Source: Paludibacteraceae bacterium (GTDB lineage Bacteria; Bacteroidota; Bacteroidia; Bacteroidales; Paludibacteraceae). From it: a DNA stretch of 64,000 nucleotides. The DNA lies in the NCBI GenBank assembly GCA_024405855.1, contig JAKSNZ010000002.1, positions 1 to 64,000 on the forward strand. Reading direction: 5' to 3'. The translations under genes were made by a program, and so were the position numbers. The notes beneath the pieces were generated by a model. The model had not been told where the DNA came from. It saw only the letters and a list, made by a program, of their open reading frames with translations, and made no database searches. Positions 1 through 64,000 of the stretch are shown one piece after another. The first letter of the stretch is position 1. Each line of letters starts with the position of its first letter.

Positions 1-173
1 ACATCATTCCAAGAGACCCTATAAGCATAAGGAACGGCGATGCCATATTTATTGCTGAAAATGACGTAGCCCCGGCAAAATTTGATACAAAAAAGCCGTC
101 AACTATGCTGTATACTGATGTAAACAACATAGTGACCATTGAAGGAACCGCCGTTCTCAACAATCTTTTGTAA
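1..173 (+). CDS. C-terminal end of an unknown protein (partial)
   Basis: An open frame enters from the left edge (codons in phase with base 3) and stops with TAA at 171-173, giving the last 56 or so residues of a protein. The visible tail contains a short SIRNGDAIFIAEND stretch and ends in VLNNLL. I do not recognise a family. The tail is soluble-looking, with no membrane segment. It reads towards the tRNA-Phe gene, which lies on the other strand, so the two are convergent and share the hairpin at 217-250. Too little is visible to say more. Confidence 0.55.
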   Translation, partial: IIPRDPISIRNGDAIFIAENDVAPAKFDTKKPSTMLYTDVNNIVTIEGTAVLNNLL

Positions 174-216
174 CCATAATGTCCGCTAAGAGAAACATGC
201 ATAATGCCTTGAACCT

Positions 217-250
217 AAAAAAAAGACTTCCAAGTGGAAGTCTTTCTTTT
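217..250 (-). terminator. Intrinsic terminator, tRNA-Phe side
   Basis: A perfect 10-bp stem (222-231 with 236-245, loop AAGT) is flanked by an A-run on the left and a T-run on the right. Read on the minus strand it follows tRNA-Phe and ends in a run of T. The T-run on the plus side means it could also end the partial gene at 1-173, so it may be bidirectional. Confidence 0.8.
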
Positions 251-252
251 TG

Positions 253-325
253 TGGTGCCACCAGGAATCGAACCGGGGACACAAGGATTTTCAGTCCTTT
301 GCTCTACCAACTGAGCTATGGCACC
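253..325 (-). tRNA. tRNA-Phe (GAA)
   Basis: On the minus strand this is a 73-nt cloverleaf. The 7-bp acceptor stem is GGTGCCA/TGGCACC with discriminator A, the D-loop has AGTTGGTAGAGC, and the anticodon stem AAGGA/TCCTT holds loop CTGAAAA with anticodon GAA. The T-arm contains GGTTCGATTCC. CCA is not encoded; ACA follows instead, so it must be added after transcription. It has its own promoter and terminator. Confidence 0.97.
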
Positions 326-350
326 AATCACCACATTAGGTTTTGGGACT

Positions 351-382
351 GCAAAGATACACGCATTTTTTAAATTTGCAAA
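351..382 (-). promoter_or_regulatory. Bacteroidota promoter for tRNA-Phe
   Basis: On the minus strand a TTTG -33 element (379-382) is followed by a 19-bp spacer and TAtcTTTGC (351-359), an exact match to the Bacteroidota -33/-7 pattern. The expected start is near 345, about 20 nt before the mature tRNA. Confidence 0.8.
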
Positions 383-411
383 ATTTATTTCATAAAATAA
401 TGGTTTTATGT

Positions 412-420
412 TATTTTTGC
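412..420 (+). promoter_or_regulatory. -7 element of rnhB
   Basis: TAttTTTGC matches the Bacteroidota -7 consensus and ends 21 nt before the chosen rnhB start. No TTTG is seen at the right distance upstream, so only the -7 half is supported. It supports the start at 442 over any start further upstream. Confidence 0.55.
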
Positions 421-441
421 AGTGTAGAATCACCAAAATAT

Positions 442-1017
442 ATGTTATTACCGTATTTCAAACAGGGAGTCATTGAATGTGGTTGCGATGAAGCAGGCAG
501 GGGATGTCTTGCAGGTTCTGTTTATGCAGCGGCAGTAATATTGCCCCCTGATTTCAAAAATGAGTTGCTCAATGATTCAAAACAGCTTACAGAAAAACAA
601 AGATATGAGCTCAGACCTATAATTGAAAAAGAGGCGGTTTCATGGGCAATAGGAGTGGTTACAGCAGAGGAAATTGACAAGATTAACATTCTTAAGGCTT
701 CAGTTCTTGCAATGCATAGAGCAATAGCAAATCTTTCGGTGAAACCGCAATATTTGATTATTGACGGAAATAGATTCTACAATTCAACAGGCATACCCTA
801 TAATACAATAGTAAAAGGTGATGGCAAGTATATGTCAATTGCCGCCGCATCTGTCTTGGCAAAGACCTACAGAGATGATTATATGAATGCACTTGCCAGT
901 GAATATCCGCAATATGGGTGGGATATTAACAAAGGATACCCTACCAAGTCTCACAGAGAAGCAATAAGGCGATACGGAGTATCGCCTTATCACAGAATGA
1001 CGTTTCGTCTTATATGA
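442..1017 (+). CDS. rnhB: Ribonuclease HII
   Basis: RNase HII cuts the RNA strand of RNA-DNA hybrids and removes single ribonucleotides misincorporated into DNA. The 191-residue product starts MLLPYFKQG and carries the DEAGRG motif near residues 17-22, whose Asp and Glu are metal ligands, and the typical LIIDGN and [17 protein letters not shown] segments in the middle (further acidic metal ligands and substrate contacts). The length fits single-domain RNase HII. The open frame extends back to 343, but that extension crosses the tRNA promoter and the -7 box at 412-420 and adds a non-homologous leader, so I chose ATG 442. It is convergent with the oxidoreductase gene, with only 4 bp between stops. 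Confidence 0.95.
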
Positions 1018-1021
1018 TAAA

Positions 1022-2248
1022 TTAGTGCTTTTCAGCCTCTTCAACCTCTTTTTGCAGTTTTTCAGGAAGATTCTCTACACAGTGGTGGCACTTCATTTCA
1101 AGTGTGTACATACGTCCAATACAATAATTTGAGTGCTTGCATGTGCTGTGGTAACTGTCATCTGAATTTTTCATGTGATTTACAAATTCAGGGTCATTTA
1201 CAAGTACACGAGCCATTTGAATAAGTTCAAATCCACTGTTAAGAACGGTCTCACAATTTGCACGGCTTACAACTCCGCCCACATAAATAAGAGGACACTT
1301 AATCTCTTTGCGGAACTTAAGTGCATCTTCAAGGAAATATGTCTCCTTAAACGGAACAGTAGGAATCATTAGCCTTCCAGCTACTTTAAGCCCAAGTTTG
1401 AGCCACCAGAAACGCCATGGGTCCATATAGTAGGCAAGAGTCTTCAGAGGCATTGCTCCACGCATGACGTGCATAGGTGCTTTGCTTACAAAACCTGCAC
1501 TGAGAACTATGCCATGAACCCCAGACTTCTCAATTTCCTTTGCAACGGTTATGCAATCAGGCAGTTGCATTCCACTCTTAAACCCGTCAAACATATTGGT
1601 CTTTACAACCACCGCCATATCATCTTTGGCGTGCTCCATAACCTCTGCAAGCACCTCCCTCATAAAGCGCATACGGTTATCAAGACTACCGCCGTACTCA
1701 TCGTGACGGTGATTAGTGTATGGAGATATGAATTGAGAAATAAGGTAGCCATGTCCGGCGTGAATTTCAACGCAGTCAAAACCTGCCTCACGGCACATAT
1801 CCACCGCTTTACCAAAATCCTTTACCAAAGATTTTATTTCAGAGATTTTAAGGCCTCTGACAAGTGTGGGGGAGTAAAGGTTAAAACCTGACGATGCTCC
1901 AACTGGCAGACATCCGCAGGTATAGAAGTGTGTCATGTTTCCGCAGTGACCAAGTTGAATACTTGCCTTTGCTCCCTCAGCATGAATGGCATCGGTAAGT
2001 TTTTTAAGGTCAGGAATAATTTCAGGACGCATCCAAAGTTGCCCTTTGAATGATACACCGCTTTTATTTACTGCACAGTAGGCAATGGTGGTCATTCCTA
2101 TGCCTCCTCTTGCTACACTTGTGTGATAATTGAACAAATCCTGTGAAGGTTTGTTGTTGTATGCCATGTTTTCAAAAGCCGCACTCCTTATTGTACGGTT
2201 TCTGAGGGTGATGGGACCCAGTTTGAATGGCGTGAATAGTTCGCTCAT
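1022..2248 (-). CDS. Old Yellow Enzyme family NADH:flavin oxidoreductase (candidate steroid/bile-acid reductase)
   Basis: This is a 408-residue single-domain FMN TIM barrel of the Old Yellow Enzyme family, which reduces activated C=C bonds. Visible landmarks are the N-terminal FTPFKLGPITLRNR, the substrate pair H163-x-x-H166 with Y168 in EIHAGHGYL, the SPYTNHRHDEYGGS segment (175-188), and an FMN-phosphate region at YVGG (about residue 330). The C-terminus has a Cys cluster (C370, C376, C387, C390), spaced unlike the CxxC-x3-C-x11-C cluster of 2,4-dienoyl-CoA reductase and BaiCD/BaiH. The C-terminal FAD/NAD domain of those longer enzymes is absent. It lies 76 bp downstream of a 5-alpha-reductase homologue on the same strand. 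From memory of published work on Bacteroidota that make isoallolithocholate, such a pair is annotated 5-beta/5-alpha reductase. The substrate here is an inference from that context. Confidence 0.85.
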   Translation of the reverse strand: MSELFTPFKLGPITLRNRTIRSAAFENMAYNNKPSQDLFNYHTSVARGGIGMTTIAYCAVNKSGVSFKGQLWMRPEIIPDLKKLTDAIHAEGAKASIQLGHCGNMTHFYTCGCLPVGASSGFNLYSPTLVRGLKISEIKSLVKDFGKAVDMCREAGFDCVEIHAGHGYLISQFISPYTNHRHDEYGGSLDNRMRFMREVLAEVMEHAKDDMAVVVKTNMFDGFKSGMQLPDCITVAKEIEKSGVHGIVLSAGFVSKAPMHVMRGAMPLKTLAYYMDPWRFWWLKLGLKVAGRLMIPTVPFKETYFLEDALKFRKEIKCPLIYVGGVVSRANCETVLNSGFELIQMARVLVNDPEFVNHMKNSDDSYHSTCKHSNYCIGRMYTLEMKCHHCVENLPEKLQKEVEEAEKH

Positions 2249-2250
2249 AA

Positions 2251-2323
2251 TGCTTAATCGTTTAATCGTGGAATCGGTGAATTGTGGAATCGATTAAACG
2301 GTTCAACAGTTCACCGATTCACC
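2251..2323. repeat. Hairpin-forming intergenic repeat, copy A
   Basis: An 18-bp arm at 2272-2289 pairs imperfectly with 2302-2319 (16 of 18 positions match as inverted repeats) around a 12-bp loop. The repeated words GGTGAAT, GGAATCG and CGTTTAATCG recur in copy B (7485-7548) and more loosely in copy C (55603-55658). It fills the gap between the 5-alpha-reductase and flavin-reductase genes and would fold in their mRNA. Confidence 0.7.
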
Positions 2324-2324
2324 A

Positions 2325-3098
2325 TTAATATATAAAAGGAAAAACTCTCTTTAATTTCTTTTCATCAAATTCGTCAGCAAATTCAACCTTGTATTTCTCA
2401 TATATTGCATTTGCTCTCGGTACCAGATTTGCACATGTCCACCATAGGAATACAAGTCCTGCCCAAGACCATGTAAGCACTGCCCAACCAAGCCATTCAA
2501 GAATCTCTCCAAAGTAGTTTGCTGAACACACATACTTGTACATTCCGTCTTTTGGAAGGTAATGTTTTGTATCGCCTGGTTTACGTAAATTTCTGATTAC
2601 TCTGTCTGAATTCCAATTTATTATAATTCCAACAATGAAAATACATGTGCCAATAATGAATTGTGGTGTTGTAAGCCATGCGGTGGTGTAAAGGTCATTT
2701 GGAGCAAGGTAGAATATCCAATATCCTTGAATGTACCCATTCATAATATTGAAGACAACTCCCATAAGCATAATGGCAATAGGCATCTTGCTATTTCCTT
2801 TAAGAAGCATTGGAAATACAAATGAACGTTGGAAATAGTGCAACTCAAAAATAAGGAACATAACAAGAGGAGTCACTTCAAAGGAACGTTCTGAATTGCT
2901 CCACAAATATAGCATAACAAAGAAGACCGGACATTCCATAACTATCCATGCGGCCTTGTTGTTTATGGCAGGTCCCCATTTCTCACTAATCATTTTGCCG
3001 TATCCAGCCTCCACAAAATAGAGGCATACAAATACAACCAATCCTATAATGCTCATAATAAAGAGCAGAAAATTAAAACTTTCTAAAGATAATTGCAT
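2325..3098 (-). CDS. 3-oxo-5-alpha-steroid 4-dehydrogenase (steroid 5-alpha-reductase) family membrane protein
   Basis: The 257-residue protein has about six hydrophobic segments and closely follows animal SRD5A enzymes, which use NADPH to reduce the delta-4 bond of 3-oxo-steroids. The steroid-enone contacts of human SRD5A2 (Glu57, Tyr91) have counterparts at E55 (in WIVMECP) and Y88 (in ELHYFQRSF). The NADPH motif NxxSD-x5-LRKPGD is at 161-176, and SANYFGEILEWLGWA follows at about 190-205. The protein ends in the family-typical FPFIY. Those correspondences are by eye. It sits 22 bp after a secreted PCMD protein and 76 bp before the OYE-family reductase, all on the minus strand, suggesting one operon. 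Related membrane reductases act on other lipids, but the HYFQRSF and LRKPG motifs favour the steroid reductase branch. Bile acid or dietary steroid as substrate is inferred. Confidence 0.9.
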   Translation of the reverse strand: MQLSLESFNFLLFIMSIIGLVVFVCLYFVEAGYGKMISEKWGPAINNKAAWIVMECPVFFVMLYLWSNSERSFEVTPLVMFLIFELHYFQRSFVFPMLLKGNSKMPIAIMLMGVVFNIMNGYIQGYWIFYLAPNDLYTTAWLTTPQFIIGTCIFIVGIIINWNSDRVIRNLRKPGDTKHYLPKDGMYKYVCSANYFGEILEWLGWAVLTWSWAGLVFLWWTCANLVPRANAIYEKYKVEFADEFDEKKLKRVFPFIY

Positions 3099-3119
3099 AA
3101 AATTTGATATTAAAGGTTA

Positions 3120-4073
3120 TTAGAAATCCCATTTAACATTGTCAATCCACAGAGTGTTACCAAGAGTGCCAATAAATGCACCTTGATTACCAGCAGTAAG
3201 CATTACAATAACATGTGTAGGAGTGTCATTTGCGTCTCCCCATCCTTCTTCAATAATGGGTGTCACCTCCCCTTTGCTATTCAAAGCCCTGTATGGTCCA
3301 TTCAGTGCCATAAAATCCTTATAATAAGGGGTCTTGGTAATATCTCCGTAATGAATCTCAACCCTATGCCCGTTTTGCCAATCAGGAACATCGTGGTCAA
3401 GTTGTTCACGAGCGGTTCCTATACGCAGGGCATGAATGTTGCCGTCAGCATCTTCCCAACGTTTTTGCAGGTATATCCAAAATTCAGCTTTATCCTGTAT
3501 GTTTTTAATGCACTTATGCCCTACACCAGGCCATTTTTCCACAGAATTCCTTTGGGAGATTTTGCATTTATAGTCAAGAACAAGTGCTTTTGGCTTGCGA
3601 GTGAAAGGTATTCCAAAATCAAGATTGCAATACGGGTCTTTAGAACCCTTAATAGGTTCAATGGTTTGCCCTGTAAAAATGCTTCCCGATATCAAGACAT
3701 GAACACTCACCATTCCCAACACCTTGACCCCGTCAAGTTTTGTGTCCATACGGCAGCAGGTGCCCCCACCGTCTCTTTTTTCAGGTGTTACACTGCAACT
3801 TGCCTTTACAATGCCAATAACATTGGCATAAACATTTGATGATGTCCACTGTGTATTAGCCTTGTAGTCATAAGGGGCAAGTTCCTCTGTAGTGTAGTTG
3901 CATTTGGGACCTATTACATAGATGGTTTTTTCAGCACCACCTATCAAACCTGATTCCTTTATGTGTCTTGTCCCCCAACTTTCAAAGTCGCCGTATCTTA
4001 TCGGTTCAATTTGAGCTGAAACAGCCGATGAAACCAATAGTAAAAGGGGCAGAGTGTGTAGTTTTAATTGCAC
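3120..4073 (-). CDS. Secreted PCMD-domain protein (putative carbohydrate-metabolism domain)
   Basis: The 317-residue product has a signal peptide (hydrophobic LPLLLLVSSAVSA, likely cleavage before Q21) and no lipobox Cys. The mature part begins with GDFESW, and the end has ALNGPYRAL, THVIVMLTAGNQGAFIG and LWIDNVKWDF, the pattern of the PCMD domain of Bacteroidota outer-surface and periplasmic proteins. No enzymatic activity is established for it. The start codon is GTG at 4071-4073: the next ATG would remove the signal peptide, and no upstream ATG is in frame near the -7 box at 4101-4109. It leads the operon with the two reductases, so it may bind or deliver their substrate or simply be co-transcribed. 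Cys residues are frequent for a secreted protein of this type. Confidence 0.65.
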   Translation of the reverse strand: MQLKLHTLPLLLLVSSAVSAQIEPIRYGDFESWGTRHIKESGLIGGAEKTIYVIGPKCNYTTEELAPYDYKANTQWTSSNVYANVIGIVKASCSVTPEKRDGGGTCCRMDTKLDGVKVLGMVSVHVLISGSIFTGQTIEPIKGSKDPYCNLDFGIPFTRKPKALVLDYKCKISQRNSVEKWPGVGHKCIKNIQDKAEFWIYLQKRWEDADGNIHALRIGTAREQLDHDVPDWQNGHRVEIHYGDITKTPYYKDFMALNGPYRALNSKGEVTPIIEEGWGDANDTPTHVIVMLTAGNQGAFIGTLGNTLWIDNVKWDF

Positions 4074-4100
4074 TATTATAATATATATTGTAAAGTGACG

Positions 4101-4131
4101 GCAAAGTTAGTGAAAAATTTTATAACTTTGC
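4101..4131. promoter_or_regulatory. Divergent -7 elements: reductase operon (-) and XRE-cupin operon (+)
   Basis: On the minus strand TAacTTTGC occupies 4101-4109 and fires towards the PCMD/reductase operon. On the plus strand TAacTTTGC occupies 4123-4131 and fires towards the XRE-cupin gene. The two identical boxes are 13 bp apart, so polymerase binding at one should interfere with the other. Neither has a clear TTTG at the ideal distance. Confidence 0.6.
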
Positions 4132-4187
4132 ACCAAATATGCATTTTGGCTGAATATTTAACATTTGAAATTTAATTTTAACATATA

Positions 4188-4739
4188 ATGATTAACCAAC
4201 AGATTAAAGAAATAGCCCAAAGGCTTATTGGACTTAGAGATGCTTTAGACATTTCAACAGCTGAAATGGCAGCAAAGACAGGCATCTCAGAGCAGCAATA
4301 CAAAGAGTATGAAACAGGTAATGTTGATATTCCTATGAATTTCCTGTGCAGCGTAGGTCAGATTTTTGGAATGGACGCCGCTGTTCTTATTAACGGCGAT
4401 GAGACTCATGCACAAACCTTTTTTGTTACCCGAAAGGGAGACGGAATAACGGTTGAGCGTTCAAAAGTGTATAAATACAGAGATTTGGCAGGTGGTTTCA
4501 AGGGTGCAAAGGCTACTCCTTTCCTTGTTACAGTTGACCCAAGCAATGAGCCTATTCATCTTAATACACATCCTGGTCAGGAGTTCAATTTGGTTGAACA
4601 CGGAAGAATGATGCTTAGCATTGATGGCAAGGAGGTTATACTAAATGAGGGAGACAGCATCTATTTTGATGCAACCAAACCACACGGAATGAAAGCGTTG
4701 GACGGAGAAAAAGCCCGTTTTCTTGCAATAATACTTTAA
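4188..4739 (+). CDS. XRE-family transcriptional regulator with cupin domain
   Basis: The 183-residue protein has an N-terminal helix-turn-helix (about residues 8-62, including TAEMAAKTGISEQQYKEYETG) and a C-terminal cupin_2 barrel (about 110-180, with HPGQEFNLVEHGRM and GDSIYFDATKPHGM). This is the MmsR/PuuR-like layout in which a small ligand in the cupin controls DNA binding. It lies 3 bp before the acyl-CoA synthetase gene, so the pair is one operon, and it probably responds to the acid substrate or acyl-CoA product of that enzyme. Because it is divergent from the reductase operon with promoters close together, it could also control that operon. The ligand is unknown. Confidence 0.9.
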   Translation: MINQQIKEIAQRLIGLRDALDISTAEMAAKTGISEQQYKEYETGNVDIPMNFLCSVGQIFGMDAAVLINGDETHAQTFFVTRKGDGITVERSKVYKYRDLAGGFKGAKATPFLVTVDPSNEPIHLNTHPGQEFNLVEHGRMMLSIDGKEVILNEGDSIYFDATKPHGMKALDGEKARFLAIIL

Positions 4740-4742
4740 ACT

Positions 4743-6401
4743 ATGTTAGAAAGATTTGTATCGCAGACAAAATTCACTTCACAAGAGGATTTTGAGAAGA
4801 ACTTTAAGATAAAGGTGCCTGAGAATTTTAATTTCAGCTACGATGTGGTTGATGCTTGGGCAAAGGAGAACCCTACAAAAAGGGCAATATGCTGGACAAA
4901 TGATAAAGGAGCCCACATTGACTTCACTTACGCTGACCTTAAGGATAAGACAGACCGCACCGCATCATATTTCCAATCACTTGGAATAGGTAAGGGAGAT
5001 AAGGTCATGTTAATCCTTAAACGCCGATATGAGTTTTGGTTCTCAATTCTTGCACTTCATAAAATAGGTGCCATAGTAATTCCAGCCACACACCTTCTTA
5101 CAGGTAAGGATATAGTGTATCGTTGCCATGAAGCGGACATTAAGGCAATAGTCTGCGTTGGAGAGCAGGTGGTATTGGACCATGTAATAGATGCCAAGCC
5201 GCAGTGCCCTACACTTGAACACACAATTTCAGTAGGACCTATTGTTCCTTCCGGATTTGATGATTTTTCAAAAGGTATTGAAAGTGCCGCTCCTTTTGTA
5301 AGACCTGCAAATGTGAATAAGAACTCAGATGTAATGCTTATGTTCTTTACTTCAGGCACAACAGGAGAGCCTAAAATGGTTGCACATGATTTCCTGTATC
5401 CTTTGGGACATATTGTTACAGGATGCTATTGGCATAATTTGAACGAAGACAGCCTGCACCTTACAGTTGCAGATACAGGTTGGGGAAAGGCAGTTTGGGG
5501 CAAACTGTACGGGCAAATGATTGCAGGAGCGTCAATTTTCATATATGACCATGAAAAATTCACACCTGCAGATATGCTTAAGATGATACAGGATTACAAA
5601 ATCACATCATTCTGTGCACCTCCTACAATATTCCGTTTCATGATTCAGGAGGATTTGCGTAAATATGATTTGTCATCTTTGAAGTGGGGTTGCATTGCAG
5701 GAGAGGCATTGAATCCAAGTGTGTATGAGGAGTTTTATAAACTTACAGGAGTGAAATTGAGAGAGGGATTCGGTCAAACAGAGACCACTTGTACTGTACT
5801 TACCACTCCTTGGATGGAACCAAAACCAGGTTCTATGGGACGTCCTAATCCAGGCTACGATGTTGATATCATTACAGAGGACGGCACATCGGCTGAGGTA
5901 GGAGAGAGAGGGGAGATTATAATTCGTGCAAATGTTGAAGATAAGCCTTGCGGACTGTTCAGAGGTTATCTGAAAGATGAGAAAAAGACAGAGGCGGCAT
6001 GGAATAACGGAATATATCATACCGGAGATGAGGCTTGGCGTGATGAAGACGGCTATTTTTGGTTTGTGGGCAGGAATGATGATGTAATTAAGTCATCAGG
6101 ATACCGTATAGGTCCGTTTGAAGTTGAAAGTGCTCTTGTATCACATCCCGCAGTTGTTGAATGTGCTATTACAGCAGTTCCTGACCCAATAAGGGGGCAG
6201 GTTGTAAAGGCAACAGTTGTGCTTGCTGAGGCATTTAAGGATAAAGCCGGCGATGCCCTCATTAAAGAGCTTCAGGATTATGTAAAGCACGTTACAGCAC
6301 CATATAAATATCCGCGCGTAATGGAGTTTGTAGAGTCGCTTCCAAAAACAATAAGCGGAAAAATAAAACGTGGTGAAATAAGGAATAAAAACAAAGAGTA
6401 A
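4743..6401 (+). CDS. AMP-dependent acyl-CoA synthetase/ligase
   Basis: This 552-residue ANL-superfamily enzyme activates a carboxylic acid with ATP to an acyl-adenylate and transfers it to CoA. The P-loop-like [16 protein letters not shown] is at about residues 200-215, GFGQTET at about 343, the hinge [23 protein letters not shown] at about 424-447, and the catalytic Lys in [14 protein letters not shown] near the end. Overall it resembles medium-chain (ACSM-type) synthetases rather than acetyl-CoA synthetase, which is longer. The stop overlaps the proB start by one base (TAATG), so translation of proB is probably coupled. The substrate could be a short- or branched-chain fatty or aromatic acid; the sequence alone does not decide. 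Confidence 0.9.
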
Positions 6402-7489
6402 TGTACCGTTTTAAACGCATAGCAGTTAAGATTGGCAGCAATGTGCTTACACATAGTGACGGCACACTTGATACTGAAAGAATGTCCGAACTTGTTGACC
6501 AGTTGGCTCTCCTTCATTCAAAAGGTGTTGAAATTGTTCTGATTTCATCGGGAGCAGTGGCATCAGGTAGAAGTACATTGAAACTTGAAAAGGAACCTGA
6601 CCCTGTATCTGCCAGGCAGATTTTTTCAGCAATAGGTCAGGCAAGACTCATAAACATTTATTATGAGCTCTTTTCTAAGCATGGAATATGTTGCGGACAA
6701 GTGCTGACAACCAAGGAATCTCTTTCAACCCGCAGCCACTATCTGAACCAGAAGAACTGTATTACAGGTTTGCTGCAGAACAAGGTCATACCCATCTTAA
6801 ATGAGAATGATACAATATCTCTTACTGAATTAATGTTCACAGATAATGATGAGCTTAGTGGTTTGGTGGCAACAATGATGGATGTTGAGGCATTGATAAT
6901 CCTTAGCAACATTGACGGCATATATAACGCAAATCCGTCAGACCCGGACGCAAAGGTTATTACTGAAGTTGCCGAAGGTCAGAATCTGACAAAATATATA
7001 CAGTCTTCAAAATCTTCTTTTGGGCGTGGTGGAATGCTTACAAAAACCAACATTGCTAGAAAAGTGGCGGCAGAGGGAATAACAGTTATCATTGCTAACG
7101 GGAAAAGGGAAAATATTCTGCCTGATTTGCTTGAAAATGGGTCAAAGACGGTATGCACCACTTTTCTTCCAAGCAAAAAAGAGGTGTCAAGCATTAAGAA
7201 GTGGATTGCACATAGTGACGGTTTTTCAAAAGGTTCCATAACAATTAATGAGAACGCTTGTAAGGCTTTGCTTTCAGGGAAAGCCTCGTCAATACTTTTT
7301 GTAGGTATAACAAAGGTTGAGGGAGACTTTTTGAAAGGGGATATTATTAAGATAAAGGATGAATCAAATAATGTGTTGGCTGTGGGTAAGGCACAGTATG
7401 AAAGTGCAAAAATGTCCCAATCCATCGGAAAGAAAGGGTTACGTCCAGCCGTACTGTATGACTATTTGTGGATAATGATTAATAGGTGA
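6401..7489 (+). CDS. proB: Glutamate 5-kinase
   Basis: ProB phosphorylates glutamate to gamma-glutamyl phosphate, the first step of proline synthesis. The 362-residue protein has an N-terminal amino-acid kinase domain (KIGSNVLTHSDG at about 8-19, LISSGAVASGR, NENDTIS, FTDNDELSGLVA) and a C-terminal PUA domain (about 275-360), the usual full-length layout. It is translationally coupled to the acyl-CoA synthetase and followed 68 bp later by proA. The last codons (AATAGG then TGA) run into the repeat element of copy B, whose left arm starts at 7485. The C-terminus YLWIMINR may therefore have been altered by arrival of that repeat. Confidence 0.96.
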   Translation: MYRFKRIAVKIGSNVLTHSDGTLDTERMSELVDQLALLHSKGVEIVLISSGAVASGRSTLKLEKEPDPVSARQIFSAIGQARLINIYYELFSKHGICCGQVLTTKESLSTRSHYLNQKNCITGLLQNKVIPILNENDTISLTELMFTDNDELSGLVATMMDVEALIILSNIDGIYNANPSDPDAKVITEVAEGQNLTKYIQSSKSSFGRGGMLTKTNIARKVAAEGITVIIANGKRENILPDLLENGSKTVCTTFLPSKKEVSSIKKWIAHSDGFSKGSITINENACKALLSGKASSILFVGITKVEGDFLKGDIIKIKDESNNVLAVGKAQYESAKMSQSIGKKGLRPAVLYDYLWIMINR

Positions 7490-7548
7490 ATCGGTGAATC
7501 GTGGAATCGTTTAATTGATTCACTAGTTCACCGGTTCAACAATTCACC
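7485..7548. repeat. Hairpin-forming intergenic repeat, copy B
   Basis: Arms 7485-7507 and 7526-7548 form an imperfect inverted repeat (17 of 23 positions) around an 18-bp loop. It shares GGTGAATCGGTGAA, GTGGAATCG and CGTTTAA words with copy A at 2251-2323. The left arm overlaps the proB stop codon and the element fills the proB-proA gap. Confidence 0.7.
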
Positions 7549-7557
7549 AAAATAATT

Positions 7558-8796
7558 ATGAATTGGAAAGAACAAGCATTGGAGGCTTCAAGGAAGCTGA
7601 ATTTGGTGTCGGGCGACGTTATTAACAGTGTATTGCTTGATGTTGCTGATGCTGCTGAAGCATCAACAGCAGAGTTGCTTGCTGCAAATCAGAAGGATTT
7701 GGATAAAATGGATAGCAGCAATCCCCTATATGACCGTCTGCAGCTTACAGAGAAAAGAATTAAGGATATTGCGTCTGACATGCGCAAGGTGGCATCGTTG
7801 GATAGTCCGTTAAATAAAGTATTGGAAGAACGCACACTACCTAACGGTTTGCAACTTAAAAAACTTTCAGTTCCTTTTGGCGTGATAGGAATAATTTATG
7901 AGGCACGTCCAAATGTAAGTTTTGATGTATTCTCGCTTTGTCTGAAAAGTGGTAATGTATGCGTTTTGAAGGGAGGGACAGATGCGTACAATTCCAATCT
8001 TGCAATTGTAACCCTTATCAAAAGTGTCCTTGTAAAACATGGTTTGGATGAGAATACAGTTCATTTGATGCCTGCCGGCAGAGAGGCGACTGCTGAGTTG
8101 ATGGATGCGGTAGGTTATGTTGATTTGATAATCCCAAGAGGTGGAGCAGGTCTGATAAAATTTGTAAGGGATAACGCAAAGGTTCCCGTAATTGAGACAG
8201 GAGCCGGTGTTGTGCATGCCTATTTTGACGCCGATGCTGACATTCAGAAAGGAATTGCAATAATTGCAAATGCAAAAACCCGCCGTGTAAGTGTATGTAA
8301 CGCACTTGACACCTTAATTATCAATTCAAAACGCCTACAAGACCTTCCTGAAATCTGCAAACCTCTTGCTGAAAAGAACGTGGTTATTGAGGCCGATTCA
8401 AAGGCATTTACATTCCTTGTTGGAAAATATCCTGATACATTGCTTGAAAAAGCAACTGAAAACACCTTTGGAAAGGAGTTTATGGATTACCGTATGGGAC
8501 TTAAAACGGTTGATTCCCTTGACGGTGCATTGAGACATATAGCAACATTCAGTTCAAAGCATAGTGAGTGCATTATTACAGAGAATGCTGAGGCTGCCGC
8601 CCGATTCCAAAAAGAGGTGGATGCCGCTTGTGTTTATGTAAACGCTCCAACAAGTTTTACTGACGGAGCCCAATTTGGTATGGGGGCAGAGATAGGCATC
8701 AGCACGCAAAAACTACATGCCCGTGGCCCAATGGCATTGCCTGAACTAACCACATACAAGTGGTTGATAAACGGCAACGGACAAACTAGGGGATAA
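7558..8796 (+). CDS. proA: Gamma-glutamyl phosphate reductase (glutamate-5-semialdehyde dehydrogenase)
   Basis: ProA reduces gamma-glutamyl phosphate to glutamate-5-semialdehyde with NADPH, the second proline step. The 412-residue length is typical. The aldehyde-dehydrogenase fold is marked by [17 protein letters not shown] (about 105-121), [23 protein letters not shown] and the catalytic Cys in [13 protein letters not shown] (about residue 246). The end has the family's [24 protein letters not shown]. It follows proB in the same direction. proC is present on the other strand at 19896-20693, so the window holds the whole proline route from glutamate. Confidence 0.97.
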
Positions 8797-8816
8797 TACC
8801 CAAAACTATCGGTCAA

Positions 8817-10907
8817 ATGGAGCAAATCAGTCAATATATAACTCTCCCGTTGACAGACCCGGTACTTATATTCTCATTAGTACTGCTCTTCATTCTGTTT
8901 GCACCACTTATATTTGACAAACTTCATATCCCTCACATTGTAGGTCTTATTCTTGCAGGTGTGATATTTGGTCCGAACGGCATAGGCTTGCTTGACAATG
9001 ACAGCAGTTTCCATCTTTTCGGACAAGTGGGAATGCTATACATTATGTTTATTGCCGGTGTGGATATGGATATGAATGACTTTAACCATAACCGCAATAA
9101 AAGCATAGTGTTTGGACTGTACACATTCATTATTCCAATGATTCTTGGAATTGTTACAGGTATTTATCTTCTACGGTTCTCTCTTCCTTCATCAATAGTG
9201 CTTGCAAGTATGTTTGCTTCAAACACTCTTTTGGCTTATCCAATTGTAACCAGATATGGTGTAAGCGATAACAGGTCTGTTCCTATAACTGTAGGAGCCA
9301 CAATGATATCAATGTTGTTGTCTTTGCTTACACTTGCCGTAGTGCTTGAAGTGGTTAAGGGCGATATGACATATATGTTCTGGCTGAAGTTTATGGCATC
9401 ACTTGTACTATATGGATTCATTGTGATGTGGGTGTTCCCTGCTTTGGCAAGATGGTTCTTCAAACACTACGCTGACAATATTCTGCAATATATATTTGTG
9501 CTTGCTCTTGTGCTGTTATCCTCATTTCTTGCTCATTTGGCAGGTGTCGAATATATTATAGGTGCTTTTCTTGCAGGTATCTCACTGAACAGACTTATTC
9601 CAAAACGTTCTCCGCTTATGAACAGAATAAATTTTGTAGGTAATGCAATCTTTATTCCGTTCTTCCTTATAAGTGTAGGTATGATTGTAAACCTAAGAAT
9701 GATTTTCAGCGGTTATGAGACCATTTTAATTGCCCTGGTTATGACAATTATGGCTACGGTTTCAAAATATCTGGCGGCACAGGCAACACGTATAACCTAT
9801 AGGATGAGCAGAGCGGAAGGAGATATGATGTTTGGACTCAGCAATGCCAAAGCGGCGTATTCTTTGGCTGCTGTTATGTTGGGGTATAACACAATTGTAG
9901 GAATTTCTGCATCGGGGAGTCCTATAAGGCTTTTAACGGAAGAGGTGCTTAACGGAACTGTTATAATGATATTGATTACCTGTATAATAAGTTCTGTTGT
10001 TACTGAAAATGCTTCAAAAAGGATTGCGGTGGCTGAGGATGCCGTAAAAAGCAGGAAATCTGACTATAGACCTGAAAAGCGTATACTGATTCCTGTGTCA
10101 AATAATGAGAAACTTGAAAAGTTGATGGAACTTGCAGTTATTCTTAATGACAGTAAGTACAAACAGCCTATGTATGCACTTAATGTGGTTGATTATAACA
10201 GCGTTGATGATAAATCTTCAGCAGGTAGTGACAAGTTGCTTGAACGTGCCGCATATCTTGGTGCGTCATCTGATAACAAGGTTAAGAAAATCAAACGATA
10301 TGACCTTAATGTAGCAAGCGGTATCATTAATGTGGTGCGAGAGAAAAATATCTCAGAAGTGGTTATGGGCATAAGTCCTAAGGTTACCATTGCAGACAAC
10401 TTCTTTGGAACGCTGACCGAAAAGATTCTTGACGGAGTAAACAGAATGATTTACATATTGTCATCATGTCAGCCGCTGGGAACAATACATAAGGTTGTTG
10501 TAGTGGCTCCTAAAGGGGCAGAGAATGAGAGCGGATTTTCTTTATGGTGTCAAAGCGTTATTACTATTGCATCACAAACAGGAGCGGATTTGGAGTTGCA
10601 TTGTACGTCTGATACATATCTTTCCTTTAAGAGAATTATGCGTAGAGGCCAGGTAAAATTCAATGCTACATTTGTTGAAAGCAGCGAGTTCTCCATTCAG
10701 GAATTTGTAAAGGTATTGGAACCCAATGACCTTTTAATTGCCGTTTTGGCTCGTAGGCATAGTTTGTCATATACCCCTGCTCTTGAAAGCACTATTCCAT
10801 ATTTAGTGGAGAATGTTAAGGAGAATAACTTTATTGTGCTATTTCCTGAACAGTTTAAGGAAGGCGAAATTGATAGGGTTCAAAGTACTGTAACAAAAAT
10901 TATATAA
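8817..10907 (+). CDS. CPA2-family cation:proton antiporter with C-terminal stress-protein domain
   Basis: The 696-residue protein has an N-terminal membrane domain (about residues 1-410, roughly 12 helices) of the Na+/H+ exchanger type, with PHIVGLILAGVIFGPNGIGLL near residue 40 and GVEYIIGAFLAGISLNRLIPK near 250. The cytoplasmic tail (about 420-690) has a UspA-like fold pattern (RILIPVSNNEKLEKLMELAVIL). Such proteins exchange Na+ or K+ for protons and control pH and ion balance. The start ATG 8817 is 20 bp after proA, with no obvious promoter between, so it may be read through from proBA. The ion is not predictable here. A second domain of about 130 residues follows the first UspA-like segment and may be a divergent duplicate. 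Confidence 0.9.
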   Translation: MEQISQYITLPLTDPVLIFSLVLLFILFAPLIFDKLHIPHIVGLILAGVIFGPNGIGLLDNDSSFHLFGQVGMLYIMFIAGVDMDMNDFNHNRNKSIVFGLYTFIIPMILGIVTGIYLLRFSLPSSIVLASMFASNTLLAYPIVTRYGVSDNRSVPITVGATMISMLLSLLTLAVVLEVVKGDMTYMFWLKFMASLVLYGFIVMWVFPALARWFFKHYADNILQYIFVLALVLLSSFLAHLAGVEYIIGAFLAGISLNRLIPKRSPLMNRINFVGNAIFIPFFLISVGMIVNLRMIFSGYETILIALVMTIMATVSKYLAAQATRITYRMSRAEGDMMFGLSNAKAAYSLAAVMLGYNTIVGISASGSPIRLLTEEVLNGTVIMILITCIISSVVTENASKRIAVAEDAVKSRKSDYRPEKRILIPVSNNEKLEKLMELAVILNDSKYKQPMYALNVVDYNSVDDKSSAGSDKLLERAAYLGASSDNKVKKIKRYDLNVASGIINVVREKNISEVVMGISPKVTIADNFFGTLTEKILDGVNRMIYILSSCQPLGTIHKVVVVAPKGAENESGFSLWCQSVITIASQTGADLELHCTSDTYLSFKRIMRRGQVKFNATFVESSEFSIQEFVKVLEPNDLLIAVLARRHSLSYTPALESTIPYLVENVKENNFIVLFPEQFKEGEIDRVQSTVTKII

Positions 10908-10946
10908 AGTTTGGCTGTTTAAGGTGTAGTAGTTGAAAGTTTTTTT

Positions 10947-10955
10947 GTACTTTTG
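10947..10955 (+). promoter_or_regulatory. -7 element of the Ser/Ala-rich lipoprotein gene
   Basis: TActTTTGC matches the Bacteroidota -7 consensus and lies 44 bp before the ATG. No good TTTG is seen at 19-21 bp upstream. Confidence 0.6.
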
Positions 10956-10999
10956 CAATCTATAAAAATTCTATTTATTAACTATAAAAATTATTTAAA

Positions 11000-11587
11000 A
11001 TGAAGGCAAAATTTATTTCTATTGCTCTATGTGCAATATTTGCATTGGCAATGACAGGTTGTAAGTCAAGCAGCTCATCTTCTACATCAAGTGCTGCTTC
11101 TTCTAATTCAAGTATTTCAAGCACAGTAGCTTCAATGCTTGGAGTTCAGTCTGCAACAGCAACATCTGCTGCAAAACAGGCAGGTTCAACAGCAGGTTCA
11201 TCACTGATTAACCTGTACAATAACTATAAGTCTGCCGGCAAGCTTGATTTTTCAAATACAAGTAATTTACTTAACATTGCCACTCTTGCCACAAGTGTAG
11301 CAACAATAAAGGATAATGCCAAGGATAAGGAGTTTTATAAGGAATTTGCAGGTGGTATGATTCAAAGTGCATTGGGGTTGGTTAATACTTCAAATGTTGA
11401 CAATACAATATCCGCTCTGTCTAACATTGATTTGAACTCGTTGACATCAGCAGCCACATCAGCCGCTACATCAGCAGCCACATCTGCAATAACTTCTGCA
11501 GCAGGAAAGGTTAATACTGCAACTTCAGATGTCAGTTCCGCTGCTGTTTCAGCGTTGTCAACTTTACTTGGCTCTCTTGGCAAGTAA
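11000..11587 (+). CDS. Small Ser/Ala-rich lipoprotein of unknown function
   Basis: The 195-residue protein has a lipoprotein signal (lipobox LAMTGC, lipidated Cys at about residue 20) followed by a Ser-rich linker (KSSSSSSTSSAASSNSS). A central part with NLYNNYKSAGKLDF and DNAKDKEFYKEFAGGM looks folded and helical. Near residues 150-170 a TSAA(A/T) unit repeats about four times (codons of the type ACATCAGCAGCC), so slippage may vary its length. I do not recognise a family with certainty. It is monocistronic, with its own -7 box and terminator. The lack of a +2 Asp gives no sorting clue for Bacteroidota. Confidence 0.8.
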   Translation: MKAKFISIALCAIFALAMTGCKSSSSSSTSSAASSNSSISSTVASMLGVQSATATSAAKQAGSTAGSSLINLYNNYKSAGKLDFSNTSNLLNIATLATSVATIKDNAKDKEFYKEFAGGMIQSALGLVNTSNVDNTISALSNIDLNSLTSAATSAATSAATSAITSAAGKVNTATSDVSSAAVSALSTLLGSLGK

Positions 11588-11606
11588 TAAGTTATAGAAA
11601 ATGCAT

Positions 11607-11643
11607 AAAAAGTAGGATAATCTTTGGTTATTCTACTTTTTTT
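11607..11643 (+). terminator. Intrinsic terminator after the lipoprotein gene
   Basis: A 14-bp stem (11607-11620 with 11628-11641, one G-T wobble) with a 7-nt loop ends in a T-run. The loop contains the TTTG -33 element of the argR promoter, so terminator and promoter are physically interleaved. Confidence 0.85.
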
Positions 11644-11655
11644 GTATAAATTTGC
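11623..11655 (+). promoter_or_regulatory. argR promoter
   Basis: TTTG at 11623-11626, a 20-bp spacer and TAaaTTTGC at 11647-11655 match the Bacteroidota promoter. The transcription start should be near 11661, about 34 nt before argR ATG 11695, putting the ARG box at 11675-11688 in the 5' leader. Confidence 0.8.
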
Positions 11656-11674
11656 ATGATTTTTGCAGAAAAAC

Positions 11675-11688
11675 TGAATATTTATTCA
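11675..11688. promoter_or_regulatory. Predicted ArgR operator (ARG box)
   Basis: TGAATATTTATTCA is a perfect 5-4-5 palindrome matching the core of the classical ARG box (TGAAT-WWWW-ATTCA). It lies between the predicted transcription start and the argR ATG, 6 bp before it, which fits autorepression and control of the downstream arg genes. The consensus comes from other phyla; its use here is inferred. Confidence 0.65.
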
Positions 11689-11694
11689 AAAATT

Positions 11695-12150
11695 ATGAAA
11701 AACAAGAGCGATAGGATAAAGTTTATCAGACAGATTTGCATTGACAATTATGTCTCAAGTCAGGAGGAATTGCTGGAGATTCTCAGAAAGAACGGCTACA
11801 ATCTGACTCAGGCAACGTTGTCAAGGGATTTGAAGAGACTTAAAATATCAAAGACCCTGACTACTACCGGTGAATACCGCTATGTGGTGCCAATAAACAG
11901 TTTCTCAGCATCGGTGCCGGCAGACCCTAAATTGATAGGGGTCAATTCTCTTGAGTTCTCAGGACCTTTTGCAGTTATAAAAACAAAATCGGGCTATGCC
12001 GCCGCCATTGCTTCAGAAATAGACAGGGATTCCACAAATGCCATTCTTGGTACAATTGCCGGTGATGACACCATTCTTGTTATTCCAAGGGAAGGTTTTT
12101 CAAGAGATGAGTTGACAATGATTATTACAAAACTAATAGAGAAGTCTTGA
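11695..12150 (+). CDS. argR: Arginine repressor
   Basis: ArgR is a hexameric repressor that binds ARG boxes when arginine is high. The 151-residue product starts MKNKSDRIKFIRQ and has an N-terminal winged helix (about 1-70, with SSQEELLEILRKNGYNLTQATLSRDLKRL) and a C-terminal oligomerisation/arginine-binding domain (about 80-150, including GYAAAIASEIDR and GTIAGDDTILVI, where the Asp pair contacts arginine). The frame opens further upstream at 11656, but that extension would run through the ARG box and lacks homology, so ATG 11695 is chosen. The gene begins the argR-GNAT-argG-argC run. Confidence 0.96.
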   Translation: MKNKSDRIKFIRQICIDNYVSSQEELLEILRKNGYNLTQATLSRDLKRLKISKTLTTTGEYRYVVPINSFSASVPADPKLIGVNSLEFSGPFAVIKTKSGYAAAIASEIDRDSTNAILGTIAGDDTILVIPREGFSRDELTMIITKLIEKS

Positions 12151-12169
12151 ACAGTTGTTCATTTTTGAA

Positions 12170-12802
12170 ATGGAAGCGTCAGATATAAAAATAGTGGTGG
12201 CTGATGAAAGTCATGTCAAATATGTTGATACAATTCTGTCAACAATTGCGGCTGCGGCTGCTGTAAGGGGAACGGGAATAGCAAAACGTAATCCGGAATA
12301 TGTAAAGCAGAAAATGCTTGAAGGTAAAGCGGTTATTGCTCTTTACGGAGAAGAGTTTGCAGGGTTCAGTTATATTGAGACTTGGGGAGGAAAACATTAT
12401 GTCACTACATCAGGTCTTATTGTTCCTGAAAAATTCAGAGGATTGGGCGTTGCCAAAAGAATTAAGCATGTTACATTCACTCTTGCACGCATGCGCTGGC
12501 CTGAAGCAAAGATTTTCAGTCTTACATCAGGAGCGGCTGTCATGAAATTGAATACGGAACATGGCTATATTCCGGTAACATTTGCCCAACTTACTGATGA
12601 TGAGTCATTTTGGAAAGGATGTGAGGGTTGTATAAACCATGATGTCCTCAAACGTACGGACAGAAGATACTGTGTATGTACAGGAATGCTCTATGACCCT
12701 CAACGTGAACGCAGTGTACGCGATGCTAACGAGGAGTTGGAAAAGGACCCTGAAGTGCTGAATATAATCAAGCAAAGATTCCCAAACGGATTTAATAATT
12801 AA
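12170..12802 (+). CDS. GNAT acyltransferase, probable N-acyl-glutamate synthase (argA-type)
   Basis: The 210-residue product has a GNAT fold (GFSYIETWGGKHYVTTSGLIVPEKFRGLGVAKRI at about 68-101, with the acyl-CoA loop RGLGVA) and a C-terminal extension with Cys residues (GCEGCINHD, YCVCTGMLYDP). In Bacteroidota this gene sits between argR and argG. As I recall, its Bacteroides thetaiotaomicron counterpart supplies the first arginine step, making N-succinyl- or N-acetyl-glutamate in place of a classical ArgA. Location and family agree with that here. The open frame includes a TTG at 12155, but ATG 12170 gives a cleaner N-terminus. It starts 19 bp after the argR stop. Confidence 0.85.
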   Translation: MEASDIKIVVADESHVKYVDTILSTIAAAAAVRGTGIAKRNPEYVKQKMLEGKAVIALYGEEFAGFSYIETWGGKHYVTTSGLIVPEKFRGLGVAKRIKHVTFTLARMRWPEAKIFSLTSGAAVMKLNTEHGYIPVTFAQLTDDESFWKGCEGCINHDVLKRTDRRYCVCTGMLYDPQRERSVRDANEELEKDPEVLNIIKQRFPNGFNN

Positions 12803-12818
12803 TAGTTTTATGGTAAGG

Positions 12819-12842
12819 AAGAGTTTGTATATATAAACTCTT
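12819..12842. promoter_or_regulatory. Palindrome upstream of argG
   Basis: AAGAGTTT at 12819-12826 and AAACTCTT at 12835-12842 form a perfect 8-bp inverted repeat with an AT-rich 8-bp centre (GTATATAT), ending 16 bp before the argG ATG. It could be an operator or an RNA hairpin that adjusts argG expression within the operon. It does not match the ARG-box core and no T-run follows, so it is not a standard terminator. Confidence 0.5.
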
Positions 12843-12858
12843 AAAAATTTAGAAAAAA

Positions 12859-14055
12859 ATGAAAAAAGTAGTTGTTGCTTTTAGTGGAGGTCTTGACACC
12901 TCTTACACCGTTATGTATCTTGCAAAAGAAAAAGGTTATGAAGTTTATGCGGCTTGTGCAAATACAGGCGGATTCAGTGCAGAACAGTTAAAGAAGAATG
13001 AAGAGAATGCCTATAAATTGGGTGCAAAGAAATATGTAACCCTTGACGTAACACAAGAGTACTATGACAAGAGTTTGAAGTATATGGTGTTTGGGAATGT
13101 GTTGCGTAATAATTGCTACCCTATCTCTGTAAGTTCCGAGCGTATTTTTCAAGCCATTGCAATTGCCAGATATGCAAATGAGATTGGTGCTTCTGCAATT
13201 GCCCATGGCTCAACAGGTGCAGGTAATGACCAAATCCGTTTTGATATGACATTCCTTGTAATGGCTCCTGGAGTGGAGATAATAACCCTTACAAGAGATG
13301 GTAACTTAAGTAGACAGGAGGAAGTTGATTACCTTAATAAAAACGGATTTTTTGCCGATTTCACCAAGTTAAAGTACTCTTATAACGTAGGAATTTGGGG
13401 TACATCAATATGTGGTGGAGAGATACTTGATTCAAAGCAAGGTTTGCCTGAATCTGCATATTTGAAGCACCCTACAAAAGAGGGTCCGGAAATATTGAAG
13501 TTAGGATTTGACAAAGGTGAACTTTGCAGTGTAAACGGAAAGGAATTTTCAGATAAAATTAAGGCAATTCAAGCGGTGGAGGAGATTGGTGCAGCATACG
13601 GCATTGGCAGAGATTGCCATGTAGGAGATACAATTATAGGCATTAAGGGTAGAGTAGGTTTTGAGGCTGCCGCCCCTATGCTTATCATTGGAGCACACAG
13701 ATTCCTTGAAAAATACACTCTTAGTAAATGGCAACAATATTGGAAAGACCAGGTATCAAATTGGTATGGAATGTTCCTGCATGAAAGCCAATATCTTGAA
13801 CCTGTTATGCCTGATATTGAGGCAATGCTTCAAAGTAGTCAGCGTAATGTAACGGGAGAAGTTACATTGGAATTACGTCCGTTAGGATTCCAGACAGTTG
13901 GAGTTGATTCTCCAAATGATTTGGTTAAGAATAAACTTGGTGAGTATGGTGAAACGGCTAAGGCTTGGAGTTCCGAAGATGCAAAAGGCTTTATTAAGGT
14001 AACTTCCACAGCACTGCGCGCATATTATCTTGCTCATCCGAATGAGAGACAATAA
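12859..14055 (+). CDS. argG: Argininosuccinate synthase
   Basis: ArgG joins citrulline and aspartate using ATP, the penultimate arginine step. The 398-residue product has the PP-loop SGGLDTS at residues 9-15, the citrulline/aspartate region AHGSTGAGNDQIRFD (about 115-129) and the C-terminal tail expected of the family. Length fits. It starts 56 bp after the GNAT gene, with a palindrome in between, and is followed one base later by argC. Confidence 0.97.
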   Translation: MKKVVVAFSGGLDTSYTVMYLAKEKGYEVYAACANTGGFSAEQLKKNEENAYKLGAKKYVTLDVTQEYYDKSLKYMVFGNVLRNNCYPISVSSERIFQAIAIARYANEIGASAIAHGSTGAGNDQIRFDMTFLVMAPGVEIITLTRDGNLSRQEEVDYLNKNGFFADFTKLKYSYNVGIWGTSICGGEILDSKQGLPESAYLKHPTKEGPEILKLGFDKGELCSVNGKEFSDKIKAIQAVEEIGAAYGIGRDCHVGDTIIGIKGRVGFEAAAPMLIIGAHRFLEKYTLSKWQQYWKDQVSNWYGMFLHESQYLEPVMPDIEAMLQSSQRNVTGEVTLELRPLGFQTVGVDSPNDLVKNKLGEYGETAKAWSSEDAKGFIKVTSTALRAYYLAHPNERQ

Positions 14056-14056
14056 T

Positions 14057-15019
14057 ATGATTAAAGTAGGAATTATAGGTGGTGCGGGTTATACCGCAGG
14101 AGAGTTGTTAAGAATACTTCTTAACCACCCTGATGTTGAAGTTAAGTTTGTTAACAGTAGCAGTAATGCCGGTAATAAACTATACTCTGTTCATGAAGGT
14201 CTGTTTGGAGAAACAGATATGGATTTTACCGATGAAATGGACTTAAATTCCATAGATGTGGTATTTATGTGTTCAGGTCATGGCAAAAGCACAGAGTTTT
14301 GGGCAGAACATAAAAAACCGGAGTCTCTTAGAGTAATAGATTTGGCTCAAGATTATAGGAATGAAAGCAACGGGTATGTTTATGGATTACCTGAAATAAA
14401 CAGGGAACGCATAAAGAATTGCACATTGCTTGCAAATCCAGGTTGTTTTGCAACTGCAATCCAACTTGGTCTATTGCCTCTTGCCGCTAACGGGTTGCTT
14501 GACGCTGAAGTGCAGACCACAGGTATCACAGGTTCTACAGGTGCAGGCGTAAAACCTGGTGCCACAACACATTTCAGTTGGAGGAATAATAATTTGTCTG
14601 TTTATAAGGCATTTGAGCATCAACATCTTATAGAGATAAACCAGACGATGCACAAACTTCAGCCAAACTTTGACAAATCAATTAATTTTATTCCTTTCAG
14701 GGGTGATTTTGCAAGGGGAATATTTATAGCGTCATATTTGGATAGCAAGTTAGGTGAAGAGGATGCAGTGAAACTCTATAAGGAGTTCTACAAGGATGCA
14801 GCATTTACATTTGTTATGGATGAGAATCCTGATATGAAGCAAGTGGTCAATACAAATAAGGCAATAGTCCATGTAGAAAAACATGGGGGAAAACTGCTTG
14901 TTTTGTCAGTGATAGACAATTTGCTTAAGGGTGCATCGGGGCAAGCGGTTCAAAATATGAACTTAATGTTTGGATTAGATGAAACAACGGGGCTAAAACT
15001 TAAGAGTTCAGCGTTTTAA
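14057..15019 (+). CDS. argC: N-acetyl(succinyl)-gamma-glutamyl-phosphate reductase
   Basis: ArgC reduces the acyl-glutamyl phosphate to the semialdehyde. The 320-residue product starts MIKVGIIGGAGYTAGELLRILLNHP (Rossmann NADP site at about 6-15) and has the catalytic Cys in LLANPGCFATA (about residue 134). The long frame begins at a TTG inside argG (14030), but ATG 14057 directly after the argG stop is clearly right. In this phylum the acyl group may be succinyl rather than acetyl. The 3' end overlaps the 3' end of the sirtuin gene on the other strand by 20 bp. Confidence 0.97.
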   Translation: MIKVGIIGGAGYTAGELLRILLNHPDVEVKFVNSSSNAGNKLYSVHEGLFGETDMDFTDEMDLNSIDVVFMCSGHGKSTEFWAEHKKPESLRVIDLAQDYRNESNGYVYGLPEINRERIKNCTLLANPGCFATAIQLGLLPLAANGLLDAEVQTTGITGSTGAGVKPGATTHFSWRNNNLSVYKAFEHQHLIEINQTMHKLQPNFDKSINFIPFRGDFARGIFIASYLDSKLGEEDAVKLYKEFYKDAAFTFVMDENPDMKQVVNTNKAIVHVEKHGGKLLVLSVIDNLLKGASGQAVQNMNLMFGLDETTGLKLKSSAF

Positions 15020-15710
15020 TCAGTGTCTCCACTAATTCCGGTACGCCTTCTGCTGCCCGTTTCCTAATAAAGGTGAAAGGCTCGCCAACTCCCGTTAAAT
15101 CCGGGTTGCCAGGGTCCACTAAGTATACAGGTACACCCTGCCGTACATACTGAAGAAGTGATGCGGCGGGGTAAACTTTTAATGAGGTGCCTACAACTAT
15201 AAAAATATCTGCTGAGTGGGTAATCTCTATGGCTTTTGCAAGATTAGGCACGCTTTCTCCAAAGAAAACAATAAATGGTCTAAGTAGTGAACCATCAGAA
15301 TGGCGGGCGTCATACTCCTGTTTCCATCCATTTATAGGCACCGTTGCTGTTTCATCATCACTACTGCGTAGTTTCATAAGTTCTCCATGCAAATGGGTGA
15401 TATCAGTGCTTCCTGCACGTTCATGTAGATTATCAACATTTTGAGTAATGACTTTAACAGGAAAATATTTTTCAAGTTTGGCAATTGCAGTATGGGCGGC
15501 GTTAGGTTCTTTTGTCAGCAACTCTTTGCGGCGTTCATTATAAAAATCAATCACCCCTTTTCTGTTCCAAATCATGGCTTCAGCAGTGCAAACCTCCTCT
15601 ACACTATGGTTGCACCATAGTCCGTCGCTGTCTCTGAATGTTGCAATGCCACTGTCAGCAGAAACTCCTGCTCCTGTAAAGACCACAATGTTCGGTAATC
15701 TTTTTTCCAT
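15000..15710 (-). CDS. Sir2-family NAD-dependent deacylase lacking the zinc Cys
   Basis: Sirtuins remove acyl groups from lysine using NAD+. The 236-residue protein keeps the catalytic core: GAGVSADSGIATFRD at 13-27 (NAD loop), TQNVDNLHERAG (about 89-100), the general-base His in HLHGE (about 108) and VVGTSLKVYPAA (about 192). The stretch that normally has two Cys pairs for zinc (after LHGE, about 110-145) contains no Cys, so this is a zinc-less sirtuin, a type I recall in other Bacteroidota. It is inserted against the arg genes, and its end overlaps argC. It starts 5 bp after the flippase-like gene ends on the same strand, so the two are probably co-transcribed. Confidence 0.9.
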   Translation of the reverse strand: MEKRLPNIVVFTGAGVSADSGIATFRDSDGLWCNHSVEEVCTAEAMIWNRKGVIDFYNERRKELLTKEPNAAHTAIAKLEKYFPVKVITQNVDNLHERAGSTDITHLHGELMKLRSSDDETATVPINGWKQEYDARHSDGSLLRPFIVFFGESVPNLAKAIEITHSADIFIVVGTSLKVYPAASLLQYVRQGVPVYLVDPGNPDLTGVGEPFTFIRKRAAEGVPELVETLIKTLNS

Positions 15711-15715
15711 AGTTA

Positions 15716-16669
15716 TTATTGTTTATGTTTTGCCACAAAAATTGAACCCACAATCATGGGTATCACGTAGTTTATAAACCAAACGGTAACAGCGGCAAGT
15801 GCCGCTCCCACTTGGTTTGCTGTAATGCTTCCTATCAGCAACGATGCGTATGCACCTCTTATTCCAATTTCAGAGAATGAAACTGAAGGTGTCACTGATA
15901 TTAAAAAGTAATTTATCGGTATTAATATCAAGGCTTCTGTAAGGCTTATATCAACGCTAAAAAACCTCAGTGTAAGATAGTATTGGAAGCTGTATACCCC
16001 GTATCGGAGTATTGATTGTGCGGAAACTTTCATTAGGACAGTATATGATACTGAGTCAATTGCTCTAAAGAACCTATCTAACATTTCATATTTTGGAACG
16101 CTGATTTTTCCTGACCATAACGGGATGGTAAAGTAAATCAGCGTTATGATTGATATAAATATCAAGGCAAAACCCTGCAAGCCGACAAGTGATTCTGAAA
16201 TGTCAAAATGTGCCGATGGAATGGCGATTATTGCAATAAGTAAAAAAATGCAGCCTGCAAATGATTGTGCAATAGTGCTGACTATTGAGAACATTACACC
16301 TTTTGATTTGTTGCCATTATCAAGCAAAAGTATTCTGCCTATAGGGTCGCAGATTCTGTTGGGAGTAAAGAACCCGGATGCAAGTCCCATAAGAACTGAT
16401 TTGAATGCCTTAAGGAACGGCATCTCTTGAATTTGATTTACAAGAGTCTTCCATTTCAGGCTCTCAACAGCCCAGTTTAACGGCATTAGAATAATTGTCA
16501 AAAGCAAAATAGCCCAATGTTTACCATCTATATTGGAAAGGCTGTCAGCAAGTTCATTGTATTTGTCAAATGTAATAAGTACATACGCAAGGTATCCGTA
16601 TGCTCCGGCCATTATTACAATTTTAAGAACTGTAAGCCAGTTTTTACCTGTTTTTGAGTTGTCTGACAT
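15716..16669 (-). CDS. Lysylphosphatidylglycerol synthase/flippase-like membrane protein (UPF0104 family)
   Basis: The 317-residue protein has about eight hydrophobic segments and the family landmarks WAVESLKWKTLV (about 66-77) and SVLMGLASGFFTPNRICDPIGR (about 90-111). Members of the lysylphosphatidylglycerol synthase transmembrane-domain family move lipids or lipid-linked molecules across the inner membrane. The soluble synthase domain of MprF is absent, so it is not a full MprF. The substrate is unknown. It has a strong promoter at 16681-16713 divergent from argD, and the sirtuin gene follows. Confidence 0.85.
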   Translation of the reverse strand: MSDNSKTGKNWLTVLKIVIMAGAYGYLAYVLITFDKYNELADSLSNIDGKHWAILLLTIILMPLNWAVESLKWKTLVNQIQEMPFLKAFKSVLMGLASGFFTPNRICDPIGRILLLDNGNKSKGVMFSIVSTIAQSFAGCIFLLIAIIAIPSAHFDISESLVGLQGFALIFISIITLIYFTIPLWSGKISVPKYEMLDRFFRAIDSVSYTVLMKVSAQSILRYGVYSFQYYLTLRFFSVDISLTEALILIPINYFLISVTPSVSFSEIGIRGAYASLLIGSITANQVGAALAAVTVWFINYVIPMIVGSIFVAKHKQ

Positions 16670-16680
16670 AATTAATGATT

Positions 16681-16730
16681 ACAAAAGTAACATTTAGTGA
16701 GCGTAATAGCAAATAAAATTGTAACTTTGC
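16681..16730. promoter_or_regulatory. Overlapping divergent promoters: flippase-like gene (-) and argD (+)
   Basis: Minus strand: TTTG at 16710-16713, a 20-bp spacer and TActTTTGT at 16681-16689, a full match. Plus strand: TAacTTTGC at 16722-16730 for argD, with no clear TTTG. The two promoter footprints overlap, so the genes may compete. No ARG-box-like palindrome is visible here. Confidence 0.75.
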
Positions 16731-16750
16731 TGTCTCAAAAGTATATGATT

Positions 16751-17872
16751 ATGAAACTTTTTGATGTATATCCGTTGTTCCCTATTGAAATTGTAAAGGG
16801 TCAAGGTTGTCATGTGTATGACAAAGAAGGTAATGAGTATTTGGATTTATATGGCGGTCATGCCGTTATTTCTGTGGGTCATGCCCATCCTGACTATGTC
16901 AGTGCTATAAGTGAGCAGGTTGCAAGGCTTGGTTTTTATTCAAATTCTGTTGTAAACGGACTTCAAAGAAAATTAGCCGAAAAATTGGGTAAGGTGTGTG
17001 GCTATGATGATTACTCATTGTTCCTGATAAATTCAGGTGCGGAGGCTAATGAAAATGCACTAAAACTTGCATCTTTTTATAATGGCAAAAAGCAGGTGTT
17101 GGCATTCCGTCACTCTTTCCATGGGCGTACAGCCGCTGCTGTAAAAGTTACAGACATACCAAAGTACATAGCACCTGTCAATGAAGGCATGGAGGTTACT
17201 TTTGTAGATTTGAATGATATAGAGGCGGTTAAGGCAGAACTGCAAAAAGGCACGTATTCATCGGTAATTATTGAGGGTATACAGGGTATAGGCGGAATTC
17301 AAATACCTGATGACAAATTTATGTGTCAACTGCGTGAAGAGTGTGACAAGAATGATGTTGTACTTATTTTGGATGAGATACAGTCAGGATATGGACGTAG
17401 CGGTAAGTTCTTTGCTCATCAATACTCAGGAATAAAGGCGGATTTAATTACGGTGGCAAAGGGAATTTGCAACGGTTTCCCAATGAGTGGTCTTATTGTA
17501 AGTCCTAAATTCACTCCTGTATATGGTCAACTTGGCACTACTTTCGGTGGCAATCATCTTGGTTGTGCAGGAGCCATTGCCGTACTTGACATTATAGAGA
17601 AGGAACATCTTATAGAAAATGCCGCAAAGGTTGGTGCGTATTTGCTTGAAGAACTAAAAAAGATTGACGGAATTAAAGAGGTTAGAGGGCGCGGACTTAT
17701 GATTGGACTTGAATTTGAGCAGCCAATTAAAGAGATAAGGTCAAAGTTGTTGTTTGAACAAAAGGTGTTTACGGGTGTTGCCGGAACAAATACCATACGT
17801 CTTTTACCTCCTCTTTGTCTCACAATGAACGATGCTAAGGAGTTTCTTGAGAGGTTCAGGAAATGTCTTTAA
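16751..17872 (+). CDS. argD: Acetyl(succinyl)ornithine aminotransferase
   Basis: ArgD is a PLP enzyme that converts N-acyl-glutamate semialdehyde to N-acyl-ornithine. The 373-residue product begins MKLFDVYPLFPIEIVKG and has INSGAEANENALK (about 92-104), FRHSFHGRTAA, ILDEIQSGYGRSG (about 205-217) and the PLP Lys in TVAKGICNGFPM (about 237). It has its own -7 box, unlike argG and argC, because the sirtuin and flippase genes separate it from them. ATG 16745 (two residues earlier) is an alternative start; the longer frame from 16697 runs through the promoter and is rejected. Confidence 0.95.
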   Translation: MKLFDVYPLFPIEIVKGQGCHVYDKEGNEYLDLYGGHAVISVGHAHPDYVSAISEQVARLGFYSNSVVNGLQRKLAEKLGKVCGYDDYSLFLINSGAEANENALKLASFYNGKKQVLAFRHSFHGRTAAAVKVTDIPKYIAPVNEGMEVTFVDLNDIEAVKAELQKGTYSSVIIEGIQGIGGIQIPDDKFMCQLREECDKNDVVLILDEIQSGYGRSGKFFAHQYSGIKADLITVAKGICNGFPMSGLIVSPKFTPVYGQLGTTFGGNHLGCAGAIAVLDIIEKEHLIENAAKVGAYLLEELKKIDGIKEVRGRGLMIGLEFEQPIKEIRSKLLFEQKVFTGVAGTNTIRLLPPLCLTMNDAKEFLERFRKCL

Positions 17873-17882
17873 TCAGTCATTG

Positions 17883-18500
17883 TCATTCAGCACATATATA
17901 TAGTTGTATTATCTCCCAATTCTCCTGCAAATCAGGCAGAATTGAGAGTTCTGTTATGTCTTCCACTTTTCTGTTACGCTTTCCGTCTCTATACTCAATA
18001 ATAGCACGTGCCTCATAATAAGATATGTACGGGTGTCTTTTAAGCGTTGAAATGCTTTCTGTATTGATATTCCGTTTCCTTATTTTTGTTTCATCAACAG
18101 TTATACGCTCTTTTATAAGATTATACAACGAGTCAGAGAATCCGTAAACCTCCAATAATTGCTCTTTAGCGTAAAATCCGCCAAGTTGCTCTCTGTATTT
18201 GAAAATTCTTCTTGCAAATCCAGGTCCTATTCCTTTTAGTTCTTGCAGAAGTATTGTGTCAGCGGTATTTAATTCTATAGTGCCTACTTCCCGTTTGTTA
18301 TAATGTCTGTAATTTCCCGATGAAACCGCAGTTTTTTTTGTATTAACAATGTTTGTTGCAGTTGGTTGTTCATTGGGTTGTGGATTATGTACCGCCGCAA
18401 TTGTAACCTTAACTCCAATAATTGTGGAGATAATGACCAGAAGCAGCAGCACTCCGTGCCGCTCCTCTTTTGTAAAGAAAAAATAATCTTTTAGTGCCAT
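17883..18500 (-). CDS. Helix-hairpin-helix (ComEA-like) protein
   Basis: The 205-residue protein has one N-terminal membrane segment (about 17-37, GVLLLLVIISTIIGVKVTIA) and helix-hairpin-helix motifs. The clearest is IELNTADTILLQELKGIGPGFARRIFKYREQLGGF (about 75-109), and a second, more diverged, is around HPYISYYEARAIIEYRDGKR (about 155-174). Such proteins bind DNA without sequence specificity. ComEA in competent bacteria captures DNA outside the membrane, but here the role is unproven. It is convergent with argD (10 bp gap) and downstream of the sodium-dependent transporter on the same strand. Confidence 0.85.
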   Translation of the reverse strand: MALKDYFFFTKEERHGVLLLLVIISTIIGVKVTIAAVHNPQPNEQPTATNIVNTKKTAVSSGNYRHYNKREVGTIELNTADTILLQELKGIGPGFARRIFKYREQLGGFYAKEQLLEVYGFSDSLYNLIKERITVDETKIRKRNINTESISTLKRHPYISYYEARAIIEYRDGKRNRKVEDITELSILPDLQENWEIIQLYICAE

Positions 18501-18551
18501 AACATTAAATTTATGGCAGCACTGTGAGGACAGTCAATGAAAAAGGTTACC

Positions 18552-19892
18552 CTATGTCAGCAGACTTGCTATCAAAACGGCTCCTACTGCAATAGGAATA
18601 ACATATCTAAAGGAAAAAATATACAGGTTAAATATAAATTTCTTTGAAGGGCTTAATGCCAATTGCTCTTCAATTATTTTTCTGTCTAATCTCCAACCTA
18701 CAAACAACGATGTCAGTATTCCGCCTACGGGCAACAATATATTAGTGGAAAGATAATCAAAGCAGCCGAATATATTCATTCCTGCAATTGTAAAATCCTT
18801 CAAAGGTCCGAAGGAAAGAGATGTAATTGCTCCAATAACACTAAAAATTGAGCATGTTATTATTACGGCTTTTTTTCTTGTTATTTTGAATGATTCTGAA
18901 ATATAAGCCACCACTACTTCTGTAATTGAGATGAATGATGTAAGGGCGGCAAGAAATAAAAGCACATAGAACATTACAGACCAAAGATACCCAAAGGACA
19001 TTTGAGAAAATACGCTTGGCAATACTTTGAATACAAGTCCGGGACCTTGTTCAGGCTCCATTCCAAATGAGAATACAGCTGGAAATATTATGACACTGGC
19101 AAGCAATGCAACCATAAGGTCAATAATGGATATTCTTGCAGCGGTCTTTGATAAATTGACATCATCTGTAAAGTATGACGAATATGTTATCAGACAAGCC
19201 ATTCCTAGGCTAAGGGAGTAGAAGGCCTGACCTATTGCACTTAAGAGTGTATCAAAATTTAATGATGAAATCTCAGGTAAAAACAGAAAATCCAGTCCTT
19301 CCTGCGTGGCAGGTAAGAATAAGGAGTGAACAGCCAATACTACCAATGTTACAAACAGAAGGGGCATCATTATTTTTGATGTCTTTTCAATGCCGTCTTT
19401 GATTCCAAAAGAAACAATTATGCCGGTAATGGCAATAACCATAAAAAGGAACACAATTGGCATGAAAGTTCCTCCAGCAAAGTTAGTGAACAACTCAGAG
19501 TAACCTTCTACGGTGTTCCCAAGCAGACCTCCGGATGCTGAAAGGAATAGGTAATAAAGAGTCCAACCCGTTACAACACAATAATAGCAGTCAATGATAA
19601 ATCCCGTAAGTACTCCTAAATATCCAATCCCGTGCCATTTTGTACCAGGTGCTATTTTCTTAAAGGAATCCACTGCATTGGCGTGGCTGTGCCTGCCAAT
19701 TATGAATTCTCCCACCATAGCAGGTATACCGATAAAAAATACGGCTATCAGATAAAATATGATGAAGACGCTTCCGCCACCCTCGCCAACTTGGTAAGGG
19801 AATCTCCAGATATTGCCCAATCCAACGGCAGAACCCACCGTTGCCATAAGGATTCCAAATTTTGTAGCAAAATGTCCTCTGTCTTTTGCCAT
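18552..19892 (-). CDS. Sodium-dependent transporter (SNF/NSS family)
   Basis: The 446-residue protein has about 11-12 membrane helices and the family signature GSAVGLGNIWRFPYQVGEGGGSVF (about 16-39), with the sodium-site region in the unwound first helix. NSS transporters import amino acids or similar solutes with Na+; bacterial relatives include LeuT-like and tyrosine transporters. The substrate is not evident. It begins 3 bp after proC ends on the same strand and is probably in its operon, which would fit an amino-acid role. Confidence 0.93.
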   Translation of the reverse strand: MAKDRGHFATKFGILMATVGSAVGLGNIWRFPYQVGEGGGSVFIIFYLIAVFFIGIPAMVGEFIIGRHSHANAVDSFKKIAPGTKWHGIGYLGVLTGFIIDCYYCVVTGWTLYYLFLSASGGLLGNTVEGYSELFTNFAGGTFMPIVFLFMVIAITGIIVSFGIKDGIEKTSKIMMPLLFVTLVVLAVHSLFLPATQEGLDFLFLPEISSLNFDTLLSAIGQAFYSLSLGMACLITYSSYFTDDVNLSKTAARISIIDLMVALLASVIIFPAVFSFGMEPEQGPGLVFKVLPSVFSQMSFGYLWSVMFYVLLFLAALTSFISITEVVVAYISESFKITRKKAVIITCSIFSVIGAITSLSFGPLKDFTIAGMNIFGCFDYLSTNILLPVGGILTSLFVGWRLDRKIIEEQLALSPSKKFIFNLYIFSFRYVIPIAVGAVLIASLLT

Positions 19893-19895
19893 ATA

Positions 19896-20693
19896 TTATT
19901 TAATCAGACTTGCCTTCAATCCTTTTATTACGGAGTCAGTAAATCCGTAAGCCTCCATTTCGTTCAGACCTTTTATGGTTATTCCGCCTGGAGTTGTTAC
20001 CTTATCTATCTCCTCCTCAGGGTGGGAATCGTTTGTATCAATAAGGTCAATTGCTCCACGCATGGTTTGTGTTATAACTTGTTTTGCAATATTAGGATAA
20101 ATGCCCATCTCAACTGCACCTTCAACTGCAGCACGAATATAACGGAATGCGTATGCTATTCCGCAACTTGACAAAGACATAAAGGCGTTAAGGTCTTTTT
20201 CTTGAACAAAGAATACTTTTCCTGTCTCATTGAAAATATCTTCGACAACCTTTTTCTGCTCTTCCGTAGCATTTATGTAAGGAGCAACAATAAGAACACT
20301 TTGAAGTACATCTATGGCTGTGTTAGGTATCATTCTAAATAAGCTTGGGATTGTGTTTCCTTTGCTTAGTGCGGCAGTCAGTTTTTCAAAAGGAACTCCT
20401 GCTGCAATAGAGATGAATATTTGTTTGGAGTAGTCCAAAGAATCCTTAATGTCCGCAATAACCTGCTCTGCAAGCCAAGGTTTAACCGCAAGAAGAACAA
20501 TGTCAGCACCTTTTACATTCTCTGCGTTGCTTGTGGAAACTTCAATGTTGTTATTGAAATTCTGCAAGGAACGGAGTGTGTTTTCATTAACGTCACTTAC
20601 TTTAACCTTAGAGATAATGCTGTTTTGTGTGAGGGCACGGGCAATGGCTCCGCCCATATTCCCTCCGCCTATTATGGCAATAGTTTTTCCCAT
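19896..20693 (-). CDS. proC: Pyrroline-5-carboxylate reductase
   Basis: ProC makes proline from pyrroline-5-carboxylate using NAD(P)H. The 265-residue product has the N-terminal dinucleotide site IAIIGGGNMGGAIARAL (about 5-21), VKPWLAEQV, and the C-terminal signature around SLSSCGIAYAFRYIRAAVEGAVEMG (about 173-197) and TTPGGITIKGLNEME (about 233-247). Length fits. It leads the proC-transporter pair and shares a mirror-image promoter region with the OmpA-family gene. Confidence 0.97.
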   Translation of the reverse strand: MGKTIAIIGGGNMGGAIARALTQNSIISKVKVSDVNENTLRSLQNFNNNIEVSTSNAENVKGADIVLLAVKPWLAEQVIADIKDSLDYSKQIFISIAAGVPFEKLTAALSKGNTIPSLFRMIPNTAIDVLQSVLIVAPYINATEEQKKVVEDIFNETGKVFFVQEKDLNAFMSLSSCGIAYAFRYIRAAVEGAVEMGIYPNIAKQVITQTMRGAIDLIDTNDSHPEEEIDKVTTPGGITIKGLNEMEAYGFTDSVIKGLKASLIK

Positions 20694-20717
20694 ATCAGTA
20701 TGATATTATTGTTATAA

Positions 20718-20754
20718 TTTGCAAATGTACTAAAAATTTATCTAAATTTGCAAA
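20718..20754. promoter_or_regulatory. Mirror-image divergent promoters of proC and the OmpA-family gene
   Basis: Two palindromic TTTGCAAA octamers (20718-20725 and 20747-20754) flank the region. On the plus strand TTTG (20718-20721), a 21-bp spacer and TAaaTTTGC (20743-20751) face the OmpA gene. On the minus strand TTTG (20751-20754), a 21-bp spacer and TAcaTTTGC (20721-20729) face proC. Each octamer thus gives the -33 of one promoter and the -7 core of the other, so only one polymerase should fit at a time. Confidence 0.75.
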
Positions 20755-20769
20755 AAGAATGAAAGCATT

Positions 20770-22416
20770 ATGCGACTTAAGCTTATTGTTATATTGTCAG
20801 TGTGCTCTATCTGTATGTTTGCTCAAAACAGTAAGGCCTATATGAACATTGTTTCCGCATTGCAACAGGGCGATACAGAGAGTGCTGTCTTATTGCTTGA
20901 AAAGCAGGTGAAATCTGAAAAAAAGGAGAGTGAATGGTATAAGATGTTGGATGACACATACAAGTACAATGACAGGGTGGAGGATAGAATCCTGCTTTTG
21001 GAAAAAGCAGTGAAAGTTAAGAATGTGAAAGAACTTGATTTGTTAAAATTCCGCCTTTCCATCGCGTACTTTGATGCTGGAAGGTATGATGATGCATTAA
21101 CAATACTCAACGCTCTGAAGCAAAACAAGACAGTCAAAAGAATAAAGGCAAACTGCGAATCAGCAAAGACCTTAAAAGCAGATTCCGTATCGGTGGATAT
21201 AGTTCCAATGAGTGATAGTATAAATACTCCGTATGACAATATATGGCCGCTTATCAATAATGACAAGACCAGGTTTTACACAACAGTTGTCATGGGAAAG
21301 AGCAGTGCTTTGCCAAAAAGTTTTGATATTCAAGAGGATATATTTTGTAGCCGTTTGTCTAATGGTAAATGGATGCCTGTAAGCATACTTCAAGGAGAAT
21401 TGAGAAGCAAAGATAATGAGGGTGCTTGCTCTATTACTGCTGATGGTAAATATTTGTTTTTTGCTGCATGTAATAGAAAGGATGGCGGCGGCGGATGTGA
21501 AATCTATTATTCAATTTACAAAGACGGCAGATGGAGCAAACCAATAAGGGCTCAGGCTCCGTTAAATAAATTCAGTTGGCAAAGCACTCCAAGTATATGT
21601 TCAGATGGAAAGACTCTCTATTTCAGTGCTGTAGATGACAAAGGAACAGGAAAGGATATTTATAAATGTTCTGTTTCTTACAATAAAGATGAGTCTCTTG
21701 CTTTTGACCGCATTATGAAACTTGGCTCTGAAATCAATACTGATTTTGATGAAATCTCCCCATTTATAAGTCCGTATGACAATATCCTGTATTTTTCATC
21801 TGACGGTCACGGAGGTATGGGCGGACTTGACATTTACTACTCTAAGAGAAAAGGTGACGGTTCTTGGGACAATGCAAAGAATATAGGTTACCCTATAAAC
21901 ACTCATAGAGATGAATTCGGGTTTGTTACAGATGTTGACGGCAGAAACGGCTACCTGTCATGTAACGGACTTGAGCATGGTGAATTCTGGCAGAATAAAA
22001 GGATAGTGTGTTTGAAATTAGGTGATGAACATAGAGTTGATGCTCCATTTGAGTTAAAAAAATCCGATTTTATCATGGAAAACATCTATTTTGACTTTGA
22101 TAGCAGTGTATTAACCAATGATTCATTCACATACTTGGATGCCTTTGCCAAGTACTTGTCAATACATCCTTCATACTCTATTGTCATAAGCGGACATACT
22201 GATAACAAAGGTGAGGAATCTTACAATATTGCCTTGTCAAAAGCCAGGGCTGAGAGTGTTGCTTCTTACCTATTCAGTAAAGGTGTGGACAAGTCAAGAA
22301 TAACTACAGAAGGTTTAGGCTCTTCAAAACCAATTGCACCAAACGATACTGAGGATGGGTGTGCCTTGAATAGAAGAATTGAGGTGTCAACAATTTACAA
22401 TCAGTTGTCTGATTGA
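20770..22416 (+). CDS. OmpA-family outer-membrane protein with PD40 propeller (PorE-like)
   Basis: The 548-residue protein has a signal peptide (MRLKLIVILSVCSICMFA), TPR-like helices (about 20-130), a PD40/WD40-like beta-propeller (about 155-420, with repeated (L/I)YFSS/FSA...G(G/T)xDIYY elements) and a C-terminal OmpA peptidoglycan-binding domain (about 440-545, IYFDFDSSVL and ISGHTDNKG through LNRRIEV). This is the order of domains in the T9SS protein PorE, but it lacks the lipobox Cys and the extra domain between propeller and OmpA, so I call it only PorE-like. It probably links the outer membrane to peptidoglycan. It overlaps plsC at the 3' ends by 30 bp. Confidence 0.85.
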   Translation: MRLKLIVILSVCSICMFAQNSKAYMNIVSALQQGDTESAVLLLEKQVKSEKKESEWYKMLDDTYKYNDRVEDRILLLEKAVKVKNVKELDLLKFRLSIAYFDAGRYDDALTILNALKQNKTVKRIKANCESAKTLKADSVSVDIVPMSDSINTPYDNIWPLINNDKTRFYTTVVMGKSSALPKSFDIQEDIFCSRLSNGKWMPVSILQGELRSKDNEGACSITADGKYLFFAACNRKDGGGGCEIYYSIYKDGRWSKPIRAQAPLNKFSWQSTPSICSDGKTLYFSAVDDKGTGKDIYKCSVSYNKDESLAFDRIMKLGSEINTDFDEISPFISPYDNILYFSSDGHGGMGGLDIYYSKRKGDGSWDNAKNIGYPINTHRDEFGFVTDVDGRNGYLSCNGLEHGEFWQNKRIVCLKLGDEHRVDAPFELKKSDFIMENIYFDFDSSVLTNDSFTYLDAFAKYLSIHPSYSIVISGHTDNKGEESYNIALSKARAESVASYLFSKGVDKSRITTEGLGSSKPIAPNDTEDGCALNRRIEVSTIYNQLSD

Positions 22417-23112
22417 TTCTATCTGCTCAACTTCAGCATCGTGGTCAGCAGGAGAAAATGTTTCAATTGAAGGAAGAATAGTAAGGGTAAGAGTGCCTGG
22501 AATAGGGTATAATCTATTATACGGCATAATGTTGAACCCTCCATCAATTCTCATTGGAATAATAGGTAGCTCCATTTCACGGGCAATTTCAAATGCACCT
22601 CGTTTGAATTTTCCTATTTGACCGTCTCTTGTGCGTGTGCCTTCAGGGAAAATTACAAGACTTACCCCATTAGTGAAAATATGCTTTGCCTGTTGCAGCG
22701 TATTAAATGCTTGTCTGCCCTTCTTTCTGTTGATAAAAAGGAAACCTGCAGCCTTGCATGCCCAACCTACAAACGGTATTTTTTCAATCTCTTTTTTCAT
22801 TATCCACTTGAAAGGCACACCTATGAATCCATAAATAAGGAAAACATCAAATACACTTGTGTGGTTTGAGCAGAAAATGTAGGATTGTCCTTTTTGAATG
22901 TTCTCTTTACCTTTTACAACAACTTTTGTAAATGAGATAAGACAAAGGAATCTTGACCAAACCATACCCGGATAATAACCCCAAATCCTGTCATTGCCAA
23001 CGGAACAGCCTATCATTGTGACTATTGCACATAAAACGGTGGCGGTTATTCCAAGCGGCAACCATATAAAAATGAGATATAAAATCCAAAATATTTTGAC
23101 AAAAGGGTTCAT
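22387..23112 (-). CDS. plsC: 1-acyl-sn-glycerol-3-phosphate acyltransferase
   Basis: PlsC acylates lysophosphatidate to phosphatidate in phospholipid synthesis. The 241-residue protein has an N-terminal membrane segment (about 8-37), the catalytic NHTSVFD motif (H-x4-D, about 82-88) and the second motif FPEGTRTRDGQIGKF (about 155-169). The 3' end overlaps the OmpA-family gene by 30 bp in the opposite direction. Confidence 0.93.
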   Translation of the reverse strand: MNPFVKIFWILYLIFIWLPLGITATVLCAIVTMIGCSVGNDRIWGYYPGMVWSRFLCLISFTKVVVKGKENIQKGQSYIFCSNHTSVFDVFLIYGFIGVPFKWIMKKEIEKIPFVGWACKAAGFLFINRKKGRQAFNTLQQAKHIFTNGVSLVIFPEGTRTRDGQIGKFKRGAFEIAREMELPIIPMRIDGGFNIMPYNRLYPIPGTLTLTILPSIETFSPADHDAEVEQIESIRQLIVNC

Positions 23113-23130
23113 ATAAATTCCTAAAGAATT

Positions 23131-23161
23131 ACAAAGTTAATGATTTTTTATCTAAATTTGC
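23131..23161. promoter_or_regulatory. Divergent -7 elements: plsC (-) and rpoN (+)
   Basis: Minus strand TAacTTTGT occupies 23131-23139 (plsC). Plus strand TAaaTTTGC occupies 23153-23161 (rpoN) and ends just 5 bp before ATG 23167, so the rpoN message would be almost leaderless if this box is used. No good -33 element is seen for either. Confidence 0.55.
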
Positions 23162-23166
23162 ACAAA

Positions 23167-24723
23167 ATGTCAACAAAACAACAAATATCGCAACAACAAG
23201 GACAGCGTCAGCAGCTCAAACTGTCACAACAACAACTGCTTGTAGCAGGTTTGCTTGAGGGCTCAATTGTTGAGTTGGAGGAGAAGGTTAAAAAGGAGTT
23301 GGAGTCAAATCCTGCACTTGAGGAGGGTCATGACCATTATGGAGATGAAGAATCAGATTATAGTGCAGATGAAAAATCAGCAAATGATTTTCAGGATGAT
23401 GGCATAGGTGACGGAAGCGAACCGGTGGGTCCTTCTGTAGATGAGGGAGTTTATGTTGATGTAGATGAAATCCCTGATACCTATACCGGTTCAGCAGGAG
23501 GGGACTCATACATACCTGATGATTATAATTCAGCATACGCTGATGGTCAGGATTTCTCCGAATATCTTATTTCCCAACTTGATTCCATAGTAAACAATGA
23601 TAAGCAGCGTGAAATAGGTCACTACCTGATAGGCAGTCTTGATGAGAACGGATTTCTTGCGGATTCACCGACAAGATTGACAGATGACATCAATACAAAC
23701 GGGGGAATAGAGGTCTCCATTTCTGAAGTGGTTGAGGTTATTGCAATTCTTCAAAGTCTTGACCCTGCCGGAGTGGGTGCAAGAAACATAGCGGAGAGCC
23801 TAAGACTTCAGGCAGAGAGAAATATGACAGGTGATTTCAACAAGGATTTTATACCAAGGTGTGCCGTTGCCATTTTAGATGAAGCGTTTGAAGACCTTAC
23901 AAAGAAAAAGTATGACAGCATATTGCGTGCGGTTGAGGTGGAAAGAGATAAAGAGGGCGTTTTCTCATCAATTACCAGAGAAGAGATGGTGGATGCCATA
24001 GCATATATCAGAGGATTAAATCCACATCCTTGTCAAATTATTACAGAGTCAAGGTTGGTTAGAGGGACTGATTCCATAATACCAGATTTCCATTATGATT
24101 CAGAATTGGGAAAACTTACGGTGAATTCGGGTAAAATTCCATCTTTAACTGTAAATTCCGAATATAAGAGTATGCTTGAAGATATTGAGAAACAGAAGAA
24201 AAATGGAATTGATAAGAAAGATGGTTCTGAGGTTTTCTTAAGAGATAGGATAGAGGCGGCACAACAATTCATTGACGCTCTTGACCAAAGGAAGTCAATA
24301 CTTACTAAAGTCATGACAGCAATACTGAAAGTTCAGCGTGAGTTTTTTAATCAAGGTTGTGATGATTCTCTTCTAAAACCTCTGACAATGAAACAGATAG
24401 CAGATGAAGTAGGGTGTGATATTTCAACTGTGTCAAGAGTTGCCGGCAGTAAGTATATCTCTGTTGACGGGCAATATACTTTCAAAATAAAGCATTTCTT
24501 TTCTGAAAAGATTTCAACAGAAAGCGGTGACCTTGTTTCAAACAAGACCATAATGGAAATAATAAGGACATTGGTTGCTTCTGAAGATAAGTCAAATCCT
24601 CTTACAGATGAGTCAATTGCTGCAACTCTTCAAGAGAGAGGTTATAATGTCGCCCGCAGAACTGTTGCAAAATACCGCATTGCACTAAATATACCAAGTA
24701 CAAGGGAGAGGAACAGTAAGTAA
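23167..24723 (+). CDS. rpoN: RNA polymerase sigma-54 factor
   Basis: Sigma-54 directs RNA polymerase to -24/-12 promoters and needs an activator ATPase. The 518-residue product has a Gln-rich N-terminal activator-interacting region (about 1-55), a long acidic Asp/Gly/Tyr-rich region (about 56-130), the core-binding domain, a helix-turn-helix (about 410-440, MKQIADEVGCDISTVSRVA) and the RpoN box ARRTVAKYR near the C-terminus. The frame runs further upstream, but MSTKQQISQQQGQRQ at ATG 23167 is the family start. The acidic linker looks longer than usual. No sigma-54 activator gene is in the window. Confidence 0.96.
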   Translation: MSTKQQISQQQGQRQQLKLSQQQLLVAGLLEGSIVELEEKVKKELESNPALEEGHDHYGDEESDYSADEKSANDFQDDGIGDGSEPVGPSVDEGVYVDVDEIPDTYTGSAGGDSYIPDDYNSAYADGQDFSEYLISQLDSIVNNDKQREIGHYLIGSLDENGFLADSPTRLTDDINTNGGIEVSISEVVEVIAILQSLDPAGVGARNIAESLRLQAERNMTGDFNKDFIPRCAVAILDEAFEDLTKKKYDSILRAVEVERDKEGVFSSITREEMVDAIAYIRGLNPHPCQIITESRLVRGTDSIIPDFHYDSELGKLTVNSGKIPSLTVNSEYKSMLEDIEKQKKNGIDKKDGSEVFLRDRIEAAQQFIDALDQRKSILTKVMTAILKVQREFFNQGCDDSLLKPLTMKQIADEVGCDISTVSRVAGSKYISVDGQYTFKIKHFFSEKISTESGDLVSNKTIMEIIRTLVASEDKSNPLTDESIAATLQERGYNVARRTVAKYRIALNIPSTRERNSK

Positions 24724-24724
24724 A

Positions 24725-26995
24725 TTACTCCTTAACTTCTAACTTTATTGAGGTTCTGTTCCCGTCATTATCAACTATTGTAAGCGTATGTGTGCCAGCG
24801 GAAGGTTGGATTGCCATATTGTGAATATCTTGCGTGGAACCCAAATATTCGTTATCAAGATGCCAATAAATGACAGCATTAGGGTTAAGATGGACAGCCT
24901 CACAAACAATACTTTGCCTTTTGCCGCTTAAATCCTTTGGGGCATACAGAGTGGTACCGTTTTCAGGATATACTATTTCAAGTTGTTTTTCCTCATTATA
25001 AATGCAACCTGGCATCATAGGAGGCAAGGGTCTGTAGTTTATATGACATTTGCTGTAATAGAATTCCTGTGTGGGGGAAAGTGTAAACCATGGCTCTGAC
25101 ACTATTTTGCTTACGCTGTAGCAAGTGCTGTTTACGCGCATTGTCTTTTCTTTGTTAAGATGTACTATTTTGTGATAAGGACATACAGAAGTGCGTGCAC
25201 CGCTTTGAGGAATTGGGATAGTGTCCACTTCAGTACAGTATTGTGAAGCCTTATACCCCGATACCCTACAAACAGCCTCATCTTGCATATTACTGTATGG
25301 CGGCTCAAACCACTCTCCACTAGGCAGCATGGAGAAAGTGCGGAACAGTATAGGTGCTGCATATCCTACGCCGGTCATTCCTGCCCTACCCTCGCCTGTG
25401 GCATTGCCAACCCAAACCACAACTACATACCTTGGGTCCATACCAACTGCCCATGCGTCCTTGCCACCATAACTTGTACCTGTTTTCCACGCAATTTTCT
25501 TCATTGATTCAAATTGTTGCCATTCAGCTTCCTCTTCAGGTCTGCTAAGACGGCTCATTGCTTCAACCATAAACCAAAGGGAACTTTGGCTAAAGTTAGA
25601 ATTTTCCTTATTGTTTAATTTGTACGCAAGTTGTCTATACATCTCTGCAATGTCCCATGGAGTGGTTTCAGCACCGCCAAGAATGAGTGACGCCCCGTAA
25701 TGGTCAGCATCGCGGTTCATAGTGGAAATGCCAAGAGAGCGTAACAGTTTAAGGAAGCGGTCAATGCCGTAACTTCTCAACATCCTGACTAACGGAACAT
25801 TCAGTGAGCGTATAATGGCTTCATCAGCATTAACAACACCACTGTAACTTTTATTGAAGTTCTGTGGGCTGAAGCCATCAAGATATAGAGGTGTGTCAAC
25901 AATAAAGGTTCTTGGAAGAATAAGTCCGTCAGAAAGCATTGCAGCATAAAGCACAGGTTTTAGAATACTGCCGGTACTGCGAGGTGCCTTAATAATGTCC
26001 ACATTGTTACAGAAACGCTCATCCGCTTTGAAAGAGGCGTTGCCAATATAGGCTATAACTTTACCTGATTCAATTTCCTTAACTAAAATTGCAATATTGT
26101 GAACGTTGTTAAGAGTGGTATATTCATGTGCATAGTTGTCAGCCATGTTTTGCAGTGATGTCTGCAATCTTGTATCAATACTGCTTTTAATTATCTCTCC
26201 TTCATGCTCTTTCAACATAGTGCCTGCAAGATGCGGAGCAACTGACGGTAATGGAGAGGGAGATTCAGGCAAAGGTTCTGATAAGGCAAGGGAGTAGTCA
26301 TCATTTGAAATTTCTCCCATTTCATGGAGAGTTTTAAGTAATGTATCCCTTTTTTTAAGGAGTAAATTCCTGTTGCGTGAAAGGTGAATAAGCGATGGTG
26401 AGTTTGGTAAAACGGCAAGCATAGCGGACTCCGCCCATGAAAGTGATGTGGCAGGGCGTGAAAAATATCTCCAGCTTGCCGCTTCAACGCCCACAATATT
26501 ACCTCCAAACGGTGCATGTGAGGCATACATAGAAAGTATTTCATCTTTTGAGTATATCAGTTCAATAAATAATGCACGGTTTATCTCCACAAATTTTCTC
26601 CAATATGTGCGTTCTCGCTTCTCAGATGAAATGCGGCAGACCTGCATGGTTATGGTACTTCCACCACTTACAATTGAACCCCTCTTAAGGTTTGCAATCG
26701 CTGCCTTGAACATAGAAATAGGATTCACTCCAGGATGAAAGCGGAAATACCTGTCCTCATAAGCAATGATAGCCTTTTCAAACTTATATGGAACGGTGTC
26801 AGAAGGGGGAAATCTCCATTGCCCGTCTCTTGCAATATGGGCATTTAGCAAAGTGCCGTCAGCGGCATAAAGCAGTGTGCTGTAACTATTCCTGAACACT
26901 CCCTTTGGTGTGAATGCCCATATTACAGCAAACCATACAAGTAATACTGCTGCAATAATGATTACAATTTTAACAACTATGTTATACTTTTTCAA
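24725..26995 (-). CDS. pbpC: Penicillin-binding protein 1C
   Basis: PBP1C is a bifunctional peptidoglycan synthase. The 756-residue protein has an N-terminal membrane anchor (about 8-28), a glycosyltransferase domain (catalytic Glu in IIAYEDRYFRFHPG at about 68-80, and GGSTITMQ), a transpeptidase domain (active Ser in STGSILKP, then KTGTSYGGKDAWAVG) and the C-terminal BiPBP_C domain (about 660-755). The start codon is TTG at 26993-26995, because no ATG in frame would preserve the anchor. Together with the divergent alpha-2-macroglobulin gene it forms a pair known from other bacteria, in which PBP1C is thought to repair wall damage. Confidence 0.95.
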   Translation of the reverse strand: MKKYNIVVKIVIIIAAVLLVWFAVIWAFTPKGVFRNSYSTLLYAADGTLLNAHIARDGQWRFPPSDTVPYKFEKAIIAYEDRYFRFHPGVNPISMFKAAIANLKRGSIVSGGSTITMQVCRISSEKRERTYWRKFVEINRALFIELIYSKDEILSMYASHAPFGGNIVGVEAASWRYFSRPATSLSWAESAMLAVLPNSPSLIHLSRNRNLLLKKRDTLLKTLHEMGEISNDDYSLALSEPLPESPSPLPSVAPHLAGTMLKEHEGEIIKSSIDTRLQTSLQNMADNYAHEYTTLNNVHNIAILVKEIESGKVIAYIGNASFKADERFCNNVDIIKAPRSTGSILKPVLYAAMLSDGLILPRTFIVDTPLYLDGFSPQNFNKSYSGVVNADEAIIRSLNVPLVRMLRSYGIDRFLKLLRSLGISTMNRDADHYGASLILGGAETTPWDIAEMYRQLAYKLNNKENSNFSQSSLWFMVEAMSRLSRPEEEAEWQQFESMKKIAWKTGTSYGGKDAWAVGMDPRYVVVVWVGNATGEGRAGMTGVGYAAPILFRTFSMLPSGEWFEPPYSNMQDEAVCRVSGYKASQYCTEVDTIPIPQSGARTSVCPYHKIVHLNKEKTMRVNSTCYSVSKIVSEPWFTLSPTQEFYYSKCHINYRPLPPMMPGCIYNEEKQLEIVYPENGTTLYAPKDLSGKRQSIVCEAVHLNPNAVIYWHLDNEYLGSTQDIHNMAIQPSAGTHTLTIVDNDGNRTSIKLEVKE

Positions 26996-27005
26996 TAAAA
27001 ATGAC

Positions 27006-27041
27006 TATTTTTGTAAATCTGTGAAATGTTCAACAAATTTA
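27006..27041. promoter_or_regulatory. Overlapping divergent -7 elements: alpha-2-macroglobulin (+) and pbpC (-)
   Basis: Plus strand TAttTTTGT (27006-27014) faces the alpha-2-macroglobulin gene, 37 bp before its ATG. Minus strand TAaaTTTGT (27033-27041) faces pbpC. The boxes point away from each other across an 18-bp gap with both transcripts overlapping at their 5' ends. No clear -33 elements. Confidence 0.5.
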
Positions 27042-27051
27042 TAAATAATAT

Positions 27052-30000
27052 ATGAAAAAGTATCTTAAATCTGCACTTCTTTTTTGTGCCACTGCTATTA
27101 TTATGGTATCATGTTCAGATGATGAAACATTGAAATTCCATCCTAACATTGAGTCATACACGTCAGGTACAGTGTCAAGGTTTGCTCCTGTATCCATTTC
27201 ATTTACAGAGGAATTGTCTGCTGAGGAGCAGACACAGGAATATCTTGAAAAGAGTATAAAGATATCCCCATCATGTGATGTAAAGTTCAATGTAACAGAT
27301 AATTATATTGTTACAATGCAGCCTAAACATCCGTTTGACCGTGATACAGAGTATAAGGTTACAGTTAAAATGGACAAGTTCATTGACGGTTTGGATACAG
27401 ATTTAAGTAAATTCTCTTTCAAGTTCCGCACGTTGCCATTACTTTGTCATGGCAGGTTTGAGGTTTTAAGAATTAATGAAGATGATGAAAACTACGATGT
27501 AACCTTCACCCTTGTTACCGCAGATAAGGAAAATGCTTCAGATGCGGAGCAACTTGTCTCATTTTCTGAGACAAGTTCAATATCTTGGAATCACGATGCC
27601 TCCGGACGTGTCCATACGGCAACTCTTGCAGGCATCCAACCTAAGGACAAAAGCAGAGAACTGAAATATACCCTGACAAACAGTGGAGAATATCCTTCTG
27701 AGGGTACAATCAGAATCCCTGACAAAAATGAATTTTCAGTTTATGATGTTGTGGTAAAGGAGGGGTCAGAAAGGTGTGTATATGTTTATTTTACAAAAAA
27801 TCTTGATTTGGAGCAGGACATAGAGGGACTCGCCTATATTGACGGGAATACTAATGAGAGAGTGCAGATGGAAGGCAACTGCATTAAGATTTTCTATGAT
27901 GAGAAACTTAAAGGGGCTGTTAACATTATAGTCAATAAAGGTATAAAAAGTTCAAAGGGGTTGGTTATGAAGTCAGGTGCCACAATACAAAGAACGCTTG
28001 GTAACTCATCAAAGCCAATACTTGAATTTGTATCGCAAGGGGCGGTATTGCCTTTGTCTTCAAATATGAACATTCAATTTAAGAGTGCGTATCTTAAAGG
28101 TGTGATTGTCAGGGTTATAGAAGTGCCGCAACGCAATATGGGGCAATTCCTTCAAACAGCAAATCTTGATGGAGAAGGTGAGACAAAACGTGTAGGAAGA
28201 CTTGTGAATCAAGAAGTCATCTTTCTTGATGAAGATCCTGTGACAGAACTTACGGAGCCTCATATATTCTCCATAAATCTGACTAATCTTTTTAACGCCG
28301 AGGCAGGCAACTTGTATCGCATTGAGTTAAGTGCCAGCTCAAAACTTAGCGTGTTCCCATGTTCAGATTTGAAGAATTATTCAAAAAATGAAATTAAATC
28401 CTATTTTTCACAACATTTTGCTGAGGAGAAACTATCTCTTGAAGGAGACGGATATTATTACTATTTCAGAAACGGTGACTCATATAATTGGGAAGACGGA
28501 GACAACCCTTGCAAAGAGTCGTTTTATGATAATTTGAAGTGTTCAAAAAATGTTGTGGCAACAAATCTTGGCATGACCGCAAAAAGCGGTTCAGACGGCA
28601 AGCTTCATGTTTGGGTAAATAATTTGATTGACACTAAGGCTGAGGGTGGCGTTGAAATTAAGGTGTACAATTTCCAGCATGGCATTACTGCGGAAGAGAG
28701 GACAGATGCTGATGGTTATGCAGTACTTGACTGCAATAACGGCAAACCTTATTATATGACTGCCTCAAAGGAGGGAGATATCTCATATCTTAGAATTGAT
28801 GACGGCTCCAGCCTCTCAATGTCAGAATTTGACACATCGGGTAAAGTGCTTCAGTCAGGCCTTAACGGATTCATATATTGTGACCGTGGCGTTTGGAGAC
28901 CTGGAGACACTCTTCACATTGGATTTATGCTTGGAGACAGAGCATCAGTATTGCCAAAGGAACACCCTGTAATATTGGAGTTGACTAATCCGCTTGGTCA
29001 GACGTATACCCGTAGAACGCTTACAAAAGGTATTTTAGGTACGTACGCTTTTAGTATTCCCATATCCTCCGATGCAGTAACAGGTCTATGGTTGGCAAAA
29101 ATAAGCGTTGGAGGTGCATCCTTTACAAAATATTTGAGAATAGAGACTATAGTTCCTAACAGGTTAAAAGTTAGTCCTGATTTTGGACAAGGAATAATGG
29201 AGAAAGGCAAGCCTGTTAGCGGCATATTACATACGGAGTGGCTTAACGGAGCGGTTGCAAGGGGATACAAGTACGATATTCAGCCATCGTTCAGTAGTGC
29301 TGAAACTGCATTTAAGTCATATAAAAACTATAAGTTTACAATGCAGGGTTCCTCCTTTGCCTTAGAGGATGGAGGTGTAATGACAGGTAAAACCGATGAG
29401 AAAGGCGATGCAAAACTGAATTTTGTGCTTAATGGAGGCTCAAAAGCCCCTGGAATGTTGAATGTCTCCTTCACCACAAAGGTTTATGAGCCGTCAGGGC
29501 AATTCAGCATAGATGTTACACGCAAGCAGTATTCCCCATACTTTTCATATGTTGGCGTTTCTGCACCTCAAAACGGAAAATCCGCTTTGGAGACAGACAA
29601 AAAATACCCTGTGAAATTTGTAACGGTTGATGCTGACGGCAATGCAATGGGCGGTCAACGCATCAGTGTTAAGATTTATAAGATGTCATGGTATTGGTGG
29701 TGGAATTCTGATGATTCATATTTGGCTGAATATGCCTCAAGTCAGTATGCAGAGCCTGTATTGGAGAAAGATATTACAACAGATGTGTCAGGAAATGCAT
29801 CGTTTGAGTTCTCATGCAGTAAAAATGATTGGGGTGTATATTTGATTTATGCAAAAAATTTGGAATCAGGTCATCAGGCGTCACAACTATCTTACTTTGA
29901 TTGGCCTGACAATCCTGAACACAGAGGACAGTCTGACGCTGCTTTCAAACTTGACTTCTTCACAGATAAGGAGACTTACTTGGTTGGTGAGAAGATAAAG

Positions 30001-32559
30001 TTCTCAATTCCTTCTATAAAAGGTGCCAAAGCACTTGTAACCGTAGAGAACGGCAGTAAGGTTGTGGATTACAGCATATACAAATGTGATGGCAAAAATA
30101 CTGACATTCAGATTCCTGTAACAACTGAAATGAGACCTAATGTCTTTGTCAGTGTGTCTCTTATTCAGCCGTATGCACAAACAGAAAATGATGTGCCAAT
30201 GCGTCTGTACGGTGTGGCAAATGTAACAGTAAATGACCCTAACAGCCATTTGAACCCTGTTATTGAAATGAACGGAGAGATAAAGCCAAATACAGATTTC
30301 AGCATAAAGGTAAGTGAAAAGAATGGCAAGGAGATGGCTTACACCATAGCAATTGTAGATGAAGGACTACTTGACCTTACCCATTTCAAAACTCCTAATC
30401 CATGGGATGCGTTTAATGCACAAGAGGCACTTGGAGTGCGTACTTGGGATTTGTATAATATGGTTATTGGAGCATACGGCGGTAAAATAGAACAGATGTT
30501 CAGTATTGGCGGTGATGAAGACGCTGTAGCAAACGGAGCCAAGGCAATGGTCAACAGATTTGCACCGGTGGTAAAATTTGTAGGTCCGTTCTACTTGAAA
30601 GGAGGCAGTGCAACGCATAAGTTCCACATGCCAAATTATAACGGAAAAGTCAGGGTTATGGTGGTTGCAGGTAATGGAAATGCGTATGGCTCAGCAGAAA
30701 AGAGCGTTACAGTACGTCAGCCTGTAATGGTTATTGGAACACTTCCAAGAGTCATTGGACAAGGTGAGGAGATTACAATTCCTGCAACAGTTTTTGCTAC
30801 AAAGGCAGGTGTAGGTAATGTTAAGGTTTCAGTTTTCTGCTCAAATAAATTCTCTATTGAAGGAGAGTCTGAGGTTGCCCTGAACTTTACAACAATTGAT
30901 GATGTCATTGCTAAATTCAAGATTAAGGCAGGTGATATTCCTGGTAAGGGTACTATTACAATTAAGGCGGAGTCAGGGAGTTGTAAATCTGAATACAGTG
31001 CAGAGTTGACAATACGCAATATTGCCGATGAAATGGTTAAATTTCAAGATTTGACTGTTGCTCCCGGAAAGACATGGAACGGCAATGTCCAATCGTTTGG
31101 AATGCCTGGTACAAACACTTTGGATATAGAACTTGGAGGTGTCCGTCCAATAAATTTGTCATCTCGTTTGGATTATTTGAAAGGATACCCTCACGGATGT
31201 GTTGAGCAGGTTGTATCAAAAGCCTTTCCTCAAATTTATTTGAATGACATTACTGATTTGTCTGAACCCGACAAGCGCAGTGCAGAGGCGGCTGTGACTA
31301 AAGCACTGAATAGTCTTTCTTCATATCAGGTGTTTGACGGCAGTCTTGCATATTGGCAGGGGTCATCACATACAAGCATTTGGGGAACCATATATGCGGC
31401 ACACTTTATTGTAGAGGCTGAAAATGCAGGATACAATATTCCATATTCAATGAAACAGAATTTGATGAAATATTTGAGAAATTCAGCATCGGGGTGGAGT
31501 CTTTCAAAAAAGGCAAATGGATATACAAAAGGGGAGGAGATAACAATTCAGGCATACAGACTGTATGTTTTGAGTTTGAGTGGAGAGTCTGTGACAGGTT
31601 CTCTCAACCGCCTGAAAGAGGAGGCAAACGGTTCTTTGTCAAAATGGCTTGTGGCAGGTGCATACGCTCTTGCCGGTAGAAATGATATGTGTGAAAAATT
31701 GATACATACCACAAATGATTTTAATCTGAATTTCTCCGGTGCCAATGTAACATTTGGTTCAGATATCAGGGATAATGCACTTCGATTGCAGGTTCTGTGT
31801 ATTCTTGATAAGAGAAGTGAGGCAGATGCCCTGTATAATCAAATTGCTGATAATCTTGCGTCAGCCAAATGGTATAGCACACAAGATGTTGCAGTGGCTT
31901 TGTCATCGGTAGAAAAATATCAGAAAAAGTATGGAAAGCCACAGGCTGTAAAGGGAACCATTACATACGGCGATGCTTCTGAAAAGTTCAACACTACTGT
32001 TGAGTATGCGAACAGATTGGCGGAAGGTGTTGATTCCTATAAAAACATAACTATTGAAAATAAGGGTTCGCAACCTGTTTATGTCCGTTTTATCAATAAA
32101 GGCTGCGTAAACGGAGATAACATGCAGGCGCAGTCAAGCGGTATGGGTCTGGCTGTATCTTACACAGATTTGAACTTCAGCCCTATTGATGAAAAGAATC
32201 TTCAACAGGGTACCAACTTCTTAGCAACGGTAACCATAAAGAATAACTCACCGCTTGATATAGGCAATGTAGCGGTCACACACATTATACCTTCAGGTTG
32301 GGAGATTTTGAATACAAGATTTGCATCAGAGCAATCTGATACATTTGACTCAGGAATATCATATCAGGATGTAAAAGATGACAGAGTGCTTACATATATT
32401 GACAACCTGCCGGCAGGTAAACAGACCATAATCACATTAAAACTGACAGCATCTTATATAGGAAGTTACAAACTTCCACAGATAAAGTGTGAAGCCATGT
32501 ACAACTCCCTAATCTCAGCCCGCACAGCAGCAAGCAGGTGCTTAGTGAGGAGTGAATAG
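27052..32559 (+). CDS. Alpha-2-macroglobulin family lipoprotein with intact thioester
   Basis: The 1835-residue protein has a lipoprotein signal (lipobox MVSC, Cys at about residue 21), followed by macroglobulin domains, a bait region, and a C-terminal complement-like TED domain. The thioester motif CVEQ is present at residues 1383-1386 (in PHGCVEQ, codons 31198-31209), so it should trap proteases covalently. It is anchored to the inner or outer membrane facing the periplasm. Bacterial alpha-2-macroglobulins guard the cell wall after envelope damage, and the divergent pbpC fits that. The 3' end overlaps the aminotransferase gene by 18 bp. Confidence 0.93.
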   Translation: MKKYLKSALLFCATAIIMVSCSDDETLKFHPNIESYTSGTVSRFAPVSISFTEELSAEEQTQEYLEKSIKISPSCDVKFNVTDNYIVTMQPKHPFDRDTEYKVTVKMDKFIDGLDTDLSKFSFKFRTLPLLCHGRFEVLRINEDDENYDVTFTLVTADKENASDAEQLVSFSETSSISWNHDASGRVHTATLAGIQPKDKSRELKYTLTNSGEYPSEGTIRIPDKNEFSVYDVVVKEGSERCVYVYFTKNLDLEQDIEGLAYIDGNTNERVQMEGNCIKIFYDEKLKGAVNIIVNKGIKSSKGLVMKSGATIQRTLGNSSKPILEFVSQGAVLPLSSNMNIQFKSAYLKGVIVRVIEVPQRNMGQFLQTANLDGEGETKRVGRLVNQEVIFLDEDPVTELTEPHIFSINLTNLFNAEAGNLYRIELSASSKLSVFPCSDLKNYSKNEIKSYFSQHFAEEKLSLEGDGYYYYFRNGDSYNWEDGDNPCKESFYDNLKCSKNVVATNLGMTAKSGSDGKLHVWVNNLIDTKAEGGVEIKVYNFQHGITAEERTDADGYAVLDCNNGKPYYMTASKEGDISYLRIDDGSSLSMSEFDTSGKVLQSGLNGFIYCDRGVWRPGDTLHIGFMLGDRASVLPKEHPVILELTNPLGQTYTRRTLTKGILGTYAFSIPISSDAVTGLWLAKISVGGASFTKYLRIETIVPNRLKVSPDFGQGIMEKGKPVSGILHTEWLNGAVARGYKYDIQPSFSSAETAFKSYKNYKFTMQGSSFALEDGGVMTGKTDEKGDAKLNFVLNGGSKAPGMLNVSFTTKVYEPSGQFSIDVTRKQYSPYFSYVGVSAPQNGKSALETDKKYPVKFVTVDADGNAMGGQRISVKIYKMSWYWWWNSDDSYLAEYASSQYAEPVLEKDITTDVSGNASFEFSCSKNDWGVYLIYAKNLESGHQASQLSYFDWPDNPEHRGQSDAAFKLDFFTDKETYLVGEKIKFSIPSIKGAKALVTVENGSKVVDYSIYKCDGKNTDIQIPVTTEMRPNVFVSVSLIQPYAQTENDVPMRLYGVANVTVNDPNSHLNPVIEMNGEIKPNTDFSIKVSEKNGKEMAYTIAIVDEGLLDLTHFKTPNPWDAFNAQEALGVRTWDLYNMVIGAYGGKIEQMFSIGGDEDAVANGAKAMVNRFAPVVKFVGPFYLKGGSATHKFHMPNYNGKVRVMVVAGNGNAYGSAEKSVTVRQPVMVIGTLPRVIGQGEEITIPATVFATKAGVGNVKVSVFCSNKFSIEGESEVALNFTTIDDVIAKFKIKAGDIPGKGTITIKAESGSCKSEYSAELTIRNIADEMVKFQDLTVAPGKTWNGNVQSFGMPGTNTLDIELGGVRPINLSSRLDYLKGYPHGCVEQVVSKAFPQIYLNDITDLSEPDKRSAEAAVTKALNSLSSYQVFDGSLAYWQGSSHTSIWGTIYAAHFIVEAENAGYNIPYSMKQNLMKYLRNSASGWSLSKKANGYTKGEEITIQAYRLYVLSLSGESVTGSLNRLKEEANGSLSKWLVAGAYALAGRNDMCEKLIHTTNDFNLNFSGANVTFGSDIRDNALRLQVLCILDKRSEADALYNQIADNLASAKWYSTQDVAVALSSVEKYQKKYGKPQAVKGTITYGDASEKFNTTVEYANRLAEGVDSYKNITIENKGSQPVYVRFINKGCVNGDNMQAQSSGMGLAVSYTDLNFSPIDEKNLQQGTNFLATVTIKNNSPLDIGNVAVTHIIPSGWEILNTRFASEQSDTFDSGISYQDVKDDRVLTYIDNLPAGKQTIITLKLTASYIGSYKLPQIKCEAMYNSLISARTAASRCLVRSE

Positions 32560-33699
32560 TGAATAATTATTAACTATTAACTTTTCTATCCTGTCCAATC
32601 CCTCTTTTATACGCTCAATGGAGTTTGCGTATGAGAACCTTACATAACCCTCTCCGTTGGTTCCAAAATCAACGCCGGGGGTTATTCCAACATGAGCTTT
32701 TTCAAGTACATCAAATGCAAATTTCAAAGAATTGTCAGTGAATTTGCGTGCATCTGCAAAGACATAGAATGCACCTTGAGGGTCTGTAGGAATTATAAAT
32801 CCCATATTTCTGAGCCGCTCAAGCATATATAGGCGGCGTTGGTTGTAAGTGTCCCTCATTTTTGTTTCATACTCCTTATTGTCCTTAAGGGCTGCGATGC
32901 CTGCCTTTTGTGCAACTGACGATGCACAGATAAGAAAATTCTGCCCCATTTTCTGAATTGAAGGCATATATTGTTTTGGTGCAATAAGATACCCAAGTCT
33001 GAGTCCGGTCATGGCAAACCGTTTGCTAAATCCATTAAGGACAAAGGCATTGTCAGTATATTCCAAAATGGAGTGAGCCTTGCCTTCATAAACAAGACCA
33101 TGATAAATCTCATCGCTTATTACAGGTATGCCAAGTGACGCCAATTCCTTGAAAAAAGATGGATTCAATAGCGTACCCGTAGGATTCATAGGAGAATTTA
33201 TGAATATGCCTACAGTCTTGTCCGTTATTTTTGACTTTATATCTTCAACGCTATATTGAAATCCGTTAGAAGCATTAAGCGGAACATATACAGGCACTCC
33301 GTGAGCTCCTAAAACAAAGTTGCTGTAACAGGCATATCCCGGATTTGACAGAATAATCTCTGAACCTTCAGAACATAAAAGGATGGTTGTAAGCAGAATA
33401 GCGGGAGATGAGCCTGCCGTAACAATAATCTGGTCAGGAGAAACCTCTACATTATATTCCCTTTTATAAAGTTTTGCAATTTCTTCACGCAAATCAGGGT
33501 CTCCAAGTGAGTGTGTGTAGTGTGTAAGATGGTTATGGTATGCCGCATTTGCAGCCTTACTTACGCATTCAGGAACGTCAAAATCAGGTTCTCCAACCTC
33601 CAAATGAACAATGTCAACACCCTCTCTTTGTAGTTGATTTGCCCTTTCAAGCACATCCATAACAATGAAGGAAGTCATCTTATTTACCAAATTATTCAT
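32542..33699 (-). CDS. Pyridoxal-phosphate aminotransferase (class I/II)
   Basis: The 385-residue product starts MNNLVNKMTSFIVMDVLERA and has GEPDFDVPECV (about 38-48), TAGSSPAILLTTIL, NSPMNPTG (substrate-binding), ISDEIYHGLVYEG and the PLP Lys in LNGFSKRFAMTGLRLGY (about residue 231). It belongs to the aspartate-aminotransferase-like fold type I group. The exact amino acid is not predictable. The open frame extends to 33948, but ATG 33699 sits right after the -7 box and begins the homologous part. Its stop overlaps the alpha-2-macroglobulin end. Confidence 0.9.
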   Translation of the reverse strand: MNNLVNKMTSFIVMDVLERANQLQREGVDIVHLEVGEPDFDVPECVSKAANAAYHNHLTHYTHSLGDPDLREEIAKLYKREYNVEVSPDQIIVTAGSSPAILLTTILLCSEGSEIILSNPGYACYSNFVLGAHGVPVYVPLNASNGFQYSVEDIKSKITDKTVGIFINSPMNPTGTLLNPSFFKELASLGIPVISDEIYHGLVYEGKAHSILEYTDNAFVLNGFSKRFAMTGLRLGYLIAPKQYMPSIQKMGQNFLICASSVAQKAGIAALKDNKEYETKMRDTYNQRRLYMLERLRNMGFIIPTDPQGAFYVFADARKFTDNSLKFAFDVLEKAHVGITPGVDFGTNGEGYVRFSYANSIERIKEGLDRIEKLIVNNYSLFTPH

Positions 33700-33717
33700 A
33701 TAATGATAAAATTTTTG

Positions 33718-33726
33718 GCAAAAATA
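33718..33726 (-). promoter_or_regulatory. -7 element of the aminotransferase gene
   Basis: TAttTTTGC on the minus strand, 18 bp before ATG 33699. No -33 element is clear. The DUF1846 gene starts 40 bp away in the other direction, with only a weak TAtcTTTAC at 33750-33758. Confidence 0.6.
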
Positions 33727-33765
33727 GTAAAAAATTCTAACATAAATTGTATCTTTACAACCCGT

Positions 33766-35229
33766 ATGAAATACGGATTTGACAATAACAAGTACATTAA
33801 GATTCAGTCTGAGCGAATTAAGGAGAGAATCGCTCAGTTTGGAGACAAACTTTATCTTGAATTTGGCGGCAAACTTTTTGATGATTTCCACGCCAGCCGG
33901 GTTCTTCCGGGATTCCAACCTGACAGTAAACTTAAAATGCTTCTGCAACTTAAAGATGTTGCAGAGATGGTTATTGTAATAAGTGCTGTAGATATTGAGA
34001 AAAGCAAAGTGCGTGGAGATTTGGGTATAACATATAATGATGATGTGCTACGTTTGATAAATGAATTTGAGGAGCGTGGAATGCAGGTGAATTCAGTTGT
34101 CATAACCCATTTTTCAGGGCAGGAGAGTGCAAAGGCGTTTCACAACCGTTTATGTCGTTTGAACATAAAGACTTACTATCATTATACAATAGACGGATAT
34201 CCACATAATGTCCAACTGATAGATTCAGATGAGGGTTTTGGAAAAAATGAATATGTAGAGACCTCACGTCCGCTTGTGGTTGTTACGGCTCCAGGTCCTG
34301 GCAGTGGCAAGATGGCTGTTTGTCTAAGCCAACTTTATCAAGACAACAAAAAGGGAATAAAGGCAGGTTATGCAAAGTTTGAGACATTCCCTGTGTGGAA
34401 TCTTCCTTTGAAGCACCCCGTTAATCTGGCATACGAAGCCGCTACAGCTGACCTTAATGATGTCAATATGATAGACCCTTTCCATTTGGAGGCATACGGA
34501 AAAACAACAGTCAATTATAACCGCGATATTGAGATATTCCCTGTATTAAATGCAATTTTTGAGGGAATTTACGGATACAATCCGTATAAATCTCCAACAG
34601 ATATGGGTGTAAATATGGCCGGATTCTGTATAGTTGATGATGACATATGTAAGGAGGCTTCACGTCAGGAGATAATACGCCGATATTATAGTGCTCTAAA
34701 TAATCTTGTTGAAGGAAAGTCAGAGGAGACGGAGGTTGGCAAGATTAAAATATTGATGCAGCAGGCAAAAGTGACTTCTGCAAATAGACCTATAATAAAA
34801 ATAGCAAAGGACCGTGCTGAAAAACTTGGTGTCAATTGTGCTGCCATAGAACTAAATGACGGCACCATAATAACTTCCAAAACAACATCTTTGCTTGGAG
34901 CAAGTGCCGCGCTTCTGCTTAACGCCACCAAATATCTGGCAGGTATTGACCATGAGGTCAAACTTATACCGGCATCTATGATTGAACCTATTCAGAACAT
35001 GAAGGTTTGTCATTTGCATGGCAGCAATCCACGCCTGCATACTGATGAGGTGCTTGTTGCTTTGGCAATGCTAAGCCTGAATGATAAAAACTGCAAAATG
35101 GCATTGGATGTCCTTCCTCAACTTGAGGGATGTCAGGTTCATTCAACAGTGATGCTGAGTGAGGTGGACCATAAGATTTTCCAAAAACTTGGAATAGACC
35201 TTACATGTGAGCCTGTCAAGAAGAAGTGA
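33766..35229 (+). CDS. DUF1846 domain-containing protein
   Basis: The 487-residue protein matches the DUF1846 family of conserved bacterial proteins along its length, with MKYGFDNNKYIKIQSERI at the start, APGPGSGKMAVCLSQLY (about 183-199, a P-loop-like sequence) and HLHGSNPRLHTDEVLVAL (about 422-439). The family is widespread in anaerobes, and its function is not established. The frame continues upstream to 33634, but that part overlaps the aminotransferase promoter and start, so ATG 33766 is chosen. A small DMT-type gene on the other strand begins just after its end. Confidence 0.88.
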   Translation: MKYGFDNNKYIKIQSERIKERIAQFGDKLYLEFGGKLFDDFHASRVLPGFQPDSKLKMLLQLKDVAEMVIVISAVDIEKSKVRGDLGITYNDDVLRLINEFEERGMQVNSVVITHFSGQESAKAFHNRLCRLNIKTYYHYTIDGYPHNVQLIDSDEGFGKNEYVETSRPLVVVTAPGPGSGKMAVCLSQLYQDNKKGIKAGYAKFETFPVWNLPLKHPVNLAYEAATADLNDVNMIDPFHLEAYGKTTVNYNRDIEIFPVLNAIFEGIYGYNPYKSPTDMGVNMAGFCIVDDDICKEASRQEIIRRYYSALNNLVEGKSEETEVGKIKILMQQAKVTSANRPIIKIAKDRAEKLGVNCAAIELNDGTIITSKTTSLLGASAALLLNATKYLAGIDHEVKLIPASMIEPIQNMKVCHLHGSNPRLHTDEVLVALAMLSLNDKNCKMALDVLPQLEGCQVHSTVMLSEVDHKIFQKLGIDLTCEPVKKK

Positions 35230-35231
35230 GT

Positions 35232-35585
35232 TTATTTCAGCATAACATAAACTCCAATAACAACTATTGCTACGCCTATCCACCTTGTATAAGGGATTGT
35301 TTCTCCTAAGAAGAAATATGCAGCCAATAAACCTATTACATAGTTAATGGATAGCAATGGGTATGCTGTGGAAAACTCATAGTGGCGCAGTGTGTACATC
35401 CAAACCAGTACAGATGAAATAGCACAAATACCGCTTACATAAAACTGCCAGGTTGATAATGCCTTGCTAAAGAAATCCCACGTGAATGAGAATTTTCCAA
35501 AGATTTCTACAGAAATTTTAAGCAATGTGTGAGCAGAAACCAGCAAAACGCTTTGAGAAAGAATAAGTGCAATAAGTTTAATCAT
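35232..35585 (-). CDS. Small EamA/SMR-type transporter
   Basis: The 117-residue protein has four predicted membrane helices (about 3-22, 43-62, 68-92, 96-116), with YPLLSINYVIGLLAAYFFLGE in the third. It is shaped like one half of a DMT-superfamily drug/metabolite transporter and like SMR or ArnE/ArnF proteins, which work as dimers. The ligand is unknown. It is convergent with the DUF1846 gene (2 bp gap). Confidence 0.75.
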   Translation of the reverse strand: MIKLIALILSQSVLLVSAHTLLKISVEIFGKFSFTWDFFSKALSTWQFYVSGICAISSVLVWMYTLRHYEFSTAYPLLSINYVIGLLAAYFFLGETIPYTRWIGVAIVVIGVYVMLK

Positions 35586-35610
35586 TGTGTCTATTTTTTA
35601 ATAAATCGGT

Positions 35611-35619
35611 GCAAATTTA
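35611..35619 (-). promoter_or_regulatory. -7 element of the small transporter gene
   Basis: TAaaTTTGC on the minus strand, 25 bp before ATG 35585. No -33 is seen. For the divergent EF-G paralogue I find no exact TAnnTTTG box in 35620-35721; the nearest is TAaaTTGC at about 35653, which lacks one T. Confidence 0.5.
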
Positions 35620-35721
35620 TGAAATTTAATTGGTTTTGTGGAATTTTTTTTGTAAATTGCACATCGGTTTTGCATAAAAACATGCCAAAACAGCAAATTA
35701 TTAACTTAAAATCAATACATT

Positions 35722-37881
35722 ATGCAACTTTATTCAACAGACAAAATCAAGAACATCTCCTTGGTGGGCTCTTCAGGTAGTGGCAAGACAACTCTTGCCG
35801 AGTCAATGCTTTTTGAAAGCGGAATCATTAAAAGAAGAGGTACCATTGAGGGACAGAACACCGTTTCTGACTATTTTCCAGTTGAACATGAGTATGGTTA
35901 CTCAGTGTTTTCAACAGTTCTTCACACAGAGTGGCTTGGAAAAAAGCTTAATTTTATAGATTGCCCTGGTGCCGATGATTTTGTAGGAGGTCTCATAACT
36001 TCTCTTAGTGTTACTGATACGGCGTTAATGCTTATCAACGCTCAGCAAGGTGTTGAGGTTGGAACACAGAATCAGTATCGTCAGATTGAAAAAATGAAAA
36101 AGCCATGTATCTTTGTCATTAACCAACTTGACTCTGAAAAGGCTGATTTTGAACTTTCTTTGCAAAGTATTAAGGAAAATTATGGAGGTAAAGTGGTTCC
36201 TATCCAATTTCCAATAAATGTAGGGCCTAATTTCAATTCACTTATAGATGTGTTGCTAATGAAACAGTATAAGTGGAAACCGGAGGGCGGTGTGCCTGAG
36301 ATTACTGAAATTCCTGCAGAGTATAAGGAAAAGGCTGATGAATGGCACAATGCACTTATTGAGGCTGCTGCAGAGCATGATGAAGGGCTTATGGACAAGT
36401 ATTTTGAGAGCGGTTCACTTTCAGAAGATGAAATGCGCCTTGGTATTCGTAAAGGTTTGGTAAGCCAGGATATTCTACCTGTATTCTGTGTGTGTGCAGG
36501 AAAGGATATGGGTGTACGTCGTTTGATGGAGTTCTTGGGTAATGTAGTACCTTTTGTTGATGATATGCCTACGCCTGTCAATAAAGAGGGTGCAGAGGTT
36601 GCCCCTGATCCAAAAGCAGAAACAAGCATTTATATTTTCAAGACTTCTGTTGAGCCACATATTGGAGAGGTTAACTATTTTAAGGTTATGAGCGGTACAC
36701 TTAAGAAAGGTGATGACCTGTTCAATGCAACACGTAACACAAAAGAGCGTATATCTCAAATATATTGTGTTGCAGGTCAGAACCGTATTGAGGTGGAACA
36801 ACTTTCAGCAGGTGATATAGGTGCCACTGTAAAACTTAAGAACACCCGTACAGCCAATACGCTTAATGCAGGTTCTTCAGAGCAACAGTTTGATTTTGTA
36901 AAATATCCTGATTGGAAATATCGCCGTGCTGTTAAGGCTGTAAATCAGACAGACGATGCAAAACTTGGAGAAATACTGAACCGTATGCATGAAGAGGACC
37001 CTACATGGCGTGTTGAATACTCAAAGGAGTTGAAACAGACAATTCTTTATGGTATGGGTGAGTTCCACCTAAGAACTCTTAAATGGAGAGTTGAAAACAA
37101 CGATAAGATTGCAATAGAATACTCTGAACCTAAGATTCCGTATAGAGAAACAATAACTAAGGCTTCACGTGCAGATTATCGTCATAAGAAGCAGAGTGGC
37201 GGAGCAGGTCAGTTTGGAGAGGTTCACCTTATTGTTGAGCCATTGGTTGAAGGAGTTCCTGCAAAGGAATCATATAAATTCAATGGTCAGGAATATAAGA
37301 TAAGCATCAGGGACAAACAGGAATATACACTTGAATGGGGCGGTAAGGTTGAGTTCATCAACAGTATTGTAGGTGGTGCAATTGATGCCAGATTTATTCC
37401 TGCCGTATTAAAGGGCGTAATGGATTGTATGGAGCAAGGGCCTCTTACAGGTTCATACGCACGTGATGTAAGGGTTATAGTTTATGACGGTAAGATGCAC
37501 CCGGTTGATTCAAATGAAATTTCATTCCGTCTTGCCACCCGTCATGCTTTCTCGGAGGCATTCCGCAATGCCGGGCCTAAAATTATGGAGCCTATATATG
37601 ATGTAAACGTTGTTGTTCCGTCAGGGCGCATGGGTGATGTTATGGCAGACCTCCAGAGCCGCCGTGCCATTATTATGGGTATGGAAAGCGAAAAGGGTAT
37701 GGAGAAACTTGCAGCCAAGGTACCTCTTAAGGAGATGGGCAACTACTCAACATCGCTTAGTTCCGCTACCGGAGGCAGAGCGTCATTCTCTATGGCAATG
37801 TCAGGATATGAACTTGTTCCGATGGAAGTTCAGGAAGTATTGCTGAAAGAGTATGCTGCAACACACAAGGATGAAGATTAA
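35722..37881 (+). CDS. fusA2: Elongation factor G paralogue, EF-G2 type
   Basis: EF-G moves tRNAs and mRNA through the ribosome. This 719-residue copy has the full five-domain layout but altered GTPase motifs. The P-loop GSSGSGKTT (16-24) is kept. The switch II motif reads DCPGADDF (80-87) instead of DTPGHVDF, so the catalytic His is Ala84. The switch I motif RGIT is absent, and G4 reads NQLD (134-137). From memory, Bacteroides EF-G2 is reported to support translation without GTP hydrolysis and to help gut colonisation and survival in starvation; this protein has the matching features. It has no exact vegetative promoter box, which fits control by a starvation regulator. It is not the canonical EF-G. 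Confidence 0.9.
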   Translation: MQLYSTDKIKNISLVGSSGSGKTTLAESMLFESGIIKRRGTIEGQNTVSDYFPVEHEYGYSVFSTVLHTEWLGKKLNFIDCPGADDFVGGLITSLSVTDTALMLINAQQGVEVGTQNQYRQIEKMKKPCIFVINQLDSEKADFELSLQSIKENYGGKVVPIQFPINVGPNFNSLIDVLLMKQYKWKPEGGVPEITEIPAEYKEKADEWHNALIEAAAEHDEGLMDKYFESGSLSEDEMRLGIRKGLVSQDILPVFCVCAGKDMGVRRLMEFLGNVVPFVDDMPTPVNKEGAEVAPDPKAETSIYIFKTSVEPHIGEVNYFKVMSGTLKKGDDLFNATRNTKERISQIYCVAGQNRIEVEQLSAGDIGATVKLKNTRTANTLNAGSSEQQFDFVKYPDWKYRRAVKAVNQTDDAKLGEILNRMHEEDPTWRVEYSKELKQTILYGMGEFHLRTLKWRVENNDKIAIEYSEPKIPYRETITKASRADYRHKKQSGGAGQFGEVHLIVEPLVEGVPAKESYKFNGQEYKISIRDKQEYTLEWGGKVEFINSIVGGAIDARFIPAVLKGVMDCMEQGPLTGSYARDVRVIVYDGKMHPVDSNEISFRLATRHAFSEAFRNAGPKIMEPIYDVNVVVPSGRMGDVMADLQSRRAIIMGMESEKGMEKLAAKVPLKEMGNYSTSLSSATGGRASFSMAMSGYELVPMEVQEVLLKEYAATHKDED

Positions 37882-40572
37882 TTATTTTACGTATCCCGTG
37901 TCTTCCTCAAGTTGCTTTATTACGTCTGACTCCTTGATGGTAAGATTATTGTTTTGGTAGAAGTCAATATATTTAAGAAGTGATTCCTTATCAAACACTT
38001 TTACAAAGTTATCGTCAGAAATGACAAACGCCTTGTAATTGATGTTGGTAAGGGATTCTTTTACACCCTCATCTGAAAGGACTGAATTTTGATACCAAAC
38101 AGCCTCATCAAGAGAAGACAGAGGGGTTACCGCTATAGCGTGGACACCGTCATCAAGTTGTTTAACCTTAAAGTCAAAGTCCTTTATCATAAAGCGGGTG
38201 AAATTGTATTGGGCAATTGCAAACAGAGTTGCGTTCTTTTGCTCTTCAGTGCCTATTATAACTATAACAAATGAGTGCTTGTCAGCAGGGTTGTATTCAA
38301 AACCGGCACGCTGAATGGCCTCTGCATATTCCGCTTGAGAAACAATTACCGCTTCACGGCTCTCATGTATGGTTGAAATAGGATTTGAAGTTGGAGAAAC
38401 AATCTCCTTACCTTGTCCAAGCAGTGCAATCATATCTCTTGCAAGCGGAGTGACTTCACTGTCAGGATATTTTTCAATAATGGTTGAAAGCTTCTGCTTG
38501 AACACCTCTTTACCTTGTGCTCTGCCACCGCTTATTGCATCAATAAAATAGAATTTAGGCATTAACTCTGACGATGCACAGCACTGCTCCGCTTTAGCCA
38601 AATTTGATTTGACAATTAAAGGGTTGCCGTTTTTAAGGGCTGAATAAGCCTCCTTGTACAGAATCTCAATTTGTTCCTCCATTTTTGTATCGGTGGATGA
38701 AGAGGCTTGACCATACTCTGTATTTGGGTATCGGCGTAACAGTTCATTATAAGTATCAACTGCAAACTTGTGGTTTATTATGCGGTTTTCATATACATAA
38801 TACAAGTTATAAAGAGCCTCTTCAATTTCATCGTTTGAGGCTTTTTTGAGAGCTTCTGTAGTAGGTATAGTCCTTAAATAGGAGTCAAGTTCGGCATTGC
38901 CGGTGGATACCATACCGTCTGTTCCTGCAATTACTTCGCCTTCAATAGGCTCAGTTGAAGTGTCAGTATTGTCATCAGCGTAATCATCCTCATCTGTTTC
39001 AATAAATCCTGCTGAAACCTTGTTTGACCTTCTCCAGTCATCTTCAAGCGGACGACTGCCCCACATTTTCTGGAATTCAAGTTTACCCTTACTTATAAGG
39101 GAACTGTTATAGAAATACCACGCTTTGTCAAGTGTCTCGCCAAGTGACAGGTTAGCTGAGGCTGCAAGTGCGGCACTTCTGTCTTTGGCTTCCTGCTGTC
39201 TTGCTTCCTCTTCAAGCCTCTTGCGTTCCTCCTCTTCTTTCTTATGAATCTCTTCAATAACGGCTTTCACTTTTTCAATGCGCTCTTCTTGCGGCATGTT
39301 GGCAAGAGCAAGCAAACTGTCCTGAAGTGTAATGGTGTTGCTGTATTGTGCAACGTAGTCCAAGTTTACAGAACGGTTTTGAACCGATTTATATGCAGAG
39401 TGGTCCATTGGCAAAATGTCAAGTGCTTCAGCATAAAGAGGTTGTGCTTCAAGATATTTCTCTTCATCATAGTATATTGACCCAAGTGTAAGCAGTGCCT
39501 GAGCCTTGTCCATACCGTTTCTTGTACTCTTTTCAATTGCAAGTTTGTAGTTTTCAATAGCCTTATCTTTATTTCCCCTACGCATGAACAACTGACCTAA
39601 AGTAAAATATATGCGGTCAAGGTATTGCTCATTGCTATTACGCTTCAGAAGCTTGTCTATCTCTTTAATGATTGGCTCCATTGACTGACCTTGATAGCAT
39701 TTTGCCATACCAAGAACAGCGTTAAACTCCATTATACCGTTTGTACTCTTTTTCTTAACCGCCTCGTATGCGTTGTATGCCTCACCAATCCTGCCAATCT
39801 TCTCAAGCACTTGTGCATAGATGAACATCATACGCTTTTTAGTGTCGCCTTTATTTAGCTTTATGGCATTTTCAAGGAAAGGAATTGCCGCTTCATATTG
39901 CTCTTGACGTAAAAGCAAATCAGCCTTAACCAAAACATAGTCCTTGTTTGTGGAATTGGTGAATGATTTTTCTGAAAGTCTGCCAAGCACATCTTCGGCT
40001 TCATAGAACCAGCCTTGTTCAGAAAAACCTTTGGCAGACCATAATTTTGCCTCTGTACATACGTCTACATTGTCAGTATAGTGCTTTGCAACGTATGCAA
40101 AGTTTGCCTCCGCCGCGGGAAAATCAAGTTTGTAGTAAAGAGCCTTTCCTCTAAGCAGCCAAGCCTCCTGAACTTGAGGATTATACTCCTCTTTTGCCAT
40201 AAAGGCTATATATTTAGGGTCTTTTGCCTTGTTTGGGTTCTTTTTAGGCTTTTTTACAATGGAGTGCAGTTGAATGGATTTTTCACATTTCTCTATGGTC
40301 CTGTCCATATCACTCTCCGCACTTTTTGCCGCCTCTTTATTGCTGATTTCAAAAATAGGCAGAATATCATTGTAGTCATCAAGTTCAATAGATGCCTTAT
40401 GTATGGCTTCCTCTCCCTTTATAAATGCGTTTTTGCCGTTGAAAAGTATGTTATATTTTACTTTTGTCTTATGGTAACTCCTTGATACTGAGGTGTTTTT
40501 ATTTACAGAACACGATGCCAACACAAGAGCTGACACAACTGTAACAAATACTATGTAAGTAGTTTTTTTCAT
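37882..40572 (-). CDS. porW: Type IX secretion system lipoprotein PorW/SprE
   Basis: The 896-residue protein has a lipobox (LASC, Cys at about residue 20), then the family start SVSRSYHKTKVKYNILFNGKNAF (about 29-51), many TPR repeats (about 120-450), a charged coiled-coil stretch (KKEEEERKRLEEEARQQEAKD, about 445-465) and a C-terminal TPR/SPOR-like part. PorW/SprE links the T9SS motor ring to the outer-membrane translocon; loss blocks secretion. The open frame also has a TTG nine bases upstream, but ATG 40572 is preferred. It starts 11 bp after its -7 box and is divergent from mdh. Confidence 0.85.
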   Translation of the reverse strand: MKKTTYIVFVTVVSALVLASCSVNKNTSVSRSYHKTKVKYNILFNGKNAFIKGEEAIHKASIELDDYNDILPIFEISNKEAAKSAESDMDRTIEKCEKSIQLHSIVKKPKKNPNKAKDPKYIAFMAKEEYNPQVQEAWLLRGKALYYKLDFPAAEANFAYVAKHYTDNVDVCTEAKLWSAKGFSEQGWFYEAEDVLGRLSEKSFTNSTNKDYVLVKADLLLRQEQYEAAIPFLENAIKLNKGDTKKRMMFIYAQVLEKIGRIGEAYNAYEAVKKKSTNGIMEFNAVLGMAKCYQGQSMEPIIKEIDKLLKRNSNEQYLDRIYFTLGQLFMRRGNKDKAIENYKLAIEKSTRNGMDKAQALLTLGSIYYDEEKYLEAQPLYAEALDILPMDHSAYKSVQNRSVNLDYVAQYSNTITLQDSLLALANMPQEERIEKVKAVIEEIHKKEEEERKRLEEEARQQEAKDRSAALAASANLSLGETLDKAWYFYNSSLISKGKLEFQKMWGSRPLEDDWRRSNKVSAGFIETDEDDYADDNTDTSTEPIEGEVIAGTDGMVSTGNAELDSYLRTIPTTEALKKASNDEIEEALYNLYYVYENRIINHKFAVDTYNELLRRYPNTEYGQASSSTDTKMEEQIEILYKEAYSALKNGNPLIVKSNLAKAEQCCASSELMPKFYFIDAISGGRAQGKEVFKQKLSTIIEKYPDSEVTPLARDMIALLGQGKEIVSPTSNPISTIHESREAVIVSQAEYAEAIQRAGFEYNPADKHSFVIVIIGTEEQKNATLFAIAQYNFTRFMIKDFDFKVKQLDDGVHAIAVTPLSSLDEAVWYQNSVLSDEGVKESLTNINYKAFVISDDNFVKVFDKESLLKYIDFYQNNNLTIKESDVIKQLEEDTGYVK

Positions 40573-40582
40573 AAATTTCAAC

Positions 40583-40621
40583 GCAAAAGTACTACTTTTT
40601 GTTAAAAAATTGTATATTTGC
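40583..40621. promoter_or_regulatory. Divergent -7 elements: porW (-) and mdh (+)
   Basis: Minus strand TActTTTGC at 40583-40591 faces porW. Plus strand TAtaTTTGC at 40613-40621 faces mdh, 42 bp before its ATG. No -33 at the right distance is clear for either. Confidence 0.65.
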
Positions 40622-40663
40622 AGAATAATTAACGAAATTAATTAACTAATATTTTATAAAACC

Positions 40664-41605
40664 ATGTCAAAAGTTACAGTAGTAGGTGCCGGCAACGTAG
40701 GTGCTACCGCCGCCAATGTTTTAGCAATTAATGAAGTTGCAAGTGAAGTTGTCCTTATTGATATTAAGGAGGGTCTTGCTGAGGGCAAGGCTATGGATAT
40801 TATGCAAACAGCCCAACTTATAGGCTTTGATACCGTAGTAAAGGGTGTTACAAATGATTATTCAAAGACAGCCGGTTCTCAGGTAGTTGTTGTCACTTCA
40901 GGTATTCCTCGTAAACCAGGTATGACACGTGAGGATTTGATAGGCGTTAATGCAGGTATTGTAAAAAGCGTTGTATCAAGCGTATTGAAATACTCTCCAA
41001 ATGCCATTCTTGTTATGGTTTCAAACCCAATGGATACAATGGCATACCTTACACTAAAGAGCCTTGGACTTCCAAGAAACAGAGTTATTGGTATGGGTGG
41101 TGCTCTTGACAGCAGCCGTTTCAAATATTTCTTGAGCCAAGCCTTGAAGTGCAATCAAAATGAGGTTGACGGTATGGTTATTGGCGGTCACGGCGATACT
41201 ACAATGATACCTCTTGCCCGTCTTGCTTCATATAAGGGAATACCTGTAAGCTCACTTTTGAGTGCAAAGAAACTTGATGAGGTTGTAAAATCAACAATGG
41301 TTGGAGGTGCTACACTTACAGGACTTCTTGGAACTTCCGCTTGGATGGCTCCGGGTGCCGCCATATCTTTCCTTGTAGAGTCTATTGTTAAGGACCAGAA
41401 GAAGATGATTCCTTGCTCTACATTCCTTAACGGAGAGTACGGAATGAGTGACATTACAATAGGTGTTCCTTGTATCATAGGAAAGAAAGGTATAGAGAAA
41501 GTAGTTGAACTCAAGTTAAATGCTGATGAAAAGGCCAAACTTGCCGCTTCAGAGGCTGCGGTACGCAAGACAAATGCAGTACTTAATGATATGAAATTAA
41601 TCTAA
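40664..41605 (+). CDS. mdh: Malate dehydrogenase
   Basis: This enzyme interconverts malate and oxaloacetate with NAD(H); in gut Bacteroidales it serves the reductive route to succinate. The 313-residue LDH-like protein has the NAD site VVGAGNVGATAANVLA (about 5-20), TSGIPRKPGMTREDL (the Arg that selects malate is in RKPGM, about 82-86), MVSNPMDTM (about 120-128) and the catalytic His in IGGHGDTTMIPL (about 172-183). Length fits. It is followed 12 bp later by the secreted alpha-amylase gene, which may be co-transcribed. Confidence 0.95.
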   Translation: MSKVTVVGAGNVGATAANVLAINEVASEVVLIDIKEGLAEGKAMDIMQTAQLIGFDTVVKGVTNDYSKTAGSQVVVVTSGIPRKPGMTREDLIGVNAGIVKSVVSSVLKYSPNAILVMVSNPMDTMAYLTLKSLGLPRNRVIGMGGALDSSRFKYFLSQALKCNQNEVDGMVIGGHGDTTMIPLARLASYKGIPVSSLLSAKKLDEVVKSTMVGGATLTGLLGTSAWMAPGAAISFLVESIVKDQKKMIPCSTFLNGEYGMSDITIGVPCIIGKKGIEKVVELKLNADEKAKLAASEAAVRKTNAVLNDMKLI

Positions 41606-41617
41606 AAACATTTTAGT

Positions 41618-44074
41618 ATGAAGAAACTTACAAGAACTTTACTGATTGCCGCAGCAGGGCTTTTGTGGGCGTTAACCATTAATGCACAGGCTCCTGCAAA
41701 CAACCCTGGAGTTATGTTACAGGGTTTCTACTATGACTCTTACAACGCCTCTAATGCTAAAGCGGCAAATGGAGAGAGTTACGGCACCACTAAGTGGACA
41801 GACCTTACGTCTCAGGCACAAGAGATTGCTGAGACATTTGATATGATTTGGCTTCCGCCTTCAGCCCAGTCTGAAGGAGGTACAGGTTACCACCCCAAAA
41901 AGTGGTCTAACCAAAGCGGTGACTGGGGAACCAAGACACAACTTCAAGCGTTGATAAAAAAGCTTAAAGAGATTAACCCTAATATGAAGGTTATTGCCGA
42001 TATTGTAATTAACCATAAGTCAGGTAATAATTGGATAGATTTTGATAATGAGGATTTTGGCACATATGGTAAATTCACCCTTTATGAGTCAGGACACACT
42101 AGTAAATTTGTTTGCTGTGATGATGAGGTATCCAAGCAGGCAGGTTGGAAAGCCACAGGTGCAAAAGATGCCGGATATGACGTACAATGTGAGTCATCGG
42201 GCGGTTACTGTGCCGCACGTGACCTTGACCACTCTAACTCTTACCTGAGAGATGCCATTAAGGCTTACCTAAAATGGATGAAGGGTGAGATAGGCTATGA
42301 CGGTTGGCGTTATGACCTTGTAAAGGGCTACTTGGGTAAATATAATAAGGAGTACAATGCCGCCGCTGGTGCATATTTCTCTGTAGGTGAGTATTGGGAC
42401 GGCAGTTATGACGCTCTTACTCATTGGATTAATGAGACAGGCAAGACATCTAACGCATTTGACTTCTGCCTTAAATACAACGGCTTTAACAACGGTTTGG
42501 CAAGTAAGAACTATTCAGCACTTGCAGGCTACGGTGGCGGTAGCGGTCTTATAGGTGATAACACATATAAGCAATATGCCGTTACATTTGTAGATAACCA
42601 CGATACTTTCCGTGATGACAACAATAAGTTCTGGGGAGACTGGACACAGGCTAACGCCTACATTATAGCAATGCCTGGTACTCCTTGCGTATTCTATCCT
42701 CACTGGGTAAGATGCAAGGAGGATATTAAGAAGATGGCTGCAGCCCGTAAGGCTTGCGGTATTACCAATACTTCTTCAGCCTCTTGCACATCTACAGGTT
42801 CTTACTTTAGAGGTGAGATTACGGGTAGCAAAGGTAAACTTGTGGTATTCATAGGTTCTCAAGGTACTTGCCCATCAAGCTTCAGCCTTGCTTGCTCTGG
42901 TAACGGTTGGGCATACTATACTAATGTTAAAGTTCCAGTAGGTCCTGTAGTTACAATGAACCCTACAAGCGGTTATGCTACATCTGTAACACTATCAGCC
43001 ACTAAGGGTACAATCTATTACACAACTAACGGAACCACACCTACCGCATCATCTACCAAGTACACTGGTCCTATTGCGGTTACAAGCACTAACTTTACTA
43101 TTAAGGCTATTGCTATAGATGGTCAGACTAAGTCTTCTGTTGTTAGCGGTACATTCACTAATGTTAAACCTAAAGACATTACAGTTCAGTTTAAGGCTCC
43201 TGCTACTTGGACTACAGTTAAGGCATACGCTTGGGCAGGAGACGGCGATGCAGCCATAAAATTGCTTGGTGAGTGGCCAGGTACTGCAATAAGCAAATCC
43301 GGAGATAAATACTCAGTAACAGTTGAGGCTACATCATTTAAGATTATATTCAACAATGGCAGTAATGAGCAGACTGCAGATATAGGTGCATTAAGTATGG
43401 ATGCTTGTTTTGACGGCTCTACTCTTACATACAAAGAGCCTTGGCCTATGCCAGGCAAGTGTCAGGACGGACCTACACCTACACCTACTATTATTACGGT
43501 TAGGGCAAATACTAATAACCCGGCTTGGTCTGGCACCACATACATTTATGCTTGGACTGCAAGCACACCTGATTTATTGGGTGGTTGGCCTGGTGTTCCT
43601 ATGACACAGGATGGTATGGGTTGGTGGGCATATACTGTTAAGGATTTAACAGAGCCTTTAAGCGTAATCTTTAACGATGGTGCCACTTCCGGAACCAAGC
43701 AGACAGATAATATAGAGAATCTCACAGGCAATGCTTGCTACAATATACTAAGCACCACCCATACAGATTCTTGGGGTAACTCTGTATATGATGTATCTGA
43801 GACAAAGTGCCCTATTACAGGCATATCAGATGTTAATGCTTCAGAAAGCATATCATTAGTACCTAACCCTACAAGCGGAGAAATGTCTATAGTAAGTGAC
43901 AAGGAGTTTATACTTGGTAATGTATATACTATAGGTGGTGTTGATTGCGGAACATTTGAAATTGAAGGAAATTCAATAAATGTAAGCCGTTTGGCTCCAA
44001 GTGTAGAACCTTACCAGTTATTGTTGATTGACAACAACGGAAATAAGGCTTCCGCAAGGTTCTATAAGAAATAA
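41618..44074 (+). CDS. Secreted GH13 alpha-amylase with starch-binding modules and T9SS sorting domain
   Basis: The 818-residue enzyme hydrolyses starch. It has a signal peptide (to about A24), a GH13 barrel with MKVIADIVINH (123-133), nucleophile D233 in GWRYDLV, acid E258 in VGEYW and FVDNHDT (about 327). Then come an FN3_7/CHB-like segment (about 443-518, TIYYTTNGTTPT), two related CBM26-type starch-binding modules (about 520-605 and 625-725), and a type A T9SS C-terminal domain (about 745-818, SLVPNPTSGEMSI at its start). The C-terminal domain directs export and surface attachment. The two binding modules look like tandem duplicates. It ends in a bidirectional terminator. Confidence 0.93.
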   Translation: MKKLTRTLLIAAAGLLWALTINAQAPANNPGVMLQGFYYDSYNASNAKAANGESYGTTKWTDLTSQAQEIAETFDMIWLPPSAQSEGGTGYHPKKWSNQSGDWGTKTQLQALIKKLKEINPNMKVIADIVINHKSGNNWIDFDNEDFGTYGKFTLYESGHTSKFVCCDDEVSKQAGWKATGAKDAGYDVQCESSGGYCAARDLDHSNSYLRDAIKAYLKWMKGEIGYDGWRYDLVKGYLGKYNKEYNAAAGAYFSVGEYWDGSYDALTHWINETGKTSNAFDFCLKYNGFNNGLASKNYSALAGYGGGSGLIGDNTYKQYAVTFVDNHDTFRDDNNKFWGDWTQANAYIIAMPGTPCVFYPHWVRCKEDIKKMAAARKACGITNTSSASCTSTGSYFRGEITGSKGKLVVFIGSQGTCPSSFSLACSGNGWAYYTNVKVPVGPVVTMNPTSGYATSVTLSATKGTIYYTTNGTTPTASSTKYTGPIAVTSTNFTIKAIAIDGQTKSSVVSGTFTNVKPKDITVQFKAPATWTTVKAYAWAGDGDAAIKLLGEWPGTAISKSGDKYSVTVEATSFKIIFNNGSNEQTADIGALSMDACFDGSTLTYKEPWPMPGKCQDGPTPTPTIITVRANTNNPAWSGTTYIYAWTASTPDLLGGWPGVPMTQDGMGWWAYTVKDLTEPLSVIFNDGATSGTKQTDNIENLTGNACYNILSTTHTDSWGNSVYDVSETKCPITGISDVNASESISLVPNPTSGEMSIVSDKEFILGNVYTIGGVDCGTFEIEGNSINVSRLAPSVEPYQLLLIDNNGNKASARFYKK

Positions 44075-44091
44075 TGTGGATTGGGGAGAAC

Positions 44092-44131
44092 AAAAAATTG
44101 AGAGACTTGAAAAAGCCTCTCAATTTTTTTA
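44092..44131. terminator. Bidirectional terminator between amylase and nadB
   Basis: A 13-bp stem (44092-44104 with 44117-44129) has an A-run before and a T-run after it, so it works on both strands. Its right end overlaps the nadB stop codon at 44129-44131. Confidence 0.85.
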
Positions 44132-45697
44132 TTCAATCTTTGTTGGATAATCTATAGTGTAATGTAACCCTCGGCTCTCCTTTCGTTCCATTGCCATCTT
44201 AATTACAAGGTAGCCGGCATTAATGATATTACGTAATTCACAAAGTTCTTTTGTAACAACAGAGCGGTCAAATAACTCTTCCGTCTCTTTATAAAGTATC
44301 TCAAGACGGTCAAACGCACGTTTTAACCTCAAATTTGAGCGTACTATGCCAACATAGTTGCTCATAATCTGACCAACCTCTTTTTCACTTTGAGTAATAA
44401 GCACCATCTCTTCATTAAGGCTTGTGCCTGCGTCATTCCATAGAGGCACATTCTCATTGATTTTTATGCTGTCAATTATTTTTAAAGAATCTTTTGCAGC
44501 CTTATCAGCATACACAATAGCCTCAAGCAGTGAGTTTGAAGCAAGGCGGTTTGCTCCATGAAGTCCTGTACATGAGCATTCTCCTGCCGCATACAAATGG
44601 TTGATTGTGGTGCGGGCGTTCATATCAACCTTAATGCCACCGCACAGATAGTGAGCCGCAGGCACTACAGGTATATAATCTTTGGTGATATCAATTCCAA
44701 GGCTAAGGCACTTGTCATAAATCATTGGGAAATGCTCTTTAGTCTCCTCCGCAGGTTTATGTGTAACATCAAGATATACGTAATCACAACCTGCAAGTTT
44801 CATTTCAGTGTCTATGCTACGTGCCACAATATCACGTGGAGCAAGAGAACCCCTTTTGTCATACTTATACATAAACTCCTCGCCTTTAATATTCCGTAGA
44901 ACCGCTCCATATCCGCGCATCGCTTCAGTAATAAGGAAAGAAGGACGCTCAGCAGGATTATAAAGGCTTGTAGGGTGGAATTGTACAAATTCCATATCCT
45001 TTACAATACCTTTTGCCCTATATACCATTGATATACCATCGCCTGTGGCAATTGAAGGGTTTGTAGTGGTTTGATATATCTGCCCTATGCCACCAGTAGC
45101 CATCATGGTTACCTTAGAGAGGAATGTGTGTACCCTGCGTGTCTTTGGATTAAGAACATACACACCATAGCATTCAATATTTGGAGTGGTATGTTTTACA
45201 AGTTGTCCAAGATGGTGCTGAGTAATTATGTCTATTGCAAAATAATTTTCAAACACCTCAATGTTTGGGTGTTCCTGAATGCGTTTTACAAGGGAATGCT
45301 GAATCTCCGCACCTGTACTGTCCTTATGGTGAAGAATACGGAAATCTGAATGTCCTCCCTCTTTATGCAGGTCAAAATTGCCGTTTTCATCTTTGTCAAA
45401 ATCAACACCCCAATGCACAAGTTCATTGATTTGGGATGGGGCGTTTTCAATGACCATACGCACAACAGCCTCATCACATGCACCGTCACCGGCAATAAGG
45501 GTGTCATTGACATGGTTGTCAAACTTATCTGTAAGTTTTGTTACAGATGCAATTCCACCTTGTGCAAGATTTGTGTTGGCCTCTTCAAGTTTTGTTTTAC
45601 AAAGTATTGCAACTTTGCCTTTATCGGCAACTTTAAGTGCAAAACTCATACCGGCAATACCGCTGCCGATAACCAGAAAATCAAATTTGCGTACCAT
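44129..45697 (-). CDS. nadB: L-aspartate oxidase
   Basis: NadB oxidises aspartate to iminoaspartate, the first step of de novo NAD synthesis. The 522-residue flavoprotein has the FAD site FLVIGSGIAGMSFALKVADKG (about 6-26), KEGGHSDFRILHHKD (about 111-125), and the C-terminal GECSCTGLHGANRLASNSLLEA (about 370-391). Length fits. It starts 5 bp after the restriction-enzyme gene ends on the same strand. No -7 box fits in that gap, so it is probably transcribed with the R-M genes or from a site inside them. nadA and nadC are not in the window. Confidence 0.95.
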   Translation of the reverse strand: MVRKFDFLVIGSGIAGMSFALKVADKGKVAILCKTKLEEANTNLAQGGIASVTKLTDKFDNHVNDTLIAGDGACDEAVVRMVIENAPSQINELVHWGVDFDKDENGNFDLHKEGGHSDFRILHHKDSTGAEIQHSLVKRIQEHPNIEVFENYFAIDIITQHHLGQLVKHTTPNIECYGVYVLNPKTRRVHTFLSKVTMMATGGIGQIYQTTTNPSIATGDGISMVYRAKGIVKDMEFVQFHPTSLYNPAERPSFLITEAMRGYGAVLRNIKGEEFMYKYDKRGSLAPRDIVARSIDTEMKLAGCDYVYLDVTHKPAEETKEHFPMIYDKCLSLGIDITKDYIPVVPAAHYLCGGIKVDMNARTTINHLYAAGECSCTGLHGANRLASNSLLEAIVYADKAAKDSLKIIDSIKINENVPLWNDAGTSLNEEMVLITQSEKEVGQIMSNYVGIVRSNLRLKRAFDRLEILYKETEELFDRSVVTKELCELRNIINAGYLVIKMAMERKESRGLHYTIDYPTKIE

Positions 45698-45702
45698 AGT
45701 AC

Positions 45703-46455
45703 TTATTGAATATCAAATAATTGTGCTGGGTTAATTTTAAACTGCAACATTTTAGCGGTATCTCTACCACCATCGCCTCCTTTACGTTGCATTGTAATTC
45801 TTCCTATTCTAAAACATCCTTTATCCGTAATCAGAGCATCTCCTGAACCAAAGAAATTCAGGCAATAATTTATAGGCTTTAATATCCAACGTGCGTTTGT
45901 ATCAATTTTTTGTACTACAAGCATCCACTCCGCAGCAAACTTGCCACTTCCTTTTATTATGTCAGAAACAATTAAAGTTTTGTTAGCATTAATCCAATCT
46001 AACAGCTTTTGTTGGTCAATGCAAGAGAATTCATCAGCAAATGTTCTTCTTTTATCTCTTGCACTTGTAACCATTGGTGGTATCTCCCCAGTATATAGTT
46101 TTAGTAATGTCTTGATTTCATCAGGCATATTCCACATTTCCGCATATTTATCAATCCACCTTTTATCTATTTGATTAAAACCATTTAGGTTACTTACAAG
46201 TTTAACCTGAATATTCTCCACATCAATTGCATTTCTTAACTTTACACTGACCTTAACTTGGATATCAGCCTTATAGCCTGAAATCACTACGGCCTCAACA
46301 TATTCAACTTCGTTAATATCATAATCCATAATGGATAGCCACTGACGAGCATCTTCATCATCACGCCAATTGTTGAATTTATCAACAACATCCCTTTCGT
46401 TCTTAAAACCGTTTTTTGCCGTTTGGCTACCTATGTTTATCAAATCTTTCTCCAT
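45703..46455 (-). CDS. HinP1I-type type II restriction endonuclease (predicted GCGC)
   Basis: The 250-residue protein matches HinP1I closely as I recall its sequence, including the start (IGSQTAKNGFKNE), the middle (QVKLVSNLNGFNQIDKRW) and the end (QRKGGDGGRDTAKMLQFKINP). HinP1I cuts within GCGC. Its catalytic pattern of Asp, then Gln-x-Lys 19 residues later, is present as D64, Q83 and K85 (in YKADIQV and NIQVKLV). It lies 2 bp after the methyltransferase gene. The active site looks intact, so it should be functional. Presence in Bacteroidales beside a methyltransferase suggests horizontal transfer. Confidence 0.88.
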   Translation of the reverse strand: MEKDLINIGSQTAKNGFKNERDVVDKFNNWRDDEDARQWLSIMDYDINEVEYVEAVVISGYKADIQVKVSVKLRNAIDVENIQVKLVSNLNGFNQIDKRWIDKYAEMWNMPDEIKTLLKLYTGEIPPMVTSARDKRRTFADEFSCIDQQKLLDWINANKTLIVSDIIKGSGKFAAEWMLVVQKIDTNARWILKPINYCLNFFGSGDALITDKGCFRIGRITMQRKGGDGGRDTAKMLQFKINPAQLFDIQ

Positions 46456-46457
46456 TT

Positions 46458-47459
46458 TTATGATGCTAAAATATTGGTTATTTCCCCTACAATATTCTGA
46501 AGGACATTAACAGTTACACTATTGCCAAATTGTTTGTAAGCCTGATTGATATTAGATGGAATCTTGAAACTTTCAGGAAAACCCTGTAATCTGGCACATT
46601 CTCTTGGACTAAGTTTTCTAACCACACCATTAACCAAATACAAACCTGTTTTGGCACCGGCACCACCCCCGTACGCACTTAATGTTATGGAATGACCTAC
46701 AGGGTCATATATTCTTTCGCCCTGTCCACCTTTGTTCACAACTCCTATTTGAATAGGACAATTTGGTATTTCCCTCTCTCCAAACAAAGACTTTTCAACA
46801 ACTTGTATCGGTTTTTTGTAAATTTTGATATCAGGTCTGTTAATAATTTTTGCATCAACAGGATTTTCCTCCAAAACATCAACTAAAGATGATGCGGATT
46901 TTGTAGTAGGAAATTTGAATTTCTCTTTATTCCTAATATCATTTCTAAATGAAACTATATAAATTCTTTCTCTATGCTGTGGAACTCCGTAATCGCCACT
47001 ATTAAGAACTTTGTGGTATGTTGTATAACCTAATTCCTCTAATGTTTCAAGCACTTTCCTGAATGTTTTGCCACCATCATGAGCCTCAAGATTCTTTACA
47101 TTCTCCATAAATATCACTTTAGGCTTATGAAATGACACTATTCGTGCAATATCAAAAAACAAAGTTCCTCTTGTATCTTCAAACCCCTTTTGCTTACCGC
47201 TTATTGAGAATGCTTGACAGGGGAACCCTCCACATAAAATATCATGATACGGGATGTTCTTCTCATCAACTTTAGTAATATCCCCATCAGGCATTATATG
47301 ATGATTAATATAATAAGTCTCTGCAGCGGGTTTGTCCCATTCAGAGGCATATAGACATTGGGCTCCAAAACTATTCAGGGCATAATGAAAACCTCCTATT
47401 CCAGCAAAGAGATCTATAAAAGAGTATCCTTGTAGTTTGTTATTTTGAATGCTTATCAT
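46458..47459 (-). CDS. DNA (cytosine-5) methyltransferase, M.HhaI-like
   Basis: The 333-residue protein is very like M.HhaI (327 residues), which methylates the inner cytosine of GCGC. Motif I FIDLFAGIGGF is at 14-24, the catalytic Cys is C81 in GFPCQAF (the same number as in M.HhaI), and motif VI ENV is at 119-121. The target-recognition region resembles that of M.HhaI (KGGQGERIY, TLSAYGGGAGAKTGLYLVNG), and the end has QAYKQFGNSVTVNVLQ. This strongly suggests protection of GCGC sites. The open frame continues to 47582, but MISIQNNKLQGYSF at ATG 47459 is the natural start. It precedes the endonuclease, the usual safe order. Confidence 0.93.
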   Translation of the reverse strand: MISIQNNKLQGYSFIDLFAGIGGFHYALNSFGAQCLYASEWDKPAAETYYINHHIMPDGDITKVDEKNIPYHDILCGGFPCQAFSISGKQKGFEDTRGTLFFDIARIVSFHKPKVIFMENVKNLEAHDGGKTFRKVLETLEELGYTTYHKVLNSGDYGVPQHRERIYIVSFRNDIRNKEKFKFPTTKSASSLVDVLEENPVDAKIINRPDIKIYKKPIQVVEKSLFGEREIPNCPIQIGVVNKGGQGERIYDPVGHSITLSAYGGGAGAKTGLYLVNGVVRKLSPRECARLQGFPESFKIPSNINQAYKQFGNSVTVNVLQNIVGEITNILAS

Positions 47460-47472
47460 AAGATTACAACAT

Positions 47473-47504
47473 ACAAAAGTAGTGAAAAAAACAATACATT
47501 GTAT
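47473..47504 (-). promoter_or_regulatory. R-M promoter and possible operator
   Basis: TAcTTTTGT on the minus strand (47473-47481) is a -7 box 13 bp before the methyltransferase start. Just upstream, ATACATTGTAT (47494-47504) is a perfect 5-1-5 palindrome with a further TTGTAT 3 bp on, placed where a -33 element or repressor site would be. Control by it is speculative. Confidence 0.5.
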
Positions 47505-47532
47505 CGTTGTATGAAACAAAGAAAGAAATAAA

Positions 47533-47565
47533 TTTGTATTGTTTATTGTAATTTTATAATTTTGC
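47533..47565 (+). promoter_or_regulatory. cysS promoter
   Basis: TTTG at 47533-47536, a 20-bp spacer and TAatTTTGC at 47557-47565 match the Bacteroidota promoter. It ends 18 bp before ATG 47584. Confidence 0.8.
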
Positions 47566-47583
47566 AAACCTTTATAAACCACA

Positions 47584-49062
47584 ATGATTATGGAACATAA
47601 GTTATTTGTTTATAACACCCTGAAGCGTAAAAAAGAGCAGTTTATTCCATTGCACAGCCCTTATGTGGGTATGTATGTGTGCGGACCTACAGTTTATGGA
47701 GACGGACATTTGGGTCACGCCAGACCTGCAATTACCTTTGACCTGCTGTTCCGTTGGCTTCAGATACTTGGATATAAGGTGCGTTATGTACGTAATATTA
47801 CTGATGTAGGTCATCTTGAACACGATGCTGATGAAGGGGAGGACAAAATAGCAAAGAAGGCAAGGCTTGAACAAAAAGAGCCAATGGAAGTTGTTCAATA
47901 CTATCTTAACCGCTATCATAAGGCTATGGAGGCTCTAAATGTTTTGCCTCCATCAATTGAGCCTCATGCATCGGGGCATATAATAGAGCAAATTGAGTTT
48001 GTCAAAAAGATTCTTGATGCAGGATATGCTTACATTTCTGACGGTTCTGTTTATTTTGATGTCAAGAAATATGACAAAGACCATCATTACGGAGTGCTGT
48101 CAGGCAGAAATATAGATGAACTATTAGAAACCACAAGGGCCCTTGACGGACAACAGGAGAAACACTGTGCCATGGACTTTGCACTTTGGAAAAAGGCTCA
48201 GCCTGAACATATTATGCGTTGGCCTTCACCTTGGAGTGACGGATTTCCGGGTTGGCATCTTGAGTGCTCAACAATGGGTACAAAATATCTTGGACAAGAG
48301 TTTGATATTCATGGAGGCGGTATGGACCTTGTCTTTCCTCACCATGAGTGTGAAATTGCCCAGTCAACAGCCGCTCTTGGGCATGAGAGCGTGCATTATT
48401 GGATGCACAACAATATGATTACCATCAATGGTCAGAAGATGGGCAAGTCATTAGGTAATTTCATTACACTTGACGAGTTCTTTACCGGCAGTCATAAGTT
48501 GCTTGACCAGGCATACAGTCCTATGACAATCCGTTTCTTCATTCTACAGGCTCAATACAGAAGTACCGTTGATTTCAGCAACGATGCCCTTAAAGCCTCT
48601 GAGAAGGGATATCAAAGACTTATGGAGGCGTACAACCGTCTTCAGACGCTCAAATCATCCGCAGCATCAACAGTAGATGTTAAGAACCTAAGACAACAGT
48701 GTACTGATGCTATGAATGATGACCTTAACTCACCTATTGTAATTTCCAATCTGTTTGAAGCCGCAAAGGCAATAAATGCAGTTGCTGACGGAAACGCCAC
48801 AATAAGTACAGAGGATTTGGATGAGTTAAAAACCACATTCAAACTATTTATTGAGGATGTTTTAGGATTAAAGAATGACACACAAGCCCAAGCAGGTTCA
48901 TCGTCCGATGCTTATAAAAAGGCCGTTGACCTATTGCTTAATATGCGTCTTGAGGCAAAAAAGAACAAGGATTGGGCTACAAGTGATAAAATACGCAACT
49001 CATTACAGGAACTTGGATTCACCATTAAGGATACCAAAGACGGTTTTGAGTGGTCATTGTAG
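47584..49062 (+). CDS. cysS: Cysteinyl-tRNA synthetase
   Basis: CysRS charges tRNA-Cys. The 492-residue class I synthetase has the HIGH-like element in [18 protein letters not shown] (about 30-47), zinc ligands including the Cys in MYVCGPT and the Cys/His pairs in WHLECSTMG and HHECEIAQ (about 220-260), and the KMSKS-like [12 protein letters not shown] (about 282-293). The DALR anticodon domain is at the C-terminus. ATG 47590 (MEHKLF) is an equally possible start. It is divergent from the R-M genes. Confidence 0.97.
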
Positions 49063-49090
49063 CCGTCATTTAGAGCAAAGCGAAAAATCT
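49063..49090 (+). repeat. 28-bp dispersed repeat, copy 1
   Basis: This sequence is the same as 50748-50775 at 26 of 28 positions. Core: GTCATTT-(A/T)-GAGC-(A/G)-AAGCGAAAAATCT. Its right half is part of the cysS terminator stem. Similar GTCATT...AAGCGA...AATCT motifs are, from memory, common dispersed repeats in Bacteroidota. Confidence 0.7.
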
Positions 49091-49102
49091 GTCGCTTTTT
49101 GC
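49077..49102 (+). terminator. Terminator after cysS
   Basis: AAAGCGA (49078-49084) and TCGCTTT (49092-49098) form a 7-bp stem with a 7-nt loop, followed by TTGC; the T-run is short. It lies 15 bp after the cysS stop and before the tRNA-Glu promoter. Confidence 0.55.
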
Positions 49103-49109
49103 AAAAAAA

Positions 49110-49142
49110 TTTGGTAGTAAAGGAATTTTGATTTACCTTTGC
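49110..49142 (+). promoter_or_regulatory. tRNA-Glu promoter
   Basis: TTTG at 49110-49113, a 20-bp spacer and TAccTTTGC at 49134-49142 match the Bacteroidota promoter; the tRNA begins 27 bp downstream. Confidence 0.8.
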
Positions 49143-49168
49143 ATCACTTTTAGAGGAAAGAAGTAGTT

Positions 49169-49242
49169 GGCGCTATCGTCTAGTGGTCTTGGACGTCGCC
49201 CTCTCACGGCGAAGATCCCGGGTTCGAATCCCGGTGGCGCTA
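49169..49242 (+). tRNA. tRNA-Glu (CTC)
   Basis: A 74-nt cloverleaf with acceptor GGCGCTA paired to TGGCGCT (discriminator A; two G-T pairs), anticodon stem TCGCC/GGCGA and loop CTCTCAC with anticodon CTC. The T-arm has GGTTCGAATCC. CCA is not encoded. CTC is the less usual glutamate anticodon, as a TTC tRNA reads both codons; a TTC gene should exist elsewhere. Confidence 0.95.
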
Positions 49243-49318
49243 CTTAAACAAAGAAAGATTGGAACAATAGTGTTCTGACCTTTTATTATTAATATATTGC
49301 GGTGTGAAATATTTTTCT

Positions 49319-49327
49319 TACATTTGC
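49319..49327 (+). promoter_or_regulatory. -7 element of the GH13 lipoprotein gene
   Basis: TAcaTTTGC lies 22 bp before ATG 49350. No TTTG at the right distance is clear. Confidence 0.6.
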
Positions 49328-49349
49328 AGATGTCAAAACAAATAAAACT

Positions 49350-50687
49350 ATGAAAAAATTTTTAGCAATGGCTATTCTTGCCACTACTACACTTGCCGCA
49401 ACATCTTGTGCCGGCAATGACCAAAATGAGAGTGAAATGAGACATGCAACGGAAAAACCTGAATGGGCAGCCGATGCCGTAATTTATGAAGTTAACTGGA
49501 GACAGGCTACTGAAGATAGCAAACTTACCACGTTTACTGAACAAAATCTGCCTAAGTTGAAGGAACTTGGAGTTGACATTCTTTGGTTCATGCCAATAAA
49601 CCCAATCTCTGAACTTAACCGTAAAGGGGAACTTGGCAGTTACTATGCGTCTCAGAACTATACTGAAATAAATCCTGAAATGGGAACTATTGAGGATTTC
49701 AAGAATATGGTAAGCACAGCACACTCAATGGGCATAAAGGTCATTATTGATTGGGTTGCCAACCACACAGGATGTGATAATGTTTGGTTTAATGAGCACC
49801 CTGATTGGTATGCCCGCAATGATGAGGGGGAACTTATTCAGGATTGGGGTTGGACAGATACATACAAATTAAATTATGACAATGCAGAGATGCGTGCCGC
49901 CATGATTGATGCCATGAAATTTTGGGTGAAAGAGTGTGATATTGACGGTTTCCGCTGTGATGTGGCATTTATGGTGCCAATGGATTTCTGGCTTGAAGCA
50001 CGCAAGCAACTTACAGATATAAAACCGCTGTTCTTCTTGGCTGAAGGTGCCAATACAGAACTATGTGACGGAGCGTTTGATATGGTTTACAATTGGCCTT
50101 TAAGCGGTCTGTTTGAAGAGATTTATAAAGGCAACAAAGGTGCTTCCCTTATTGATTCCATGGTAAATATTCAAAAGACAAATTTTGCCCCCGATGCCTA
50201 CCAAATGAACCATTTGACAAATCATGACCGCAACTCATGGGACGGTACTGAATTTGAGCGTTACGGAGACGGAGTGAAGGCATTTGCCACCTTATGTTAT
50301 ATTGTACCAGGCATGCCACTTATATACACTGGTCAGGAATACGGTTATGACCATCGTTTTGAATTTTTCAAAAAAGACACACCTGCCCCATATAATGAAG
50401 AATGGTTTAATTTCTACAAGGATTTGAACACACTAAAACATCAGCACAAGGCTTTAATGGCTGGAGGAAAGGGTGGAGAATGGAAGGTTTATAAAACAAG
50501 CAACCCTAAAGAGATTATTGCATGTTCAAGAATTCTTGATGATGACACTGTGTTCTACATTGCAAATCTAAGCAATGAAGAGATTACATTTACCATAAAG
50601 GAGAACATTCCTGAACTGTCAAAATTCAAGAAAGGAGAAAAATACACCCTTAAGCCCTGGGAATATTTACAAAAAGTTTCCGAATAA
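49350..50687 (+). CDS. GH13 alpha-amylase-family lipoprotein
   Basis: The 445-residue protein has a lipobox (AATSC, Cys20) and a GH13 barrel with VIIDWVANHT (131-140), nucleophile D204 in GFRCDVA (200-206), acid E232 in FLAEGAN, and TNHDRNSWDG (about 297-306). It should degrade starch-derived oligosaccharides in the periplasm or at the cell surface. It differs from the secreted amylase at 41618-44074 by lipid anchoring and the absence of binding modules and sorting domain. The final codons for KVSE and the stop are the first copy of a 23-bp tandem repeat at 50671-50733. Confidence 0.9.
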   Translation: MKKFLAMAILATTTLAATSCAGNDQNESEMRHATEKPEWAADAVIYEVNWRQATEDSKLTTFTEQNLPKLKELGVDILWFMPINPISELNRKGELGSYYASQNYTEINPEMGTIEDFKNMVSTAHSMGIKVIIDWVANHTGCDNVWFNEHPDWYARNDEGELIQDWGWTDTYKLNYDNAEMRAAMIDAMKFWVKECDIDGFRCDVAFMVPMDFWLEARKQLTDIKPLFFLAEGANTELCDGAFDMVYNWPLSGLFEEIYKGNKGASLIDSMVNIQKTNFAPDAYQMNHLTNHDRNSWDGTEFERYGDGVKAFATLCYIVPGMPLIYTGQEYGYDHRFEFFKKDTPAPYNEEWFNFYKDLNTLKHQHKALMAGGKGGEWKVYKTSNPKEIIACSRILDDDTVFYIANLSNEEITFTIKENIPELSKFKKGEKYTLKPWEYLQKVSE

Positions 50688-50733
50688 AATCATAAAAAGT
50701 TTCCGAATAAAATCATAAAAAGTTTCCGAATAG
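50671..50733 (+). repeat. 23-bp tandem repeat at the end of the GH13 gene
   Basis: AAAAAGTTTCCGAATAAAATCAT is repeated at 50671-50693 and 50694-50716 (exact), then a third partial copy of about 16 bp to 50733. The first copy contains the last codons and TAA of the GH13 gene, so the repeat arose by duplication of that gene end. Too short and without spacers to be CRISPR. Confidence 0.9.
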
Positions 50734-50747
50734 CGGGATGTCTCCAC

Positions 50748-50775
50748 CCGTCATTTTGAGCGAAGCGAAAAATCT
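50748..50775 (+). repeat. 28-bp dispersed repeat, copy 2
   Basis: Second copy of the 49063-49090 repeat (26 of 28 identical), preceded by GCGGG and CCCG that can pair around an ATGTCTCCA loop. It sits between the tandem repeat and a small secreted-protein gene. Confidence 0.7.
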
Positions 50776-50795
50776 TTGATATAAAAAATAAAATT

Positions 50796-51260
50796 ATGAA
50801 GAGGTATTTTTACTTTACATTGCTTCTGCTCTTACCAATTATGGCAGTGGCTGATGAGCTATGCCTTATCTCTATAAAGGCAAACGGAGTTGAGACCAAT
50901 TACGCCATTTCAAGTGTGCAAAAAATCACACTTGATACTGAATCAGCAGATTCTCCAAGTTTTGTTGTTAACCGCAAAGACGGCAAGGAGGATGGTGGAG
51001 CAAAACTTCTCAAGTTCGGACAGGCAGAACCAACCTCAGTTCAGGACGTAGAAGCCGCTAATGTTAATGTGAACGTTTACACACAAGGGAAGACAATATT
51101 TGTTGAGGCTGATGAAGAGTGCAATATCACATTCTGGAATATGGCAGGTCAGCAGTTGGGCGACTGCGTAAGGGCGTCAAAGTGTGAATGCACAATTTCA
51201 CTCGCTGGCACATATTTGGTTGTAGCAGGCGGACAGCAGTTTAAAATACAAGTACAATAA
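50796..51260 (+). CDS. Small secreted protein with T9SS-like C-terminus
   Basis: The 154-residue protein has a signal peptide (MKRYFYFTLLLLLPIMAVA) and ends in a beta-rich domain (about 92-154, NVNVYTQGKTIFV to QQFKIQVQ) like the C-terminal sorting domain of T9SS cargo. The region after the signal (about 24-48, KANGVETNYAISSVQKITL) resembles the N-terminus of the next gene's product, suggesting a shared module. No enzyme motif is seen. It is followed 7 bp later by the FISUMP gene, and both are likely one operon. Function unknown. Confidence 0.7.
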   Translation: MKRYFYFTLLLLLPIMAVADELCLISIKANGVETNYAISSVQKITLDTESADSPSFVVNRKDGKEDGGAKLLKFGQAEPTSVQDVEAANVNVNVYTQGKTIFVEADEECNITFWNMAGQQLGDCVRASKCECTISLAGTYLVVAGGQQFKIQVQ

Positions 51261-51267
51261 TTAAAAA

Positions 51268-52146
51268 ATGACGAATATGAAAAAAATTACAATTACACTG
51301 ATTGCATTGGTTGCAACACTATGTGCTATGGCGCAGACAAAGTTCTGGGTGTATAGCAATGATGGCACACAAACAGAGTTTCTGATTTCAAAGGTTGATA
51401 GTATCAGTTTCACTGAGCCATCAACCCCAACAGGCGAGAAATGCAAGGCATCAGACTACCCACAGGTGACAATAGGCACACAGACTTGGATGGCGGAGAA
51501 CTACCGTTGTTCAAAGTATGACACAGAGTCTGAGGCATACAATGCCTCTTGGCTTAAAAATAACTCTATCCCAACATCAGACAATAGAGTATACACCCCA
51601 TACTATATTGATGCATCTGACAAGAGCAAGTGGAATTCATCAGAGTACACTGGCAATCTCACAGACGAACAGATAGAGAAGTTGGGCTACCTCTACAACT
51701 GGGCTGCGACTGTAGGTGTTGCGGACGGGGAAGAACAGACAACAGAGTTCAGTGGCAAGCGTCAGGGCATCTGCCCCAACGGATGGCATGTACCAACAAT
51801 GGCGGAATGGCAGACACTTGTGGATTATATAGAAAATACAGATGGTAAAGGAACGGATACAGCGGGCAAATATCTAAAGGCCACTTCTGGCTGGTACAAC
51901 GGAGATACTGAATACAAACCAGGATTAGATAGCTATGGTTTTGCGGCTCTGCCAGCAGGCGACGCAGATGGTAAAGTGTGTGGGATTGGTACAGCTGCCC
52001 CTATTTGGACGTCGACTCCGTTGGATTTTTTCGAAGACAGCAAATGCTTTGCTCGTTGTCGTGGTCTCGTTCTTGACAAGGACATCTTTTTCAGTGCTAA
52101 CAACGATAAGAGTTTCGGGCAATCTGTGCGTTGTCTGAAAGATTAA
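51268..52146 (+). CDS. FISUMP-domain secreted protein
   Basis: The 292-residue protein has a signal peptide (ending near AMAQ at about 23), an N-terminal module (TEFLISKVDSISF, about 34-46) and the 'Fibrobacter succinogenes major paralogous' domain (about 60-292): YPQVTIGTQTWMAENYR, GYLYNWAA, GICPNGWHVPTMAEWQTLVDYI, and the end QSVRCLKD. These surface proteins are common in Bacteroidota and Fibrobacter, and their role is not established. ATG 51277 is an alternative start. Confidence 0.88.
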   Translation: MTNMKKITITLIALVATLCAMAQTKFWVYSNDGTQTEFLISKVDSISFTEPSTPTGEKCKASDYPQVTIGTQTWMAENYRCSKYDTESEAYNASWLKNNSIPTSDNRVYTPYYIDASDKSKWNSSEYTGNLTDEQIEKLGYLYNWAATVGVADGEEQTTEFSGKRQGICPNGWHVPTMAEWQTLVDYIENTDGKGTDTAGKYLKATSGWYNGDTEYKPGLDSYGFAALPAGDADGKVCGIGTAAPIWTSTPLDFFEDSKCFARCRGLVLDKDIFFSANNDKSFGQSVRCLKD

Positions 52147-52207
52147 TAAACGCACCTAAAGGTGATAATGGCTTAAGGAACAAGGGTCATTTGTTTAATC
52201 TCACAAA

Positions 52208-52242
52208 TTTTATCCAAAATGGATTATCCGATTTGGATAAAA
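52208..52242. terminator. Inverted repeat between FISUMP and SDR genes
   Basis: TTTTATCCAAA (52208-52218) and TTTGGATAAAA (52232-52242) form a perfect 11-bp stem with a 13-bp loop between convergent genes, so a bidirectional terminator is likely. Confidence 0.6.
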
Positions 52243-53028
52243 CTATTTCTGAAAGCAGGAAATCTTTTTCATTGCAAAGAACACAACCCAATCAGGCAGG
52301 TGCTTAATCATAGGTACAAACAAGTAGTTTAATACACCTGGCATTGAGGTCTTCTTTCCTTTGAACATAGCCTTCAAAGCCTTTTTTACAAGTTTTGCGG
52401 GTGGCATTGATACATGTAGTGCCACTGCTAACTTGCGTAGGTTTGGTGCAAGACCATAAAGTCCTGTATCTATTGCTCCAGGAGTAATGGAAGTAACTGT
52501 AACTCCGTGAGGCTTAAGTTCATACCACATTGATTTGCTGAAATTGAGGATATACGCTTTTGAGGCATTGTAGCATTGAATGCCAGGCATTGCCATCCAT
52601 GCACTCATAGAACTCATGTTCAAGATATAACCGTGTCCACGCTCAGCCATGGCGGCACCAAACAGACGTGTCATGTTTGTAACTGTGCGAATATGCAGGT
52701 GAAGCATAAGATTCACCCTCTTTTCTGCTGTGTTGGCAAGGTCATTAAAGAAAAAGACTCCGGCGTTGTTTATGAGAACCTCTATCTCTATTCCGTTCTC
52801 CTTGCAGTAGTCAAATAACTCTTGCGGAGCGCTCTCTGTAGATAAATCCTTGTAGATAGAGATAGCCTTTACTCCGTATTTTTCCCCGATTTCATCGGCA
52901 GTTTCCTTGATTTCTTTTTCCTGATTGCTTACAAGTACCAAATCATACTTATAATGCTCTGCCAAGCGATGTGCATATTGCAATCCAATGCCTGAACTTG
53001 CTCCTGTAACTAACGCGTAGAGTGACAT
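52243..53028 (-). CDS. Short-chain dehydrogenase/reductase
   Basis: The 261-residue protein has the SDR features: TGASSGIG at 8-15 (NAD(P) binding), NNAG (about 87-90), the active Ser in LNMSSMSAW (about 139) and the Tyr/Lys pair in CYNASKAY (about 152-156). Such enzymes oxidise or reduce alcohols and ketones, including hydroxysteroids and 3-ketoacyl-lipids; the sequence does not tell which. The C-terminal 60 residues (VLNYLFVPMIKHLPDWVV) are hydrophobic, like 17-beta-HSD12-type SDRs. It begins 5 bp after mutS ends on the same strand and could be co-transcribed. Confidence 0.88.
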   Translation of the reverse strand: MSLYALVTGASSGIGLQYAHRLAEHYKYDLVLVSNQEKEIKETADEIGEKYGVKAISIYKDLSTESAPQELFDYCKENGIEIEVLINNAGVFFFNDLANTAEKRVNLMLHLHIRTVTNMTRLFGAAMAERGHGYILNMSSMSAWMAMPGIQCYNASKAYILNFSKSMWYELKPHGVTVTSITPGAIDTGLYGLAPNLRKLAVALHVSMPPAKLVKKALKAMFKGKKTSMPGVLNYLFVPMIKHLPDWVVFFAMKKISCFQK

Positions 53029-53033
53029 AATTA

Positions 53034-55589
53034 TTATCCTGTTATTATTCTTCTAATCTCATTAAGCTTATTTAGTGCCTCTAGTGGAGTCAGCGAATTT
53101 ATGTCCAGATTCAGAATCTCATTCCTGACTTGTGAAAGTACAGGGTCATCAAGTTGGAACAGACTCAGTTGAAGACCCTCTCTTGTATCGGCAGCCTTCT
53201 TTAACTCTTTTGAATTTTCAGATTCAAGTTGTACAAGTATCTCTTTTGCCCTTTTAAGTATGCTTTTAGGCATTCCTGCTATCTCTGCAACATGGATTCC
53301 AAAACTATGTTCACTTCCGCCTCTGACAAGTTTCCGCAAAAATATAACTTTATTTTCAAATTCCCTAACTGAAACGTTAAAATTTTTAACTCTTTTGAAA
53401 TTTTTCTCCATTTCATTCAACTCATGGTAATGTGTTGCGAATAGGGTTCTTGCCTTTGCCTTAGGGCTCTCGTGAATATACTCAACTATAGCCCATGCTA
53501 TTGAAATGCCATCGTAGGTGCTTGTTCCTCTTCCAAGTTCGTCAAACAGTACAAGTGAGCGGTCACTCATGTTATTAAGAATGCTTGCAGCCTCATTCAT
53601 CTCAACCATAAAAGTACTTTCACCCATAGATATGTTATCACTTGCACCTACGCGTGTGAAGATTTTGTCAACTATACCTATCGATGCCGTCTTCGCAGGT
53701 ACAAAGGAACCAATCTGAGCCATCAGTGTTATTAAGGCGGTTTGCCTAAGCAGTGCCGATTTGCCTGCCATATTAGGTCCGGTTATTATTATTATCTGCT
53801 GGTCAGTGTTGTCCAGATGCACATCGTTGGCTATATATTGCTCACCTACAGCCATTTGCGTTTCAATAACCGGGTGTCTTCCATCCTTAATGTCTATGAT
53901 GAAGGAGTCATTCAGCTCAGGCTTATTGTAATTATTCTCTTTTGCCACGATGCCTAAACTGCATAGGGCATCAATGCTTGCAATTATGCGGGCAAGTTTT
54001 TGTAATTGGATGGTTTTAGCGGCACATTGGCAAACTACATCTCCTAAAATTGATTGCTCAAGAGATATTATCTTCTCCTCAGCACCCAAAATCTTCTCCT
54101 CATACTCTTTGAGTTCCTCAGTAATGTATCGCTCGGCATTTACAAGAGTTTGCTTGCGTATCCATTCTGCAGGAACCTTGTCTTTATGCATGTTACGCAC
54201 CTCAAAGTAGTATCCGAATACATTGTTGTAACTTATCTTCAGACTTGGAATGCCTGTTGCCTCACTTTCACGTTGCTGAATCTCAAGCAGATAACCCTTG
54301 CTGTTATGGGCTATACGTCTAAGGTCATCCAATTCATCACTTACTCCCTCCTTAATAACGTCTCCTTTACCAATAAGCATTGGCGGTTCATTAACAATGT
54401 AAGTGTCTATTAAATCCTTAATCTCAGAACATAACTCTGTGCTATCAAAAACATCCTGTTGTTGTGAATAAATCTCTTCAATGGCTTGCAGAGCCACTTT
54501 TAACTGAACAAGCGTTCTTGGATTTGCTCTGCCTGCGGCAACTTTTGACACCACTCTTTCAAGGTCTCCTATCAGTGAAAGTTTACTTGTAAGCCATGAG
54601 GTCAGTTCTGTATCTGAATAGTAACGTTCAACAAGTTGCTGCCGTTTGACTATTTGCTCAATGTCTTTAAGCGGAAATGCAATCCAACGTTTAAGGGTGC
54701 GGCTACCCATAGGGGTTTGCGTGTTGTCAAGTATGTCAGAAAGACTTTTCCCGTCAGCTGACGATGATTGGAACAATTCCAGATTGCGAACGGTGAATTT
54801 GTCCATCCAAACAAAACGGTCATTCTCAATTCTGCGGAGATGTGTTATATGTGATGTTTGTGAGTGTTGCGTGGAATCCAAATAGTACAGTATGGCACCG
54901 GCCGCCACTGTGGCAGACTCCATATTGTCTACCCCAAATCCTTTTAATGTCTTGACATTGAATTGCTTATGAAGCCTTTCCATAGCACTTTGCACTGAAA
55001 AACACCAGTCATCAAGAGCAAAGGAGAATATTTTTGGCAGGTTTAGGTTAAGGAATTTGTCTTTACATAAAGAGTTATAAAGAATTTCCTTTGGCATAAA
55101 ACTGCCTATGAGTTTTTCAATATACTGCTGATTGCCTTCCGCTACAAGAAACTCGCCTGTGGATATGTCAAGCATAGCAAGACCTAAGTTTCGTGTTGTA
55201 AAATTGATGGAAGCCACAAAGTTGTTACTTCCTGAATCCAGCACATTGTCATTGAAACTTACACCTGGTGTAACTATTTCAGTTATACCTCTTTTAACAA
55301 GTGTTTTTGTAAGTTTCGGGTCTTCAAGTTGGTCACAAACAGCAACCCTATACCCTGCTCTTACAAGTTTTGGAAGGTAATTGTCAATGGCGTGATGCGG
55401 AACTCCTGCCATTTCCATTTTGCCCTCATCTGAGTTTGAGCGGTGTGTAAGCGTAATGCCAAGGACTTTTGAGGCAATTACGGCATCGGTGGAGTATGTT
55501 TCATAGAAATCACCTACCCTGAACAGCAGAATAGCGTCAGGATTCTGACGTTTAACCTCAAAATATTGCTTCATTAACGGTGTTTCCAT
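53034..55589 (-). CDS. mutS: DNA mismatch repair protein MutS
   Basis: MutS recognises base mismatches and starts repair. The 851-residue product starts [30 protein letters not shown], where the Phe and Glu of the mismatch-contacting F-x-E motif are in FYETY. The ATPase domain has [14 protein letters not shown] (Walker A, about 597-610), [13 protein letters not shown] and [12 protein letters not shown] (Walker B region). The frame extends to 55673, but ATG 55589 begins the conserved part. It has a -7 box at 55670-55678, leaving a leader of about 75 nt that contains the hairpin repeat copy C. Confidence 0.97.
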
Positions 55590-55602
55590 ATAGACGATTA
55601 TA

Positions 55603-55658
55603 CGGTGATACGGTGATTCGGTTATGCGATATTGAATCACCAATATCACCACGTCACC
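55603..55658. repeat. Hairpin-forming intergenic repeat, copy C
   Basis: GGTGATTC (55612-55619) pairs exactly with GAATCACC (55634-55641). The wider arms 55604-55617 and 55645-55658 match at 11 of 14 positions. The repeated GGTGA(T/A) words link it loosely to copies A and B. It lies in the mutS mRNA leader. Confidence 0.55.
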
Positions 55659-55669
55659 ATTAAATTTGT

Positions 55670-55730
55670 GCAAAAATACAAAAAAAACAGTGTTTTATTT
55701 CGTTTTGTTGATAAGTTTTTGTACATTTGT
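55670..55730. promoter_or_regulatory. Divergent -7 elements: mutS (-) and the CHU_C giant gene (+)
   Basis: Minus strand TAttTTTGC at 55670-55678 faces mutS. Plus strand TAcaTTTGT at 55722-55730 faces the giant gene, 24 bp before ATG 55755. No matching TTTG at the right distance. Confidence 0.6.
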
Positions 55731-55754
55731 CAGTTGAATATAAAATGGGGTGCT

Positions 55755-58700
55755 ATGCAAAATCACAAAAATCTACTAAGCATACTGTCAATATGTGCGT
55801 TGCTGACGTTCTCAATGGGAATGTCTGCACAGTCTTGTCCTGATACTTTTTCCGGCACAACGTTCCAGCCAAAGTCTGGAGTAAAGGATAATAACTATGA
55901 TTTGGAGAGTGTAAAATTTTCTGACCCGTCATCTGAATCGTTGACAACCAGTATGAAGTTCACAATATCTTCAACTTCAATTACTCAAGGTCAATACACC
56001 GTAACAAAAGACGGATTCAGAATGGTTACCGCAGTAAGTGGAGACGCTTTTGCATTCTTTACATATACCATCAATGACTTGGTTACAACCAGTGGAAAAA
56101 ATAGTTATAAAATAAGTATTGACTTTGAGATAGCAAATGGAACCAACTGTTCATGTACAAAAGAGTGTCATAGAGGCATTAATTTTAAGCATGCTTGGGT
56201 TGATAATGGTGGTAACAAAGATGAGTATAAAGAGTATCAGAATGGTAAATACACTTGGACAAAAACCTTTACAGCCAAAGATTCCAAGGCAACAATAGTA
56301 TGGTCAGCTGACCATGCTAATAACTGTAAGACCCTAATTGTCAAATCAATTAAGGTTACTGGTTGCGTTGACAAGAAAATAGTTTCTGAAAACGGCAGTA
56401 AGGTTTGTGCCGGAGAGGAGAATGCCATGATAGCAAAGGGACTTAACGGTACTTGTAAATGGGAGATATCTAAAGATAATAAACAGACATGGCAAGTTAT
56501 TGAAGGTGCTACAGAGTCTGTAGTCACAGTTGCCATTACTGATGAATGTTATTTCCGTTGCACATGTGGAGGCGATGTACTTGTAAGCGATGTTGTCCGC
56601 CCTGTTGTATGTTGTTCTGTTGCCGGTACAAGAGAGGACGTTATGAAAGTTGATTTCAGCAGTAATTCATTAAACAGTACAAACAGAGTTAATTTTGGGC
56701 AGTTGAATGATTCAAAATCACAAGGAATAACTTCTACCTATACTTATGTGTCAAGTGGCAATGTTGATGAAAACGGATATATCATTACCACATTACCTAA
56801 AAACGGAGGGTATTGGTCTGATTCCGAAATTAAAGACCATACAACAGGTGGCACTGATTCACATAACGGATTCCTATTGGTAAATTGTGGAAAAGAGGAC
56901 AAGAGGATGTTTGAGTATCAGATTTCAAGTGGAGACTTTTGCAAGAACACTGTTTATGATTTTTCTGCCTATATTGCAAATATAGATGCAAATACCGCTT
57001 CCAATCATGAGCCTGTAAATGCAGGATTCCAAGTTTATGGTGTTGCTCCAAGAAAACAGGATGTTCTGCTTTTGGACACAGAAACAGGTGACCTTCCATA
57101 TACAGGAGATTGGGTTGAAAAAGGTGAGTCTTTCAATTCAGGAGATTACACTACATTCAAACTTATTATAAAGAATAATCATGTCAGCCAATCTACAGGT
57201 GCTGTAATAGGTAATGACATAGGTATTGATGACATTACATTCTCTACATGTTCTCCTGAAGTTAAAATCTACACCGATTCCAAATATACCACACAAGATA
57301 CAATTGTGTGCGATGATGGTAAAACTGTACACCTTAGATTGGAGGCACATGCAGTTTATGATTTAAGCACATTCTTCAAAACTCCGTATTTCCTGTTCCA
57401 AACATCCACAGACCTAAGTTCATGGGATAATGTTTTGGATTTTGCCACAACTGATGATTTTGTTGAAATAGATGTGGAAAAGACATCTCTTTATGAGAGT
57501 GGATTGTGGTACAGAGTGTGGGTAGGCGGAGATAAGGATGCAGTGGAAAAGTCTGCTGGTGACGGAAAGCCAGGCACAGGTTGCGGAAAACTTACAGCGG
57601 TGGCTGAACCTATTTTAATAAAGTATCAATGTCAATGTTCTCCAACCGATGCTCCAACTGCAAAGGACTATGCCGCCTGTCCGGTTTCAGGGACGAAACT
57701 TTTAAGAGACCAAGTCACCTCCACATATGACAATCTTCGTTTCTATGAAACGGAAACCGGTGGAACGGATTTGGGTAAGGATGCAACATTTGATGCAAGC
57801 GTAGTTGGAATAAAAACATATTATGTAACAAACCAAAAAGCAACCGATGCGTCCGGACTTCAATATTGTGAGAGTCCAAGAACACCTATTAATATAGAGG
57901 TTAAGGGTTCTGCTACAGTATCGCCGTCTGATATCAATATCTGTTTCACCCCTGAAACACCTGATTCAGAACTTACATTTGTTGCTTCTCCAACGCCAAC
58001 AACATTTGAATATACTTGGAAGAGTACAGAGGGACCATCAATTGATGCAAAGGGTGCCACATATACACTTGCCCGTCAGGATGCAAAAGGTAAAATAACA
58101 GTTACCGCAACAGACCCTACGGGAGCGGTTTGTCCTGGTACTGCATCTGTATCGTATGTTACAGCACCTAACCCTTCATTCACTCTTTCAGCCCCATCAA
58201 TGGTGTGCTTAACCAGTCCGTCTGCCATAATTTCAGCAGAGTTGACATTGGCAAACGGCACTTACACTTGGAAAAAGAATGGAACTGACGTTGAGTCTGG
58301 TACAGTTACTTCAACCACTCTTACATATACAGACCCAAGTGTCTCAACTGTCAGTGGTGACCATGTTGAGTATTCATTGAATGTGGTTAATATAAACATG
58401 CCTTCTTGTGAAAGCAACAGCTCAATAATAGTTGAGGTTGGAGACAGAATTGACATTCCACTTGTGGCAACTGACCCTGTGGTTGATAACAGAATTTGTG
58501 TCGGCAGTAAATTTGATGTTAATGCAAACTATACATTGGGTGCAGGGGAAACATTGTCTTGGAGTGTTGCAGGAGCACCTGTTCCAGGTGTAACGGGCAA
58601 GACCCTTTCCGCTCAAGAGCCAACAGAAGATACGGAATATACTGTTTCATTGGCAGGTAATGTTTGTCCTGGTGGCGGAACTTTGACAATTGGCGTTGAT

Positions 58701-59933
58701 AAACCCGTAAATCCTGTCATTGCCTCTGATGCTGATGTTGTTTGTGCAGGTACTGCCATATCAATAACAGATTCAGATGCTGAAACAGCAAGTCAATATA
58801 TATGGTATAAGGACGGGGCATTGTGGACAGAGTACTCAAGTAAGGATATTACAAGTTATGTTCCAACCGCTACAGCCACATATAAGAAAGAGGCTAAGAA
58901 TGGCTTGTGTACATCTGAGAGTAATGAGATAAGAGTTGAGGTTCAACCTGAAATTGCATTTGATGTAAGTCCGCTTGGAGCACGCATTTGTGAAGGAGGC
59001 GAAGTTGAAATTGAGATGTCAAGATATCCTGAAGGCTCAACCCTTGAATGGATTGACAATAGCACAGGACAATCAATAGCCACAACCGCTAAAACAACTG
59101 TAAAACCTGAAGCAACAACCACTTATACCGCTTCGGTAACTAAAATCTGTAAGTCAAGTAAGGAACTTACAATTACGGTTCTTGACCCAATAAATCCAAC
59201 TATTACAGATGACCTTACAATATGTGAAGGCTCTAATAAGACAATAGAGGCAAGCGGAACTAACGTTACTTCTATAGTTTGGTCTCCAGCAACAGGTCTA
59301 AGCGGCACCACAGGGGCAAGAGTTACGGCATCTCCAACTATTACAACAAAGTATAAGGCGGTTTTGGATAACGGATATTGTACAGACAGTGCTTTTGTAA
59401 CTGTAAAGGTGTCTTCACTACCAAGAGTGGCAACAATCAACATTACTGGAGAAACTTGCTTGGACAGAGGAATTTCCGTATCGGGTAAGAAAGGTACACC
59501 TCCTTATATGTTCTCATTGGACGGCAAGAATTTCACCACCGATACTGAGTTTACAGGTCTTGGCTCAGGCTACAAGATTATTTACATTCAGGACTCAGAG
59601 TACTGTCAGTCAGACACCACTTTCCAACTTGATGCTTACGCAATCAGACCTGATATATTCTTTACACCTAATGAAGACGGAGTAAATGACACTTGGAAAA
59701 TTGCAAATATTGATTGTTATGAGGGCTATATTGTAGAAATTTTTGACAGATACGGCAAACGTATTTATGTATATAAGAAAGGTAGTTTTTCAGGCGGCAG
59801 CGTAACAGATGACTTCCCTGGTTGGGACGGTTATTACAACGGTCATCAAATGTCATCTGATGACTATTGGTATCTTATTACCGTTGAGGAAATCAGAAAA
59901 CAATATAACGGACACTTTATACTTAAAAGATAA
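55755..59933 (+). CDS. Giant secreted Ig-like protein with CHU_C (T9SS type B) sorting domain
   Basis: The 1392-residue protein starts MQNHKNLLSILSICALL (signal peptide to about A25). It contains an N-terminal Cys-rich beta region (about 30-260), then several Ig-like/PKD-like modules, each with C-x-G-type starts (VVCAGTAISIT, DLTICEGSNKTIEA, RICEGGEVEIEM), and a C-terminal CHU_C domain (about 1297-1392): FFTPNEDGVNDTWKI, VEIFDRYGKRIYVY, GWDGYYNGHQM to FILKR. CHU_C is the type B sorting signal of T9SS, so it should be exported and kept on the surface or released, as gliding/adhesion proteins are. It is followed 18 bp later by PorP/SprF, its usual partner. Confidence 0.9.
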   Translation: MQNHKNLLSILSICALLTFSMGMSAQSCPDTFSGTTFQPKSGVKDNNYDLESVKFSDPSSESLTTSMKFTISSTSITQGQYTVTKDGFRMVTAVSGDAFAFFTYTINDLVTTSGKNSYKISIDFEIANGTNCSCTKECHRGINFKHAWVDNGGNKDEYKEYQNGKYTWTKTFTAKDSKATIVWSADHANNCKTLIVKSIKVTGCVDKKIVSENGSKVCAGEENAMIAKGLNGTCKWEISKDNKQTWQVIEGATESVVTVAITDECYFRCTCGGDVLVSDVVRPVVCCSVAGTREDVMKVDFSSNSLNSTNRVNFGQLNDSKSQGITSTYTYVSSGNVDENGYIITTLPKNGGYWSDSEIKDHTTGGTDSHNGFLLVNCGKEDKRMFEYQISSGDFCKNTVYDFSAYIANIDANTASNHEPVNAGFQVYGVAPRKQDVLLLDTETGDLPYTGDWVEKGESFNSGDYTTFKLIIKNNHVSQSTGAVIGNDIGIDDITFSTCSPEVKIYTDSKYTTQDTIVCDDGKTVHLRLEAHAVYDLSTFFKTPYFLFQTSTDLSSWDNVLDFATTDDFVEIDVEKTSLYESGLWYRVWVGGDKDAVEKSAGDGKPGTGCGKLTAVAEPILIKYQCQCSPTDAPTAKDYAACPVSGTKLLRDQVTSTYDNLRFYETETGGTDLGKDATFDASVVGIKTYYVTNQKATDASGLQYCESPRTPINIEVKGSATVSPSDINICFTPETPDSELTFVASPTPTTFEYTWKSTEGPSIDAKGATYTLARQDAKGKITVTATDPTGAVCPGTASVSYVTAPNPSFTLSAPSMVCLTSPSAIISAELTLANGTYTWKKNGTDVESGTVTSTTLTYTDPSVSTVSGDHVEYSLNVVNINMPSCESNSSIIVEVGDRIDIPLVATDPVVDNRICVGSKFDVNANYTLGAGETLSWSVAGAPVPGVTGKTLSAQEPTEDTEYTVSLAGNVCPGGGTLTIGVDKPVNPVIASDADVVCAGTAISITDSDAETASQYIWYKDGALWTEYSSKDITSYVPTATATYKKEAKNGLCTSESNEIRVEVQPEIAFDVSPLGARICEGGEVEIEMSRYPEGSTLEWIDNSTGQSIATTAKTTVKPEATTTYTASVTKICKSSKELTITVLDPINPTITDDLTICEGSNKTIEASGTNVTSIVWSPATGLSGTTGARVTASPTITTKYKAVLDNGYCTDSAFVTVKVSSLPRVATINITGETCLDRGISVSGKKGTPPYMFSLDGKNFTTDTEFTGLGSGYKIIYIQDSEYCQSDTTFQLDAYAIRPDIFFTPNEDGVNDTWKIANIDCYEGYIVEIFDRYGKRIYVYKKGSFSGGSVTDDFPGWDGYYNGHQMSSDDYWYLITVEEIRKQYNGHFILKR

Positions 59934-59951
59934 AAAATCTGACTTTAAACT

Positions 59952-60941
59952 ATGAAATCACATAATAATATTATGAAAAAATATTTTTTGGCAGTAGTTG
60001 CGGCAACATTGGGAATAGTTGCTCTGCATGCTCAAGAGGAGTTGATTTACAATCAGTATCATTTTAATTACTATTTGGTTAATCCGGCACTTGCAGGTGC
60101 GGAGCCTTGTCATAGCCTTATGCTTACCAATAGAATGCAGTGGGTTGGTATGAAGGATTTTCCAATGACGCAACTTCTTACTTACAAAGGCAGAGTGTGG
60201 AAAAATGTAGGTATTGGAGCATACGTTTATAATGACCGTAACGGTTATTCAAATCGTGCAGGAGGTCAGGCCACATTTGCCTATCATATTCCTTTGTCAA
60301 ACGGGCGTAAGTATTCTAAAAAGGCATCGTATGATCGTCAACTCTCATTTGGAGCATCTATCAAGGTTAATTATTTCTATATTAACACAAACAGACTTTA
60401 CGCTGATGACCCTGCCGCTCAAGCGGACAATGCCTTTGCAAATACAAGCGGAATAGGACTTAACGCCAATGTTGGTGTATACTATAAGTCATACGGTGGT
60501 TTTGTAGGACTTTCCATTACAAATCTTGTTCCTACCACTTCAGATATATACGGCGATAAGGAGTTGCCTGCACCACTTACCGGATTCCTCTTTGGCGGTT
60601 ATACATTTGATTTAGGACGTAACAGAGACAAATATCTTGAGCCAATGGCAATGCTAAAAATGAACAAGTATCTTGAGGTGAATATGGATTTGGGTCTTAA
60701 GTTTGGGCAAGAGGTTGACAGAGATTGGGGCTATTGGGTTGAGCTTTCATATCGTCATTGTTGGAACAAGAACAATATTCAGGCAATGCTTCTTATGCCA
60801 ATGTGCAGTTTCCATTGGAAAGGTCTTAATGTGGGCTACTCATTTGGATTGGATTTGAATAATCTGGTAACTCAAAATGGTGGGACGCATGAGATTATGA
60901 TTGGGTATACTTTCTGTCCGGTAAAGCACTTCTGCCGCTAA
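59952..60941 (+). CDS. PorP/SprF-family T9SS outer-membrane protein
   Basis: PorP/SprF proteins help export partner proteins carrying the type B sorting domain and anchor them. The 329-residue protein has a signal peptide (to HAQ at about 28) and the family start QEELIYNQYHFNYYLVNPALAGAE (about 28-51), GAYVYNDRNG and beta-strand pattern to the end. ATG 59973 (MKKYFLAV) is an alternative start. Directly downstream of the CHU_C gene, it is the expected partner. Its TAA stop is also the left end of the 124-bp inverted-repeat element. Confidence 0.88.
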   Translation: MKSHNNIMKKYFLAVVAATLGIVALHAQEELIYNQYHFNYYLVNPALAGAEPCHSLMLTNRMQWVGMKDFPMTQLLTYKGRVWKNVGIGAYVYNDRNGYSNRAGGQATFAYHIPLSNGRKYSKKASYDRQLSFGASIKVNYFYINTNRLYADDPAAQADNAFANTSGIGLNANVGVYYKSYGGFVGLSITNLVPTTSDIYGDKELPAPLTGFLFGGYTFDLGRNRDKYLEPMAMLKMNKYLEVNMDLGLKFGQEVDRDWGYWVELSYRHCWNKNNIQAMLLMPMCSFHWKGLNVGYSFGLDLNNLVTQNGGTHEIMIGYTFCPVKHFCR

Positions 60942-61062
60942 AATTCATTTTATAAGGCAATTTTCTCGTCAGACTTCGTTTTCACAATCCTCATTTACAA
61001 CAGTAAACTCCGGTTGTTCAAACTTCGTCTTCCTAAAACTTGCTCTTCTAAAATGAATTTTA
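60939..61062. repeat. 124-bp inverted-repeat element
   Basis: Perfect 14-bp inverted ends (60939-60952 and 61049-61062, TAAAATTCATTTTA on one side) flank an interior that also pairs partly (for example TTTAC/GTAAA at the centre, GACTTCG/CGAAGTC-like arms). The whole can fold into one long imperfect hairpin. It looks like a miniature inverted-repeat element without a transposase. It begins in the stop codon of the PorP/SprF gene and ends before the PfkB start. Confidence 0.65.
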
Positions 61063-61091
61063 CTCCAGTGGAGGACACAACTTCAAATATA

Positions 61092-61949
61092 ATGTTTGTT
61101 GTAGGTCTTGGTGAGGTTTTATGGGATTGCTTGCCTTCAGGCAGACAACTTGGCGGTGCTCCTGCAAATTTTGCGTATCATGTTTCTCAATTCGGGCTAC
61201 CTGCCTGTGTTGTCAGTGCTATTGGCAATGATTCGTTAGGTCAGGAAATTGTAGATATTTTTGAATCCAAGCAAATTAATTTTAATTTGCCTAAAGTTAA
61301 GTATCCTACAGGTACAGTACAGGTTACTCTTGATGACAAGGGTATTCCAAACTATAACATTTGTGAAAATGTGGCTTGGGATAACATTCCGTTCTCTTCT
61401 CAGTTAAAGGAAATTGCAGAAAACGCATCGGCAGTGTGTTTTGGCTCTTTGGCTCAAAGAAATGAAGTGTCACGCAAAACCATATTGAGTTTTTTGAATG
61501 CTATGCCAAAAGATTCAAAAAAGGTTTTTGACATTAATTTGAGGCAAAATTATTACTCTAAACAAATAATATCTGAATCTCTTTCAATGAGTAATATCTT
61601 TAAGATAAATGATGAGGAGTTGAATGTTTTGAAGGATATGTTTAACTACTCATGTGATGGAGAGACCTTGTGCCGTAGAATTATGGATGACTTTGACTTG
61701 GAAATGCTGGTGCTTACATGCGGAACTGACGGTAGTTATGTTTATAGTAGCATTACAAATGAGAGTTCATTTCTTCCTACTCCTAAGGTAAAGGTAGCGG
61801 ATACGGTGGGGGCAGGTGATAGTTTTACTGCTGCGTTTGTGGCTTCTGTTTTGAAAGGAAAATCATTAGCGGATGCACACAGAATTGCAGTTGATGTTTC
61901 TGCTTATGTTTGCACGCAAAACGGTGCTATGCCATCTTATAAACAATGA
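61092..61949 (+). CDS. PfkB-family carbohydrate kinase (fructokinase-like)
   Basis: PfkB kinases phosphorylate sugars such as fructose or ribose. The 285-residue product starts MFVVGLGEVLWDCLPSG, with GGAPANFAYHVSQFG (sugar binding, about 21-35) and DTVGAGDSFTAAF with the catalytic Asp (about 237-249). The family usually starts at this position. ATG 61053 lies inside the inverted-repeat element and TTG 61014 is worse, so both are less likely. The sugar is probably fructose by resemblance, but unproven. Its end overlaps dusB by 4 bp (ATGA). Confidence 0.88.
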   Translation: MFVVGLGEVLWDCLPSGRQLGGAPANFAYHVSQFGLPACVVSAIGNDSLGQEIVDIFESKQINFNLPKVKYPTGTVQVTLDDKGIPNYNICENVAWDNIPFSSQLKEIAENASAVCFGSLAQRNEVSRKTILSFLNAMPKDSKKVFDINLRQNYYSKQIISESLSMSNIFKINDEELNVLKDMFNYSCDGETLCRRIMDDFDLEMLVLTCGTDGSYVYSSITNESSFLPTPKVKVADTVGAGDSFTAAFVASVLKGKSLADAHRIAVDVSAYVCTQNGAMPSYKQ

Positions 61950-62917
61950 AAATTGCAGATATAGAGTTTTCAAAGTATCCGGTGTTTCTGGCTCCTATGG
62001 AGGATGTCACAAATCCTGATTTTCGTATGCTGTGCAAGCGGTTTGGGGCGGATATGGTATATACTGAATTCATCTCCTGCGATGCTCTGATTAGGGATAT
62101 TCCACGCACTCTGCAGAAACTTACAATCAATGATGCGGAGCGTCCTGTGGCTATTCAGATTTATGGCAGAGAGCCTGAACCTATGGCTGAGGCAGCACGC
62201 ATGGCAGAGAGTGCCAATCCTGATATTATAGACATAAATTTTGGCTGCCCTGTAAAGAAAGTAGCTGGGAAAGGTGCAGGTGCGGGTCTGCTAAGAGATA
62301 TTCCAAAAATGCTTGAGATAACACGGGCTGTGGTTAATGCAGTAAAAACGCCTGTTACAGTAAAGACACGTCTTGGTTGGGATGATGATAATAAGGTAAT
62401 TGTTGACCTTGCAGAGCAGTTGCAAGACTGTGGTATTCAGGCACTTGCTATACATGGCAGGACACGTGCACAAATGTACAGGGGAGAGGCTGATTGGACA
62501 CTTATAGGGGAGGTTAAGAATAATCAGAGAATGAGAATACCTATTATAGGTAATGGAGATATTACAACGCCTGAACGTGCCAAGGAGTGTTTTGACCATT
62601 ATGGTGTTGATGCTGTTATGGTAGGCAGGGCATCAATAGGCTGTCCGTGGGTATTCAGAGATATCAAGTACTATCTTGAAAATGGTAAAAAGGCTGAACC
62701 TCTTACCTTTGAAGAGAAAAAGGAGATAATAAAATCACAGGTTCAAAGCAGTATTGATTGGCTTGATGAGAGGCGCGGAATACTTCATGTACGTCGTCAT
62801 TTGGCAGCCACACCACTTTTCAAAGGCATTCCAAACTTTAAGGATACACGCATTGCAATGCTCCGTGCAGAAACAAAGGATGAACTATTCTCCATCATTG
62901 ATTCCATACGCCTTTGA
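61946..62917 (+). CDS. dusB: tRNA-dihydrouridine synthase
   Basis: Dus enzymes reduce uridine to dihydrouridine in tRNA using FMN. The 323-residue product has APMEDVTNPDFRMLC (about 16-30), the catalytic Cys in NFGCPVKKVAGKGAG (about 97-111), KTRLGWDD (about 142-149) and HGRTRAQMY (about 168-176). Length and the DusB pattern fit. It shares an ATGA overlap with the PfkB gene. Confidence 0.94.
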   Translation: MKIADIEFSKYPVFLAPMEDVTNPDFRMLCKRFGADMVYTEFISCDALIRDIPRTLQKLTINDAERPVAIQIYGREPEPMAEAARMAESANPDIIDINFGCPVKKVAGKGAGAGLLRDIPKMLEITRAVVNAVKTPVTVKTRLGWDDDNKVIVDLAEQLQDCGIQALAIHGRTRAQMYRGEADWTLIGEVKNNQRMRIPIIGNGDITTPERAKECFDHYGVDAVMVGRASIGCPWVFRDIKYYLENGKKAEPLTFEEKKEIIKSQVQSSIDWLDERRGILHVRRHLAATPLFKGIPNFKDTRIAMLRAETKDELFSIIDSIRL

Positions 62918-62944
62918 AATAACATTATAAATGTGTATTTTTGC
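62913..62944 (+). promoter_or_regulatory. Promoter of the peptidase U32 gene
   Basis: TTTG at 62913-62916, a 19-bp spacer and TAttTTTGC at 62936-62944 is a full match. It begins inside the last codons of dusB. Confidence 0.8.
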
Positions 62945-62967
62945 AAACGGATAGAGAAAATCAGTTT

Positions 62968-64000
62968 ATGAACATAAATGATTTTGAAATAATGGCTCCT
63001 GTAGGGAGTTGGGAGAGTTTGGCGGCAGCCATAAAGGCTGGAGCCGATTCTGTGTATTTTGGTATTGAGAACCTGAATATGCGTAGCCATTCCTCCAATA
63101 ACTTTACAACAGAAGACCTAAAGGAGATAGTGCGTATATGCCGTGAGCATAATGTAAAGTCATATCTTACAGTCAATACCATAATATATGATGAAGATAT
63201 TGACCTGATGCACCAAATAGTGGACGTGGCAAAAGAGAGTGGTGTGTCAGCCATTATTGCGTGTGATATTGCAGTTATGCAGTACGCTTTTTCAAAAGGT
63301 GTGGAGGTTCACTTATCCACTCAACTTAACATATCAAATGTAGAGGCTCTTAAGTTTTATGCAAGGTTCTCTGATGTGGTGGTGCTTGCAAGGGAGCTTA
63401 ATTTAGAGCAGGTAAAGAGAATTCATGAGGTTATAGAAAAAGAGAATATTTGCGGTGTAAGCGGTGCAAAGATACGTATTGAGATGTTTTGCCATGGGGC
63501 TCTGTGCATGGCTGTAAGCGGTAAATGTTATTTAAGTCTGCATGAAACCGCACGTTCCGCCAATCGTGGTGCATGTATGCAGATATGCAGGCGTGGATAT
63601 ACCGTAACTGACCGTGAGACAGGAGAGCAACTTGACATTGACAACAAATATATAATGTCGCCAAAGGACTTGAAAACCATTCATTTCATAAACAAAATGA
63701 TGGACGCAGGTGTGCGTGTTTTCAAGATAGAGGGGCGTGCAAGGGGTGCTGAATATGTTAAGACAGTGGTGGAGTGCTACAAAGATGCAATAAAAAGTGT
63801 TATTGATGGCACATATTCAGAAGATAAGATAAGCAAATGGGATTATCGTTTAAGTGAAGTCTTTAACCGTGGATTCTGGAATGGCTACTATTTAGGTCAA
63901 AGGTTGGGCGAATGGAGTCATAACTATGGCTCTCAGGCAACGCTTCGCAAAATTTACATTGGTAAGGTTACAAACTATTTCAAGAATATTAATGTGGCAG
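62968..64000 (+). CDS. Peptidase U32 family protein (N-terminal part, runs off the edge)
   Basis: From ATG 62968 the frame stays open for 344 codons to the window end. It begins MNINDFEIMAPVGSWESLAAAIKAGADSVYFG, and the U32 signature (EMFCHGALCMAVSGKCYLS, about 173-191) is followed by RSANRGACMQICRRGY. U32 proteins are collagenase-like peptidases, or work in tRNA or RNA modification (RlhA and TrhP belong here), so the family name need not mean protease activity. The C-terminal half is outside the window. Confidence 0.9.
   Translation, partial: MNINDFEIMAPVGSWESLAAAIKAGADSVYFGIENLNMRSHSSNNFTTEDLKEIVRICREHNVKSYLTVNTIIYDEDIDLMHQIVDVAKESGVSAIIACDIAVMQYAFSKGVEVHLSTQLNISNVEALKFYARFSDVVVLARELNLEQVKRIHEVIEKENICGVSGAKIRIEMFCHGALCMAVSGKCYLSLHETARSANRGACMQICRRGYTVTDRETGEQLDIDNKYIMSPKDLKTIHFINKMMDAGVRVFKIEGRARGAEYVKTVVECYKDAIKSVIDGTYSEDKISKWDYRLSEVFNRGFWNGYYLGQRLGEWSHNYGSQATLRKIYIGKVTNYFKNINVA

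Follow-up and report, generated by a model that had tools for sequence, protein, structure and literature searches.

Control of arginine genes by the repressor ArgR is textbook knowledge in E. coli and Bacillus. In E. coli, ArgR operators consist of paired 18-bp ARG boxes that lie 3 bp apart, which makes a 21-bp repeat; E. coli ArgR is reported to be a poor roadblock, and boxes downstream of the transcription start to be unusual (PMC6640053). The promoter consensus of Bacteroidota is TTTG near -33 and TAnnTTTG at -7 (PMC7366714). The listings of literature searches gave no description of an ArgR operator in Bacteroidota, and in the B. thetaiotaomicron literature that they reached nothing was found on argR.

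The window, by which we mean the whole 64-kb stretch of DNA analyzed here, contains an argR gene (11695..12150, + strand) preceded by the palindrome TGAATATTTATTCA (11675..11688, + strand), which sequence, shuffles and the leaders of relatives mark as the probable main operator box. The outer five bases on each side form an exact palindrome, all ten core positions of TGAAT-N4-ATTCA are matched around an AT-rich centre, and 6 bp separate the end of the box from the argR ATG at 11695. The original prediction of an exact core ARG-box palindrome 6 bp before argR is thus correct in coordinates and in gap. From the sequence comparisons described below, we consider it highly probable that this palindrome is the promoter-proximal box of an ArgR operator that represses the argR operon under arginine, and we propose that a second palindrome around the -7 promoter element is probably contacted as well. 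The locus is like E. coli (PMC6640053) in having a core box of the TGAAT-N4-ATTCA type, in the overlap with promoter elements and, in many relatives within the Bacteroidales, in the 21-bp repeat distance. It is unlike E. coli in its promoter (TTTG/TAnnTTTG), in its upstream box, which is degenerate here and contains the -7 element, in the position of the good box downstream of -7, and in the 31-32 bp between boxes in the window's clade. The type of control is familiar; what is special is its close fit to a promoter of the unusual kind that this group of bacteria uses.

The ArgR protein itself (151 aa) was assigned from Pfam, NCBIfam and solved structures. It scores above the cut-offs of both ArgR domain families, with 69.4 bits (cut-off 27) for the N-terminal DNA-binding domain PF01316 and 68.3 bits (cut-off 25) for the C-terminal arginine-binding/oligomerisation domain PF02863; its score against NCBIfam TIGR01529, 116.6 bits, is below the cut-off of 130.45. 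The closest solved structures by sequence are 1f9n (AhrC) and 1b4a (ArgR), which are two-domain repressors like the protein of the window, the comparison being one of proteins; 1f9n is the AhrC of B. subtilis. The window protein contains TQATLSRD and GTIAGDDT, which we take to be the helix-turn-helix motif and the arginine-binding motif (GTxAGDDT), respectively. These stretches are mostly invariant or nearly so among 21 aligned orthologues, in which Q39, T41, S43 and R44 of the helix-turn-helix and G119, T120, A122, G123, D125 and T126 of the GTIAGDDT motif are invariant. Beyond the argR of the window, the genome has no match to the argR family.

Unlike in E. coli, argR here leads a biosynthetic operon, in the order argR-acetyltransferase-argG-argC. 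The second gene (12170..12802, + strand) encodes a GNAT-like acetyltransferase that matches PF00583 weakly (E 0.017) and the PA4794 GNAT structures at E 4e-4. The acetyltransferase gene stands downstream of argR in 45 of 54 argR loci. It is strongly conserved, its Pfam match being only weak, and in this group its product may be the pathway's glutamate N-acyltransferase. The gene is followed by argG for argininosuccinate synthase (12859..14055, + strand), assigned from NCBIfam models with E values down to 1e-79 that stay below the curated cut-offs, and by argC for N-acetyl-gamma-glutamyl-phosphate reductase (14057..15019, + strand), which exceeds the cut-off of TIGR01850. Since argR heads the operon, control in its leader would reach all of these genes; to judge from the arrangement, the controlled unit is probably the entire argR-acetyltransferase-argG-argC operon, beyond argR alone. 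Another palindrome, TGAACAGTTGTTCA (12148-12161), lies over the argR stop codon; it was rejected as an operator because it is absent from all 14 other genus junctions examined.

The argR leader has the features of a Bacteroidota primary promoter as read from its sequence: a candidate -33 element TTTG (11623..11626, + strand), a spacer of 20 bp, and the -7 element TAAATTTG (TAnnTTTG; 11647..11654, + strand). The "well-formed promoter" that had been claimed upstream of the box is real, and of Bacteroidota type. The loop of an intrinsic terminator hairpin overlaps the -33 TTTG. This hairpin (11607..11641, + strand; -20.6 kcal/mol, z -9.0), which was assigned from its fold and sequence and has a T-rich 3' arm, belongs to the upstream gene at 11000-11587, whose product is Ala/Ser/Thr-rich, lipoprotein-like and without a family match; among the argR loci compared, relatives of that gene are present only in L003-L006. 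A half-site, GCATGATTTTTGCA (11654..11667, + strand), precedes the main box by exactly 21 bp; it carries a second TTTGCA (11662-11667) and could serve as a half box or as a weak second -7; this TTTGCA is a possible alternative -7 candidate. With either -7, the box probably falls just downstream of the predicted transcription start. The two TTTGCA copies form a TTTGCA-N5-TTTGCA repeat with an 11-bp step at 11651-11667, a by-eye reading made in leaders L001-L007. The repeat may mark one helical turn inserted between the -7 element and the box.

Taken by itself, the motif proves little. TGAAT-N4-ATTCA occurs once in the window, against a mean of 0.21 in shuffles, and it is present in 13 of 20,000 dinucleotide-preserving shuffles of the 110-bp argR leader. 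Across the whole genome (1.76 Mb searched, 95.65% complete) the strict core is found at 8 places, against 3 for a reversed control pattern, and the core is therefore a weak predictor. The evidential weight rests on the position and the conservation of the box.

Conservation was assessed in two sets of genomes. argR was detected in 55 of 81 genomes, that of the window included, and these provided 54 leaders, again with that of the window; the 55th, from G017, was left out as its argR match runs to a contig end. Within the 60 bp before argR, 32 of 52 leaders of relatives (a count that omits L018, its leader being too short) match TG[ACT]ATWWWWAT[AGT]CA at 13-14 of 14 positions, some of these best matches being the -7 palindrome itself; shuffles gave a mean of 1.75 and a maximum of 5. 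A named genome collection returned no match to an argR protein query, and an argG query of the same collection returned 80 named loci, yielding 72 argR leaders. Once repeats were removed, 53 of 118 distinct leaders carried a box with at least 13 of 14 matches in their final 35 bp (shuffles: mean 1.4, maximum 6), and the box is thus conserved at the same place before orthologous argR. The original prediction had staked the palindrome on its conservation in relatives. This holds for the near-consensus box; the exact 14-mer core appears to be conserved less than its perfection suggests, being kept in 3 of 16 genus members (that of the window, L003 and L004), with at least 9 of 10 core positions at the proximal place in 9 of the 16. 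No good box was found in the argR leader of the nearest relative, L002 (G003), whose ArgR is 81% identical.

The specificity of the arrangement for argR was assessed across 295 genomes of the order with a composite pattern of promoter and box, TGNATANNTTTGCA-N7-TGNATAWWTATNCA, at no more than two mismatches; the pattern was drawn from an inspection of the 54 leaders, and the 295 include some of the genomes from which these came. It matched in 66 of the 295 genomes, its reversed control in 0, and argR was detected in 114. Fifty-six of the 70 distinct sites lie within 500 bp upstream of argR and on its strand, and 47 of these 56 are at -5 to 11 bp from the matched argR start. When no more than one mismatch is allowed, 44 of 45 sites are at argR, all within 89 bp. 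At up to two mismatches the composite is missing from 58 of the 114 argR-bearing genomes, and G192, a genome without a detected argR, has a perfect match. Away from argR, the composite precedes acetyltransferase-argG in G179 (argR being elsewhere in that genome), proB in G085 and a leuA-like gene in G302, and lies between proB and a citrate-synthase-like gene in G165; names of neighbours given without a family search were read from the protein sequence by eye. For the remaining non-argR sites, with G187 left out, no evident arginine link was found. The conservation of the box and its near-exclusive placement at argR lend good support to the autorepression that had been predicted, in so far as sequence comparison can speak to it, and the lone box and the argR-only scope of that prediction need refinement.

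The notion of one box is accurate for the strict motif, of which the window has a sole copy, and does not extend to degenerate sites. A degenerate ARG-like palindrome, TGTATAAATTTGCA (11643..11656, + strand), starts 32 bp before the main box does and embeds the -7 element; we propose it as the partner box. Because the -7 of argR sits inside this second palindrome, the operator probably consists of more than one box. An ARG-like palindrome surrounds the argR -7 (TGNATAnnTTTGC, with TAnnTTTG) in 15 of the 16 leaders from the genus and in 12 of 38 outside it. TGNA stands ahead of TANNTTTGCA in 25 of the 35 copies that belong to argR. In the rest of the DNA retrieved the figure is 5 of 122; this background may contain argR leaders of further genomes and is thus biased against the TGNA claim. 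Fisher tests on the TGNA and palindrome counts overstate significance because the sequences are related.

The distances between these elements fall in a narrow set. From palindrome to palindrome the distance is 21 bp in many families and in the same-genus leaders L009, L011 and L015, and 31-32 bp, about one turn more, in the window's clade (L001, L003-L007 and L021). Examined for two boxes 21 bp apart, the window has its degenerate box at 32 bp and the half-site at 21 bp. In 53 leaders, the nearest TAnnTTTG (counted from its T) is 17-20 bp from the box in 43 leaders and 27-28 bp from it in another 7; none lies between 20 and 27 bp, one is at 82 bp, and two leaders have no -7; the distance in the window, 28 bp, belongs to the second class. 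The -7-to-box distances therefore form two classes about one helical turn apart. An alternative layout is seen in the argR leader L036 (G043), where two good boxes 21 bp apart lie upstream of the -7.

How might such an arrangement repress? We propose that an arginine-loaded ArgR hexamer would occupy the good box within the first transcribed bases, and that the same hexamer, on the same helix face, would also contact the weaker box containing the -7 element. RNA polymerase would be kept off the argR promoter, or held at it, and the expression of argR, the acetyltransferase gene, argG and argC, presumably co-transcribed, would be lowered together. When arginine drops, ArgR would depart and the operon would be expressed. 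Given that ArgR is reported to be a poor roadblock in E. coli, contact at the -7 seems likelier than repression by blocking elongation only. The proposal can be taken further: in the argR leaders of Bacteroidales, promoter and operator would be merged, the -7 element of the primary sigma factor being the left ARG box of a pair, with the other box kept some two or three helical turns away. Sigma factor and repressor would therefore read the same bases. These two propositions, taken jointly, seem to us evenly poised between right and wrong. Alternatively, the box alone may be the operator and repress from downstream, with the -7 palindrome an extended promoter motif that ArgR does not bind. We give this explanation a lower though still appreciable probability. 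Single boxes occur in other ArgR systems, and in many leaders of Prevotella-like type the proximal box is retained while the -7 palindrome is absent; of the 72 argR leaders from the named collection, among which Prevotella-like ones are numerous, only 14 have this palindrome. However, among promoter-like sites upstream of open frames TGNA before the -7 is enriched at argR (24 of 38, against 3 of 100 others, the latter three being identical in letters to argR leaders of further genomes in the background), and the 21-bp spacing is that of the E. coli pair; both argue against an operator confined to one box.

Explanations in which ArgR has no part at the DNA fare much worse. The palindrome is part of what is probably the 5' leader and ends 6 nt ahead of the ATG, where it could work in RNA by forming a small hairpin that adjusts translation from just before the start codon. 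The hairpin would have only five pairs, four of them A-U, and its action would leave the two distance classes, one helical turn apart, unexplained; the idea was rejected because the leader folds no better than its shuffles (z +0.84), and we regard it as very improbable. The same low probability attaches to a site read by another regulator or arisen by chance. Stray copies of the core do exist in the genome, as the 8 places against 3 for the control attest, but the near-exclusive placement at argR across the 295 genomes is hard to reconcile with such an origin, as is the finding that boxes are far commoner than in shuffles.

The reach of this control in the window's genome may be narrow. A relaxed pattern, TGNATWWWWATNCA, has 6 sites in the genome against 3 for its control, and only the argR site is before an arginine gene, the identities at the other five having been judged by eye. 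No box was found in the argH, argF' and argB leaders of this genome. The scan for further boxes near arg genes that the original prediction proposed returned none with the relaxed pattern and in these leaders. Perhaps the argR operon is all that the regulon contains in this genome, or perhaps weaker boxes were missed. The same genome (G000) has argF', argG, argH and argB, its only OTCace-family gene being of the argF' type, yet has no carbamoyl-phosphate synthase small subunit above the cut-off, in an assembly that may be incomplete. Of the 16 genomes of the genus only 4 have this subunit above the cut-off, and the copy in G007 is divided between two contigs.

The operator described here is, on present comparisons, an ordinary and well-supported ArgR autoregulatory one, with the further point that the -7 element and one of the boxes appear to be merged. 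The case illustrates a repressor site fitted to a promoter unlike that of E. coli, and if promoter and operator are indeed merged, a pair spaced by three turns could naturally be tested in the window's clade. The conserved unit of promoter plus box offers a search motif by which arginine control could be traced among gut Bacteroidales. For the organism, the argR leader is a simple promoter that is probably arginine-responsive, and the box is very probably the switch by which the repressor of a gut bacterium lowers its own arginine-synthesis operon.
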